DNA from: an uncultured Pelagibacteraceae bacterium
GTDB taxonomy: Bacteria; Pseudomonadota; Alphaproteobacteria; Pelagibacterales; Pelagibacteraceae
Direction of reading: 5' to 3'
NCBI GenBank assembly: GCA_902515185.1
Contig: CABXTN010000005.1
Coordinates: 1 to 56,925 of the forward strand
DNA length: 56,925 nucleotides
The notes beneath the pieces were generated by a model. The model did not search any database. It was not told the origin of the DNA and was given only the letters and a program-made list of their open reading frames with translations. Shown piece by piece: positions 1 through 56,925 of the stretch (positions are counted from its first letter, which is position 1; each line of letters starts with the position of its first letter). Position numbers and translations under genes: made by a program.

Positions 1-2
1 TT

Positions 3-653
3 CCAGGTCTTCTTAGAAGTGGACTTTATGGAAAGGCTCTAGAAAAAAAAATTTGGAATATAAAAACTATTAACATAAGAGAATATTCTGATGATAAACA
101 CAAAACGGTTGACGATACTCCTTATGGTGGTGGTTCTGGAATGCTTTTAAAACCTGATGTTATTGCAAAATCATTGGATGAAAATATAGAAAAAGGAGAA
201 AAAGTTTTTTATCTTTCACCTCGTGGTAAGGTATTTAATCAACATTTAGCAAAAAAATTATCAAATGAAAAAAGAATAAATATTATTTGTGGACATTTTG
301 AAGGAATAGATCAAAGAGTTTTAGATAATAGAAGAATAGAAGAAATAAGCATTGGAGATTTTATTTTATCAGGTGGAGAAACTGCGGCTTATGTTTTTAT
401 AGATACAATATTAAGATTAATACCTGGTGTAATTGGTAATGAAAACTCCAAAAATGAAGAAAGCTTTGAAAATGGTTTATTAGAGTATCCTCAGTATACA
501 AAGCCACAAATTTGGGAGGAAAAAAGTGTGCCAAATGTGCTTTTATCAGGCGATCATGCTAAAATTAAAGACTGGCGTTTATCTCAATCTGAGGCTATAA
601 CTCGCGTCCGAAGACCTGATTTATGGCAAAAATATAATAACAAAAAAAACTAA
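3..653 (+). CDS. trmD: tRNA (guanine-N1)-methyltransferase TrmD, 5'-truncated by window edge
   Basis: TrmD methylates N1 of G37 in tRNAs that read codons starting with C or reading CCN/CGG, using S-adenosylmethionine, and thereby prevents frameshifting. The reading frame is open from base 3, before the first ATG at 141, and its first residues already match the family: a GK-A segment, then [18 protein letters not shown] (the conserved D-H-VDDxPYGGGxGM block). [17 protein letters not shown] and LLSGDHAKI follow; these are the trefoil-knot SAM site and the linker and C-terminal helices of SpoU/TrmD-class enzymes. About 216 residues are present of a usual 230 to 250, so only the N-terminus is missing. 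The stop lies 16 bases before rplS. The order trmD-rplS is the common rpsP-rimM-trmD-rplS arrangement. Identification is secure. Confidence 0.97.
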
Positions 654-669
654 TTTGATAAATTTACAG

Positions 670-1194
670 ATGAAAACAATCGAAGAAATAAACCAGGCAA
701 ATGTCAAAAAAATATCTGCTGAAAAAAAACTACCAAATTTTTTTCCAGGTGACATTGTAAAAGTTGGTGTAAAAATTACAGAAGGAAAAAGAGATCGGAT
801 TCAATATTTTGAAGGCGTATGTATTGCAAAAAAAAATAGAGATTTGAATTCATCTTTTACCGTTAGAAAAATTTCTTTTGGAGAAGGTGTAGAAAGAACC
901 TTTGCTTTGTATAGCCCAATTGTTAACTCTATAAAGGTTATAAGATCTGGAAAAGTTAGAAGAGCAAAACTTTATTATCTAAGAGATAGAACTGGAAAAT
1001 CAGCGAGAATTGCAGAAAAAATTAAGAAAAAAATTGGTATTGATGTAGATTCTAAACCAGAAGAACCAACAGAAGAAAATATTATTAAAGCGGTCGATGC
1101 TAAAGCAAATGAGGAAATCAAGAAAGAGTCTGTTGAAAAAAAAGATACCTCTGAAAAAAAAAGTGAAAAAGAGACTCTAAAAGAAAAAAAATAA
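670..1194 (+). CDS. rplS: 50S ribosomal protein L19 with long charged C-terminal tail
   Basis: L19 sits at the 30S-50S interface of the ribosome. The first roughly 115 residues are canonical: [13 protein letters not shown], an [13 protein letters not shown] block, [39 protein letters not shown] and a closing R-GKSARI. I place the start at the ATG at 670 ([11 protein letters not shown]), which aligns with family N-termini. A TTG at 655, two bases after the trmD stop, would add five residues and is less likely. The protein is 174 residues, about 60 longer than the E. coli form. The extra C-terminal tail is almost entirely Lys, Glu, Ser and Asn, looks disordered and has no recognisable domain. 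It lies 16 bases downstream of trmD and 11 bases upstream of leuC, so it is probably co-transcribed with both. Confidence 0.97.
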
Positions 1195-1205
1195 TCTTTT
1201 TCTAA

Positions 1206-2609
1206 ATGCCTAAGACTTTATACGATAAAATCTGGAGTGATCATTTAGTTCATCAACAAGATGATGGTACATCATTACTATTTGTTGATAGACATTTGAT
1301 TCATGAAGTTACGAGTCCACAAGCTTTTGAGGGTCTAAGGAATTCAAGTAGAAAAGTTAGACAGCCAAACTTAACACTTGCTGTCGTGGATCATAATATT
1401 CCTACAACTGATAGGTCAAAAGGAATAGATGACATAGATTCAAAAATTCAAGTAGAAACATTAGAAAAAAATTGTAAAGATTTTGGTGTAAGGCTATTTG
1501 GAATGGAAGACAAAAGACAAGGGATAGTTCATATTGTAGGTCCAGAGCAAGGTTTTACTCAGCCTGGAACGGTAATTGTTTGTGGAGACAGCCATACAGC
1601 TACACATGGAGCATTTGGTGCTTTAGCTTTTGGAATAGGGACATCAGAAGTAGAACATGTTTTAGCAACCCAAACTCTTGTTCAAAAAAAAGCAAAAAAT
1701 TTTAGAATAAATGTGAATGGAAAGCTTTCATTAGGAGTTACATCAAAAGATGTTATTCTACAAATTATTGGAAAAATAGGAACTGCCGGTGGAACAGGAT
1801 GTGTGTTAGAATATGCTGGTTCAGTAATTTCAAATTTATCAGTGGAACAAAGAATGACAATTTGCAATATGTCGATTGAGGGTGGAGCTCGAGCAGGATT
1901 AATTCAACCAGATGAAAAAATATTTAACTATTTAAAAGGGAGACCTATGTCACCAAAAAAAGAAAACTGGGAAAAAGCATTAAAATATTGGCATTCACTT
2001 AAGACTGATAATGAGGCTGAATTTGATAAGGAAATTAATTTAAATGGTGAAGACATAGCTCCGATGGTTACATGGGGAACTTCCCCAGAGGATGTTGTCT
2101 CAATTAATGGAAAAGTACCAAATCCAGATAAGGAGCAAAATGAAGATAAAAAAAATTCAATTAATAGATCTTTAAAATACATGGGACTTAAGCCTGATGT
2201 AAAAATTAAAGATATTAAAATCGATAAAGTTTTTATTGGAAGTTGTACAAATGGAAGAATAGAAGATTTACGTGAAGCGGCTCAAATTCTTAAGAATAAG
2301 AAAAAGGCAACCCATGTTCATGGTATGGTTGTTCCTGGCTCAGGATTAGTTAAAGAACAAGCAGAACAAGAAGGGTTAGATAAAATTTTTAAAGATTCTG
2401 GATTCGAGTGGAGGGAGCCAGGTTGCTCAATGTGTTTAGCAATGAACGCAGATAAATTAAAACCACAAGAGAGATGTGCCTCCACATCAAATAGAAATTT
2501 TGAGGGAAGACAAGGAAGAGGCGGAAGAACTCACTTAGTTAGCCCAGGAATGGCAGCAGCTGCAGCCATAGCAGGTAATCTAGATGACGTTAGAAAGTAC
2601 CAAAATTAA
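1206..2609 (+). CDS. leuC: 3-isopropylmalate dehydratase large subunit
   Basis: With LeuD this enzyme isomerises 2-isopropylmalate to 3-isopropylmalate in leucine synthesis, in the cytosol. It is an aconitase-superfamily [4Fe-4S] protein. Visible family blocks are [13 protein letters not shown] at the N-terminus, a [26 protein letters not shown] segment around residue 130, [12 protein letters not shown] carrying the first cluster cysteine, and [13 protein letters not shown] carrying the other two (CxxC), followed by [12 protein letters not shown]. The length of 467 residues is normal. The stop codon overlaps the leuD start by one base (TAATG), which suggests translational coupling to the small subunit. 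Nothing unusual was seen. Confidence 0.98.
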
Positions 2610-3214
2610 TGAAAAAATTTACTTCACTTAAAAGTATTCCCGCATATCTACCAATTGTAAATATTGATACTGATATGATTATACCCAAGCAGTTTTTAAA
2701 AACAATTAAACGTACAGGGTTAGGAAAAAATCTTTTTCACGAGATGAGATATCTTGATAATGGAAAAGATATAAAAGATTTTGTTTTAAATAAAAAACCA
2801 TTTAACAATTCAAAAATTTTAATAGCTGGAAATAATTTTGGTTGTGGATCGTCTAGAGAACATGCCCCATGGGCTCTTTTAGATTTTGGAATAACTTGTG
2901 TTATTAGCTCAAGCTATGCGGATATATTTTATAATAATTGTTTTAAAAATGGAATATTACCAATTGTTTTAGATGAGGAAAAAATAAAAGATCTATCTGA
3001 ATATTCAAATAGAGAAGAAGAAATCGAGGTCAATTTAAAAGATCAAAAGATTATTTATGGAAATAACGAATTAAGTTTCGAAATAGATCCATTTAAAAAG
3101 AAATGTTTAATCGAAGGACTTGATGATATCGCATTATCACTTGAAAAATCATCTCATATTAATGAGTTTGAAAAAAAAATTAAATCTTCGAAACCTTGGA
3201 TATTCAATGATTAA
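2609..3214 (+). CDS. leuD: 3-isopropylmalate dehydratase small subunit
   Basis: This is the swivel-domain subunit of isopropylmalate isomerase, the partner of LeuC. The conserved [13 protein letters not shown] segment near residue 20 and the [15 protein letters not shown] signature near residue 80 identify it. [11 protein letters not shown] is also typical. At 201 residues it matches bacterial LeuD. It begins on the last base of the leuC stop and ends inside leuB, whose ATG at 3207 gives an eight-base overlap. The three leu genes are therefore tightly coupled. Confidence 0.98.
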
Positions 3215-4316
3215 GGTAAAAAAGAGAAAAATATTATTATTACCAGGTGATGGTATTGGACCAGAGGTAATTGACGAAGTAAAAAAAATAATTAATTGGT
3301 TAAATAAAAATCGATCTTTAGATTTTGAAATTGATGAAGACTTAGTAGGTGGTGCTGCTTATGATAAACATGGAACACCAATTACAGACGAAGTTTTTTA
3401 TAAAGCTTTAGAGAGTGAAGCTGTGATTTTGGGTGCAGTCGGTGGTCCAAAGTGGGATAATTTAGATTTTTCAAAAAAACCTGAAAGGGCTTTGCTAAAA
3501 TTAAGAAAAGAGTTAAAACTTTTTGCAAACTTAAGACCAGCTATATGTTTTAAACAATTGGTTGATGCTTCAAGTTTAAAACCAGAAATAGTATCTGGAT
3601 TAGATATAATGATAGTTAGAGAACTTACTGGTGGAATTTATTTTGGTGAACCAAGGGGAATTAAGCCAATAGAGAATGGTGAAAGAAAAGGTATTAACAC
3701 ACATACCTATACAACGAGTGAAATTGAAAGAGTTTCTAGAGTAGCTTTTGATTTAGCAAAAAAAAGAAACAACAAAGTTACTTCATGTGAAAAATCAAAT
3801 GTAATGGAAGCTGGACAATTATGGAAAGAGGAAGTTCAAGCTATTCATGATAAAGAATTTAAAGAAGTAGAGCTAGAACACATGCTAGCTGATAATTGCG
3901 CAATGCAACTTTTAAGAAATCCAAAACAATTTGATGTAATTGTAACAGATAATTTATTTGGTGATATTTTATCAGACGAAGCAGCAATGTTAACCGGTTC
4001 TCTTGGTTTGTTGCCCTCAGCTTCTTTGGGTGCAAAAGATAAAGATGGCAATATGAGATCGATGTACGAACCTGTACATGGTTCAGCTCCCGATATTGCT
4101 GGAAAAGGAGTAGCGAATCCAATTGCAACAATACTGAGTTTTTCGATGGCACTAAAATATTCTCTAAATTTAGACAAAGAATCTAAGGAATTAGACCTAG
4201 CTGTCCAAAAAATCCTTGATGATGGCCTCAGAACTAAGGATATTTATTCAAAAGGGAACAAAGAAGTATTCACAAAAGACATTGGAGATGCGGTTATTGC
4301 TTGTTTGCAAAAATAG
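3207..4316 (+). CDS. leuB: 3-isopropylmalate dehydrogenase
   Basis: LeuB oxidatively decarboxylates 3-isopropylmalate to 2-oxoisocaproate with NAD+, the third step of leucine synthesis. The product starts [21 protein letters not shown], the standard N-terminus. The open frame extends upstream to 3120, but that part is antisense-free shadow of leuD and does not match the family, so I chose the ATG at 3207. Other blocks are [10 protein letters not shown], the [16 protein letters not shown] substrate segment, a [25 protein letters not shown] metal/NAD segment and [19 protein letters not shown]. The length is 369 residues, which is normal. The next gene, dmdC, starts 27 bases downstream, so the DMSP genes may be read through from the leu genes. 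Confidence 0.97.
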
Positions 4317-4343
4317 ATAATTTCAATTAATTTATTAAAACTT

Positions 4344-6110
4344 ATGACAACTTATACAGCTCCTGTTGAAGATATGATGTTCCTTTATGAGAAATTAAGG
4401 AACGATAAAAGTTACAATGAAATAGATAAATATAAAGATGTAACCCCAGATTTAGTTAAAAATATTTTAGAAGAAGCAGCAAAAATTAATGAGAATATAA
4501 TTTTACCACTTGCAAAATCTGGAGATGAAAATCCAACTGTTCTTGAAAATGGAATAGTTAGAACTCCTCCTGGGTATAAAGAGGCTTACAAGAAGTACAT
4601 AGAAGATGGATGGACCTCATTATCATGTGACCCAAAGTATGGTGGTCAAGGAATGCCAAAAACGGTCAGTGCATTTTTTGATGAGATGTTATCAGCAGCA
4701 TCTTTGTCATTTAAACTTTACTCTGAGTTAAGTATTGGTGCATACAATTGTATTAATCATCACGCCACAGAAGAAATAAAAAATAAATATTTACCAAAAA
4801 TGGTTGAAGGTAAATGGAGTGGTACCATGTGTTTGACAGAGCCAGTATGTGGCACTGATTTGGGCTTACTTAAAACGAAGGCTACTGAACAAGATGATGG
4901 AACTTTTAAATTAAGCGGACAAAAAATATTTATCACATCAGGTGATCACGATCTTACAGAGAATATAATTCATTTAGTTATTGCTAGAGCAGCAGACTCT
5001 CCGAGTGGAACAAAAGGTATAAGCCTTTTCTTGGTGCCAAAATTTATAGTTAAAGATGATGGTAGTGTGGGTCCAAGAAATGGAGTTTCCACTGGATCTA
5101 TTGAAAGCAAGATGGGAATTAAAGGATCGGCAACTTGTGTGTTGAATTTTGATGATGCAGTTGGCTATATGATTGGACCAAAAAATAAAGGATTAAATTC
5201 TATGTTTACCATGATGAACCTTGAAAGAATTGTTGTTGGAATTCAAGGATTAGGTATTTCTGAGATCGCTTATCAAAACTCTGTTAATTATGCAAAGGAG
5301 CGTAAACAGGGCAAGGCACATAATGGCAAAAGTCAAAATGGTGGAGCTGACTTGATTATTGAACATGCAGATATTAGAAAGTCACTTTTAAATATGAAAT
5401 CTATTATTGAGGGAGAAAGAGCTTTATGTTTTTGGCTTTCACAACAGACTGAGGTTAGCCTTTATCATTCAGATGAGAAAGTTAAAAAGGAAGCTTCGGA
5501 ACTTGTTTCGTTAATGACACCTGTAGTTAAGTCTATGTTTACTGATTTAGGTATGGAAATAACTAGTGAAGCCATGCAAATTCATGGGGGTTATGGGTAC
5601 ACAAAAGACCAAGGCATTGAACAGTTATATAGAGACAACAGAATAACACCAATTTATGAGGGCACAAACTCTGTGCAAGCCATAGATTTAGTTTTTAGAA
5701 AATTAGTTAACAAAGAAAGTGATATTATTAATAGATATATTGATAGTCTTAAAAAAGATCTGTCTAGCTCTAACCCAAAATTAAAAAATTTTAATGAAAA
5801 ATTAGATAATGGAATTAATATTCTTATAAAATTTACTGATTGGATAAAAGATAAAATGCAAAAATCAAAAGATGACGTAAGTGCTGCATGTAATGATTAT
5901 TTAAAAGTTCTTGGATATGTTGCTGTTGCTCACTCCTGGATCAAAGTTTTAGAGGTAAGTTTTGAAAATTATGACTCAAATAAAGAATTTTATGAGGATA
6001 AAATTAATACTGCAAAATTTTACTTTGAGAGAGTTCTGCCAAGGATTGAGAGTCATTATATAACAGCAGTAAGCGGTAGTGATTATATTATGGAACACAA
6101 GTTTAATTAA
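4344..6110 (+). CDS. dmdC: Acyl-CoA dehydrogenase, probable methylmercaptopropionyl-CoA dehydrogenase DmdC
   Basis: The predicted reaction is FAD-dependent alpha,beta-dehydrogenation of 3-methylmercaptopropionyl-CoA (MMPA-CoA) to methylthioacryloyl-CoA in the DMSP demethylation pathway. The protein shows the acyl-CoA dehydrogenase fold: GTMCLTEPVCGTDLG (FAD/substrate region), QKIFITSGDHDL, and IHGGYGYTKDQGIEQLYRD followed by YEGTN, whose Glu (about residue 439) is in the catalytic-base position. At 588 residues it is about 200 longer than short-chain dehydrogenases, with an N-terminal and a C-terminal helical extension typical of the DmdC-like group. The specific assignment rests on neighbours: dmdB overlaps its stop by one base and dmdA is the last gene of the cluster. 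A general medium-chain acyl-CoA dehydrogenase is the alternative. Confidence 0.88.
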   Translation: MTTYTAPVEDMMFLYEKLRNDKSYNEIDKYKDVTPDLVKNILEEAAKINENIILPLAKSGDENPTVLENGIVRTPPGYKEAYKKYIEDGWTSLSCDPKYGGQGMPKTVSAFFDEMLSAASLSFKLYSELSIGAYNCINHHATEEIKNKYLPKMVEGKWSGTMCLTEPVCGTDLGLLKTKATEQDDGTFKLSGQKIFITSGDHDLTENIIHLVIARAADSPSGTKGISLFLVPKFIVKDDGSVGPRNGVSTGSIESKMGIKGSATCVLNFDDAVGYMIGPKNKGLNSMFTMMNLERIVVGIQGLGISEIAYQNSVNYAKERKQGKAHNGKSQNGGADLIIEHADIRKSLLNMKSIIEGERALCFWLSQQTEVSLYHSDEKVKKEASELVSLMTPVVKSMFTDLGMEITSEAMQIHGGYGYTKDQGIEQLYRDNRITPIYEGTNSVQAIDLVFRKLVNKESDIINRYIDSLKKDLSSSNPKLKNFNEKLDNGINILIKFTDWIKDKMQKSKDDVSAACNDYLKVLGYVAVAHSWIKVLEVSFENYDSNKEFYEDKINTAKFYFERVLPRIESHYITAVSGSDYIMEHKFN

Positions 6111-7738
6111 TGAATAAATACGAGCAAAATTTAGATAAAAACAACGCTAACTTTGTGCCCCTAACTCCTTTGAGTTTTTTGGAAAGAGCGAAAGATATTT
6201 ATCCTAATTATGAAGCACTTATTTATGAGGATAGAAAATATACTTGGTTAGAGATTTATAAGAGATGCATCAAGTTTGCCAGTGCTTTAGAAAAGATTGG
6301 TATTGCTGAGGGAGATACAGTTTCAGTAATGGCTTTTAATACTCCCGAGATATTTGAGGCACATTATTCAGTGCCAATGACAGGAGCAATCTTAAATACA
6401 ATTAATTCAAGGTTAGATGCTAAAACTGTGGCTTATATAATTGACCATAGTGAAGCCAAAGTACTTATTGTTGATAGACAACTTCATTCAGTTATTGAAA
6501 AAGCGTTAACACAAACTAAAACAAAACCAATTATTATAGATATTCAAGATAATCATGCAGACCAGTCTTTGTTAAAAAAAATTGGAGATAAAGAATATGA
6601 AGAATTTTTAAAAACTGGAAAAGATAATTATATTTGGAAGAAACCAAAGGATGAATGGCAGGCAATTTCTCTAAGCTATACGTCAGGAACCACTGGAAAT
6701 CCCAAAGGTGTTGTATATCATCATAGAGGAGCATATCTAATGTCTACTGGAAGTGCAGTTGCCTGGAATATGCCAAATAGATTAAATTTTTTAACAATTG
6801 TTCCAATGTTTCATTGCAATGGATGGTGTTATCCATGGACAGTTCCAATGCTCAATGGAAGAACAATATGTATGAGAGCTATAGATATAAAAAAGATATT
6901 TGAGTTAATAGAAAAGTATGAGATTACTCACTTTGGTGGAGCACCAATAGTATTAAATATGATAACTGGTGCTGCTGAGTCAGATAGAAAAAAATTAAAG
7001 CATAAAGTTTATGTTTTGACAGCAGGCGCACCCCCTCCAAGTATAATTTTTAAAAAAATGGAAGCTTTAGGTTTCGAGGTAATGCATGTGTATGGATTGA
7101 CAGAAACTTATGGTCATATTTTGCAGTGTGCTTGGAATGAAGAATGGAATTCTTATGAAGATGATAAAAAAAATGAAATTAAAGCAAGACAAGGGGTAAG
7201 ATATCCAAATACCGAGGATACTAAGGTTATGGATCCCGAAACGATGAAACCTGTTCCTAGTGATGGAGAAACGATTGGAGAAATTATGATAAGAGGCAAT
7301 ATTGTAATGAAGGGATATTTTAAAGATAAAGAGGCAACAGAAAAAGCAATGTCTCATGGATGGTTTCACTCTGGTGATTTAGCTGTTACGCATCCTGATG
7401 GGTATATAAAAATTAAAGACCGATCTAAAGATATAATAATATCGGGTGGAGAAAATATTTCTTCAATTGAGATTGAAAATACTTTAGCAAAACATCCAAG
7501 TGTTTCAATAGTAGCTGTTGTTGCAAAACCTGATGAAAAATGGGGTGAAGTACCATGTGCATTTATTGAAAAAGTAAAAGATAAAGATGCTAGTGAAGAA
7601 GAATTAATTAAATTTTGTAAAGAGACCTTAGCTGGTTTTAAAGTTCCTAAGAAAATTGAATTTTGTGAATTACCAAAGACATCAACTGGAAAAATTCAAA
7701 AATTCGAATTAAGAAAAAAAGCTGAGGGGCTAAACTGA
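6110..7738 (+). CDS. dmdB: Acyl-CoA ligase, probable methylmercaptopropionate-CoA ligase DmdB
   Basis: This ANL-superfamily AMP-forming ligase is predicted to convert 3-methylmercaptopropionate, ATP and CoA into MMPA-CoA, the step between DmdA and DmdC. The P-loop-like motif SYTSGTTGNPKGVVYHHRG lies at about residues 188 to 206. The acyl-adenylate motif GLTETYG, the GWFHSGDLAV and KDRSKDIIISGGENISS hinge segments, and the C-terminal catalytic lysine in STGKIQKFELR (around residue 527) are all present. The length is 542 residues, as expected. The start codon shares a base with the dmdC stop. The C-terminal codons overlap a CTG that may start the next gene. Substrate choice is inferred from the dmdA/dmdC context; a generic fatty acyl-CoA synthetase cannot be excluded by motifs alone. 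Confidence 0.88.
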   Translation: MNKYEQNLDKNNANFVPLTPLSFLERAKDIYPNYEALIYEDRKYTWLEIYKRCIKFASALEKIGIAEGDTVSVMAFNTPEIFEAHYSVPMTGAILNTINSRLDAKTVAYIIDHSEAKVLIVDRQLHSVIEKALTQTKTKPIIIDIQDNHADQSLLKKIGDKEYEEFLKTGKDNYIWKKPKDEWQAISLSYTSGTTGNPKGVVYHHRGAYLMSTGSAVAWNMPNRLNFLTIVPMFHCNGWCYPWTVPMLNGRTICMRAIDIKKIFELIEKYEITHFGGAPIVLNMITGAAESDRKKLKHKVYVLTAGAPPPSIIFKKMEALGFEVMHVYGLTETYGHILQCAWNEEWNSYEDDKKNEIKARQGVRYPNTEDTKVMDPETMKPVPSDGETIGEIMIRGNIVMKGYFKDKEATEKAMSHGWFHSGDLAVTHPDGYIKIKDRSKDIIISGGENISSIEIENTLAKHPSVSIVAVVAKPDEKWGEVPCAFIEKVKDKDASEEELIKFCKETLAGFKVPKKIEFCELPKTSTGKIQKFELRKKAEGLN

Positions 7739-8520
7739 ATTTAGACGTAAGCGGAAAAGACGTATTCGTCTCAACAGGAGGTTTTGACTTTGACAAAGCT
7801 AAACCATCTATAATTTTAATGCATGGTAGTGGTCTAACCCACATAGTTTGGTCATTGCATGAACAATTTTATGCATCACAAGGTTATAATGTATTATCAG
7901 TAGATTTACCTGGGCATGGAAATTCTGAGGGTCCATCACTAAAATCAATTGAGGATATCTCAACTTGGGTAAAAAACTTGATGGGAAATCTAGATATAAA
8001 AAAAATAATTATTTTAGGCCATTCACAGGGCTGTCTAGTAGGTATTGATTTTGCTTCAAGATATCCAGATTTAATTGATGGATTAGTTTTAGTCTCTGGA
8101 TCCTATAAAATGCCAGTAAACCAAGAATTAATCGATTTAGCTGAGGCCGGAGATGATAAAGCAATCTTACTAATGATGAAATGGGGTTATGAAGGATCAA
8201 AAGCCTTTATAGGTGGTAATCCCGTTAAAAAGATAATTAATTCTTCAAGAGAGATAATAGAAATTTTATCTGTAGACTTAAACGCTTGTAATAACTACAA
8301 GACTGGAAAAGAAGCTTTAAAAAAAATTAATTGTCCGACTTTATGTATATTTGGAGACTTAGATAAAATGGTTCCTCTTAAAGTAGGAAATAAAATGTCT
8401 GAACTAATAAAGAATTCAGAGACCAAAGTCATTAATAACTGCGGCCATATGATAATTTTTGAGAAAGCTTTTGAGATGAGAAATATTGTAAAAGAATTTA
8501 TATTGAAAATAAAAAAATGA
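7735..8520 (+). CDS. Uncharacterised alpha/beta hydrolase between dmdB and dmdA (putative CTG start)
   Basis: This is an alpha/beta-hydrolase-fold protein of unknown substrate. Counting from the CTG at 7735, the nucleophile elbow GHSQG puts Ser at residue 97, the acid is Asp208 in FGDLDK, and the base is His238 in NCGHM, so a complete catalytic triad is visible. The first ATG in frame (7819) falls inside the oxyanion-hole motif (LMHGSG). Starting there would remove the first strands. The frame stays open upstream to 7726 and encodes a normal N-terminus ([18 protein letters not shown] and on). No ATG, GTG or TTG exists in that stretch. The CTG overlaps the dmdB stop as CTGA, just where neighbouring genes use ATGA. 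The 3' end overlaps dmdA as ATGA. The product is 261 residues if the CTG is used. A thioesterase or esterase acting on a DMSP-pathway intermediate is a guess from context only. Confidence 0.8.
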
Positions 8521-9626
8521 AAAATTATCCAATTGTAAAATCTAGGAGATTAAGAAGTACACCTTATACAGACAGAATAGAATCTCAAGGTGTAAGTAGC
8601 TATACAGTTTATAATCATATGTTATTACCATCATCATTTAAATCTATTGAAGCTGATTATCATCATTTAAAAGAGTTTGTGCAGGTATGGGATGTAGCAG
8701 CTGAGAGACAGGTTGAAATTTCAGGTAAAGACTCGGCAAAACTTGTTCAATTAATGACATGTAGAGATTTATCAAAATCTAAAATTGGAAAATGTTATTA
8801 TGCACCTCTAGTTGACCATCAAGGTTTTTTAGTTAATGATCCAATTATAAATAAGTTAGCAGAAGATAAATGGTGGCTGTCTATTGCAGACTCAGATGTC
8901 ATTTTTTTTGCAAAAGGTATAGCTGCTGGACAAAAACTTGATGTCGAAATAAGCGAACCTAATGTAAATATTTTAGCAGTACAAGGACCATTAGCAGATA
9001 ATCTAATGGTAAAATTGTTTGGTGAAAAAATAAAAGAATTAAAATTTTTTAACTTTAATTATTTTAATTTTAAGGGCTATAAATACTTTATTGCTAGATC
9101 AGGTTGGTCAAAACAAGGAGGCTTTGAAGTTTATGTTGATGATAATAAAGCTGGACAGGATCTTTATGATTATCTTTTTGAGGCAGGAGAAGAATTTAAT
9201 GTTAGACCAGGATGTCCAAATTTAATTGAAAGAATTGAGTCAGCACTATTATCATATGGCAATGACTTTGATAATAGAGACAATCCTTTCGAAGCAAACT
9301 TTGATAAGTATATGCATTTGGATACTGAAGTTAATTTTTTAGGTAAAGAGAAATTAAAAAAAATAAGGGAAAATGGAATTAAAAGAAAACTAATGGGTGT
9401 TAAAATAGATCATGATAGCATCGATATGTACTGTGAAAAGACATTATTTGATGATAAAAATGAGGTTGTAGGTTTTGTTAGATCTGCAGCTTATTCTCCT
9501 ACTTTTAAAAAGGTTATTGGAATTGCAATGATTAATAAACCCTATTGGGATAGCAAAGATCAATTTAAAATAGAAATTGATGAAAAAATATTTGTAGGAA
9601 CAATTTGCGATTTACCCTTCATCTAG
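8517..9626 (+). CDS. dmdA: Dimethylsulfoniopropionate demethylase DmdA
   Basis: DmdA transfers a methyl group from DMSP to tetrahydrofolate, giving 3-methylmercaptopropionate and 5-methyl-THF; it is the entry step of DMSP demethylation. It belongs to the GcvT/aminomethyltransferase fold. The N-terminus ([17 protein letters not shown], then [10 protein letters not shown]) and the segment [17 protein letters not shown] are as I know them from SAR11 DmdA; in glycine-cleavage T proteins the latter position reads GYTGE instead. The length of 369 residues matches. Also present are [24 protein letters not shown] near residue 80 and the C-terminal barrel ([19 protein letters not shown]). The start overlaps the hydrolase stop by four bases (ATGA), so it is translationally coupled as the last gene of the cluster. 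asd follows after 20 bases. Confidence 0.93.
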
Positions 9627-9646
9627 TATAAAAATAATACATAGTC

Positions 9647-10642
9647 ATGAATATAGCAATTGTAGGAGCAACAGGAAACGTAGGCCGTAAAATAATTGAA
9701 GTTCTGGAACAAAAAAAAATTCCAGTTAAGAATTTGTATTTATTAGCATCTAAAAAAAGCTCTGGCACAGAACTAATTTTTAATAAAAAGAAAATTAAAG
9801 TTGAAAATTTAGAAGATTTTGATTTTTCAAAAGTTGAAATTACTTTTTTTTCTGCTGGCAAAGATATTTCAAAAAATTATGCCCCTAAAGCTGCTAAGCA
9901 CTCAGTTGTAGTAGATAATTCAAGTTTTTTTAGAATGGATCCAGATGTGCCACTAATTGTTCCACAAGTAAACAAACAGAATTTATCTAAATTACGAAAG
10001 AATATCATAGCAAATCCCAACTGTTCTACAGCACAAATGGTGATAGTTTTAAAACCATTACATGATTTATTTGAAATTAAAAGGGTTGTTGTGTCTACTT
10101 ATCAATCTGTATCTGGAGCAGGCAAAGCACAAGTGGATGAACTTATTGATCAAACCAAGGCTGTATTGGAAAAAAAAGAAGTTTCATTAAAAAATTTTAC
10201 AAAACAAATTGCATTTAATGCAATACCACACATTGATGAATTTTCTGATGATGGCTACACTAAAGAAGAAATTAAAATGATTAACGAAACTAAAAAAATT
10301 TTAGATGACAAAATAGAGGTTACTGCGACATGTGTTAGAATCCCTGTACAAGTATCGCATGCAGAATCTTTAAATATAGAATTTAGTAAAAAAGTAACAC
10401 CATCAGAAATTAAAAAAGTATTAGAAGGTGCTGAAGGATGTAAGGTAATAGATGAGACTATTGACGGTGGTTATGCAACACCAATAGATGCTGAAGGACA
10501 AAATGAAACTTTTATTTCTCGTATCCGAGAAGACAAATCAAATAAAAATTCTATAAATCTTTGGATTGTGTCAGATAATTTGTTAAGGGGTGCTGCATTA
10601 AATGCTGTTGAAATAGCTGAAACTTATTATAATAAAAATTAA
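9647..10642 (+). CDS. asd: Aspartate-semialdehyde dehydrogenase
   Basis: Asd reduces aspartyl-4-phosphate to aspartate semialdehyde with NADPH, the branch point to lysine/diaminopimelate, threonine and methionine. The N-terminal nucleotide-binding loop is VGATGNVGRKIIEVL. The catalytic cysteine is Cys126 in NPNCSTAQMV. Family blocks STYQSVSGAG, FNAIPHIDEF and a CVRIPVQVSHAESL segment carrying the catalytic histidine are intact. The length of 331 residues is normal. The start ATG at 9647 fits the family N-terminus. The stop overlaps the sdhC start by one base. The gene is followed directly by the sdh operon, so a single transcript is likely. Confidence 0.97.
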   Translation: MNIAIVGATGNVGRKIIEVLEQKKIPVKNLYLLASKKSSGTELIFNKKKIKVENLEDFDFSKVEITFFSAGKDISKNYAPKAAKHSVVVDNSSFFRMDPDVPLIVPQVNKQNLSKLRKNIIANPNCSTAQMVIVLKPLHDLFEIKRVVVSTYQSVSGAGKAQVDELIDQTKAVLEKKEVSLKNFTKQIAFNAIPHIDEFSDDGYTKEEIKMINETKKILDDKIEVTATCVRIPVQVSHAESLNIEFSKKVTPSEIKKVLEGAEGCKVIDETIDGGYATPIDAEGQNETFISRIREDKSNKNSINLWIVSDNLLRGAALNAVEIAETYYNKN

Positions 10643-11025
10643 TGAAAAATAATAATCCTATATCACCACATATACAAATTTATAATTGGCATATTTCTTC
10701 TCTGGTTTCTATTTCTCATAGAATATCTGGGGTAATTAATTTTATTTTTTTTATTTTTTTAAGTGGGTGGATATTACTTTCAATTTTACTAGGTCAGTCA
10801 TATGAAATATTTTATAGTTTTTATAATACGATCTTCGGAAAATTTTTTTTAATTAGTATTATTTGGTCATTTTCTTTTCAAATCTTAAGTGAGATAAGAC
10901 ACTTATTTTGGGACTTTGGTTATGGTTTTGAGCTAAGAATTTCAAATATCTCAGGCTTAGTTGTGATCTTTGGATCATTTATTTTAACAATTTTTATTTT
11001 TTTAGTTGGAAGGCAAATAATTTAA
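10642..11025 (+). CDS. sdhC: Succinate dehydrogenase cytochrome b556 subunit
   Basis: SdhC is one of two membrane anchors of respiratory complex II; it helps bind haem b and ubiquinone in the inner membrane. The N-terminal SPHIQIYNW and SISHRISGVINF segment is the SdhC family signature, and SEIRHLFWDFGYGFEL supplies the conserved haem-ligand histidine. Three hydrophobic membrane segments can be seen (about residues 28-50, 68-90 and 103-123). The length of 127 residues is usual. The gene starts on the last base of the asd stop, and its own stop shares a base with sdhD. Confidence 0.95.
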   Translation: MKNNNPISPHIQIYNWHISSLVSISHRISGVINFIFFIFLSGWILLSILLGQSYEIFYSFYNTIFGKFFLISIIWSFSFQILSEIRHLFWDFGYGFELRISNISGLVVIFGSFILTIFIFLVGRQII

Positions 11026-11354
11026 TGATCAACGCTACAAAAAAATGGATATTTTTAAAAATAAGCTCAATTATTTTAATACCTCTTATGATGTGGTTTA
11101 TTATAAATTTTGTGTCTATTTATGACCAAAGTCATACTGAAGTTTTAGCTTTTTTTAGCAATCAACCAGCTAAATTTTTACTTTCTTTATTCCTAATTAT
11201 GGCCTTTTTTCACTCGGCCCTTACAATAAGTGAGATTTTCGAGGATTATATACATGTAGAAAAAATAAAAATTGTCGCAAACAAATTATTATATTTTCTT
11301 GCTATCATTATTCCTTTAATAACTATAACTGTTTTATTTAAATTTAGCTTATGA
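11025..11354 (+). CDS. sdhD: Succinate dehydrogenase hydrophobic membrane anchor subunit
   Basis: SdhD is the second membrane anchor of complex II. It is a short (109 residue) hydrophobic protein with three predicted transmembrane segments. The block [21 protein letters not shown] contains the histidine and the E-DY-H motif typical of alphaproteobacterial SdhD and of haem/quinone binding. Position decides the assignment as much as sequence: it lies between sdhC (one-base overlap) and sdhA (four-base ATGA overlap). Confidence 0.93.
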
Positions 11355-13126
11355 GTTCATACAAAATTATAGATCATGAATACGATGTTGTAGTCCTAGG
11401 AGCGGGCGGCTCAGGTTTAAGAGCTGCAGTTGGTCTAAGTGAAGCTGGATTGAAAACAGCATGTATTTCAAAAGTTTTTCCTACCAGAAGCCATACATCA
11501 GCTGCTCAAGGTGGTATCTCAGCAGCACTAGGTAATATGGGTGAGGATGATTGGCGTTGGCATATGTATGATACTGTAAAGGGATCAGATTGGCTTGGAG
11601 ATCAAGATTCTATTGAATATTTATGCAAAGAGGCCCCAAGAGCAGTTTTAGAATTAGAGAAGTACGGTGTGCCATTTAGTAGAACTGAAGATGGAAAAAT
11701 TTATCAAAGACCCTTTGGTGGTATGACTAAAAATTATGGGAATGAAACAGTCCAAAGAACATGCGCAGCAGCAGACAGAACGGGCCATGCAATACTTCAT
11801 ACTTTATATGGACAAGCGCTAAAACATAATACCGAATTTTTTATTGAGTATTTTGCTTTAGATTTGCTTATGAAAGATGGTGCTTGCAAAGGTTTAATAG
11901 CATGGAACTTAAATGATGGCACAATTCATAGATTTAGATCTCATACTACAATTATTGCAACGGGTGGTTATGGAAAGGTTTATTATTCTGCTACATCAGC
12001 TCACACCTGTACAGGTGATGGTAATGCTATGGTATTAAGAGCAGGACTACCATTACAAGATATGGAGTTTGTACAATTTCATCCAACAGGCATATATGGT
12101 CATGGAACTTTAATTTCCGAAGGTGTAAGAGGAGAAGGTGGCTATCTATTGAATTCCAAAGGTGAAAGGTTTATGGAGAGATACGCACCTAAAGCTAAGG
12201 ACCTTGCATCAAGAGATGTAGTTAGCAGATCTATTGCAGTTGAAATAAATGAAGGAAGAGGAGTTGGGAAAGAAAAAGATCATGTTCATTTACATTTAAA
12301 TCATTTAGATCCAAAAGTAATTGAAGAGAGACTACCCGGAATATCCGAGTCATCAAGATTATTTGCAAACGTAGATGTAACAAAAGAACCAATCCCAGTT
12401 GTTCCAACAGTTCATTATAATATGGGTGGTATACCAACTAATTACAAAGCTGAAGTTTTAACAGTAAATGGATCTGAAAAAACAGTTCCAGGACTAATGG
12501 CGATAGGAGAAGCTGCATGTGTATCTGTACATGGAGCTAACAGATTAGGATCTAATTCGCTTATAGACTTGGTAGTTTTCGGAAGAGCTGCCGCAAAGAG
12601 AGCTGCAGAACTAATCAAGCCAGGAACGCCACATGAAGATATACCAGTATCTGAAACTGAAAAATGCTTAGAAAGATTTGACAAACTAAGAAATGGTAAC
12701 GGTGATAATAATACCGCAGAACTAAGATTGGCAATGCAAAAAACTATGCAATCTAAATGTGCAGTTTTTAGAACTGAAAAAACTTTAAATGAGGGTGTAG
12801 AGGAAATTAGAAAACCTTTCGATGGTATGGAATCTATTGCAGTTAAAGATAAATCATTGATATTTAACACAGATTTAGTCGAAACTTTAGAGTTTGATAA
12901 TTTAATTAGACAAGCAATTACCACTATGGACTCTGCTTATTACAGAAAAGAAAGTAGGGGTGCGCATGCAAGAGAAGATTATCCCAAAAGAGATGATAAC
13001 AAATTTATGCAACATACTTTATCTTGGTGCAATGGAAAAGAAACTAAAATTGATTATAGACCAGTTCACAAGTCTACACTAACTACCGATGTTCAATATT
13101 TTCCACCCCAGGAAAGAGTTTATTAA
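11351..13126 (+). CDS. sdhA: Succinate dehydrogenase flavoprotein subunit
   Basis: SdhA oxidises succinate to fumarate with covalently bound FAD and passes electrons to SdhB. The dinucleotide-binding loop [20 protein letters not shown] opens the protein. The FAD-linking histidine lies in [18 protein letters not shown]. The substrate-site block [17 protein letters not shown] and the capping-domain block [19 protein letters not shown] are present, and the C-terminus ends in a DYPKRDD segment and a short tail. The length of 591 residues is normal for alphaproteobacteria. It overlaps sdhD by four bases and sdhB by one. Identification is secure. Confidence 0.98.
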
Positions 13127-13902
13127 TGGTTCAAATTAACTTACCAGAAAACTCTAAAGTTCAAAAAGGTAAGTATTATAAAGATAAAACAGGATCTAAA
13201 AATATTCGGAAAGTAAATGTTTATAGATGGGACCCTTCATCAAGTGAAAAGCCTAGAATAGATACTTATGAAGTTGATATGGATAATTGTCCATCAAAAG
13301 TTTTAGATGTTTTAAATAAAATTAAAAACGAGATTGATCCAAGTATAGCTTACAGAAGATCTTGTGCTCATGGAGTATGTGGTTCGTGCGCTATGAATAT
13401 GGATGGTAAAAATGGTTTAGCGTGCACGAAGGCACATGCAGAAATAAAAGGTGATATAAACATTTATCCACTTCCACATCTAAAAGTTCTTAAAGATTTA
13501 ATTGGAGATTTAAGTACACTCTATAAGCAATATGAGTCGGTTCAACCTTGGTTAAAGACTTCTAAAAAAACAGATAAAGAAAATATACAATCAAAAGAAG
13601 ACAGATCTAAATTAGATGGTTTATATGAGTGTATAATGTGTGCATGTTGTTCAACTGCATGCCCAAGTTATTGGTGGAACGGAGATAAGTATCTAGGTCC
13701 TGCTGTTTTGTTGCAAGCATATAGATGGATAATTGATAGTAGAGATGAAGATAGAAAAGAGAGGTTAAGAAAAGTAGCTGACGAGCTTAAATTATATAGA
13801 TGCCATACTATTATGAATTGTACTAATGCATGCCCTAAAGGATTAAACCCAGCAAAAGCAATTGCTGAAATAAAAAAGATGCTAGCTGCATCTAACATTT
13901 AA
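13126..13902 (+). CDS. sdhB: Succinate dehydrogenase iron-sulfur subunit
   Basis: SdhB carries the three iron-sulfur clusters that move electrons from FAD to ubiquinone in complex II. The [2Fe-2S] cysteines lie in [16 protein letters not shown] and the later LACTKA. The [4Fe-4S] and [3Fe-4S] ligands lie in [16 protein letters not shown] and [17 protein letters not shown]. The length of 258 residues is typical. It is the last sdh gene. A 43-base gap before mmsA shows no hairpin that I would call a terminator. Confidence 0.98.
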
Positions 13903-13945
13903 AACAATAGACTATTAATAATTTTTAATCTAAAAGATCATATTC

Positions 13946-16406
<2,461 letters not shown>

Positions 16407-16407
<1 letters not shown>

Positions 16408-17567
16408 TGAATATACACGAACATCAAGCCAAACAATTGTTAAAAAAATATGGAGCGATTGTACCAAATGGTGTTTTTGCATTAACAGTAAAAGATCTTT
16501 TAGAAAAAGTAAAAATATTAGACAGTAAAAAGCTTGTTTTAAAAGCCCAAATCCACGCTGGTGGAAGAGGAAAGGCCGGAGGAATTAAAATAGTAGATAG
16601 TATTCATGAATTAGAGAAAGAGGCAAACAGCTTACTAGGAAAAAAATTGATAACACATCAAACTGGTCCTTTGGGAAAAGAGGTTAAAAGACTTTACGTT
16701 GAAGAACCTTCAAATATTGATAAAGAATTTTATTTATCTTGCCTAGTTGATAGAGCAAGTTCAAAAATAGCTTTTATTTCAAGTGACCAGGGTGGTATGG
16801 ATATTGAAGATGTCGCAAAAAATAACCCTGATAAGATAGTAACTACCAAAATAGATTTTAAAGAAGATATTTCAGATGAAGATTGTGAAAAAATAATTCA
16901 AATATTTAATCTCAAAACAGATCAAAAATTACTCGCCATAAAAGTAGTTAAGTCAATTTATAAACTTTTTATAGATTTAGATTCAAGCATGGTTGAGATA
17001 AATCCATTAATATTAACAAAAGAAAGCCAGATCATTTGCTTAGACGCAAAAATAAATTTTGATGATAATGCGTTATTTAAACATCCAGAAATATCTCAAC
17101 TTAGGGATTTAAATGAAGAAGACCCTACGGAGATTGAAGCAAGTAAATTTGACTTATCTTATATAAAATTAGATGGGAGTATTGGATGTATGGTTAATGG
17201 AGCAGGTTTAGCAATGGCAACTATGGATATCATAAAACTTTATGGAGAGGAACCTGCTAATTTTTTAGATGTAGGCGGAGGCGCTTCTAAGGAAAAAGTT
17301 TCTGAGGCATTAAAAATAATTCTGTTGGATAAGAATGTAAAAGGAATATTAATAAATATTTTTGGAGGCATTATGAAATGTGATGTGCTTGCCCAAGGAG
17401 TTGTTGATGCAGCCAAGCAAATTAATATTCATGTTCCATTAGTCGTTAGATTAGCAGGAACAAACTTTGAAAAAGGAAAGCAAATTCTTGATGACTCAGG
17501 TTTAAAAATAATTTCTGCTTCAGATTTAACAAGTGCAGCAAAAAAAATTGTTAATGAAATAAAATAA
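16407..17567 (+). CDS. sucC: Succinyl-CoA synthetase subunit beta
   Basis: SucC with SucD converts succinyl-CoA, ADP or GDP and phosphate to succinate, CoA and the nucleoside triphosphate. The N-terminal [16 protein letters not shown] and the ATP-grasp segment [13 protein letters not shown] are typical. [12 protein letters not shown] (metal site), [18 protein letters not shown] and [17 protein letters not shown] follow. The length is 386 residues, the usual value. The start overlaps the mdh stop by one base, and sucD starts one base after the sucC stop. Confidence 0.97.
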
Positions 17568-17568
17568 T

Positions 17569-18444
17569 ATGTCTATTCTAATTAACAAAAATACAAAACT
17601 AATTTGCCAAGGCTTTACAGGTTCACATGGCACATTTCATTCTGAACAAGCAATAAAGTATGGTACAAATCTTGTTGGAGGAGTAACCCCTAAAAAAGGT
17701 GGTCAAATACACTTAGATAGGCCTGTTTTTAATACTGTGCTTGAGGCAAAGGAGTCCACAAATGCTAATGCAAGCATGATTTATGTTCCTGCAAAATTTT
17801 GTGCGGATGCAATAATAGAGGCAATTAATGCAAATATTGAACTTATTGTTTGTATCACAGAAGGTGTTCCAGTTTTGGATATGCTTAAAGTCAAAAAATA
17901 TCTTAATAAATCTAAATCAAGATTGATTGGCCCAAATTGTCCTGGAATAATTACTCCAGATGAATGTAAAATTGGGATAATGCCAGGCAATATTCATAAA
18001 AGAGGTTCAGTTGGAATTGTTTCAAGATCAGGTACATTGACTTACGAAGCTGTTGCTCAAACAACTTCAAATGGATTGGGCCAATCTACATGTATCGGAA
18101 TAGGTGGCGATCCAATAAATGGAACAAATTTTATCGATTGTTTAGATTTATTTTTAAACGACCCAGAAACCGAGTCTATTTTAATGATTGGAGAAATTGG
18201 TGGAACAGCTGAAGAAGAAGCCTCCGATTTTATTAAAAATCATAAGATAAAAAAACCAATAGTTGGCTTTATTGCTGGTGTTACAGCGCCCCCAGGTAGA
18301 CGAATGGGTCACGCTGGAGCAATTATTTCAGGAGGAAAAGGCGGGGCAAATGATAAAATAAGAATAATGGAGAAAGCAGGCATTACTATTGCAAAATCAC
18401 CAGGGGAAATTGGGAAAACACTTTTAGAAAAATTGTCACTTTAA
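17569..18444 (+). CDS. sucD: Succinyl-CoA synthetase subunit alpha
   Basis: SucD binds CoA and carries the phosphohistidine of succinyl-CoA synthetase. Its N-terminal half has the CoA-binding Rossmann fold ([28 protein letters not shown]). The phosphorylated histidine is in [35 protein letters not shown] block is also conserved. The length of 291 residues is normal. The 38-base gap to sucA is very AT-rich and contains TATAAT-like strings, but no convincing -35 could be paired with them. Confidence 0.97.
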
Positions 18445-18482
18445 ATAATATATACAAATATTATAATCAAATTATAAAATTA

Positions 18483-21353
18483 ATGAGTTCATCAAAAAAT
18501 CTAGAGCAAAAAAATACATCTTTTTTAACAAAGTCAAATAGTGCTTTTATTGAAAATATGTACATAAGATATATTGAAAAAGATCCAAGCTTACCTATGA
18601 GTTGGATAGATTATTTTGATACTTTAAATGAAGATATCAATTCTGTAATTAAAGAACTTGAAGGACCTACTTGGCAACCTCAAAAAAAAAAAATTAATTT
18701 AAAAAAAGAGAAAAATAAAAGCCAAGATACAAACATTGAAGATTTAGAAGTATCAAAAATAGAATCTATTAAAGCCATAGCACTAATAAGAGCATATAGG
18801 ATTAGAGGACACTTAATAGCAAATCTTGATCCATTAAAAATGATGGATAGAAAGTATTTGCATGAATTACACCCAGAGGACCATGGATTTAAAAAGGAAG
18901 ATTATGATAAAAAGATATATTTGGGATCCTATTTAGATACTGGCTATGCATCGATTAATGAAATATTAAATAAACTTAGAAAAGTTTACTGCTCCACCAT
19001 AGGTGCTGAGTATATGCATATTTCAGATCCTGAAGAAAAAGTTTGGTTTAGAGATAGAATGGAGAAAGAGCAAAACCAATTAAGCTTTACCGAAAATGGT
19101 AAAAAGGCAATATTAAATAAAGTTATTCAAGCCGAGGGATTTGAAAAATTTCTTGCAAAAAAATATGTAGGAACAAAAAGATTTGGATTAGATGGAGGTG
19201 AATCTTTAATACCAGCTTTGGAACAGATAATTAAAAGAGGTGGTCAATTAGGAGTTAAGGAAGTTAAAATAGGTATGCCACATAGAGGAAGGTTAAATGT
19301 CTTGGCTAATGTTTTACAAAAATCTTATAAAAGGATTTTTAATGAATTTGCCGGTGAAGCAAGTTACAACAAGTTAGAAGACTCAACAGGTGATGTTAAA
19401 TACCATTTAGGTGCATCCTCTGATAGAGAATTTGATGGAAACGTAGTACATGTGAGTTTAACAGATAACCCATCACATCTTGAAGCTGTTAATCCAGTTG
19501 TACTTGGTCAAACTAGAGCAAAACAATTCTTTCATAAAGATACTAAAAGAGAAAAAGTAATTCCAATTTTAATTCATGGTGACGCTGCTTTTGCAGGCCA
19601 AGGAGTAGTAGCTGAATGTTTTGCAATGTCTGGTCTAAAAGGACATAATACGGGAGGAACTATTCATATAATTTTAAATAATCAAATCGGCTTTACAACT
19701 AGTCCTAGGTTTGCAAGATCTAGTCCGTATCCCTCAGATCTTGGAAAAGTTGTTGAGGCACCAATATTACATTGTAATGGTGATGATCCAGAGTCAGTTG
19801 TCCACTGTGCTAAAATTGCAATAGAGTTTAGACAAAGGTTTAAAAGAGATGTCGTCATAGATATTATTTGTTATAGAAGATTTGGACATAATGAGGGAGA
19901 TGAACCATCATTTACACAACCATTGATGTATAAAAAAATAAGAATCCATCCAACAACATTATCAATATATGGAGACAAATTAATAAATGAAAAAATTTTA
20001 TCTAAAAATGATTTTGATAATAGTATAAATAATTTTAAAAACTTACTTGATGATCAATTTAAAACAGCAAAAGATTACAAACCTAAATTAAATTGGTTTG
20101 AAGGTACTTGGTCAAGATATCAGCCAAAAAAAGGAAAAGATAGAAGAGGTCAGACAGGCGTTGATATTAATAAACTAATTAAAATTTCTGAAAAAATTAA
20201 TGATGTTAAAGATGGTCAAAATATACATAAAACAATAAAAAAAATATTTTCAAATAGACATAAAAGTATTTTAGATAAAAAGAATATTGACTGGTCTAAT
20301 GCAGAGGCACTAGCTTTTGGAAGTCTTTTAAACGAAGGTTTTCCAGTAAGGCTTGTTGGCCAAGATTCAGGGAGAGGCACTTTTAGTCAAAGACATTCTG
20401 TTTTAAGAAATCAAGAAGATAATTCAAGATATATCCCATTAAATAATATTTCAGATAAACAAAAAAAATTTGAAATTGTTGACAGTTTTTTATCAGAACT
20501 AGCTGTTCTTGGTTTTGAGTATGGTTATAGTTTAGTTGAACCTGAAACATTGACAATTTGGGAAGCTCAGTTTGGAGATTTTGCAAACGGAGCACAAGTT
20601 GTAATTGATCAATTTATATCTTCTGGTGAGAGAAAATGGTTTAGAGCATCAGGCTTAGTCCTTTTATTACCACATGGCTATGAAGGTCAAGGTCCCGAAC
20701 ATTCATCAGCAAGACTTGAAAGATTTTTGCAACTTTGTGGACAGGAAAATTTACAGGTACTTAATTGCACAACGCCAGCAAATTACTTTCATGCCCTGAG
20801 AAGACAAATCCATAGAGATTTTAGGAAACCATTAATAATAATGACCCCTAAATCTCTATTAAGACATAAAATTTGTGTTTCAAATTTGGAGGATTTTAGT
20901 AATAAAAATTCTTTTCACAGAATTCTTCAAGATCATGCCTTTGATGAGAAAAGTGGTTTTATTAAACTCCAAAAAGATAAAAAGATTGAAAAAATTGTAA
21001 TATGCTCAGGAAAAATATATTTTGATTTACTTGAAGCAAGAGAGAAAGCAAAAAAGAATAACATAGTCTTTTTAAGAATTGAGCAGTTATATCCATTTCC
21101 TGCAAAATCTTTAGCTAAAGCACTAAAGCCTTATGCAAAAAATGCTAATTTTATATGGTGTCAAGAAGAACCAAAAAATATGGGAGCTTGGTTTTCAGTG
21201 AGAGATTATATACAATGGACATTAGATTATATAAAGGCTAATAATAACAAAATTTCTTACATTGGAAGAGAGGTGGCAGCATCTCCTGCAACTGGATATG
21301 CAAAAAGACACTTAGACCAACAGAGAGAAATTATAGAGAAAGTATTAAAATAA
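18483..21353 (+). CDS. sucA: 2-oxoglutarate dehydrogenase E1 component
   Basis: SucA is the thiamine-diphosphate E1 subunit that decarboxylates 2-oxoglutarate and transfers succinyl to the lipoyl group of SucB. The N-terminal [17 protein letters not shown] region, [33 protein letters not shown] and [14 protein letters not shown] blocks are all diagnostic, and [18 protein letters not shown] and [21 protein letters not shown] appear in the C-terminal half. At 956 residues it is full length. sucB follows after two bases. Identification is secure. Confidence 0.98.
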
Positions 21354-21355
21354 AT

Positions 21356-22681
21356 ATGAGCGAACAAATTATAGTTCCAGCTTTAGGCGAAAGTATAACT
21401 GAGGCTACTGTTGCTAAGTGGCTTAAAAATGTAGGTGATACAGTTGAAGCTGATGAACCTATTGTTGAACTTGAAACTGATAAAGTTAACCTAGAGGTTC
21501 CATCTCCTATAAGTGGCACTGTAGGGGATATAAAATTTAAAGATGGAGATACTGTAGAGGTTGGTACTGTTTTGGGCTCTATTAAATCTAATGGTCATAA
21601 TTTAGAAAAAAAACAGGTTGAAATGATAATTACAGAAAAAGATGAAGAAGAAAATAACATTATCAAGCTTGAACCCGAAGTTACACAACCTAAAATTTTT
21701 GAAAAAGAAGATTTGGTAGAGAACGAAAGTGGTGAAAAAATAAAAATAGAGGAGGACGAAGAGCAACCTTTAATCCTAACTAATGAGATAAAAAAAGAAA
21801 GTAATATAAATAAAAAAAAATTAAGTAATAACCTTTCACCGTCTGTTAGAAAAATAGTTAAAGAAAAAAATATAGATATTAGTACCGTTAAAGGCACAGG
21901 AAAAGATGGAAGAATATCTAAAGGGGATTTAATAAACTTAATGTCAGTAAAACCCGCTCCTTCAGAAAGAAAAATAAAATTTGGAGAAGAAGAGAAAATA
22001 AAAATGACAAGATTGAGACAGACAATTGCAAAAAGATTAAAACAAGCCCAAGAAAATGCAGCACTTTTAACCACTTTTAATGAAATTGATATGTCTGGAA
22101 TTATTGAGATGAGAAAAGAAAATCAAGAAGATTTTCAAAAAAGATATGGTGTAAAATTAGGATTTATGTCTTTTTTTGTAAAATCTTGTATTTTAGCACT
22201 TAAGGCGTTTCCAATCGTAAATGCAGAAATTTCAGGTGACGAAATAATTTATAAAAATTACTATAATATTAGTTTTGCAGTGGGTACTGATAAAGGATTA
22301 GTTGTGCCAGTTTTAAAAAATGCAGATGAATTATCTTTTGCTGATATTGAAAAAAATATTAAATCAATTTCAGATAAAGCTAAAGAAGGAAAACTTAATA
22401 TAGAAGACTTACAAGGTGGAACTTTTACTATAAGTAATGGAGGAGTTTATGGATCAATGTTATCCACCCCAATTTTAAATTTACCACAATCAGCAGTTTT
22501 AGGTATGCATAATATTATTGATAGACCAATAGCTGTTGAAGGAGAAATTAAAATAAGACCAGTTATGTATTTGGCATTATCGTATGACCATAGAATTATT
22601 GATGGCAAAGATTCGGTTTCTTTTTTAAAAACGATAAAAGAGAATTTAGAAGATCCTAGAAGGCTCTTTTTAGAAATTTAG
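21356..22681 (+). CDS. sucB: 2-oxoglutarate dehydrogenase E2 (dihydrolipoamide succinyltransferase)
   Basis: SucB is the core of the 2-oxoglutarate dehydrogenase complex. Domains in order: one N-terminal lipoyl domain (residues 1-76) with the lipoylated Lys43 in [14 protein letters not shown]; a long Glu/Lys/Ile-rich linker (about 78-155); an E1/E3-binding domain ([18 protein letters not shown], about 160-195); and the catalytic acyltransferase domain with its active-site block [17 protein letters not shown] near the end. The length is 441 residues. The linker is more charged and less Ala/Pro-rich than in enteric bacteria, as expected in an AT-rich genome. Confidence 0.97.
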
Positions 22682-24082
22682 ATGTCTGAGAAATTTCAAG
22701 CAACTGTTATTGGTGGAGGCCCTGGAGGATATGTTTGTGCGATAAGATTAGCACAACTGGGGTTTAAAACTGCATGTATCGAATCCAGAGGAGCTTTGGG
22801 TGGCACATGTTTAAATGTTGGGTGTATACCTTCCAAAAGTCTTTTAAATCTTTCAGAAAATTATCATAAAGCAAAATCATTTGATCAACTAGGTATAGAG
22901 GTAGGACAAATAAAGTTGAACTTAGAAAAAATGATGAAAAATAAAGAAAAAGCAGTAGATGTTTTAACTAAAGGAGTAGAGTTTTTATTTAAAAAAAATA
23001 GTGTAACATATTTTAAAGGCACTGGTTCTCTAAACTCTAATAATCAAATTAAAATTACAGATTTAAATAAAAAAGAAACATTAATTAATTCTGACAAAAT
23101 TATAATATCTACAGGATCAGAGGCTGAGGAATTACCTGGCACTAAATTTGATGAAAAAACGATTTTATCCTCAACTGGAGCCTTATCTCTAAAATCAGTA
23201 CCAAAGAAAATGTTAATAGTTGGAGGCGGCTACATCGGACTTGAAATGGGCTCAGTTTGGTCAAGACTAGGATCTGAGGTGCATGTCGTTGAATTTTTGG
23301 ATCATATTACACCAGGTATGGATAAAGAGATTTCTAAAGAATTTATGAAAATTTTAAAAAAACAAGGAATAAATTTTCATATGGAGACTAAAGTCGAGAA
23401 CATCAAAAAAAATAATAATTCTGCAACAGTATCAATATCCAGTAAAGATGGGAAGCAAAGCCAAATTGAAACTGATGTTGTCCTTATTTCTGTTGGTAGA
23501 AAACCAAATACAAAAAATTTAAATTTAGAAAATATTGGAGTAAAACTAGATAGTAAAAAAAGAGTAAAAGTTAATAAAAATTTTGAAACAAGTATAAAAA
23601 ATATTTATGCAATTGGAGATGTAATTGAAGGACCAATGCTTGCGCACAAAGCCGAAGAAGAAGGAATTGCAGTTGCTGAGTTAATCGCTGGTCAGTCTGG
23701 TCATGTAAACTATAACGTTATACCTGGAGTTATTTATACAACACCCGAGGTTGCTACAGTTGGTCAAACTGAAGAAAACCTTAAAGAAAAAAATGTTAAA
23801 TACAAGGTTGGAAAATTTTCATTTATGGCAAACTCCCGAGCTAAAGCTATAAATGAAGCAGAAGGTTTTGTTAAAATTCTTGCAGATGAATTGAGTGACA
23901 AAGTGCTTGGTGTTCATTTAATAGGACCTCACGCGGGTGAATTGATTGCTGAAATGGCTGTGGCAATGGAATTTGGTGCTAGCTCAGAGGATATCGCAAG
24001 AACTTGCCACGCACATCCAACTTTTTCAGAAGCAATCAAAGAAGCGGCATTATCTGTGGATAAAAGAGCGATACACTCTTAA
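22682..24082 (+). CDS. lpd: Dihydrolipoyl dehydrogenase (E3)
   Basis: Lpd reoxidises dihydrolipoamide with FAD and NAD+ for the 2-oxoacid dehydrogenase complexes. The redox-active pair is Cys43 and Cys48 in GGTCLNVGCIPSKSLL. The FAD loop VIGGGPGGYVCAIRLAQLG, the NAD loop VGGGYIGLEMGSVW, the AIGDVIEGPMLAHKAEEEG block and the C-terminal HAHPTFSEAIKEA dimer-interface motif with its active-site histidine are intact. The length is 466 residues. It immediately follows sucB (stop and ATG adjacent), so it most likely belongs to the 2-oxoglutarate complex. Confidence 0.97.
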   Translation: MSEKFQATVIGGGPGGYVCAIRLAQLGFKTACIESRGALGGTCLNVGCIPSKSLLNLSENYHKAKSFDQLGIEVGQIKLNLEKMMKNKEKAVDVLTKGVEFLFKKNSVTYFKGTGSLNSNNQIKITDLNKKETLINSDKIIISTGSEAEELPGTKFDEKTILSSTGALSLKSVPKKMLIVGGGYIGLEMGSVWSRLGSEVHVVEFLDHITPGMDKEISKEFMKILKKQGINFHMETKVENIKKNNNSATVSISSKDGKQSQIETDVVLISVGRKPNTKNLNLENIGVKLDSKKRVKVNKNFETSIKNIYAIGDVIEGPMLAHKAEEEGIAVAELIAGQSGHVNYNVIPGVIYTTPEVATVGQTEENLKEKNVKYKVGKFSFMANSRAKAINEAEGFVKILADELSDKVLGVHLIGPHAGELIAEMAVAMEFGASSEDIARTCHAHPTFSEAIKEAALSVDKRAIHS

Positions 24083-24104
24083 GATATTCTCATATTATAC
24101 AGTT

Positions 24105-26060
24105 ATGAAAGTTCCGATTCTACTTCCTAATATATTTAATTATCCCTTTACATATAATTCAAATATAAATTTAAAAGTTGGAGAATTTGTCGAAGTTCCA
24201 TTTGGAAAAACTAACTTAGTTGGAGTTGTTTGGGATAAATTTGAGGAAAAAAGTAATAAAAATTATAAGCTAAAAAATGTAATTAAAAGATTTGATGTAC
24301 CTAGACTTAAGAAAGAAACAGTAAAATTTTTAGATTGGTTTTCACAATATAATTTAATACCAAAGGGAATGGCACTTAAATTAATTTTATTAGGCAGCCA
24401 AGTAGTTGAAAAATTACCTGATAAAGATTATTTAAATTACATATCTATCAAAAAGAAATCTAAATTTAATCTTTCTGACAATCAGAAAAAAAATCTTGAA
24501 GAGATATGCAAAGATATTCAAAAGTTTAGAGTTCATGTGTTACAAGGTGTAACTGGATCAGGAAAAACTATTGTATATTTTGAGGCAATAAAAAAAATTA
24601 TTAGCAATGGTGATCAAGTATTAATATTACTTCCTGAGATTGGTCTCACAAGTCAATTTGAAAAAAAATTTACTGAATTTTTTGGTTTTGAAGCTGCTTT
24701 ATGGCATTCAAATGTAACAAAAAAAAATAAAAAAGTTATTTGGAGCGGTATAGCAAATAATAAAATAAAAGCTGTAATAGGAGCAAGATCTTCACTTTTT
24801 TTACCTTTTAAAAATTTAGGTTTAATCATTGTCGATGAGGAGCACGATCAATCTTATAAACAAGATGAGGGAATAATTTATAATGCTCGTGACATGGCAA
24901 TAGCAAGAGCAAATTTCGAAAATATTCCAATTAATCTTGTAACAGCTGTCCCGTCAATAGAGACATTTGATAATATTAAAAAAGGTAAATATTTTATATC
25001 TAAATTAAATGAAAGATATAAAAAGGCCTCTCAACCAAATCATGAAATTATAAATTTAAATAAAACAAAATTGGATAGGTATTCATGGCTATCTAATGAT
25101 GTAATCCAAAAAGCAAATGACCATTTAAAAAAAAAAGATCAAGTTTTATTTTTTTTAAATCGAAGAGGTTTTTCTCCACATGTATTATGTAAAAAATGTC
25201 TCAATAGCTATTCTTGTCCCAATTGTTCAATTAACCTTGTTTTTCATAAAAATAAAAAAATTCTATTATGTCATTACTGCGGCTTCAAAGATAAACTAGA
25301 AAGAGAGTGTAGTAAAAACAATATTTGTGAACCTGTCTTTTGTGGACCTGGTGTAGAAAGAATTACAGAGGAGGTTAAAAAAAAATTTCCAGGTAAAAAT
25401 ATTTCTATTTTTTCTAGTGACACAATGAATAAAAAAAATTCATCGGAAATATTAAAAAAAATATCTAACAATGAAATACAGATATTAGTTGGAACACAAT
25501 TAATTTCAAAAGGTTTTCATTTTCCAAATTTAAATTGCATTATTGTAGTTGATATAGATTTATCATCCAGTGGACATGATTTAAGAGGAACAGAAAAAAA
25601 TCTACAGTTATATCATCAGCTTTCAGGTAGAGCAGGTAGATCTGGTAAGCCAGCAACAGTTTATTTTCAAACTTATAATACTGATTTAAATTCAATAAAA
25701 AATTTAACAAACAGTGATCCAGATATTTTTCTAGGAAAAGAATTAGAATTAAGAAAGAAAAATAACCTTCCGCCTTTTCAAAGATTTATATCTTTAATAA
25801 TAACGGGTGGAGATGAAAAAAAAACTGAGTTAGAATCTATTAAATTTAAAGAATTCATAGAGAAACAAATAAATGATAAAATTCTTGGCCCTGTAAATGC
25901 TCCTATTTTTAGGATAAAAAGAAAATATAGAGTAAGACTTTTAATTAGAGGTAGAAAATCACTAATACTTCAGAGCTCCCTTTCAAAAATTATATCAAAG
26001 TATAAATTTCCTCATGGAATAAAACTGACAGTTGATGTTGACCCAATAAACTTCAATTAA
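24105..26060 (+). CDS. priA: Primosomal protein N' (replication restart helicase PriA)
   Basis: PriA is a superfamily 2 3'-5' DNA helicase that recognises stalled forks and reloads the replisome. The ATG at 24105 gives MKVPILLPNIFNYPFTYNSN, matching PriA N-termini; the frame upstream of it is a shadow of lpd. Visible motifs are Walker A GVTGSGKT (about residue 150), the DEEHDQSYKQDEG Walker B segment, and the zinc cysteines CxxC-x-CxxC in KKCLNSYSCPNCS plus CHYCG and later Cys residues. GTQLISKGFHFPN and LSGRAGRSGKPATV belong to the second helicase domain. At 651 residues it is about 80 shorter than E. coli PriA, mostly in the N-terminal DNA-binding part. It starts 22 bases after lpd. Confidence 0.96.
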   Translation: MKVPILLPNIFNYPFTYNSNINLKVGEFVEVPFGKTNLVGVVWDKFEEKSNKNYKLKNVIKRFDVPRLKKETVKFLDWFSQYNLIPKGMALKLILLGSQVVEKLPDKDYLNYISIKKKSKFNLSDNQKKNLEEICKDIQKFRVHVLQGVTGSGKTIVYFEAIKKIISNGDQVLILLPEIGLTSQFEKKFTEFFGFEAALWHSNVTKKNKKVIWSGIANNKIKAVIGARSSLFLPFKNLGLIIVDEEHDQSYKQDEGIIYNARDMAIARANFENIPINLVTAVPSIETFDNIKKGKYFISKLNERYKKASQPNHEIINLNKTKLDRYSWLSNDVIQKANDHLKKKDQVLFFLNRRGFSPHVLCKKCLNSYSCPNCSINLVFHKNKKILLCHYCGFKDKLERECSKNNICEPVFCGPGVERITEEVKKKFPGKNISIFSSDTMNKKNSSEILKKISNNEIQILVGTQLISKGFHFPNLNCIIVVDIDLSSSGHDLRGTEKNLQLYHQLSGRAGRSGKPATVYFQTYNTDLNSIKNLTNSDPDIFLGKELELRKKNNLPPFQRFISLIITGGDEKKTELESIKFKEFIEKQINDKILGPVNAPIFRIKRKYRVRLLIRGRKSLILQSSLSKIISKYKFPHGIKLTVDVDPINFN

Positions 26061-26166
26061 TCAACAAAATAATAACTATTTTGACAATGTGATACTTGAA
26101 GACATTTTTATCATGTGTTAATTAATCTCAATTTTTAAATAATTCTTCACTTACAAAGGTTATAAA
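26061..26166 (+). promoter_or_regulatory. Intergenic leader before the atp operon, possible promoter
   Basis: This 106-base gap is the largest on the + strand of the first 30 kb and precedes an essential operon, so a promoter is expected here. A possible pair is TTGAAG (26096-26101) and TAATTA (26119-26124) with a 17-base spacer. A perfect TTGACA at 26081 has no good -10 at normal spacing. An AAAGG purine run at about 26155 could be the Shine-Dalgarno for the TTG start at 26167. I see no terminator hairpin after priA. Confidence 0.35.
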
Positions 26167-26724
26167 TTGAGTAAAAATAAAAGCTTTTCAGAAACTTCAG
26201 TTGGTAGATACTCATTGGCATTATATGAGTTAGCAGAAGAGTCCAAAGAAGTTAGCGAAATCGAAAAACAAGTTATATCTTTAATAGATTTAATTAATAA
26301 TAGTAAAGATCTAGACTTTTTTATAAAGAATCCTACTATTAAAAAAGGGGAACAAGAAAAAATCATTCATCAGATTTCTGAGAAATTTAATCTAAATCAA
26401 TTATTAACCAAATTTTTGTGCTATTTGATTTCTAAAAGACGCTTTTTTTATGTGGAAAAAATTCTCTTAGACTTTATTGAAACATGCTCAAAAAAAAGAG
26501 GTGAAATAAAAGCAGAATTAATTGCAGCTAAAGATATGAGTAAGGACGAAATTAAAAAATTAGAAAATGATTTAGGAAATTCATTCGAATCAAAAATTAG
26601 ATTAAAGTTTAGAAAAGATCCAAGTTTAATTGGTGGTTTGATAGTTCAGGTTAGTAGTACGATGATAGACACTTCCCTAAAAAATAAATTACAAAAAATA
26701 GAAAATAATATGATAGAGGCCTAA
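26167..26724 (+). CDS. atpH: F-type ATP synthase subunit delta (TTG start)
   Basis: AtpH joins the F1 head to the peripheral stalk of the ATP synthase. The product (SKNKSFSETSVGRYSLALYELAEE) has the normal OSCP/delta N-terminal helix bundle, and the C-terminus has LIGGLIVQVSSTMIDTSLKNKLQ, the conserved end of the family. The length of 185 residues fits. The start codon is TTG at 26167, preceded by AAAGG; no ATG lies nearby and the N-terminal alignment supports this choice. The stop abuts atpA directly. No F0 genes are in the window, as expected for Alphaproteobacteria with separate F0 and F1 operons. Confidence 0.95.
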   Translation: MSKNKSFSETSVGRYSLALYELAEESKEVSEIEKQVISLIDLINNSKDLDFFIKNPTIKKGEQEKIIHQISEKFNLNQLLTKFLCYLISKRRFFYVEKILLDFIETCSKKRGEIKAELIAAKDMSKDEIKKLENDLGNSFESKIRLKFRKDPSLIGGLIVQVSSTMIDTSLKNKLQKIENNMIEA

Positions 26725-28257
26725 ATGGAAATAAACCCGTCAGAAGTAACAAAAATATTAAAAGAACAGATTAAAAAATTTGGAGATAAAGCTGAAATAA
26801 CTGAAGTCGGCCAGGTATTATCAATTGGCGATGGTATAGCCAGAGTATACGGGTTAGATAATGTTCAAGCAGGGGAGATGGTTGAATTTTCTGATGGCTC
26901 AAAAGGAATGGCTCTTAACTTGGAAAGTGAAAATGTAGGGGTTGTAATTTTTGGAGATGATAGAAATATTAAAGAAGGCGATATAGTAAAGAGAACTGGA
27001 AGTATTGTTGATACACCAGTTGGAAAGGAGTTACTAGGAAGAGTTGTTGATGGATTGGGTAATCCAATCGATGGAAAAGGTACTTTGGATAAAGGAGTAA
27101 AGAAAAGTAGAGTTGAAGTAAAAGCTCCAGGAATTATTCCAAGACAGTCTGTTAGTGAACCAATGCAAACAGGATTAAAATCAATTGATAGTTTAGTCCC
27201 AGTTGGAAGAGGACAGCGAGAATTAATTATTGGTGATAGACAAACTGGCAAAACCGCAGTTGCTATTGATGCGATTATAAATCAAAAAAAAATAAATGAA
27301 ACTGGTGATGAGAAACAAAAACTTTACTGTGTTTATGTAGCTATAGGTCAAAAAAGATCTACAGTTAGACAAATTCAAAAAACCCTGGAAGAAGCAGGGG
27401 CAATGGAATATACAACAATTGTAGCCGCAACAGCTTCAGATGCTGCACCACTTCAATTTCTTGCTCCATATACCGGATGTGCAATGGGTGAATATTTTAG
27501 AGATAATGGTATGCATGCATTGATTATTTATGATGATCTATCCAAGCAGGCTGTAGCTTACAGACAAATGTCACTTTTATTAAGGAGACCGCCTGGGAGA
27601 GAAGCTTATCCTGGAGATGTTTTCTATCTACATAGCAGACTACTTGAAAGAGCTGCAAAACTAAGCGAAGAACATGGAGGTGGTTCATTAACTGCCCTTC
27701 CTATAATTGAGACACAAGGTGGTGATGTTTCAGCTTTTATACCAACGAATGTAATATCAATTACGGATGGACAAATATTCCTTGAAACAGAATTATTTAA
27801 CCAGGGAATTAGACCAGCGATCAATGTAGGTCTATCAGTTTCTAGAGTTGGATCATCAGCTCAAACAAAGGCGATGAAAAAAGTTTCTGGTTCTATGAAA
27901 CTAGAACTTGCTCAATATAGAGAAATGGCCGCTTTTGCTCAGTTTGGTTCTGACTTGGATGCGTCTACTCAAAAGTTACTTAATCGTGGATCAAAATTAA
28001 CTGAACTTCTAAAACAAAAACAATATTCTCCAATGACTGTTGCAGAACAAGTAATTTCAGTATTTTGTGGAGTGAAAGGTTATTTAGACGACGTAGAACT
28101 TAAGGATATTGCTGAGTTTGAAACTAAAGTTATTGAAAAATGTAAATCTGAAAAATCAGAGATTATGGAGTCTATTTTAAACTCTGGTAAACTAGAAGAA
28201 AATACTGAAAAATTATTAGTTGATGTAATAACAGATCTAAAGAAAAATTTTAATTGA
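26725..28257 (+). CDS. atpA: ATP synthase subunit alpha
   Basis: AtpA is the non-catalytic nucleotide-binding subunit of F1. It has the N-terminal [16 protein letters not shown] helix, [26 protein letters not shown] beta-barrel, Walker [16 protein letters not shown] (around residue 170), the [47 protein letters not shown] region, and [15 protein letters not shown] carrying the arginine finger. The length of 510 residues is standard. It starts directly after the atpH stop, and atpG follows after six bases. Confidence 0.98.
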
Positions 28258-28263
28258 TAAAAT

Positions 28264-30556
<2,293 letters not shown>

Positions 30557-30557
<1 letters not shown>

Positions 30558-30955
30558 TGAGTGAGTTGTTTAATTTAGAAGTAATTAATCCTGAAAAATC
30601 ATTTTTAGCAAAAGATGATGTAAGAGAAGTAGTGGTGCCTGCTTTCGAAGGTGAGATGGGAATTCTAAAAGATCACATTTCAATAATATCTTTTTTAAAA
30701 CCTGGAATAATGAGAGTTCTTACAGCTAATAGTGAGGAGAAATATTATATAGAAGACGGAATATTAGAATTTAAAGATAATTCTTTGTCAATTTTAACTA
30801 GTTCAGTTATTAGATATAATGAAATTGATAGAGTTTATATTGAAAAATCGATTCAGGAAGCAGAAGAAAATCTTTCCAAAGAAGATATTAATGATCAACA
30901 AAAATTTTTAATATCCCAAAAAATTGATACTTTAAAGTCTATAATAGTTAACTAG
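30557..30955 (+). CDS. atpC: ATP synthase subunit epsilon
   Basis: AtpC is the epsilon subunit that couples F1 rotation to the c-ring and can inhibit ATP hydrolysis. The N-terminal beta-sandwich is visible (FNLEVINPEKSFLAKDDVREVVVPAFEGEMGILKDHI), including the E-G-xGIL-xH motif. The C-terminal helical hairpin is short, giving 132 residues. The stop codon overlaps the convergent rppH gene by eight bases, so the two transcripts must overlap at their 3' ends. Confidence 0.96.
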
Positions 30956-31436
30956 TTAAGACTTTCTTAACCTCTGTTTCAATTATTTTGTAAACGTCCA
31001 TTTTAAAATCTACAACATTTTTTGTTAAAGAATCAGGATTAATCCACTTCCAGTCTAAAAACTCAGGATTTTCTGTATTTATATTAATTTCAGAGTCTTT
31101 ACCTAAAAATTTCATAATAAACCATTTTTGTTTCTGCCCTTTAAATTTTCCTTTCCAAATTATTCCTAACAAACGCTCTGGTAAATCATAAGTAGTATAA
31201 CCATCTACTTCTTTAATTAATGACACACTTTTTATACTTGTTTCCTCGAATAATTCTCTGATTGCAGCTTGATGGCTATTTTCTCCTGGATCTATACCAC
31301 CCTGGGGCATTTGCCAATAATTGCTTGGATTATCAATTCTTTTTGCAACAAAAATTTTATTATCTTGATTTAGTAAAACAACACCTACACCATTACGTAA
31401 TGGAAGATTTTTCAAATCTTTTTTTGATTTAACCAT
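30948..31436 (-). CDS. rppH: RNA pyrophosphohydrolase (Nudix), RppH
   Basis: RppH removes pyrophosphate from the 5' triphosphate of mRNAs and starts their decay. The Nudix box is complete: GGIDPGENSHQAAIRELFEETSI, with the RELFEE metal ligands. RNGVGVVLLNQDNKIFVAKR and WQMPQGGID are typical of the RppH/NudH branch, as is QKWFIMKFLG further on. The length is 162 residues. It is the last gene of the - strand group that begins with rplU. It overlaps ctpA upstream by eight bases and atpC (convergent) by eight bases. Confidence 0.95.
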   Translation of the reverse strand: MVKSKKDLKNLPLRNGVGVVLLNQDNKIFVAKRIDNPSNYWQMPQGGIDPGENSHQAAIRELFEETSIKSVSLIKEVDGYTTYDLPERLLGIIWKGKFKGQKQKWFIMKFLGKDSEININTENPEFLDWKWINPDSLTKNVVDFKMDVYKIIETEVKKVLTS

Positions 31437-32571
31437 TTAGTAATTTAATCGCATAACTAAGTTGGTTGTCTGTCTCTGTATCTATCCGGAATTCGTCATT
31501 TTCTTCAGCAACAACTATATCAGGAGTTACACCAACTTCAGAAATTGACTTTCCTGATGGAAGATAATATTTAGAAATAGTAAGTCTTATAGCTCCATTA
31601 TTTTTAAGTGGAATTATTGACTGTACAGATCCTTTTCCATAACTATTTTCACCAATTAAAATTGCTCTTTTATGATCTTTAAGAGCACCAGCTACTATCT
31701 CAGAAGCAGAAGCTGATCCATTATTAATTAAAACCACCAGGGTTTTTCCTTTTAAAATATCTCCACTTTTTGCAAACCATTTTCTATTTTCACTCTCTTT
31801 CCTAGATTTTGTAGAAACAATTTCTCCACTTGAAAGAAAAAAATCAGATATCTTGATTGCTTGAGATAACAATCCACCAGGATTATTTCTTAAATCTAAA
31901 ATGAAACCTTTAATTTTTTGATTACCATTAAATTCATTGAGTTTTTTTTTTATTTGTTTGCCACTATTCTCATTAAACGCTGTTAATCTAATATATCCAA
32001 TATTATTATCTATTATCTTTGATTTAACAGATTTTATTTTTATAATTTTCCTTGTTATGTTAAATGTTAGAGCTTTTTTTACACCTATACGTCTTACAGT
32101 AATTTCAATATTTGATCCAACAGGACCCCTCATAAGCTCAACAGCTTCCGATAATGTTTTTCCTTGTACCTGAATATTATTGATTTTGACAATATAATCA
32201 CCCGCTTTCACACCAACCTCGTAAGCAGGAGAGTCATCAAGTGGGGAGATAACTTTAACCACTCCAGATTCCATACTGACTTCAATTCCTAGTCCACCAA
32301 ACTCACCACTAGTTTCAGTTTGCATATTTTGAAAAGATTCAGGCGACATATATGCAGAATATGGATCTAATGATTGCAAAACGCCATTAATAGCTGAATC
32401 CATTACCTCTGATTGATCTACCTCATCAACATATTCCTTATTTATTTTATTTAAAACTTCACTAAATAAATCAATCTTTTCATAGATAGTTACTTCTGCT
32501 GCAGCAAAAGAATTTTTATTTAATAACAACGAAAATAATATAAAGAAAATTATAGTCTTCGATTTATTCAT
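31429..32571 (-). CDS. ctpA: Carboxyl-terminal processing protease, S41 family
   Basis: This is a periplasmic S41A serine protease of the CtpA/Prc type that trims or degrades envelope proteins, including peptidoglycan hydrolases in several bacteria. Residues 1 to 23 form a signal peptide (hydrophobic FFILFSLLLNKNSFAAA). A PDZ domain follows (about 90-170, with FGGLGIEVSMESGVVKVI and PAYEVGVKAGDYIVKIN). The catalytic core has NNGSASASEIVAGALKDH with the nucleophile serine and GENSYGKGSVQS with the general-base lysine. The length of 380 residues is short but complete, lacking a long C-terminal tail. It overlaps rsfS by four bases. Confidence 0.93.
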   Translation of the reverse strand: MNKSKTIIFFILFSLLLNKNSFAAAEVTIYEKIDLFSEVLNKINKEYVDEVDQSEVMDSAINGVLQSLDPYSAYMSPESFQNMQTETSGEFGGLGIEVSMESGVVKVISPLDDSPAYEVGVKAGDYIVKINNIQVQGKTLSEAVELMRGPVGSNIEITVRRIGVKKALTFNITRKIIKIKSVKSKIIDNNIGYIRLTAFNENSGKQIKKKLNEFNGNQKIKGFILDLRNNPGGLLSQAIKISDFFLSSGEIVSTKSRKESENRKWFAKSGDILKGKTLVVLINNGSASASEIVAGALKDHKRAILIGENSYGKGSVQSIIPLKNNGAIRLTISKYYLPSGKSISEVGVTPDIVVAEENDEFRIDTETDNQLSYAIKLLNG

Positions 32572-32918
32572 ATCAAAACTTTTTCTTTTGGTATTAATTC
32601 AGACCACATTTTTTCAAGTTCATAAAATTTTCTTTTCTCAGGATTAAATATATGAACAACTACATCTATTCCATCAATTAATTTCCAATCATTACTTTCA
32701 CTTCCTTCAATTTTACAATTGGTAAGGCCATTTAATTTAAGCTTTTGCAAAATTTGTTCTGACAGTGCCTGTATATGTCTTGAGGAAGTTCCGCTCGCAA
32801 CAATCATATGATCGGCAATTGAACTTTTGCCAGTTAGATCAATACTTACAATATCAAGAGCTTTATTACTATCTAATGTGTTTAGGATTATTGTTTTTAA
32901 ATCTGATATTTTATCCAT
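32568..32918 (-). CDS. rsfS: Ribosomal silencing factor RsfS
   Basis: RsfS binds L14 on the 50S subunit and blocks subunit joining when nutrients are low. The 116-residue product has the family blocks DIVSIDLTGKSSIADHMIVASGTSSRHIQALSEQI and EGSESNDWKLIDGIDVVVHIFNPEKRKFYELEKMW. It follows nadD, a pairing that is widely conserved, with 18 bases between stop and start. In many relatives rlmH would come next; here ctpA follows with a four-base overlap. Confidence 0.95.
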   Translation of the reverse strand: MDKISDLKTIILNTLDSNKALDIVSIDLTGKSSIADHMIVASGTSSRHIQALSEQILQKLKLNGLTNCKIEGSESNDWKLIDGIDVVVHIFNPEKRKFYELEKMWSELIPKEKVLI

Positions 32919-32936
32919 TAATTATAAAATAGACTA

Positions 32937-33479
32937 TCAAATTTTCCTCAATTTAGAAGATGAAATATTCACCTTCTTAAAATTTATAAATTTAAGGCTT
33001 TTTTCATTCAATTTTTTGTATGAAAGAGATTTTAAAGATTTTGATTTATACTTAATTCTATCAAAAACTAAAATATTACAGTTTTTTGAAATTTGTTTCC
33101 ATTTTTCCCATTTATGAAAATTTATCAAATTATCAGCACCCATTATAAAAAAAATTTCTAAATTTTTATTATTTTTTCTAAAAAACTTAATTAAATCAAT
33201 TGTCCTATTTGATTTGATTTTACTTTCATAACATTTGATAGAAATAAAATTATTATTAATATTTAATTTTTTTGCATAGCGTATTCTTTCACTTAAACTT
33301 TTAGTGCTTATTTTTTTAAAAGGATTTTGTTTGGTTATAGCCCAATAAACTTTTGATAAATGAAATCTTTTTTTTGCTTCCTTAGATATTTTTATATGTC
33401 CTCTATGAGCAGGATCAAAAGTACCACCTAAAATTCCTATTTTATTTTTCAATTTATTTTCTAATTTGCCCTGATCCAT
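32937..33479 (-). CDS. nadD: Nicotinate-nucleotide adenylyltransferase, short C-terminus
   Basis: NadD adenylates nicotinate mononucleotide on the way to NAD. The N-terminal GILGGTFDPAHRGHIKIS has the nucleotidyltransferase HxGH motif, and AITKQNPFKK and FIMGADNLINFHKWEKW are family blocks. I chose the ATG at 33479 (MDQGKLENKLKNKIG); ATGs at 33488 and 33503 lie deeper inside proA. The protein ends with NISSSKLRKI: the ISST/S-x-(I/L)R motif is present but the roughly 25 residues that normally follow it are absent, giving about 180 residues. Two more in-frame stops follow closely. It overlaps the proA 3' end by 26 bases. Confidence 0.92.
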   Translation of the reverse strand: MDQGKLENKLKNKIGILGGTFDPAHRGHIKISKEAKKRFHLSKVYWAITKQNPFKKISTKSLSERIRYAKKLNINNNFISIKCYESKIKSNRTIDLIKFFRKNNKNLEIFFIMGADNLINFHKWEKWKQISKNCNILVFDRIKYKSKSLKSLSYKKLNEKSLKFINFKKVNISSSKLRKI

Positions 33480-34704
33480 AAATTTCATATTTATATGAAA
33501 CAAGTTCGTTTAAACCAACAGGTCCTCTCGGAGGAGTTTTATTAGTTGAAATCCCCACCTCCCCTCCAAAACCAAACTCTCCACCATCAGCAAATTGTGT
33601 TGAGGAGTTATGTATAGCAATAGAACTTTTTACATTCTTTAAAAAGTACTTCGCTTCAGATTTATTTAAAGTAATAATAGCATCAGTATGCATAGTTCCA
33701 TATTTATTTATATGATTAATTGCTTCTTTTGTATTATTTACAACTTTTACCGATATTTTTGGAGCTAAGTATTCCTTAGACCAATTACTATTGTAGGCAG
33801 TTTTTGAATTCCCTTTATAAATTTTTTTTATTTTGTTATCAGCAAATATTTCACAACCTTTACTTTCTAAACTATATAAAATTGGATTTGTAAATTTTTT
33901 AATTATTTTTTTATGAAATAAAATAGTTTCCGTTGCCCCACATATTGCAGTATTTCTTAATTTTGCGTTTACTATAATTTTTTTAGCCATATCAATATTT
34001 GCAGATTTATCTATATATGTGTGACAAATTCCTTCCAAATGACCTATAAATGGTACTGTAGATTTTTTTTGTACTTCATTAACCAAGCTTTTACCTCCTC
34101 TTGGTATTATTATATCAATATATGATTTCATTTTAGTGAGCATTATATTTACCACTTTTCTATTTTTTTTTTCTATAAACTGAACGTAATCCTTGCTTAC
34201 GTTATTTTTTTTTAATGCTTTTCTAAATAGATTTACTAATATTTTATTACTATTGAAAGCTTCTGAGCCTCCTTTCAAAATAACAGTATTTCCAGACTTA
34301 AAGCAAAGGCTAGAAATATCAGAAGTAACATTCGGTCTACTTTCATAAATTACACCGATTACCCCAATTGGTATTGTTACTTTTTTAATTATTAATCCAT
34401 TAGGTCTTCTCCAATTTTTTAATACTTTATCTACAGGATCTTCAAGTTTAGCAATAGTTTTAATTGATTTTTCAATTTGTTGGATTTTTTTTGAATTTAA
34501 AATAAGTCTTTCTATCATATTCTTTTTTAATCCTTTTTTAAAAGCATAATATAAATCTTTTTTATTCTTAGAAATTATTATCTGTTTATTTTCATTAATT
34601 AAATTAGCAAAGTCTAAAAGAACTTTATTTTTTTTATTTGTATCTAAAGTTTTTAAAAATGCTTTTTTTGATTTTTTACCTAATTTTTCTAAATATTTTA
34701 TCAT
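33454..34704 (-). CDS. proA: Gamma-glutamyl phosphate reductase
   Basis: ProA reduces gamma-glutamyl phosphate to glutamate semialdehyde in proline synthesis with NADPH. Conserved parts are PIGVIGVIYESRPNVTSDI, CFKSGNTVILKGGSEA, IIPRGGKSLV, the catalytic cysteine in RNTAICGATETIL, and DGGEFGFGGEVGISTNKTPPRGPVGL near the end. The length of 416 residues is normal. The start shares one base with the proB stop (TAATG). The 3' end overlaps nadD. Confidence 0.97.
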   Translation of the reverse strand: MIKYLEKLGKKSKKAFLKTLDTNKKNKVLLDFANLINENKQIIISKNKKDLYYAFKKGLKKNMIERLILNSKKIQQIEKSIKTIAKLEDPVDKVLKNWRRPNGLIIKKVTIPIGVIGVIYESRPNVTSDISSLCFKSGNTVILKGGSEAFNSNKILVNLFRKALKKNNVSKDYVQFIEKKNRKVVNIMLTKMKSYIDIIIPRGGKSLVNEVQKKSTVPFIGHLEGICHTYIDKSANIDMAKKIIVNAKLRNTAICGATETILFHKKIIKKFTNPILYSLESKGCEIFADNKIKKIYKGNSKTAYNSNWSKEYLAPKISVKVVNNTKEAINHINKYGTMHTDAIITLNKSEAKYFLKNVKSSIAIHNSSTQFADGGEFGFGGEVGISTNKTPPRGPVGLNELVSYKYEIYGSGQIRK

Positions 34705-35810
34705 TAAATTTCTACCATATCATCTTTATGAATAACTTCAGACTTTGTTGTATAGCCCAATAAGCTTTCAATCTTATTTGAGTGCTTACCTTTAATTTTT
34801 GATATTTCTGTGGAAGTGAAGGAACTTAAACCTCTAGCATATTCTTTAAAATTTTTCTTTAAAATTTTGATATGGTCACCTTTATTGAAGTCACCTTTGA
34901 CATTGATTATACCTGCTGCTAGTAGACTTTTACCTTTTTTTAATGCTGCAATTGCTCCTTCATCCACAATAACGTATCCTTTTGGAGATATGGAACTTAT
35001 GATCCATTTCTTTCTTGCATCTAGTTTTGAAATTTTTGGTAAAAACCATGTACAATTGTTTTCATTAATTATTTTTTTTATAGGTCGCATATAGAGTCCA
35101 TTAGCAATTGCCATTGAACAACCAGACAGTTGGCAGACTTTTGCAGCATCTATTTTAGTTCTCATACCACCTTTACCATATTCATTAACACTTCTTGTCG
35201 CAAAACTTTCTATTTCTTTGCTAATATTTTTAATTTCTTTTATTAATTTTGCATCCTTAAATTGTTTTGGATTTTTATTATGAAGACCATCAACATCTGA
35301 CAGTAATATTAAAGAGTCTGCACCAGAAATTTGAGCAACTCTTGATGCCAACCTATCATTATCACCATATTTTATTTCAGATGTGGCAATGCTGTCGTTT
35401 TCATTTACTATTGGCACAAAATTCATTTTAAATAAATTATTAATCGTTCTTTTTGCATTAATTGCTCTTCTTCTTTGCTCAGTATCTTCCAAAGTGAGTA
35501 AAATTTGAGAAAAATTAATTTTAAGTTTGGTAAAAATTTTTTTAAATAAATTCATAAGTTCAATTTGTCCAATTGAAGCAATAGCTTGACTTTTATCTAA
35601 CTTCAAACTTTTCATATTTAAGCCAAGTTTTTTACAACCTAAAGCTATAGCACCTGAACTAACTATAATTATTTTTTTATTTTGATTTATAAGATCCTTT
35701 ATATCTTTAGAGAACGCATCAAGCCATTTTTCTCTAATTGCCATTTTTTTATCAATTAGTAAAGATGATCCAATTTTTATTACTATTACTTGTGATTTTT
35801 TAAGATACAT
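34704..35810 (-). CDS. proB: Glutamate 5-kinase with PUA domain
   Basis: ProB phosphorylates glutamate, the first and usually proline-inhibited step of proline synthesis. The amino-acid kinase domain (residues 1-260) shows VIKIGSSLLIDKK, IIVSSGAIALGCKKLG, PIVNENDSIATSEIKYGDNDRLASRVA and YGKGGMRTKIDAAKVCQLSG. The C-terminal third (about 275-365, GYVIVDEGAIAALKKGKSLLAAGI) is a PUA domain, as in E. coli ProB. The length is 368 residues. It overlaps obg by 11 bases upstream and proA by one base downstream, so the order obg-proB-proA is tightly coupled. Confidence 0.97.
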   Translation of the reverse strand: MYLKKSQVIVIKIGSSLLIDKKMAIREKWLDAFSKDIKDLINQNKKIIIVSSGAIALGCKKLGLNMKSLKLDKSQAIASIGQIELMNLFKKIFTKLKINFSQILLTLEDTEQRRRAINAKRTINNLFKMNFVPIVNENDSIATSEIKYGDNDRLASRVAQISGADSLILLSDVDGLHNKNPKQFKDAKLIKEIKNISKEIESFATRSVNEYGKGGMRTKIDAAKVCQLSGCSMAIANGLYMRPIKKIINENNCTWFLPKISKLDARKKWIISSISPKGYVIVDEGAIAALKKGKSLLAAGIINVKGDFNKGDHIKILKKNFKEYARGLSSFTSTEISKIKGKHSNKIESLLGYTTKSEVIHKDDMVEI

Positions 35811-36783
35811 GATTTATTAATTTTGATTTTATTTTTGATATTAATTTTTTATCTAATGTAGATAAAGAAATTACCTTTTTCCTCGTTTTATTTTCAAACT
35901 CTTTAATTTTTTTATTTAAATTATCTTTATCAATTAAATCAATTTTATTAAAAACAATAATTTCATCTTTTTTAACTAACGCATTACTATATTTTTTAAG
36001 TTCATTCCTGGTTTGTTTGTAGTTTTGTATCAAATTATCTTCATTTACATCTAGTAAATGGAGTAAAGTTTTACATCTCTCGATATGTTTAAGAAATTTA
36101 ATTCCAAGTCCTACGCCACTATGTGCACCTTCAATTAAGCCCGGTATATCAGCCAAAGTTATTTCTTTATCATCGTATGATGCAACCCCAAGATTAGGAT
36201 TTAATGTTGTAAATTTATAGTTTGCTATTTTAGGTCTTGCACTAGTTATAGATGCCAGTAAACTTGACTTGCCTGCGTTTGGCATCCCTATTATTCCAAC
36301 ATCAGCTATGGTTTTTAATTGTAACCATATCCAATACTCCTCTCCTTTTATACCTTTTGTAAATTTTCTAGGAGCCCTGTTTGTAGATGATTTAAACCTC
36401 GTATTACCAAATCCTCCTCTACCACCATTAACAACAACAAAAGTTTCTCCCTGTTTTCTAAAATCAAAAATCAAGGTTTTATTATCTTCTTCAAAAATCT
36501 GAGTACCAAGTGGAACTTTGAGAAATAAATCGTCTCCACCACGTCCAGTTTGATTCTTTCCCTTTCCATCGCCGCCTCTTTTAGCTTTAAAATGTTGTTG
36601 ATAACGAAAATCAATTAAAGTATTTAAATTTCTTTCAGATTTAAGAATTATTGACCCGCCTTTACCACCATCTCCACCATCAGGGCCACCAAATTCAATA
36701 AATTTTTCTCTCCTGAAACTTGGGGATCCAGATCCACCATCTCCGGCTTTTACAAATATTTTTACTTGATCTAAGAATTTCAT
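35800..36783 (-). CDS. obg: GTPase Obg (CgtA)
   Basis: Obg is an essential GTPase of 50S assembly and stress response. The N-terminal glycine-rich Obg fold (FVKAGDGGSGSPSFRREKFIEFGGPDGGDGG and on, residues 1-155) is followed by the G domain with G1 GMPNAGKSSLLASI, G2/G3 TTLNPNLGVA and LADIPGLIEGAHSGVGLG, and G4 FNKIDLID. The protein stops at 327 residues after the G domain, so the variable C-terminal extension found in some species is absent. Its place after rplU-rpmA is classical. Confidence 0.97.
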   Translation of the reverse strand: MKFLDQVKIFVKAGDGGSGSPSFRREKFIEFGGPDGGDGGKGGSIILKSERNLNTLIDFRYQQHFKAKRGGDGKGKNQTGRGGDDLFLKVPLGTQIFEEDNKTLIFDFRKQGETFVVVNGGRGGFGNTRFKSSTNRAPRKFTKGIKGEEYWIWLQLKTIADVGIIGMPNAGKSSLLASITSARPKIANYKFTTLNPNLGVASYDDKEITLADIPGLIEGAHSGVGLGIKFLKHIERCKTLLHLLDVNEDNLIQNYKQTRNELKKYSNALVKKDEIIVFNKIDLIDKDNLNKKIKEFENKTRKKVISLSTLDKKLISKIKSKLINHVS

Positions 36784-36817
36784 AATACAACAATATTTAG
36801 GTTAAGTGTTGTATTGA

Positions 36818-37072
36818 TTAATTGGGTTTTACTGAAACAAAAGTTCTATCAGATTTACTTTTTTTGAACTCTACTGTTCCTTTTATTTTTGAAAAAATAG
36901 AATGATCTTTTCCCATACCAACATGTTCACCTGGAAAAATTTTCGTTCCTCTTTGTCTAACTATTATATTACCAGGAATTACTTGTTGACCACCGTATTT
37001 TTTTACACCAAGTCTTCTACCGGCGCTGTCTCGTCCGTTTCTAGATGACCCACCTGCCTTTTTTGTTGCCAT
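36818..37072 (-). CDS. rpmA: 50S ribosomal protein L27
   Basis: L27 reaches the peptidyl-transferase centre of the ribosome with its N-terminal tail. The 84-residue product begins [20 protein letters not shown], which is the mature-type N-terminus without the cleavable extension seen in Firmicutes, and continues with [27 protein letters not shown]. It lies 11 bases downstream of rplU and 34 bases upstream of obg, the standard rplU-rpmA-obg order. Confidence 0.97.
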
Positions 37073-37083
37073 AAATTACCTAG

Positions 37084-37485
37084 CTATTTAGCTTTCTTGT
37101 CTTTTTTATCTTCTAATTTATCTGACGTTTTAGCTATTGCTTTTGCTTCAGATAAAACTTTACCGTCTTTAGAAAATATTTTGCTAATTCTTATCATAGA
37201 AAACTGCTGCCTATGTCCATTTTTTCTTCTTGAGTTCTTTCGTCTTCTTTTTTTAAAAATTAAAACGGTTCTGTTCTTTCCAACTTTAATCAAGCTTGCC
37301 TCAACCTTTGCTCCGTCAATTTTTGGAGATCCTACTTCGGCACTTTTATCATCACCATAAGCAAGGATATTTTTAAATTCTATTTTCGCATTTAAATCAG
37401 TTTTTTCTAATTTTTCGATTTTCAAAATCTCACCAGCTTTAACTTTATACTGTTTTCCGCCTGTTTGTATTACTGCAAATGACAT
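37084..37485 (-). CDS. rplU: 50S ribosomal protein L21 with Lys-rich tail
   Basis: L21 binds 23S rRNA in the 50S subunit. MSFAVIQTGGKQYKVKAGEI is the family N-terminus, and LIFKKRRRKNSRRKNGHRQQFSMIRI is the signature RNA-binding region. The protein is 133 residues, about 30 longer than E. coli L21; the extra C-terminal part (KAIAKTSDKLEDKKDKKAK) is charged and low-complexity. It is the first gene of the rplU to rppH group and has a good promoter directly upstream (37512-37539), which overlaps the downstream side of gloB's 3' flank. Confidence 0.96.
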   Translation of the reverse strand: MSFAVIQTGGKQYKVKAGEILKIEKLEKTDLNAKIEFKNILAYGDDKSAEVGSPKIDGAKVEASLIKVGKNRTVLIFKKRRRKNSRRKNGHRQQFSMIRISKIFSKDGKVLSEAKAIAKTSDKLEDKKDKKAK

Positions 37486-37511
37486 TAATTTTACCTATTT
37501 TTATATTGAGC

Positions 37512-37539
37512 AATATAGTTCTCGACGTTTTTTAGTCAA
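37512..37539 (-). promoter_or_regulatory. Sigma70-like promoter for rplU-rpmA-obg
   Basis: Read on the - strand: TTGACT (37539-37534), a 16-base spacer, then TATATT (37517-37512). The predicted start is near 37505, giving a leader of about 20 bases with AGGTAAA ahead of the rplU ATG at 37485. A short inverted repeat (ATATTG-AG-CAATAT, 37503-37516) covers the -10 and the start point. The promoter begins 11 bases beyond the gloB stop. Confidence 0.7.
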
Positions 37540-37549
37540 GTTGAATAAA

Positions 37550-38266
37550 TTAAAAATTATCCTTTAAATCTCTCAATTTTGAAAATTCCTCTAGAGTTTT
37601 TGCTCTCAAAAAAATATTACAAGCTAATTCATCCTTTATTGTTGTTGGGATAGTTGGTTTATTATTTTGTAAATTATCTTTAATTTTAAATATTTTATTT
37701 TTTAAATCTAAGTTTTCTCTGTCATACTCAAGACAAAATAAAGAATTATTATAAGTATATTCATGACCACAATATACTCTAGTAATTCCAGGTAATTGCT
37801 TTAATTTTTCTAAAGAATTAAACATATCTCTGTATGTACCTTCAAATATCCTTCCACACCCTAAAGAAAAAAGTGTATCCCCAGTAAAAGCGATTTGGTC
37901 ATTAAAAAAATAAAAACAAATATGTCCAGATGTATGACCAGGTATATGAATAATTTTTGCTTCAAATTCATCTGATTTCCAGATTTCATTATCATTTAAT
38001 AAAATATCTATTCCTAATATTCTATCTTTGTCATCTTTGTAACCAAGAATTTTTGAGCCATATTTTTTCTTTATTTCAGAATTTCCACCAATATGATCAA
38101 AATGATGATGTGTATTTAAGATATATTTTAATTTAAGATTATTTTTTTCAACAAATTTTATGACTGGTTCAGCTTCTCCAGGATCTACAACACATGCGTT
38201 TTTTTTTGAATCTATAATTAAATAAGAATAATTGTCCTGTAAACATTTTATAATTTCAGTTTTCAT
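37550..38266 (-). CDS. gloB: Hydroxyacylglutathione hydrolase (glyoxalase II)
   Basis: GloB hydrolyses S-lactoylglutathione to lactate and glutathione, detoxifying methylglyoxal. It is a metallo-beta-lactamase-fold enzyme with the di-metal motif THHHFDHIGGN (residues 52-60 region), IIHIPGHTSGHICFY, FTGDTLFSLGCGRIFEG and VYCGHEYTYNN. The C-terminal glyoxalase II domain (about 170-238, PTIPTTIKDELACNIFLRA) contacts glutathione. The length is 238 residues. It is the last gene of the metX-metW-gloB group, adjacent to metW without a gap. Confidence 0.93.
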   Translation of the reverse strand: MKTEIIKCLQDNYSYLIIDSKKNACVVDPGEAEPVIKFVEKNNLKLKYILNTHHHFDHIGGNSEIKKKYGSKILGYKDDKDRILGIDILLNDNEIWKSDEFEAKIIHIPGHTSGHICFYFFNDQIAFTGDTLFSLGCGRIFEGTYRDMFNSLEKLKQLPGITRVYCGHEYTYNNSLFCLEYDRENLDLKNKIFKIKDNLQNNKPTIPTTIKDELACNIFLRAKTLEEFSKLRDLKDNF

Positions 38267-38821
38267 CTATTTTTCAATTATAAATATACCAAGTTCAGAA
38301 AAAAAATTAATATAATTTAAATTTGGGCAGTTAATTTTAATTTTTTTTCTACTACAATAATTTACAAAATCTTTTATTGAGCACATATGTAAATTTGGAG
38401 TATCATACCATTCATTAGGGAGATTTTTTGTTACAGGCATCGTACCTTTAAGAAGTAGATGAAATCTTACTTTCCAATGAGCAAAGTTTGGTATTGATAC
38501 AATAGCCTTTTTTCCAACACGTAATAATTCATTTATTACATTTTCAGGATCTAAAAAAGCTTGCAGTGTTTGACTTAAAATAACAAAATCATATGAAGAA
38601 TTTGGGAATTGTTTTAAATCTTTTTCAGCATCACCTTCAATTACCGTTAGTCCTCTAGCTATACATTTTTGAATATTCTTTTTTGAAATTTCTAAGCCCC
38701 TTACATCTTCAGTGATATTTTCGCTAATATATTTCATTAGCTCACCGTCACCGCATCCAACATCAAGTACTTTAGAATTATTTTCCAATAAATTTGCAAT
38801 TGTATAAAACTCTTTTTTCAT
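38267..38821 (-). CDS. metW: Methionine biosynthesis protein MetW
   Basis: MetW is a class I SAM-dependent methyltransferase-like protein that is nearly always beside metX and is needed for full homoserine acyltransferase activity in several Proteobacteria. Motif I is VLDVGCGDGELMKYI; DFVILSQTLQAFLDPENVINELLRVGKKAIVSIPNFAHWKVR is the family centre. The length of 184 residues is normal. It overlaps metX by four bases (38818-38821) and is followed directly by gloB. Confidence 0.94.
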   Translation of the reverse strand: MKKEFYTIANLLENNSKVLDVGCGDGELMKYISENITEDVRGLEISKKNIQKCIARGLTVIEGDAEKDLKQFPNSSYDFVILSQTLQAFLDPENVINELLRVGKKAIVSIPNFAHWKVRFHLLLKGTMPVTKNLPNEWYDTPNLHMCSIKDFVNYCSRKKIKINCPNLNYINFFSELGIFIIEK

Positions 38822-39939
38822 TGAATTTTTTTATAAGACATATTTAAATAATTTTTTACTGCGTTTAAAAAATCTGGAACATCTAATAAGAATGAATCAT
38901 GACCTTTATCTGAAGTGATTTCAACAAAACCAACGTCTTTACCAATTGCATTTAAAGCTATAACAATATCTCTATTTTCAGATGTCGGATATAGCCAATC
39001 TGAGGTAAAAGATATTATAAAAAATTTAGTTTCACTTTTTTCAAAAGCCTTTGACAAGTTTCCCTCATATTGTTTAGTTAAATCGAAATAATCCATTGCT
39101 CTAGTTATATATAAATAACTATTTGCATCAAATCTATCAACGAAAACTGAACCTTGATATCTTAAATAACTCTCAATTTGAAAGTCAGCATCAAAACCAA
39201 ATTTTAAATCATCTCTTTCTTGAAGTTTTCTTCCAAATTTTTCTTGTAAACCTTTTTTTGATAAATAAGTTATATGCGCAGCCATTCTTGCTACAGCAAG
39301 TCCTTTATCAGGAACTTTTTGCTTCTCAGCATAAAAACCATTCATCCAATTATGATCTGCCATTATTGATTGTCTTCCAAGCTCATTTAATGCAATATTC
39401 TGTGCTGAGTGACTTGCAGTACAAGCTATTGGTATTGCAGTGTGAGAACTATCAGGAAAATTTGAAACAAATTGAAGTACTTGCATTCCACCCATAGACC
39501 CACCAATGACAGAAAATAGTTTTTTTATCTTAAATGCTTCTAAAAGATTATACTGTGCATTTACCATATCATTTATTGTTATTACAGGAAAATTAGTTCC
39601 AAATGGCTTGTCGACTTTATCATCTAAGTGACTTGGTCCATATGACCCCATACATCCACCAATCACGTTTGCACAAATAACAAAAAATTTATTCGTATCG
39701 ATTGATTTACCTGGTCCAAGTGCGTGACTCCACCATCCTTCCTTTTTTGTTATAGGATTTATACCACAAGCAAACTGATCACCAGTTAAAGCATGGAAAA
39801 CCAAAATCGCATTATCTTTCTTTTCATTTAACTTACCATATGTTTCGTAAGCTAGAGGAAAATTTTGTATTGTTTTACCACAATCAAGTTTAAGTGGTTT
39901 TTCAACTATTAATTTTTTCACTTTTTCAATTTTATTCAT
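38818..39939 (-). CDS. metX: Homoserine O-acyltransferase MetX
   Basis: MetX acylates homoserine (acetyl-CoA in most family members, succinyl-CoA in some), the first committed step to methionine. It is an alpha/beta hydrolase-fold enzyme: FHALTGDQFACG, the nucleophile elbow VIGGSMGGMQVLQF, and the catalytic His in SDKGHDSFLLD near the C-terminus. The length is 373 residues. Which acyl donor is used cannot be read safely from motifs. The gene is preceded by a promoter and a SAM-II aptamer, so expression should fall when S-adenosylmethionine is high. The start ATG at 39939 lies about 34 bases after the aptamer, without a clear Shine-Dalgarno. Confidence 0.95.
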   Translation of the reverse strand: MNKIEKVKKLIVEKPLKLDCGKTIQNFPLAYETYGKLNEKKDNAILVFHALTGDQFACGINPITKKEGWWSHALGPGKSIDTNKFFVICANVIGGCMGSYGPSHLDDKVDKPFGTNFPVITINDMVNAQYNLLEAFKIKKLFSVIGGSMGGMQVLQFVSNFPDSSHTAIPIACTASHSAQNIALNELGRQSIMADHNWMNGFYAEKQKVPDKGLAVARMAAHITYLSKKGLQEKFGRKLQERDDLKFGFDADFQIESYLRYQGSVFVDRFDANSYLYITRAMDYFDLTKQYEGNLSKAFEKSETKFFIISFTSDWLYPTSENRDIVIALNAIGKDVGFVEITSDKGHDSFLLDVPDFLNAVKNYLNMSYKKIQ

Positions 39940-39972
39940 TTTTTATCATTTATGAATTGAGAGGAAAAAAAA

Positions 39973-40024
39973 ACTTATTTAGCGGTTTTTTTATCGCGCT
40001 CGCAATTCAGTTAAATCAGCGCAC
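39973..40024 (-). promoter_or_regulatory. SAM-II riboswitch ahead of metX
   Basis: Read on the - strand, bases 40024 to 39973 match the SAM-II (metX/SAM-alpha) aptamer as I know it. P1 forms between TGCGCT and AGCGCG (one U-G wobble, five Watson-Crick pairs). The loop contains GATTTAACTGAATTGCG, with the conserved GATTTAA. Downstream come GATAAA and CCGCTAAATAAGT. ACT in the loop can pair with AGT at the end (ACC/GG-type pairing in the structurally solved Sargasso Sea aptamer, so a compensatory change), and TTGC can pair with GC-bulge-AA, forming the pseudoknot. The predicted transcription start is at the first aptamer base. The gene controlled is metX, the known target of this class. Confidence 0.9.
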
Positions 40025-40028
40025 TTTT

Positions 40029-40057
40029 TTTGTACTAAAAGATTTTTATTATGTCAA
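40029..40057 (-). promoter_or_regulatory. Promoter of the SAM-II/metX-metW-gloB transcript
   Basis: On the - strand a perfect TTGACA (40057-40052) and TACAAA (40034-40029) are separated by 17 bases. The expected start near 40022-40024 coincides with the 5' end of the SAM-II aptamer, which supports both calls. Confidence 0.75.
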
Positions 40058-40078
40058 TTTTAAAAAAAAACCCTAATT

Positions 40079-40108
40079 TTGCTATTAAATTTTGTTAATT
40101 TATTTATA
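40079..40108 (+). promoter_or_regulatory. Possible promoter for hisC-tyrA
   Basis: TTGCTA (40079-40084) is followed after 18 bases by TTTATA (40103-40108). The hisC ATG is at 40126. The region is so AT-rich that chance matches are likely. Together with the metX promoter and aptamer this accounts for the 186-base divergent gap 39940-40125. Confidence 0.3.
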
Positions 40109-40125
40109 AGAATGGGAATGAAACT

Positions 40126-41199
40126 ATGAAACAGATGAAATTTAAAAAAATAAATATAGATTCTTATAAACCTGGAAAGTCAAAATTAGGTAACATTAAA
40201 GACCTAATTAAACTATCAGCAAATGAGTCAGCGTTAGGTTTAAGCCCCAACGTAAAAAAAATAAAAAAAAATAAAATTCAAATAGATAAGTATCCAGATG
40301 GCAAATGTAAAATTCTTAGAAAACAAATTTCAAAGACATATAATTGTAATTTTGAAAAAATAATTTGCGGTTCGGGATCTGATGAAATTATTCAAATGCT
40401 GTGTCAGTTATTTTTAAATAAAAATGACGAGGTTTTGCTTCCCGAATATAGTTTCCTAATGTATAGGATATACTCAAAAATAGTTGGAGCTAAAGTAGTA
40501 TTTGCTAAAGAACAAAATTTTAAGGTTTCAATAAAAAATATTATCTCAAAAGTATCAAAAAAAACTAAAATAGTATTTATTGCAAATCCCAATAATCCAA
40601 CAGGAACATACTTAACAATAAAAGAGATAAAGGATTTAAGAAAAAAATTAAAAAAAAATATTTTGTTAGTGATCGATGATGCCTATTTTGAGTATATGAA
40701 GCAAAAAGATTATTGTAGTGGATTAAAAATATTTAAAAATTCTAATAATGTCTTCATTTTAAGAACCTTTTCTAAAATTTATGGATTAGCAGGTTTAAGA
40801 GTTGGTTGGGGCTATGGTCCAAAAAACATTGTTAATGAACTTTATAAAATTAAACCTCCTTTTAATGTTAATCAATTAGCTCAAATTTATGCTATAGAAT
40901 CTTTAAAAGATAAAAAATTTTTAAATAAATCAATTAAACACAACTTATATTGGTCTAAAAAATTCAAAAGTTTTTTTGAAAGTAAAAAAATTATTTCAAA
41001 TTCTCCAGGGGTTAATTTTTTTTTATTAAATTTTGATTTTTGTAAAGTATCTGCTAATTATGTTTTAAAAAAATTAGAAAAAAAAGGAATTATTCTTAGA
41101 AATATGCAAAGCTATAAAATGAAAAATAAGCTAAGAGTTACCATAGGATCAAGTAAAGAAAATAATAAATTTATTAAAAGTCTTAAAGAAATATTGTAA
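40126..41199 (+). CDS. hisC: Histidinol-phosphate / aromatic aminotransferase
   Basis: This is a class I/II PLP aminotransferase of the HisC family. It probably transaminates imidazole-acetol phosphate for histidine and, beside tyrA, also prephenate or aromatic keto acids. Family blocks are IKLSANESALGLSPNV, CGSGSDEIIQMLCQLFL, FIANPNNPTGTYL, LLVIDDAYFEYM, and RTFSKIYGLAGLRVGWGYG with the Schiff-base lysine. The length is 357 residues. Residues are heavily biased to Lys, Asn and Ile. The ATG at 40126 was chosen; another at 40135 is possible. Its stop overlaps the tyrA start by one base. Confidence 0.92.
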   Translation: MKQMKFKKINIDSYKPGKSKLGNIKDLIKLSANESALGLSPNVKKIKKNKIQIDKYPDGKCKILRKQISKTYNCNFEKIICGSGSDEIIQMLCQLFLNKNDEVLLPEYSFLMYRIYSKIVGAKVVFAKEQNFKVSIKNIISKVSKKTKIVFIANPNNPTGTYLTIKEIKDLRKKLKKNILLVIDDAYFEYMKQKDYCSGLKIFKNSNNVFILRTFSKIYGLAGLRVGWGYGPKNIVNELYKIKPPFNVNQLAQIYAIESLKDKKFLNKSIKHNLYWSKKFKSFFESKKIISNSPGVNFFLLNFDFCKVSANYVLKKLEKKGIILRNMQSYKMKNKLRVTIGSSKENNKFIKSLKEIL

Positions 41200-42098
41200 T
41201 GTTAAATAATCTTTTGATAATAGGTTGTGGTTTAATTGGCTCATCAATTTTAAGGGCTTGCTCAAGTAAAAAAATTGCAAAAAATATTTTTGTTAATGAA
41301 AAATCAAAGTCAAATATAAAAAAATTAAAACGTCTAAAAAATAACTTTAAAATTGTAAATGATTTAAAGACAATTCTGCCGAAAATGGATTTTATTATTA
41401 TTTGTACTCATATGTCAGAGTATGAAAAAATTATAACAAGCATAAATAAACATTTAAATACAAAAACTATTTTAACTGATGTTGGTTCATCTAAAGAAAA
41501 TATTATTAAAATTTTTAAAAAAAAACTTAATAAAGATATTTCATGGATTTCTAGTCACCCAATTTCAGGTTCTGAGGTAAGTGGTCCAGACCATGGTAGT
41601 GGATTATTATTTAAAAATAAGTGGTGCATCCTTATAAAAGAAAAAAATACAGATAATAAAAAATTAAAAATTTTAACTAATTTTTGGAAAAGGCTTGGTT
41701 CAAGAGTTTTGGTTATGGATGCAAAAAAACATGATATGATCTTTTCTTTAACTAGTCATTTACCCCATTTAATTGCTTACAATTTAATTAAAACTGCCAC
41801 TGATTTTGAGAAAAGAAAAAATTATAACCTAATAAATTTTAGCGCAGGTGGTTTAAGGGATTTTTCAAGAATAGCCGCATCCAATGAAATAATGTGGAGA
41901 GATATATTTTTTAGTAATAGTAAAAATTTGTCTCAAGTTATTAATTTATTTATACAAAATCTTAAATCTTTTAAAAAAAATATTCAGAGAAAAGATGATA
42001 AAATTATAATAAAAAAACTTAAGGATGCAAAAAAAGTAAGAAAAAAAATAATAAAATTAAAACAAGATATAAATCGGCCTGACTTTGGTAGGGGCTAA
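41199..42098 (+). CDS. tyrA: Prephenate/arogenate dehydrogenase
   Basis: TyrA oxidatively decarboxylates prephenate or arogenate in tyrosine synthesis. It has the NAD(P)-binding N-terminus LLIIGCGLIGSSILRA, TILTDVGSSKENIIK, the active-site histidine block ISSHPISGSEVSGPDHGSGLLFKN, and LTSHLPHLIAYNLI. The length of 299 residues fits a stand-alone TyrA without chorismate mutase or ACT domain. The RPDFGRG ending is typical of alphaproteobacterial TyrA. The stop overlaps that of the convergent TPR-sulfotransferase gene by four bases (CTAA). Confidence 0.93.
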   Translation: MLNNLLIIGCGLIGSSILRACSSKKIAKNIFVNEKSKSNIKKLKRLKNNFKIVNDLKTILPKMDFIIICTHMSEYEKIITSINKHLNTKTILTDVGSSKENIIKIFKKKLNKDISWISSHPISGSEVSGPDHGSGLLFKNKWCILIKEKNTDNKKLKILTNFWKRLGSRVLVMDAKKHDMIFSLTSHLPHLIAYNLIKTATDFEKRKNYNLINFSAGGLRDFSRIAASNEIMWRDIFFSNSKNLSQVINLFIQNLKSFKKNIQRKDDKIIIKKLKDAKKVRKKIIKLKQDINRPDFGRG

Positions 42099-43615
42099 CT
42101 TGTCAATAAATTTTCAAGTTCCACTAGGTACTTTTTAAATTTAATTGATCCCTTCAAAGAATCTTTGTAAATAGGTTTTCTGGCTTGCAAAAAGCTAACT
42201 GTCTTTATTGACTTTTTATTTTTATAAAATTCTAAACAACTGTCTTGCCAGTCCAAACCACAGAAATTAATAAGTTTCTTTATCTTATTTTCAGAGTCGT
42301 TGACTAAATCTTCATAACTTAAATCAAATATATTTATTTCGCTTTGTTTTTTCCAATAACTCATTAAATTTTTATATAACTTATAATAATTAGATATGTC
42401 ATCAAAAGAATTAGAAAAAAACATACCTCTTTCAAATTCATTCTTAAAAATTGACCAGCAATTCTCTAGTGGGTTTCGTGTACAATGAATAATCTTACTT
42501 TCAGGAAACATAAAATTGATCAAACCTATCCATCTAAAATTTAAAGGTGCTTTATCGGTAATAATTTCTGATTGAGATATTTTATTTAAATAATTTAAAT
42601 ATTCCTCTTTAATTAAAGATAAATTTTTATGGATATCTTTTTCCTTTTTTTTATCATTAAAAAATTTATCAAAATAAAAAGATAATATACTTATCTCGCC
42701 TCCACCTTCTACCTCACTATGATTTGAGATTATTTGTTCTACCATAGAGGTTCCTGTCCTTGGCATGCCAACTATAAATATTATTTTCTTTTCCTTACCT
42801 TCTAAAATATTTTTAGTTAATTTATTATCATTATGAAAAGAAATTATATCTTTAAATAATTTTTTGTCGTTTTCAATTTTATAATTTATAATTTCCTTTT
42901 TTAGATCATTTGCTTTTTTTAAAAAAGAAAATGATTTATCATAATCATTAGTATCCTCATATATTTTCCCTAAAGCAAAATATAAATCTTTATAATTTGT
43001 TTTATTTAAATTTTTTTTTATTTTATTTTCAATTAAATTAATATGTTTATTAGAAGGATCATATTTCTCTAACATTGCTAAACCAAAATCTGCTCTAGTG
43101 AAGCCTTCATTAATCTCAAGAGTTTTACGATAAAACTCTTTCGCCTCATTAATTTTTCCCATTGATTGCAAAAGTGTGGCGAGGTTATAGTTTGTTTCCA
43201 TTATCTTACTATTGATCCTTAGTGCCTCTCTTAAATAAAATTCAGCTTTCTCAAAATTATTTAATTCAGTATAAAAATTACCTAAATTATTTAAAGTATT
43301 TATAAATTTGGGATTTAATTTATGAGCTTTATATAAACATTCTTCCGCCTTATTAAAATTTTTAATTTTAAGATAACTTAGACCTAAATTATTCCAAAAA
43401 TTAAAATTTTTTTTGCCTTTTTTTAAAGCATCTTCTAAAATCAATATTGAATTACTATATTGACCTTTCGCCTGAAAGGATAATGATAATAAATTTACAA
43501 ATACTTCCTGATTTGGATATTTTTTTGTCATTAAAGAAGCTTCAAAAATAACCTCATCAAATTTACCCATGTTGAATTTATTCAATAAAATTTGAAACTT
43601 TTCTTTTATATCCAT
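42095..43615 (-). CDS. TPR-repeat sulfotransferase-family protein
   Basis: This is a two-part protein of 506 residues. Residues 1 to about 250 consist of tetratricopeptide repeats (for example FWNNLGLSYLKIKNFNKAEECLYKAHKLNP, repeated with N-L-G, A and P spacing). Residues from about 275 form a P-loop sulfotransferase domain, with the 5'-phosphosulfate loop FIVGMPRTGTSMVEQII and the 3'-phosphate block IIHCTRNPLENCWSIFKNEF. GGGEIS and KAPLNFRWIG are also typical of the Sulfotransfer_3-like group. No signal peptide or membrane segment is seen. PAPS-dependent sulfation is implied but the acceptor is unknown; such TPR fusions are common in marine Alphaproteobacteria. It follows the NlpC/P60 gene without a gap. 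Confidence 0.85.
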   Translation of the reverse strand: MDIKEKFQILLNKFNMGKFDEVIFEASLMTKKYPNQEVFVNLLSLSFQAKGQYSNSILILEDALKKGKKNFNFWNNLGLSYLKIKNFNKAEECLYKAHKLNPKFINTLNNLGNFYTELNNFEKAEFYLREALRINSKIMETNYNLATLLQSMGKINEAKEFYRKTLEINEGFTRADFGLAMLEKYDPSNKHINLIENKIKKNLNKTNYKDLYFALGKIYEDTNDYDKSFSFLKKANDLKKEIINYKIENDKKLFKDIISFHNDNKLTKNILEGKEKKIIFIVGMPRTGTSMVEQIISNHSEVEGGGEISILSFYFDKFFNDKKKEKDIHKNLSLIKEEYLNYLNKISQSEIITDKAPLNFRWIGLINFMFPESKIIHCTRNPLENCWSIFKNEFERGMFFSNSFDDISNYYKLYKNLMSYWKKQSEINIFDLSYEDLVNDSENKIKKLINFCGLDWQDSCLEFYKNKKSIKTVSFLQARKPIYKDSLKGSIKFKKYLVELENLLTS

Positions 43616-44365
43616 CTAAATTTCTGTAATTTTTTTTATTTTAAGTTTGGCAGTTTTATATATTTTTTCAATTGTACTTTTGGTATTCATTACTATTACT
43701 TTTTTCATTGGTCCATAAGCATGGATTAGTTTTTTTGAGCTTATACAAATTGCTACATGGCCTTTCCAATAAATAATATTACCTTTTTCGAATTTTTTTA
43801 GACTTTTTTTACCTTTTTTAAAATTTATCTGATCTTTCGTATCTCTTGGAAAATATTTATTATTATATAGATAATATAATTGAATTAAGGCTGAGCAATC
43901 GATACCATTGTATGTTCTTCCTCCCCATACATATTTCACACCATTAAATTTTTTTAAAATTTTTATAAAGTTTGACTCTTTATGATTAACAGGCTTCAAA
44001 TCTTTTTTTTTAATCCATTTATTTTTTTGATATTCTATAAAATTATTTTTATTTTTTCTTGCACAAATTCTACTATTAAATGATAAAAATATTTTTTTAC
44101 TAACAAACTTTTTCGATTTATTTAATTTAAAAACTTTATTCTTTAAGTTTATACATTTATGTGTATCAATTAATTCTTTTGAAAAGTTATTATTCTTTAT
44201 AAATCCAATATAATTATCTGATTTTGTTTTTATTTTAATCCATTTTTTTTTTTTTAATATTATTTTAAATTTTTCACCAAATAATATTTGCGAAGTGATT
44301 TCAGATTTTGTTGATGACTTTTTATAAATATTTTTATTTATTGTTGTTGAATAAAAGCTAGTCAT
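43616..44365 (-). CDS. SH3-like plus NlpC/P60 peptidoglycan endopeptidase-type protein
   Basis: This 249-residue protein has an N-terminal bacterial SH3-like region (about 1-75, with FKIILKKKKWIKIKTKSDNYIGFI) and a C-terminal NlpC/P60 (C40) cysteine peptidase domain. The catalytic cysteine lies in KYVWGGRTYNGIDCSALIQL, the catalytic histidine in WKGHVAICIS, and the third polar residue is probably His in LIHAYGPMKKV. The family cleaves gamma-D-Glu-diaminopimelate bonds in cell-wall peptides. No clear signal peptide is present, so it may act on cytosolic muropeptides, like YkfC-type enzymes. That fits the AmpG-like permease gene, which overlaps it by eight bases upstream. The lysine content is very high. 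Confidence 0.85.
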   Translation of the reverse strand: MTSFYSTTINKNIYKKSSTKSEITSQILFGEKFKIILKKKKWIKIKTKSDNYIGFIKNNNFSKELIDTHKCINLKNKVFKLNKSKKFVSKKIFLSFNSRICARKNKNNFIEYQKNKWIKKKDLKPVNHKESNFIKILKKFNGVKYVWGGRTYNGIDCSALIQLYYLYNNKYFPRDTKDQINFKKGKKSLKKFEKGNIIYWKGHVAICISSKKLIHAYGPMKKVIVMNTKSTIEKIYKTAKLKIKKITEI

Positions 44366-45734
44366 TTAAATTTATTTTATTCTTAATTTTATATAATAAT
44401 ATTAATGATGGTATTACCATTAAAGCGGTAATAATAAAAAAAATACCCCAATTTCCATTTAGCCAATCTACAAGTGCCCCCGATGAGGAAGCTAGACTAG
44501 TTCTACCAGCAGTTCCTATTGATGCTAAAAGTGCATATTGTGTAGCAGTATAATTGCGATCTACTAAAAGTGATATGAATGCTACAAAAGCCACAGTGGC
44601 AAACGCTGCAGCTATATCATCAAGTATAACGGCAAGTGCAAAAAGAAAATACGATTTATCGCTCCAAGCAAGAAGTGTAAAAAGTAAATTTGTTGTTGCC
44701 ATCAATAATCCAGCCAAAAACATAGACTTTATTACACCTGATCTTATTGCAAATACACCACCTAGAAGAGTAAAAATTACAGTTGTTAACCAACCAAAAG
44801 TTTTAGAATATAATGCAATATCGTATTTTGAAAAACCTATTTCTTTATAAAATATAACAGACATCCTTCCTAAAAATGCCTCACCAATTTTAAATAAAAA
44901 AATAAAACTTAAAATTCCAATTGCAATTTTAAAACCATTTTTTTTAAAAAAATTTACCAGTGGACCAGATATAGTTGATGATATCCATACCGTAATTTTG
45001 ACGAAAAAATTATTAGTTTTAAACTTTTTTATTATTTTTTTATCTAGTCTATTTTGATTATTTTTTTTGTTTTTAAAATCCTTTTCTTTTATAAACAAAA
45101 TACCAATATTAAATAAAATAATTATAAACCCTAATCCAATAAAAGCTATTTGCCAGTAGTTTTCTAATCCTAAATTTTCAAAATATTCTGCTAAATTTAA
45201 TGCAACTACACCACCAAGTTTATAGCCTGACCACCATCCCACTACAGCAACAGCCGCACCAGCAGCCATTAATTCTTTCTCATTTTTTGATATCTGCTCT
45301 ATTCTTAAAGCATCAACGGTTATATCTTGTGTTGAAGAGGCAATTGCTATTATTAAACCTATACCAACTACCAAAACTAAATTATTAGTTGGATTAATTA
45401 AGCTCCATAAGACCAAACAAATTAAAATTAAGGTCTGCATTAAAAATATCCATGATTTTCTGTGTCCTATTTTTTTTGACAAATAAGGAATATATATTCG
45501 ATCAATTAGTGGCGCCCACAAATAGTTAAATGCATATACTGCAAAAATTAGGCCAGCCCAACCAATTGTTGTCCTAGACAGACCATCTTCTTTTAACCAC
45601 AAACTGAGACTGCTTCCAATAATTACCCAAGGAAAACCACTTATTGCACCAAGAAGTAAAATTTTGATCATTCTCTTTTCAAAATAGTATTTAAAAAGAT
45701 CTGAGAATTTTTTATGTTTATTTATAATAATCAT
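44358..45734 (-). CDS. MFS transporter, AmpG-like (probable muropeptide permease)
   Basis: This is a major facilitator protein with about 12 hydrophobic segments. GAISGFPWVIIGSSLSLWLKEDGLSRTTIGWAGL and the YAFNYLWAPLIDR and GHRKSWI loop are typical of the AmpG/acetyl-CoA transporter branch; AmpG imports GlcNAc-anhydroMurNAc peptides for cell-wall recycling. SSTQDITVDALRIE is a further AmpG-family segment. I place the start at the ATG at 45734, with GGAG three bases upstream and an ATGA overlap with the trkH stop. A TTG at 45743 would add three residues. The length is 458 residues. The cargo is inferred from family and from the NlpC/P60 neighbour. Confidence 0.82.
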   Translation of the reverse strand: MIIINKHKKFSDLFKYYFEKRMIKILLLGAISGFPWVIIGSSLSLWLKEDGLSRTTIGWAGLIFAVYAFNYLWAPLIDRIYIPYLSKKIGHRKSWIFLMQTLILICLVLWSLINPTNNLVLVVGIGLIIAIASSTQDITVDALRIEQISKNEKELMAAGAAVAVVGWWSGYKLGGVVALNLAEYFENLGLENYWQIAFIGLGFIIILFNIGILFIKEKDFKNKKNNQNRLDKKIIKKFKTNNFFVKITVWISSTISGPLVNFFKKNGFKIAIGILSFIFLFKIGEAFLGRMSVIFYKEIGFSKYDIALYSKTFGWLTTVIFTLLGGVFAIRSGVIKSMFLAGLLMATTNLLFTLLAWSDKSYFLFALAVILDDIAAAFATVAFVAFISLLVDRNYTATQYALLASIGTAGRTSLASSSGALVDWLNGNWGIFFIITALMVIPSLILLYKIKNKINLND

Positions 45735-47176
45735 TTTCTCCAAAAAGAAGGAAGGAATAGAATTAAAATTGCAAATAATTCTAATCTACCTAATATCATA
45801 CCAACGCTTAATATCCACTTAGAAATTTCTGGAATTTTAGAAAAATTCCCATTTGACCCAATTTCAGATCCTAATCCAGGACCTACATTTGATATTGATG
45901 TTGCTGCACCAGAAATGGAAGTTATAAAATCAAGACCTGTTAAAGATAGTAGTGCGGTTAAAATAAAAAAAATTATTATGTATAGAAAAATAAATGAAAT
46001 GATCGATGCCAAAAATTTATCATTCACAGTATTATTTTCATATTTGATTATAAATACACCTCTAGGATAAATAAATTTTTTTAATTGATTGATTACAAAC
46101 CTATAGAGTATTTGAACTCTAAAAATTTTTATTCCACAAGTAGTTGACCCTGCACATCCACCGATAAACATCAAAATTAGAAAATAAAAAATAGGAAAAC
46201 TTCCCCATTTATCATATTCGCCAGTTACATATCCAGTTCCTGTCAGTATTGATATAATATTAAAAATGATTGGCCTGAAGTCTAAAAATATTAATTTTCC
46301 ATTTTTTAAAAATAAATATAAAAATAAAATAAAAATAGATATTAAAATTAGTTTAATAAAAGTTTTTATTTGTGTATCATTTATAAATATTTTTCTATTC
46401 CCATTTATAAATTTTACATAAGCAATAAAAGGAATGCTACCTAGTAATATAAAAATAATTGAGGTAAATTCAATTTTACCACTATTAAAATAACCAATTG
46501 ACTGATTGTAATTGGAAAAACCACCAGTAGCAATTGTAGTCATTGAGTGTGTAATACTATCGAAAATATTCATTCCAAAAAATTTATAAGAAAGACAACA
46601 AGCAATAGTAAGGCTCAAGTAAATAAAAATTAATTTTATTGAAATTTCCTTAGATGAGGGTAAAACTTCATTTGAAGAGTCTGTATTTAAAACTTTAAAT
46701 AGTAACATTCCTCCAACATTCATTATTGGCATTAATGTTATTGCCATTACAATTATTCCAATTCCTCCAAGCCATTGAAGCAATGCTCTCCATAACAAAA
46801 TACTTTTAGGCGCCGTTTCAAGATTGGGAATTATTGTTGATCCAGTTGTTGTAATACCCGACATACTTTCAAAAAATGAGTCTGTAAAAGACAAATTAAG
46901 ACTTGAAAAAAAAATTGGTAGAGATCCAAAAATTGCAACCGTGATCCATGAGAGAGATGTTAATAAAAATGCTTTTTGGAGATCTAACTTTTTATCATAG
47001 TCATAATTGGTGATTACAAAAAGTACGCCAAATATTATCGTAATTACAAGAGCTAAAATAAAGGATGAGTCGAGCTCTTTATATACTAATTGGGTTGTTA
47101 TTGGAATTAGCATAAATATTCCAAGTATTATCTGCAAAACCCCTAATGTAAAAAAAACTGTTTTATAATTGGACAT
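45731..47176 (-). CDS. trkH: Trk-type potassium uptake protein TrkH
   Basis: TrkH is the membrane channel subunit of the Trk K+ uptake system. The 481-residue protein has about ten hydrophobic segments with P-loop motifs in each repeat: SMSGITTTGSTII, MTTIATGGFSNYNQSIGYF, LTGTGYVTGEYDKWG with MFIGGCAGSTTCGIKIFR, and SISNVGPGLGSEIGSNG. These carry the glycine selectivity positions. The regulatory subunit TrkA is not in the window. It is the first gene of a - strand group, reading into the AmpG-like carrier with a four-base overlap. The 88-base gap to lysK has no strong promoter match on either strand. Confidence 0.92.
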   Translation of the reverse strand: MSNYKTVFFTLGVLQIILGIFMLIPITTQLVYKELDSSFILALVITIIFGVLFVITNYDYDKKLDLQKAFLLTSLSWITVAIFGSLPIFFSSLNLSFTDSFFESMSGITTTGSTIIPNLETAPKSILLWRALLQWLGGIGIIVMAITLMPIMNVGGMLLFKVLNTDSSNEVLPSSKEISIKLIFIYLSLTIACCLSYKFFGMNIFDSITHSMTTIATGGFSNYNQSIGYFNSGKIEFTSIIFILLGSIPFIAYVKFINGNRKIFINDTQIKTFIKLILISIFILFLYLFLKNGKLIFLDFRPIIFNIISILTGTGYVTGEYDKWGSFPIFYFLILMFIGGCAGSTTCGIKIFRVQILYRFVINQLKKFIYPRGVFIIKYENNTVNDKFLASIISFIFLYIIIFFILTALLSLTGLDFITSISGAATSISNVGPGLGSEIGSNGNFSKIPEISKWILSVGMILGRLELFAILILFLPSFWRK

Positions 47177-47264
47177 TTTGTTTGAACATTATTTTATGGT
47201 AAATAAATTTCAACATTATAAGAATTAATAAAACTACTAAATATATGAATTTTTAAGATTGTTT

Positions 47265-48827
47265 GTGATAGATAAAGAAAATTTAGAAAAAACAGCAGCT
47301 TGGCCTTTTATTGAGGCAAAAAAAATTTTAAGGGAAAGAAAATCCAGCATCGAGAAAAAAGGTAAAATTATCTTGCAAACTGGATATGGACCTAGTGGTC
47401 TTCCCCACATTGGAACTTTTGGAGAGGTTGCAAGAACTTCAATGGTTGTAAACGCTCTTGATAAAATTATAGATATACCAAAAGAAATTATAACCTTTTC
47501 AGATGATATGGATGGATTAAGAAAAGTTCCAGATAATGTGCCAAATAGTAAAGTTTTGGAAAATAATCTTCATAAACCCTTAACAGTTGTTCCAGATCCT
47601 TTTAATAAATACAAAAGTTTTGGAGAACATAATAATGAACTATTAAAAAAATTTTTAAATGAATTTAATTTTAAATATACCTTTAAAAGCTCAACTGATC
47701 TTTATAAAACTGGTAAATTTAACGAGACATTAAAGATAATATTAAAAAATTATGATGGGATAATGTCCATAATTTTGCCAACGCTAGGTAAAGAAAGACA
47801 AAAAACTTATTCACCATTTTTACCAATATGTCCAGAGACTCATAAAGTATTGGAAATTCCAGTATTAGAAATTGATGAAAAAAACTCAAAAATTATTTTT
47901 AATAATCAAGGTAAAAAAATAGAGAGAAGTATTTTAGATGGTAATTGCAAATTACAATGGAAAGTTGATTGGGCTATGAGGTGGTATGCTCTAGATGTTG
48001 ATTTTGAGATGTATGGAAAAGACTTAATCGAAAGTGCAATTTTATCATCTAAAATAATTAAATTAATGGGAAAAAAAAATCCAAGTGGTTTTGCATATGA
48101 ATTATTTTTAGATGAAAAAGGAGAAAAAATATCCAAGTCTAAAGGTAATGGAATTACGATTAATCAATGGTTAGAATATGCTTCACCAGAAAGTTTATCT
48201 CTATTTATGTATCAAAATCCTAAAAGAGCTAAAAAACTTTATAAAGAGATAGTTCCAAAGGCAGTCGATGAGTATTTAGATTTTATTGATAAAGGCAAAA
48301 AACAAAATGAACTTCAAAAATTAATGAATCCTGTTTGGCATGTGCATAATGGTGTAATTCCAAATGAAAAACATATTATGACTTTTTCTATGCTTTTAAA
48401 TCTAGTTGAAACAAGTAATGCAGATAGTAAAGAGTTATTATGGAAATTTGTTAAAAAATATAAAACTAATATTGATGAAAAAGAATTTCCTATATTTGAT
48501 AAATTAATAGAGTATGCAATCAAATATTATAAAGATGTTATTAAATTAAATAAAAAATATAAAACCCCTAATAATGACGAAAAAAATGCACTAAAATTTT
48601 TGATAAAAGCTTTAGATGAATGTGGTGCAGAAATGGCACCTGAAGATATTCAGACAAAAATATTTTCTGTTGGAAAAGAAAATGGCTACAAGGATAATTT
48701 GAGAGATTGGTTTAAACTAATTTATGAGGTAGTTTTTGGTGACGAAAATGGTCCTAGAATGGGACATTTCATAAGTTTCTTTGGTGTTACAGAGACTCAA
48801 AATTTAATTAAAGAAAAGATAAAATAA
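47265..48827 (+). CDS. lysK: Lysyl-tRNA synthetase, class I
   Basis: This is the class I LysRS, the archaeal-type enzyme used by many Alphaproteobacteria in place of class II LysRS. The HIGH motif reads HIGT in GYGPSGLPHIGTFGEVARTS, and KMSKS reads KISKSKGNG. DDMDGLRKVPDN and KVDWAMRWYALDVDFEMYGKD are class I LysRS blocks. The start is uncertain: GTG at 47265 (with TAAG seven bases upstream) gives MIDKENLEKTAAWPF, which I prefer; TTG at 47259 would add two residues. There is no ATG. The length is 520 residues. The gene overlaps pyrD by one base. Confidence 0.95.
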   Translation: MIDKENLEKTAAWPFIEAKKILRERKSSIEKKGKIILQTGYGPSGLPHIGTFGEVARTSMVVNALDKIIDIPKEIITFSDDMDGLRKVPDNVPNSKVLENNLHKPLTVVPDPFNKYKSFGEHNNELLKKFLNEFNFKYTFKSSTDLYKTGKFNETLKIILKNYDGIMSIILPTLGKERQKTYSPFLPICPETHKVLEIPVLEIDEKNSKIIFNNQGKKIERSILDGNCKLQWKVDWAMRWYALDVDFEMYGKDLIESAILSSKIIKLMGKKNPSGFAYELFLDEKGEKISKSKGNGITINQWLEYASPESLSLFMYQNPKRAKKLYKEIVPKAVDEYLDFIDKGKKQNELQKLMNPVWHVHNGVIPNEKHIMTFSMLLNLVETSNADSKELLWKFVKKYKTNIDEKEFPIFDKLIEYAIKYYKDVIKLNKKYKTPNNDEKNALKFLIKALDECGAEMAPEDIQTKIFSVGKENGYKDNLRDWFKLIYEVVFGDENGPRMGHFISFFGVTETQNLIKEKIK

Positions 48828-49867
48828 TGTTCAAAAAAATAAGACCATTTATATTTAAATTTGATCCAGAAACTGCACATAATTTAGCTATTCAAGCATT
48901 AAAATTTAATTTTATACCAAGTAAAAAAAAAATTAATTTTAAGAATATTGAAACTGAAATATTTGGACAAAAAATACCAAACCCAATAGGTCTTGCGGCT
49001 GGTTTTGATAAGGATGCAGAAGTATATAATTCAATTTTTAAACTTGGATTCGGTTTTGTAGAAGTGGGGACTATTACGCCTTTAAAACAATTCGGCAATT
49101 CTAAGCCTAGAGTTTTTCGTTTAGAGGAAGATAACGCTCTAATAAATAGATTAGGATTTAATAATTCAGGAGCAGATTTAGTTCAATCTAGAATAAGACT
49201 GAATCCTCCAAAGGGTCTATTTGGTATAAATATTGGACCAAATAAAGATAGTAAAAATAGAATACAAGATTATTTAATTGGCTTAAGAAAATTTTATGAT
49301 CTTGCAAATTATTTAACAATAAATATTTCTTCACCTAACACTGAAAATCTGAGAAGTTTTCACAATGAAAATGAGTTAAATGAATTATTAGATGCCATCA
49401 ACAAAGAAAAAGAATTGCTTAAAACTTCAATACCTACTGTTTTAAAAATTTCACCAGATATTAATGATAAAGAAATTGAAAAAATCTCTAATATTATTTT
49501 AAATTACAATATTTCAGCAATAATAATTTCTAATACTAGTGATAGAACAAGAGATACTTTAAAAAATATAAACAAGTTAGAGAAAGGTGGATTATCTGGA
49601 AAACCTATAGAAATAAAATCGAACTTAATAATAAATAAATTTTTTAAGAATTTAAAAAGTAAAGTTAAAATAATTGGAGTAGGTGGTGTAGACTCCGCAG
49701 AAAGTGTATACGAAAAAATAATAAATGGCGCATCATTAATTCAACTATATACAGGAATGGTGTATAAAGGTCCCAGTATAGCTAATAAAATAAGTGAAGA
49801 TCTTAATAATTTATTTAAAAAACAAGGTGTAACAAATATTTCAGAAATAGTAGGTACCAAAAAATAA
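48827..49867 (+). CDS. pyrD: Dihydroorotate dehydrogenase (quinone), class 2
   Basis: PyrD oxidises dihydroorotate to orotate with FMN and passes electrons to ubiquinone. The N-terminal helical part (PFIFKFDPETAHNLAIQALKF) that docks to the membrane is present, marking class 2. PIGLAAGFDKDAEVYN, VEVGTITPLKQFGNSKPRVFRL, GINIGPNKD, LTINISSPNTENLRSF with the catalytic serine, and IIGVGGVDSAESVYEKI are conserved. The length of 346 residues is normal. It begins on the last base of the lysK stop, and rpmB follows after 42 bases that hold a promoter. Confidence 0.97.
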   Translation: MFKKIRPFIFKFDPETAHNLAIQALKFNFIPSKKKINFKNIETEIFGQKIPNPIGLAAGFDKDAEVYNSIFKLGFGFVEVGTITPLKQFGNSKPRVFRLEEDNALINRLGFNNSGADLVQSRIRLNPPKGLFGINIGPNKDSKNRIQDYLIGLRKFYDLANYLTINISSPNTENLRSFHNENELNELLDAINKEKELLKTSIPTVLKISPDINDKEIEKISNIILNYNISAIIISNTSDRTRDTLKNINKLEKGGLSGKPIEIKSNLIINKFFKNLKSKVKIIGVGGVDSAESVYEKIINGASLIQLYTGMVYKGPSIANKISEDLNNLFKKQGVTNISEIVGTKK

Positions 49868-49869
49868 TC

Positions 49870-49898
49870 TTGACTGGAAACTTTGTAAAGCCTATACA
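49870..49898 (+). promoter_or_regulatory. Strong sigma70-like promoter for rpmB
   Basis: TTGACT (49870-49875), a 17-base spacer and TATACA (49893-49898). The predicted start, about seven bases after the -10, is 49905 to 49906, and the rpmB ATG is at 49910. The mRNA would then have only about four untranslated bases, and no Shine-Dalgarno can be fitted. Confidence 0.75.
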
Positions 49899-49909
49899 AT
49901 CAATACTTT

Positions 49910-50191
49910 ATGTCTAAGAAATGTGAACTTACTGGAAAGATACCTTTAAAGGGTCACAAGGTGAGTCATGCTAATAACAAGACTAAAAGAAGATTCCTAC
50001 CAAATCTTAAAAAAGTAAGATTCAAAAGTGAGCTTTTAAAAAAAAGTATAAAATTAACGGTGTCTAATGCTGGAGTTAGATCAGTAGATAAAAAAGGTAG
50101 TTTTGACCAATTTGTAAAATCAGCTAAAATAAGAGATCTTTCTCCAAGACTTAAAAAAATTAAAAAAAGTTTGCTTAGTAAGTCTGCTTAA
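49910..50191 (+). CDS. rpmB: 50S ribosomal protein L28
   Basis: L28 is a small 50S protein. The 93-residue product starts [38 protein letters not shown], the family signature, and ends with a basic [19 protein letters not shown] segment typical of Alphaproteobacteria. It has its own strong promoter directly upstream and a predicted leaderless or near-leaderless transcript. The transporter gene follows after two bases. Confidence 0.97.
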
Positions 50192-50193
50192 TC

Positions 50194-50748
50194 ATGAATA
50201 AGATATTAGTTATCCTATCTTTTTTGATGGGTTTTATAGTTTTGGCATCAAATTATCTAGTTCAATTCCCAGTAAAATATTATGGATTACAAGAAATTTT
50301 AACTTATGGGGCTTTTACATATCCAATAGCATTTTTAGTTACTGATCTTGCCAATAGATCTTTCGGTAAAATAGTAGCACGAAATATAGTTTATATTGGA
50401 TTTTCAATAGGAATAACTTTTACACTCATATTTACTACAAATTTTGCTGATTTAATTTCAATTAGAATTGCAATTGGTTCAGGTACAGCTTTTTTAGTAG
50501 CTCAATTATTAGATGTCCAAGTTTTCGATAAATTAAGAAAAAAAAAATGGTTTGTAGCACCTCTAACCTCTTCATTCATTGGATCTACTGTTGATACTTT
50601 TTTATTCTTTTCAATATCTTTTTATGCAACAGGAATACCATGGGTCACATTATCTTTAGGTGACTTAGCGGTTAAGATATTTGTTGCTCTTGTAATGCTA
50701 ATTCCATTTAGGCTATTATTGGGCACACTTAAACCTGCCGAAGCTTAA
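50194..50748 (+). CDS. VUT/YhhQ-family transporter (probable queuosine precursor importer)
   Basis: This 184-residue integral membrane protein has about six hydrophobic segments and belongs to the VUT/YhhQ family; E. coli YhhQ imports 7-cyano-7-deazaguanine (preQ0/preQ1) for queuosine. Recognised blocks are TYGAFTYPIAFLVTDLANRSFG, VFDKLRKKKWFVAPLTSSFIGSTVDTFLFFSISFY and DLAVKIFVALVMLIPFRLLL. Cargo is by family only; no queuosine enzyme is nearby. Its stop overlaps that of the convergent speB-type gene by four bases (TTAA). Confidence 0.85.
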   Translation: MNKILVILSFLMGFIVLASNYLVQFPVKYYGLQEILTYGAFTYPIAFLVTDLANRSFGKIVARNIVYIGFSIGITFTLIFTTNFADLISIRIAIGSGTAFLVAQLLDVQVFDKLRKKKWFVAPLTSSFIGSTVDTFLFFSISFYATGIPWVTLSLGDLAVKIFVALVMLIPFRLLLGTLKPAEA

Positions 50749-51620
50749 GATAAAAATTTATAAGATAAAATTTTATAGGCTAATTTTGCTACAAGAAAGT
50801 TATATGAGTTAAAACCTTTTATTGGTGAAAGTTCATTTATATCTGCCCCAACGATTTTAGAATTTTTTGTAGCAATTTTTATAATATTTAAAGTTTCATC
50901 CCACAATAAACCACCTGGCTCTGGTGTACCGGTTGCTGGCATAATACTCGAGTCCAATCCATCAACATCAAATGTCAGATAAACTGTTTTATCTTTTATT
51001 AATTTCTTAAATTTAGTAAGATCCCATTTATTCTTATCCTTTGCCCAAAAAATATCAATTTTTGAAGAATTTTTTTTTAGGAAAGGAATTTCACTTTGAG
51101 AGATATTTCTTATTCCAAAAGAAATTACAGAAACATTAGGGTAATCCAAGCATCTTCTAATAGCCGAGGCGTGCGAAAATTTTTCTCCATTATAACTTTC
51201 ACGCAAATCTGCATGGGCATCAAAGTGTAAAAGACAAATATCTTTGTATTTTTTAACAAATGGGGCAATACACCCTGGAGTTATTGAATGCTCTCCGCCA
51301 AAGGTCATTGGAAAAAGTTTCTTTTCTAAAATTTCTTTATTTATTTTAGACATCTTTAAAAGTGCTTTTTTAATATTTTTATCAATTTTAAATGGTTTTA
51401 AAGTTTTAATACCTATTTTTTTATAAGGTTCACAGTTTAATTCTTCGTCATATAGCTCTACTTGGTGAGATGCTTTAATAATTTCTTTAGGTCCATTTTT
51501 AGTCCCTCCTCCATAACTCACTGTCTTCTCAAGACCAAATGGAATAATTATAACTTTTTCTTTAAAATTGAATTTGTTATCAATTCCTAGAAAACCATTT
51601 TTATTAGAAAGATATTTCAC
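50745..51620 (-). CDS. speB: Ureohydrolase (agmatinase-like), GTG start
   Basis: This is an arginase/agmatinase-family Mn2+ enzyme that removes urea from a guanidino compound. Metal-binding motifs are intact: GGEHSITPG, LLHFDAHADLRES with HASAIRR following, and YLTFDVDGLDSSIMPATGTPEPGGL. The length of 291 residues is typical of bacterial agmatinases. The start is GTG at 51620, forming a TAGTG junction with the DHS-like gene. In this operon the substrate could be agmatine, giving putrescine, or an aminopropylated or carboxylated agmatine derivative; no arginine decarboxylase is visible unless the adjacent PLP decarboxylase has that role. The gene symbol is by family. Confidence 0.85.
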   Translation of the reverse strand: MKYLSNKNGFLGIDNKFNFKEKVIIIPFGLEKTVSYGGGTKNGPKEIIKASHQVELYDEELNCEPYKKIGIKTLKPFKIDKNIKKALLKMSKINKEILEKKLFPMTFGGEHSITPGCIAPFVKKYKDICLLHFDAHADLRESYNGEKFSHASAIRRCLDYPNVSVISFGIRNISQSEIPFLKKNSSKIDIFWAKDKNKWDLTKFKKLIKDKTVYLTFDVDGLDSSIMPATGTPEPGGLLWDETLNIIKIATKNSKIVGADINELSPIKGFNSYNFLVAKLAYKILSYKFLS

Positions 51621-52663
51621 TATTTAAAGATTTTTGAGAAGTTTTTTCTATCTCTATTTTTCCATTCACCTTTATGATACACATCACTCGCAATTAAGGG
51701 CAAAACACTTGTTGCTTCAGCAAAAACCATTTGCTCTTTGGTTATATCAACCTTCCCCCACGAGCTTGCTTCTTTCAGAGTGGAGCTACTACAAGCACCG
51801 TCTCTTGAATCAGCAACTGTAATTTGAACAGCATATTTATGCATTTCAACATCTTTACCAAGAAGTTCTGCACAAATAACAGTATCTTGAATAAAATTTT
51901 TTGGAACACCACCACCAATCATAAATAATCCAGATCCATTTGATTGTATTTTTATTTCAGTCAATTCTCTAAATTCTCTTATAGAGTCAATAGTTATATG
52001 TTTACTTGGATTTTTTTCTTGATGAATAACCAAACCAAATCCAGCACTCGAGTCTGTAAATGCAGGACAAAATATAGGAACATTATTATTGTATGCTGTT
52101 TCTATTAAAGAGTCTTTTTTTTTGGAATTTTTTTTCAAATATTTACCCATCTCATGGATAAATTCTCTTGATGTATAACTTCTTGGTTCAAGATTATCTG
52201 CAATCTCGCATATTTTTTTATCACATTCTTGTAATTCATCTTCATCGATATATGTGTCATAAATTCTGTCGATATAGTTTTTTCTTAATTCAGTATCATT
52301 TTGAAATTGAGATCCTTGATAGTGTTTAAAACCTAAGGCCTCAAAAAAATCCATGTCAATTATGGAAGCACCAGTCGCAACTATAGCATCTACCATATTA
52401 TATTTAACTAAATCCTTATAAATATTCATACATCCTGCGGCCGATGTAGAACCAGCTAATGTTAAAAAAATTGTACAGTTTTTATCTTTTAACATTTCAT
52501 TATAAATATTGGCTGCATTAGCAACTTCCCTAGAAACAAATGACATCCTTTCCATAGATTCAATTATTTTTCTAGAATCGAATGAAGTTATATCAATATG
52601 CTCAACAGGTTTTTTTAGAAAATCTTTTTTGGTATTGTGTCCTAGTTTCTTTTTATCTGACAT
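51620..52663 (-). CDS. Deoxyhypusine synthase-like enzyme (probable homospermidine synthase)
   Basis: The 347-residue protein belongs to the deoxyhypusine synthase family. In bacteria, which lack eIF5A, several members use putrescine as aminobutyl acceptor and make homospermidine. The NAD-binding part shows TIFLTLAGSTSAAGCMNIYKDLVK and DAIVATGASIIDMDFFEALG, and the active-site region is FMIGGGVPKNFIQDT, where Lys255 lies in the position of the lysine that forms the enzyme-imine in deoxyhypusine synthase. DSRDGACSSSTLKEASSWGK follows. It overlaps the ureohydrolase by one base and abuts the decarboxylase gene. The exact substrate pair is inferred. Confidence 0.82.
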   Translation of the reverse strand: MSDKKKLGHNTKKDFLKKPVEHIDITSFDSRKIIESMERMSFVSREVANAANIYNEMLKDKNCTIFLTLAGSTSAAGCMNIYKDLVKYNMVDAIVATGASIIDMDFFEALGFKHYQGSQFQNDTELRKNYIDRIYDTYIDEDELQECDKKICEIADNLEPRSYTSREFIHEMGKYLKKNSKKKDSLIETAYNNNVPIFCPAFTDSSAGFGLVIHQEKNPSKHITIDSIREFRELTEIKIQSNGSGLFMIGGGVPKNFIQDTVICAELLGKDVEMHKYAVQITVADSRDGACSSSTLKEASSWGKVDITKEQMVFAEATSVLPLIASDVYHKGEWKNRDRKNFSKIFK

Positions 52664-53842
52664 TTAGGCAACAAGAAACTCTTTATTAGTATTACCTTCA
52701 TACATAGACATTATAGGCTTATCTTCTAATTCATAAATTTCATTTGAGTAAAATCCATTAAATTGTGTTCTAAATGTTAAGCCATAACCTCCGAGTTGGC
52801 CTAGCTCAATATAATCACCTTCTTTAACATTATTTGGTAAAATGAAAGGACCTTTCATGTAATCCATACTATCACAAGTTGGACCATAAAAATCAAAAGC
52901 AGTAAATTTTTTTGATATTATTTTTCCATTAGAAATCAATCTAGATGGAAATACTAAATTCGGAGAACCTCCATCAAATAAAGATCCGTAAGTACCATCA
53001 TTAATATATAGTTTTTGTTTTTTTCTTAGAATTACTTTAACAATAGTTGATCCACTTTCAGCAACTAATGCCCGTCCTGGTTCACAAATTATTTCAGGTT
53101 TTTTTTGCAGTGTAAGTTTTGAAAGGCTTGCTTTTATTTCTTGAAAATATTTATTTAAAGGCTGAGGAATTAAATCAGGATATATCGAAGGAAAACCACC
53201 TCCAACATTAATATAATCAGGTTCAATTTTTGTTTTCTTAATAAGATTATTTATTTCATCAATTCCTTTTGAATATGAAATTGGATGCATACATTGAGAA
53301 CCAACATGAAAACTGAGACCAATCTTTTTAGCATATTGTTTTGTGAGTCTTAATAATCCAGTAGCTTCATTGTTCACAGCACCAAATTTTTTTGATAAAT
53401 CAATTTCGGCATGTTCATTTGAAACAGATATTCTTACAAATAATTCTAAATCTTTAGCCTTATTTGTTGATTCTATAATTTTCATTAGTTCATCTTTAGT
53501 ATCTAATGAAAATGATTTTATACCATATTTAAAGTATGCGTCTTTAATGCTTTCTCTACTTTTTACCGTATTCATATAATGGCATTTAGCTTTTGGTGCT
53601 ATTTCTTTTATTGTCTGAATTTCTTTAATTGAGGCAATATCAAAATTATTAATTCCAGACTCATATAATGTTTTAAGAACGAATTTATTTGGGTTAGTTT
53701 TTACTGCGTAAAGGATTTTACCTCTAAAATTTTTTTGAAAAAAGTTTGAAGACTTTTTTAGCGAACCTGCTCTAATACAGTATACTGGATTAGACGGTTT
53801 AAGTTGATTTACTAATTTATCAACACTTTTAAATTTTTCCAT
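52664..53842 (-). CDS. Type III (alanine racemase-fold) PLP amino-acid decarboxylase, probably ornithine decarboxylase
   Basis: This is a fold-type III PLP decarboxylase of the ornithine/diaminopimelate family, 392 residues. The Schiff-base lysine is Lys48 in ILYAVKTNPN. LSFHVGSQCMHPISY (phosphate/substrate helix), YINVGGGFPSIYPD, IICEPGRALVAESGS and the C-terminal FYGPTCDSMDYMKG with the active-site Cys-Asp pair are present. The GPTCDSMD form suits ornithine (or lysine/ornithine) decarboxylase better than diaminopimelate decarboxylase. It is first in the operon with the DHS-like enzyme and the ureohydrolase. It has a strong GAGGGG Shine-Dalgarno and a structured leader upstream. Confidence 0.87.
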   Translation of the reverse strand: MEKFKSVDKLVNQLKPSNPVYCIRAGSLKKSSNFFQKNFRGKILYAVKTNPNKFVLKTLYESGINNFDIASIKEIQTIKEIAPKAKCHYMNTVKSRESIKDAYFKYGIKSFSLDTKDELMKIIESTNKAKDLELFVRISVSNEHAEIDLSKKFGAVNNEATGLLRLTKQYAKKIGLSFHVGSQCMHPISYSKGIDEINNLIKKTKIEPDYINVGGGFPSIYPDLIPQPLNKYFQEIKASLSKLTLQKKPEIICEPGRALVAESGSTIVKVILRKKQKLYINDGTYGSLFDGGSPNLVFPSRLISNGKIISKKFTAFDFYGPTCDSMDYMKGPFILPNNVKEGDYIELGQLGGYGLTFRTQFNGFYSNEIYELEDKPIMSMYEGNTNKEFLVA

Positions 53843-53864
53843 TTATTAGCCCCTCAAAAAAAAT

Positions 53865-53906
53865 TTAACAAAAAAAATTTGCATATCTAATATGCAAATT
53901 TGTTAA
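53865..53906 (-). promoter_or_regulatory. Long inverted repeat in the decarboxylase leader (candidate attenuator or operator)
   Basis: On the - strand the 5' arm is TTAACAAATTTGCATAT (53906-53890) and the 3' arm reads ATATGCAAA, eight T in a row, then GTTAA (53886-53865), around a TAG loop. Twelve inner pairs form without mismatch. Five outer pairs form if five T bulge. A second run of eight T follows, then GAGGGG seven bases before the ATG at 53842. The predicted start of transcription (near 53910) is just ahead of the hairpin. It could be an attenuator, an RNA-level regulator or a DNA operator. Confidence 0.6.
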
Positions 53907-53916
53907 CTTAAGAGAA

Positions 53917-53945
53917 TAGTTATGAAATATGTTAGGTAATGTAAA
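53917..53945 (-). promoter_or_regulatory. Probable promoter of the polyamine operon
   Basis: On the - strand TTTACA (53945-53940) and TAACTA (53922-53917) are spaced by 17 bases. The expected start near 53910 precedes the inverted repeat of the leader. The match is fair, in AT-rich DNA. Confidence 0.45.
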
Positions 53946-53984
53946 GTATTTATTTCAGATAGTTATCCACTACTTAATAGCCCA

Positions 53985-54012
53985 TTGAAATTTTAATTAA
54001 GTTGACTATATA
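53985..54012 (+). promoter_or_regulatory. Probable promoter of the regA-type gene
   Basis: TTGAAA (53985-53990), a 16-base spacer and TATATA (54007-54012). The expected start near 54019 is only about three bases before the ATG at 54022, so this mRNA too would be almost leaderless. No Shine-Dalgarno is seen. Confidence 0.55.
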
Positions 54013-54021
54013 AGTTGTGCA

Positions 54022-54576
54022 ATGACGATCATTCAAAAAATAACGGATTTTAAGGATAATTCACTACTTATAGTGGATGATGATAATCCGTTTAGGGAGA
54101 GACTAGCTAGAGCAATGGAGAAGAAGGGCTTTACGGTCTCACAAGCCCAAGGTGTAAAAGTTGGAATAGAGGCAGTTAAGACAAAAAAGCCTGCTTTTGC
54201 AGTTGTTGATCTTAGGCTTGGCGACGGAAATGGTCTAGAAGTTGTAAAAGAAATTCAAACTTCCAACCCAGAGAGTAGAATAATTATGTTAACTGGTTAT
54301 GGAAATATTCCAACTGCAGTTGCAGCTATAAAAGAGGGTGCAATTGATTATCTTGCAAAGCCTGCTGACGCTGATGATGTTGAAAAAGCATTATTGGCCG
54401 ATCCAAAGACTAAAGCTCAACCACCAGAAAATCCCATGTCAGCTGATAGGGTCAAATGGGAACATATACACAGAGTATTTGAACTTTGTAATAGAAATGT
54501 TTCAGAAACAGCAAGAAGACTAAAAATGCATAGACGAACATTGCAGAGAATTTTGTCTAAAAGATCTCCTAAATAA
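54022..54576 (+). CDS. regA: RegA/PrrA/ActR-type redox response regulator
   Basis: This 184-residue response regulator has a receiver domain (residues 14-128) with the acidic pocket LLIVDDDNPF, phospho-acceptor Asp63 in AFAVVDLRLGDGNGLEVV, MLTGYGN and the conserved lysine in YLAKPADADDVEKAL. A short linker leads to a Fis-type helix-turn-helix (WEHIHRVFELCNRNVSETARRLKMHRRTLQRILSKR) that is near-invariant in RegA/PrrA/ActR. Those regulators control respiration and redox genes with the sensor kinase RegB, which is not in this window. The gene has its own promoter. Its stop overlaps the convergent bioY stop by eight bases. Confidence 0.93.
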   Translation: MTIIQKITDFKDNSLLIVDDDNPFRERLARAMEKKGFTVSQAQGVKVGIEAVKTKKPAFAVVDLRLGDGNGLEVVKEIQTSNPESRIIMLTGYGNIPTAVAAIKEGAIDYLAKPADADDVEKALLADPKTKAQPPENPMSADRVKWEHIHRVFELCNRNVSETARRLKMHRRTLQRILSKRSPK

Positions 54577-55120
54577 ACTTTCTTAATTTTAATATTTTTT
54601 TTGTAAGGAGGGTTATTAATAAAACTTTAAATAGTTCAGCATATAGAAATGGTAATGCACCTAATTCAAGTACAGGTTTATCCCAACCAATTAGTGTACC
54701 AAGCCATATTAGACCAAAAAGATATATAAAAGAAACTGCAAAAGTTAATTTAATGAAAATCATAAAAAAATTTGTTTTTAAATTTAAATAGCCTGATAGA
54801 AAAGTAGTAAAAAGAAAACCAATTAAGTAACCCATAGTAGGTCCAATAAAATATACAAAGCCAACACCTTTTTCAGGAGAATTAGAGAATACAGGTAAAC
54901 CTAGTATACCTTCAATCAAATATAATCCTACTGTAGCAAGAGCCAATCTATATCCAAGAGTAATACCAAGCAAAACAACCACAAAAGTTTGCATTGTCAT
55001 TGGCACAGGATAGAAAGGTATTTTAATTTTTGCAGAAAGAGTTAGAAGTAAAGATCCTATAACTGTTATAGTAATAATTCTTAGGTATTTATGATTATAT
55101 AAAGTTTTTACACTTTCCAT
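54569..55120 (-). CDS. bioY: Biotin transporter BioY
   Basis: BioY is the substrate-binding membrane component for biotin uptake. The 183-residue protein has about six hydrophobic segments. ALSAKIKIPFYPVPMTMQTFVVVLLGITLGYRLA is the family signature, with LYLIEGILGLPVFSNSPEKGVGFVYFIGPTMGYLIGF next. BioM and BioN are not adjacent, so it either works alone, as reported for some BioY proteins, or uses ECF components encoded elsewhere. An ABC ATPase gene ends 30 bases upstream but looks like an ABC-2 exporter type, not an ECF ATPase. Confidence 0.9.
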   Translation of the reverse strand: MESVKTLYNHKYLRIITITVIGSLLLTLSAKIKIPFYPVPMTMQTFVVVLLGITLGYRLALATVGLYLIEGILGLPVFSNSPEKGVGFVYFIGPTMGYLIGFLFTTFLSGYLNLKTNFFMIFIKLTFAVSFIYLFGLIWLGTLIGWDKPVLELGALPFLYAELFKVLLITLLTKKILKLRKFI

Positions 55121-55150
55121 ACTTTATATTACTCATTTAATAATAATAAG

Positions 55151-56080
55151 CTAGCTTTTTGTTAGCCCCAAATAAACATCTTCAATATTAGCATCATCAG
55201 TAGCGATATCTAAAATTTTAATATTTTGTTTTGAAAGAAATAAAATAATATCCTCAATTTTAAGTTTACTTTTTTCATATGAAACTGTAACTTTGTTATT
55301 GCTATTTGATATTATCTTTAAAGTATTTAAACTTGTCATATCTAGAGACAAGACTTTGTTTAAGGTAAATGTGACTATTTTTGTTTGAATTTTATCTATT
55401 AAGTTTTTTGTAGTATCTAAAGCTACTAAATTTCCATTGCTTAAAATTCCAATCCTATCGCACATCTCTTCAGCCTCCATTAAGTAATGAGTTGTAAGAA
55501 TAACAGTTACACCTTGTTTATTCAGTAGTTTGACATTTTCCCATAATTGCTGTCTTAATTCTAAATCTACACCTGCCGTTGGTTCGTCTAGAAATAATAT
55601 TGGGGGTTGATGGACTAGAGCTTTAGCAATTAATAATCTTCTTTTCATTCCACCAGATAAGCTTCTGGCGTAACTATCTGACTGTTTATCTAAAGCTACC
55701 AACTTAAGTATATCATCTGTTATACGGTCTTTTTTTTTGATGCCATACATACCTGCAAGTAAATCGAGTAGTTTTCTTGGACTAAAAAATGGATCTAAAT
55801 TTACCTCTTGAGGAACTATTCCTATAGATGCTCTGACTTGTCTTGGATTTTTATCTAAATCAAATCCCCATACATTAACTAGTCCAGAGGTCTTTACCAC
55901 AGTGCCTCCAAGGATATTTATAAATGTAGATTTTCCAGCACCATTAGGGCCTAATAGGCCAAATATTTCTCCTTCTTTCACCTCTAAGTTTAAATTATTA
56001 AGTGCATTTACAGTTGAGAGACCGTTTTTTGAATAAATTTTGTTTAAATTTTTTACTGATAATACGTTTTTTTTTTCCAT
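55151..56080 (-). CDS. ABC transporter ATP-binding protein, ABC-2/CcmA exporter type
   Basis: This is a 309-residue ATPase with Walker A LLGPNGAGKSTFINILGG (about residues 40-57), Q-loop IVPQEVNLDPFFSPRKLLDLLAG, signature ARSLSGGMKRRLLIAKALVH, Walker B PPILFLDEPTAGVDLELRQQLW and the H-loop ILTTHYLMEAEEMCDRIGIL. The C-terminal 80 residues (KIQTKIVTFTLNKVL and on) resemble the accessory domain of multidrug/NodI/CcmA-type ATPases. The matching ABC-2 permease would usually be next to it, but bioY follows downstream and the divergent polA lies upstream, so the partner is elsewhere. The 48-base gap to polA must hold both divergent promoters. Confidence 0.88.
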   Translation of the reverse strand: MEKKNVLSVKNLNKIYSKNGLSTVNALNNLNLEVKEGEIFGLLGPNGAGKSTFINILGGTVVKTSGLVNVWGFDLDKNPRQVRASIGIVPQEVNLDPFFSPRKLLDLLAGMYGIKKKDRITDDILKLVALDKQSDSYARSLSGGMKRRLLIAKALVHQPPILFLDEPTAGVDLELRQQLWENVKLLNKQGVTVILTTHYLMEAEEMCDRIGILSNGNLVALDTTKNLIDKIQTKIVTFTLNKVLSLDMTSLNTLKIISNSNNKVTVSYEKSKLKIEDIILFLSKQNIKILDIATDDANIEDVYLGLTKS

Positions 56081-56128
56081 AATGATTTATACATTTATAA
56101 CATACATATAAGTTAAGCTAATACATTA

Positions 56129-56925
56129 ATGACCAAAATTAAAAAAACTGACCATTTTTATTTGATTGATGGATCTGGGTATATTTTCAGAGCCTACTAT
56201 GCTTTACCTCCATTAACTAGAAAGAGTGATGGGATGCCAACAGGAGCAGTCAGTGGTTTTTGTAGTATGCTTTTTAAATTGCTTGAAGATTCAAAGTCAA
56301 AAGAAAATTTACAAAAACCTTCTCATTTTGCTGTAATCTTTGACTCTGCCAGAAAAAATTTTAGAAATGAAATTTATAGTGACTATAAGGGAAATCGGTC
56401 AGATGCACCTGATGATTTAATTCCACAATTTGAATTCATAAGAAAATCAGTTCTGGCTTTTAATTTACCATCTATTGAAATGTTAAATTATGAAGCAGAC
56501 GATTTGATAGCGACTTATGTTGAGCAGATATTAGAAATTGGAGCAAAAGTAACAATTGTTTCATCTGACAAAGATCTGATGCAGCTTTATAAAAAGGGAG
56601 TTCGAATTTATGATCCAATGAAGAATAAATTTATCACTCAAGATGATGTTCAGAATAAATTTGGTGTTACTGCAGATAAAGTTATTGATGTTCAATCACT
56701 TGCAGGTGATAGCAGTGATAACGTACCAGGTGTCCCTGGAATTGGTGTAAAAACCGCAGCTGAGTTGATTAATAAATATGGAAATTTGGAAAAACTTTTA
56801 GAAAAAGCAGAAGAAATAAAACAAAACAAAAGAAGAGAAACAATTTTAGAAAATAAAGAAAAAGCAATAATTAGTAAAAAGCTAGTTACACTTAAAAAGG
56901 ATGTACCTGTTAAAGAAAAATTAGA
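56129..56925 (+). CDS. polA: DNA polymerase I, N-terminal part (cut by window edge)
   Basis: The first 265 residues of PolA are in the window, covering the 5'-3' exonuclease (flap nuclease) domain. FYLIDGSGYIFRAYYALPPLTR, GFCSMLFKLL, FAVIFDSARKNFRNEIYSDYKGNR, PSIEMLNYEADDLIATYVEQ, VTIVSSDKDLMQLY, and LAGDSSDNVPGVPGIGVKTAAELINKYG (the helix-hairpin-helix with metal-binding aspartates) are all present. The ATG at 56129 gives a normal N-terminus (MTKIKKTDHFYLIDGSG). It reads out of the window. The polymerase domains are not visible here. Confidence 0.97.
   Translation, partial: MTKIKKTDHFYLIDGSGYIFRAYYALPPLTRKSDGMPTGAVSGFCSMLFKLLEDSKSKENLQKPSHFAVIFDSARKNFRNEIYSDYKGNRSDAPDDLIPQFEFIRKSVLAFNLPSIEMLNYEADDLIATYVEQILEIGAKVTIVSSDKDLMQLYKKGVRIYDPMKNKFITQDDVQNKFGVTADKVIDVQSLAGDSSDNVPGVPGIGVKTAAELINKYGNLEKLLEKAEEIKQNKRRETILENKEKAIISKKLVTLKKDVPVKEKL

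Follow-up and report, generated by a model that had tools for sequence, protein, structure and literature searches.

The metX leader of the window, the stretch of 56,925 nucleotides analysed here, carries a SAM-II aptamer followed, beyond a run of nine T (the U-tract), by a conserved strand complementary to the aptamer itself, here called the lock; that the leader combines a SAM-II aptamer with competition between lock and aptamer is very likely, the competition being a strong prediction. The explanation that best accounts for the whole, a bistable SAM-II leader with lock competition and a stop of transcription at the U-tract, is put forward tentatively, at rather less than even probability.

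The DNA derives from a member of the Pelagibacteraceae, near records named Pelagibacter. Read on the - strand from 40057 to 39937, the order is promoter, SAM-II aptamer, nine T, CCTCTCAATTCA and the metX start, whose ATG occupies 39939-39937, with 34 bases from the first T of the U-tract to this codon. On the other side of the leader lie a divergent hisC and a prephenate dehydrogenase gene; the remaining features are collected in Table 1. Regarding the start codon in relatives, two single-cell genomes (L065, L085) have ATA or ATT in place of the usual metX ATG, with an in-frame ATG six codons on; that clade may use a different start, unless these are sequencing errors.

Table 1. Leader features and downstream genes, in the direction of transcription.
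Feature	Positions	Strand	Evidence or remark
Sigma-70-type promoter	40029..40057	-	TTGACA 40057-40052, 17-base spacer, TACAAA 40034-40029; spacing kept across leaders
SAM-II aptamer	39972..40022	-	Rfam matches and pair counts
P1	40022-40018 / 40000-39996	-	GCGCT / AGCGC
P2a	40005-40002 / 39983-39982 and 39980-39979	-	TTGC with GC.AA
P2b	40012-40009 / 39975-39972	-	AACT with AGTT
Aptamer motifs	40017-40011; 39983-39978	-	GATTTAA; GCTAAA; then ATAAG and nine T
Predicted ligand-free hairpin	39953..40009	-	Folding; lock helix and A7C/GU7 inner helix; excludes aptamer
U-tract	39965..39973	-	Nine T, flush with P2b 3' strand; pairs with A-run 39992-39985 in predicted ligand-free hairpin
Lock element	39953..39963	-	CTCTCAATTCA, 11 bases; complementary to 40009-39999 (TGAATTGCGAG)
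metX (homoserine O-acetyltransferase)	38818..39939	-	NF001209, 509.5 bits (cut-off 331)
metW	38267..38821	-	TIGR02081, 219.6 bits (cut-off 189.5); overlaps metX end
gloB (hydroxyacylglutathione hydrolase)	37550..38266	-	TIGR03413, 273 bits (cut-off 200.8)

The initial annotation had placed a SAM-II aptamer ahead of metX-metW-gloB, and this is borne out by Rfam model matches, by the distribution in the family and by the protein family matches. At the Rfam gathering threshold nothing was reported at the metX leader; with relaxed thresholds, the covariance-model scan that the annotation had named as its check gave a match on the - strand, but under both curated cut-offs, with 33.3 bits against 44 for SAM-II (RF01726; E of 6.5e-5 in a short stretch and 0.016 in the whole window) and, at the same place and strand, 26.6 bits against 36 for SAM_alpha (RF00521). 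The gathering score, of which the aptamer falls short, is a curated cut-off and no structural feature; none of the 247 family genomes passes it for either model, so low scores are typical of the lineage, for which the cut-off appears too strict. The aptamer is the top RF00521 match in the 1.04-Mb genome (E 2.5e-4 vs about 1 for the next, a gap of more than three orders of magnitude), and RF00521 matches with E up to 0.01 occur in 183 of the 247 Pelagibacteraceae genomes. Elsewhere in the window, 31614-31737 on the + strand matches the Rfam model of Rickettsia sRNA47 (RF02800) below threshold, with 26.7 of 60 bits and an E of 0.0058.

As for the structure, covariation was assessed in an alignment of 27 aptamers from eight genera. 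P1 is paired in 96.3% of the cells, with UA, CG and UG at column pair 6-27, and P2a in 100%; the P2a strand UUGC with its partner GC(U)AA and the GAUUU loop are invariant. In P2b, column pair 16-52 is CG in 15 sequences, UA in 10 and UG in 1, the outer pairs being weaker, and this shift confirms the earlier suggestion that ACT/AGT, in place of ACC/GG, is a compensatory change. Two-sided changes in P1 and P2b amount to 17 cells, compared with 7.5 after shuffling, and sliding the pseudoknot structure out of register always gave a far worse result. The element also lies ahead of a methionine-biosynthesis gene (metX) and, judged by sequence comparison, 40022-39972 on the - strand is a SAM-II aptamer. 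With the known SAM-II/SAM_alpha systems (RF00521, RF01726; including Cand. P. ubique metX), the leader shares the aptamer sequence, the pseudoknot, the promoter just upstream and metX; however, it scores under the Rfam cut-offs, has neither a terminator hairpin nor a Shine-Dalgarno, and carries a lock after the U-tract. The metX-linked SAM-II of Pelagibacter is not new, one having been reported upstream of the Cand. P. ubique gene (PMC2704228).

Regarding the promoter, TTGACA and TACAAA at 17-base spacing are present on the - strand as first described, and their geometry is kept in relatives: out of 99 distinct leaders in the genus, 98 have a 17-base spacer and 93 have 6 bases between the -10 element and P1. 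Because the discriminator is 6 bases long, transcription probably starts at G40022, where P1 begins, or at most one or two bases away; the earlier placement of the start on the first base of the aptamer would therefore hold for P1 and fail for the first base of the Rfam model (40030). A plain sigma-70 scan of the window did not pick up this promoter because TACAAA lacks the final T. The closeness of promoter and aptamer is typical: Corbino et al. (PMC1273637) noted that a near-consensus promoter a few bases ahead of P1 is the usual arrangement for SAM-II.

The initial annotation overlooked the lock, which follows a U-run of 6-9 bases in 97 of the 98 measured leaders and of 5 in the remaining one. 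Its complement in the aptamer comprises the loop, the P2a strand UUGC and the top of the P1 3' strand; over the genus, the lock consensus CTC(A/T)CAATTC(A/G) is the reverse complement of aptamer TGAATTGcGAG with one mismatch. Mean identity over 99 distinct leaders is 0.954 for the lock and 0.947 for the aptamer, and 0.487 for the next 13 bases. Among 92 regular cases only two lock columns are clearly variable, the one opposite the C mismatch (A in 73, T in 17, C in 2, never G) and the last one (A in 82, G in 10, both able to pair with U), a pattern that fits pairing with the aptamer. A duplex between aptamer and tail as stable as that of the window arose in 0 of 2000 dinucleotide shuffles and in 3 of 2000 simple ones. 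Only two copies of the lock 11-mer exist in the genome, one of them at the metX leader, so the lock is no regulon site, and its reading as a genome-wide operator was rejected. It should be noted that the lock helix has no two-sided covariation within the genus, where the lock is nearly invariant, because the aptamer strand itself is fixed; this is the main weakness of the proposed pairing, as the aptamer strand is under constraint in any case and the lock could be conserved for a different reason. A second tail element, TCAGC, TTAGC or TTGGC, occurs about 7-9 bases before the metX ATG in 34 of 63 distinct leaders (for instance L035, L037, L045, L067 and L088) and is complementary, with wobble, to the P1 5' strand; it is absent from the window's own leader and clade, and is not claimed there.

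Folding calculations, which include neither pseudoknots nor SAM energy, gave a predicted minimum that keeps P1 up to a transcript length of 66 (-12.2 kcal/mol); at length 70, which takes in the whole lock, the lock hairpin becomes the minimum (-13.4 kcal/mol; about -14.1 kcal/mol for the isolated hairpin). Aptamer and lock hairpin share strands and are predicted to be mutually exclusive, making the leader bistable. Over 77 leaders, masking the aptamer raised the predicted unpaired probability from 0.12 to 0.55 for the U-tract and from 0.19 to 0.46 for the lock; openness of the start-codon region (-8..+8) was 0.60 in both the masked and the free state, and lower in 44 of the 77. Binding of SAM should therefore expose U-tract and lock, and not hide the start codon; a model of U-tract/start-codon occlusion, to which the accessibility prediction gave no support, was rejected.

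Sister SAR11 genera (g2, g3, g4, g6, g8) share the gene, the promoter layout and the aptamer core with the window, but between aptamer and metX they have a GCCCrG...CUGGG hairpin followed by 8-10 T, found in 40 of 40 loci, and their P2 strand GCUAAA can pair with the terminator UUUAGC. The antiterminator of the g4 leader, UAGCUAAA...UUUAGCUG enclosing GGG/CCC, reaches -13.8 kcal/mol vs -12.0 kcal/mol for the competing terminator. In the loci of g9 and g12, and in one of g7, P2b contains GAGGA or AGGGA, and between this motif and the AUG lies a short hairpin; this third platform type (L195, L196, L198, L200, L201, L204, L206, L207, L209) perhaps acts by shortening the distance to the AUG. Neither a terminator nor this third platform was found at the four g5 metX loci on the tree. 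The lock loci gave no terminator match, and the terminator scan detected none in the window, thus no intrinsic terminator between aptamer and metX, the mark of a terminating SAM-II. In the metX protein tree, the lock type forms one clade (100/99) and the Shine-Dalgarno-plus-hairpin type another (99/96), with the terminator type in two. The simplest reading of these sequences is one replacement in the ancestor of the genus, in which the lock would have taken the place of a terminator platform of ancestral type; this direction is likely but unproven, because the tree is rooted at midpoint only. Finally, L187 and L146 contain a second SAM-II-like element, CCTGATTTAGA...TTGCTGGGAC...CGCTAAAGGAG...ATG, which has a Shine-Dalgarno inside P2b and precedes another gene.

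The crystallised metX RNA (2QWY) is likewise a SAM-II from a marine-bacterial metX; it differs in having a CC/GG P2b with a GGGG run, and natively a terminator follows. We take this construct to be the laboratory SAM-II RNA UCGCGCUGAUUUAACCGUAUUGCAAGCGCGUGAUAAAUGUAGCUAAAAAGGG. The latter sequence, printed in PMC8494917, agrees at all of its 52 nt with the metX leader of two g4 genomes (L212, L213; 1501-1600), and in these two leaders the 52 nt are followed by GCCCAGTTTAGCTGGGC and nine T, according to an independent terminator scan. The terminator hairpin, present in 22 of the 22 g4 loci examined, is a constant feature of these leaders; an ATG stands just before it in 14 of them, in frame with metX in 13, so that g4 could still be under translational control. 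Huang and Lilley regarded this metX RNA as a rare translational SAM-II (PMC6061858), and in a review from 2024 it serves as the model of direct occlusion (PMC10907184); the SAR11 leaders to which this model RNA for occlusion of the ribosome site is identical have a complete terminator/antiterminator. Another related arrangement is the SAR11 tandem SAM-II/SAM-V of bhmT, in which poly-U is near the SAM-II as in the window, but a terminator hairpin precedes the poly-U and SAM-V comes after it; no convincing SAM-V was found in the window's own genome (87%-complete assembly; best E 0.68), and Cand. P. ubique HTCC1062 has several.

In the preferred explanation, the riboswitch would begin at or within a few bases of the transcript 5' end. 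With SAM bound (fold 1), P1, P2a and P2b would form the SAM-II pseudoknot, ending flush on the U-tract; without SAM (fold 2), the lock would pair with aptamer TGAATTGcGAG and the U-tract with the A-run, destroying P2a and P1. SAM binding to this leader, the off direction and a transcriptional output are what we infer, and SAM would most likely turn metX off, as in the sister genera. The leading guess, weakly held, is that the SAM-stabilised pseudoknot beside a bare U-tract would make RNA polymerase stop or release, and that transcripts passing the U-tract would be captured in fold 2 by the lock, after which SAM would be ineffective. Being located 3' of the U-tract, the lock cannot avert a stop at that point and is too late to serve as an antiterminator. 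This output, stop at the U-tract and capture by the lock, is possible but doubtful: the U-run of 6-9 is flush with P2b and the relatives attenuate metX by a terminator in all 40 loci, whereas P2b is short, AU-rich and a poor terminator base, and no terminator-like hairpin was found. The best explanation is also opposed by expression data from Cand. P. ubique, in which sulphur limitation changed 23 genes at least sixfold, including bhmT, mmuM and metY, with metX absent from the list (PMC5069961).

Among the alternatives, an ordinary translational SAM-II, whose SAM-bound pseudoknot blocks ribosome access to metX, would suit the AUG lying only 8-19 bases downstream of the lock and the direct-occlusion model of the 2024 review; it is unlikely, given that no Shine-Dalgarno, as expected of a translational SAM-II, was found within or adjoining P2b and that the start region is predicted to be equally open in both states. 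A reduced Shine-Dalgarno had initially been considered unusual, yet among the 47 window ORFs that reach 150 codons or more, 40 lack an upstream Shine-Dalgarno-like 4-mer. The predicted exposure of U-tract and lock upon masking of the aptamer would also suit SAM-controlled mRNA decay, with SAM exposing these segments as a single-stranded RNase E site and fold 2 protecting them. A precedent for RNase E sites exposed by a ligand is the E. coli lysC riboswitch. This reading is unlikely as well, as high SAM accompanied stabilised SAM-II mRNAs in S. meliloti (PMC9373788).

It is also conceivable that the lock is a protein or small-RNA site and no anti-aptamer, its complementarity to the loop being incidental; its near invariance and the absence of two-sided covariation within the genus are in line with this, but the shuffle tests, the want of a regulon among two genomic copies and the restriction of variation to lock positions that do not pair or tolerate wobble render it improbable. 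Reversed polarity, in which initiation around the start codon is impeded by fold 2 and SAM raises metX by opening the leader, would agree with the exposure of U-tract and lock upon aptamer formation and with metX missing from the genes induced by low sulphur; however, it is illogical for a gene of the methionine pathway, every sister genus with a platform has one of the off type, and it is very improbable. That the Pelagibacter metX SAM-II exchanged its terminator for a lock and acquired an output undescribed for SAM-II, either a hairpinless pseudoknot/U-tract stop or reversed polarity, is on the whole rather unlikely.

In this SAR11 genus, the leader lacks the usual parts of an off switch, terminator hairpin or ribosome-binding site, and carries instead a conserved strand predicted to undo the aptamer. 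Across the family, one aptamer has stayed on one gene and the exchange of its expression platform follows clean clades, so that the evolution of riboswitch outputs can be tested. SAR11 are among the most abundant marine bacterial groups and have few regulators, and SAM sensing therefore matters for their sulphur economy.
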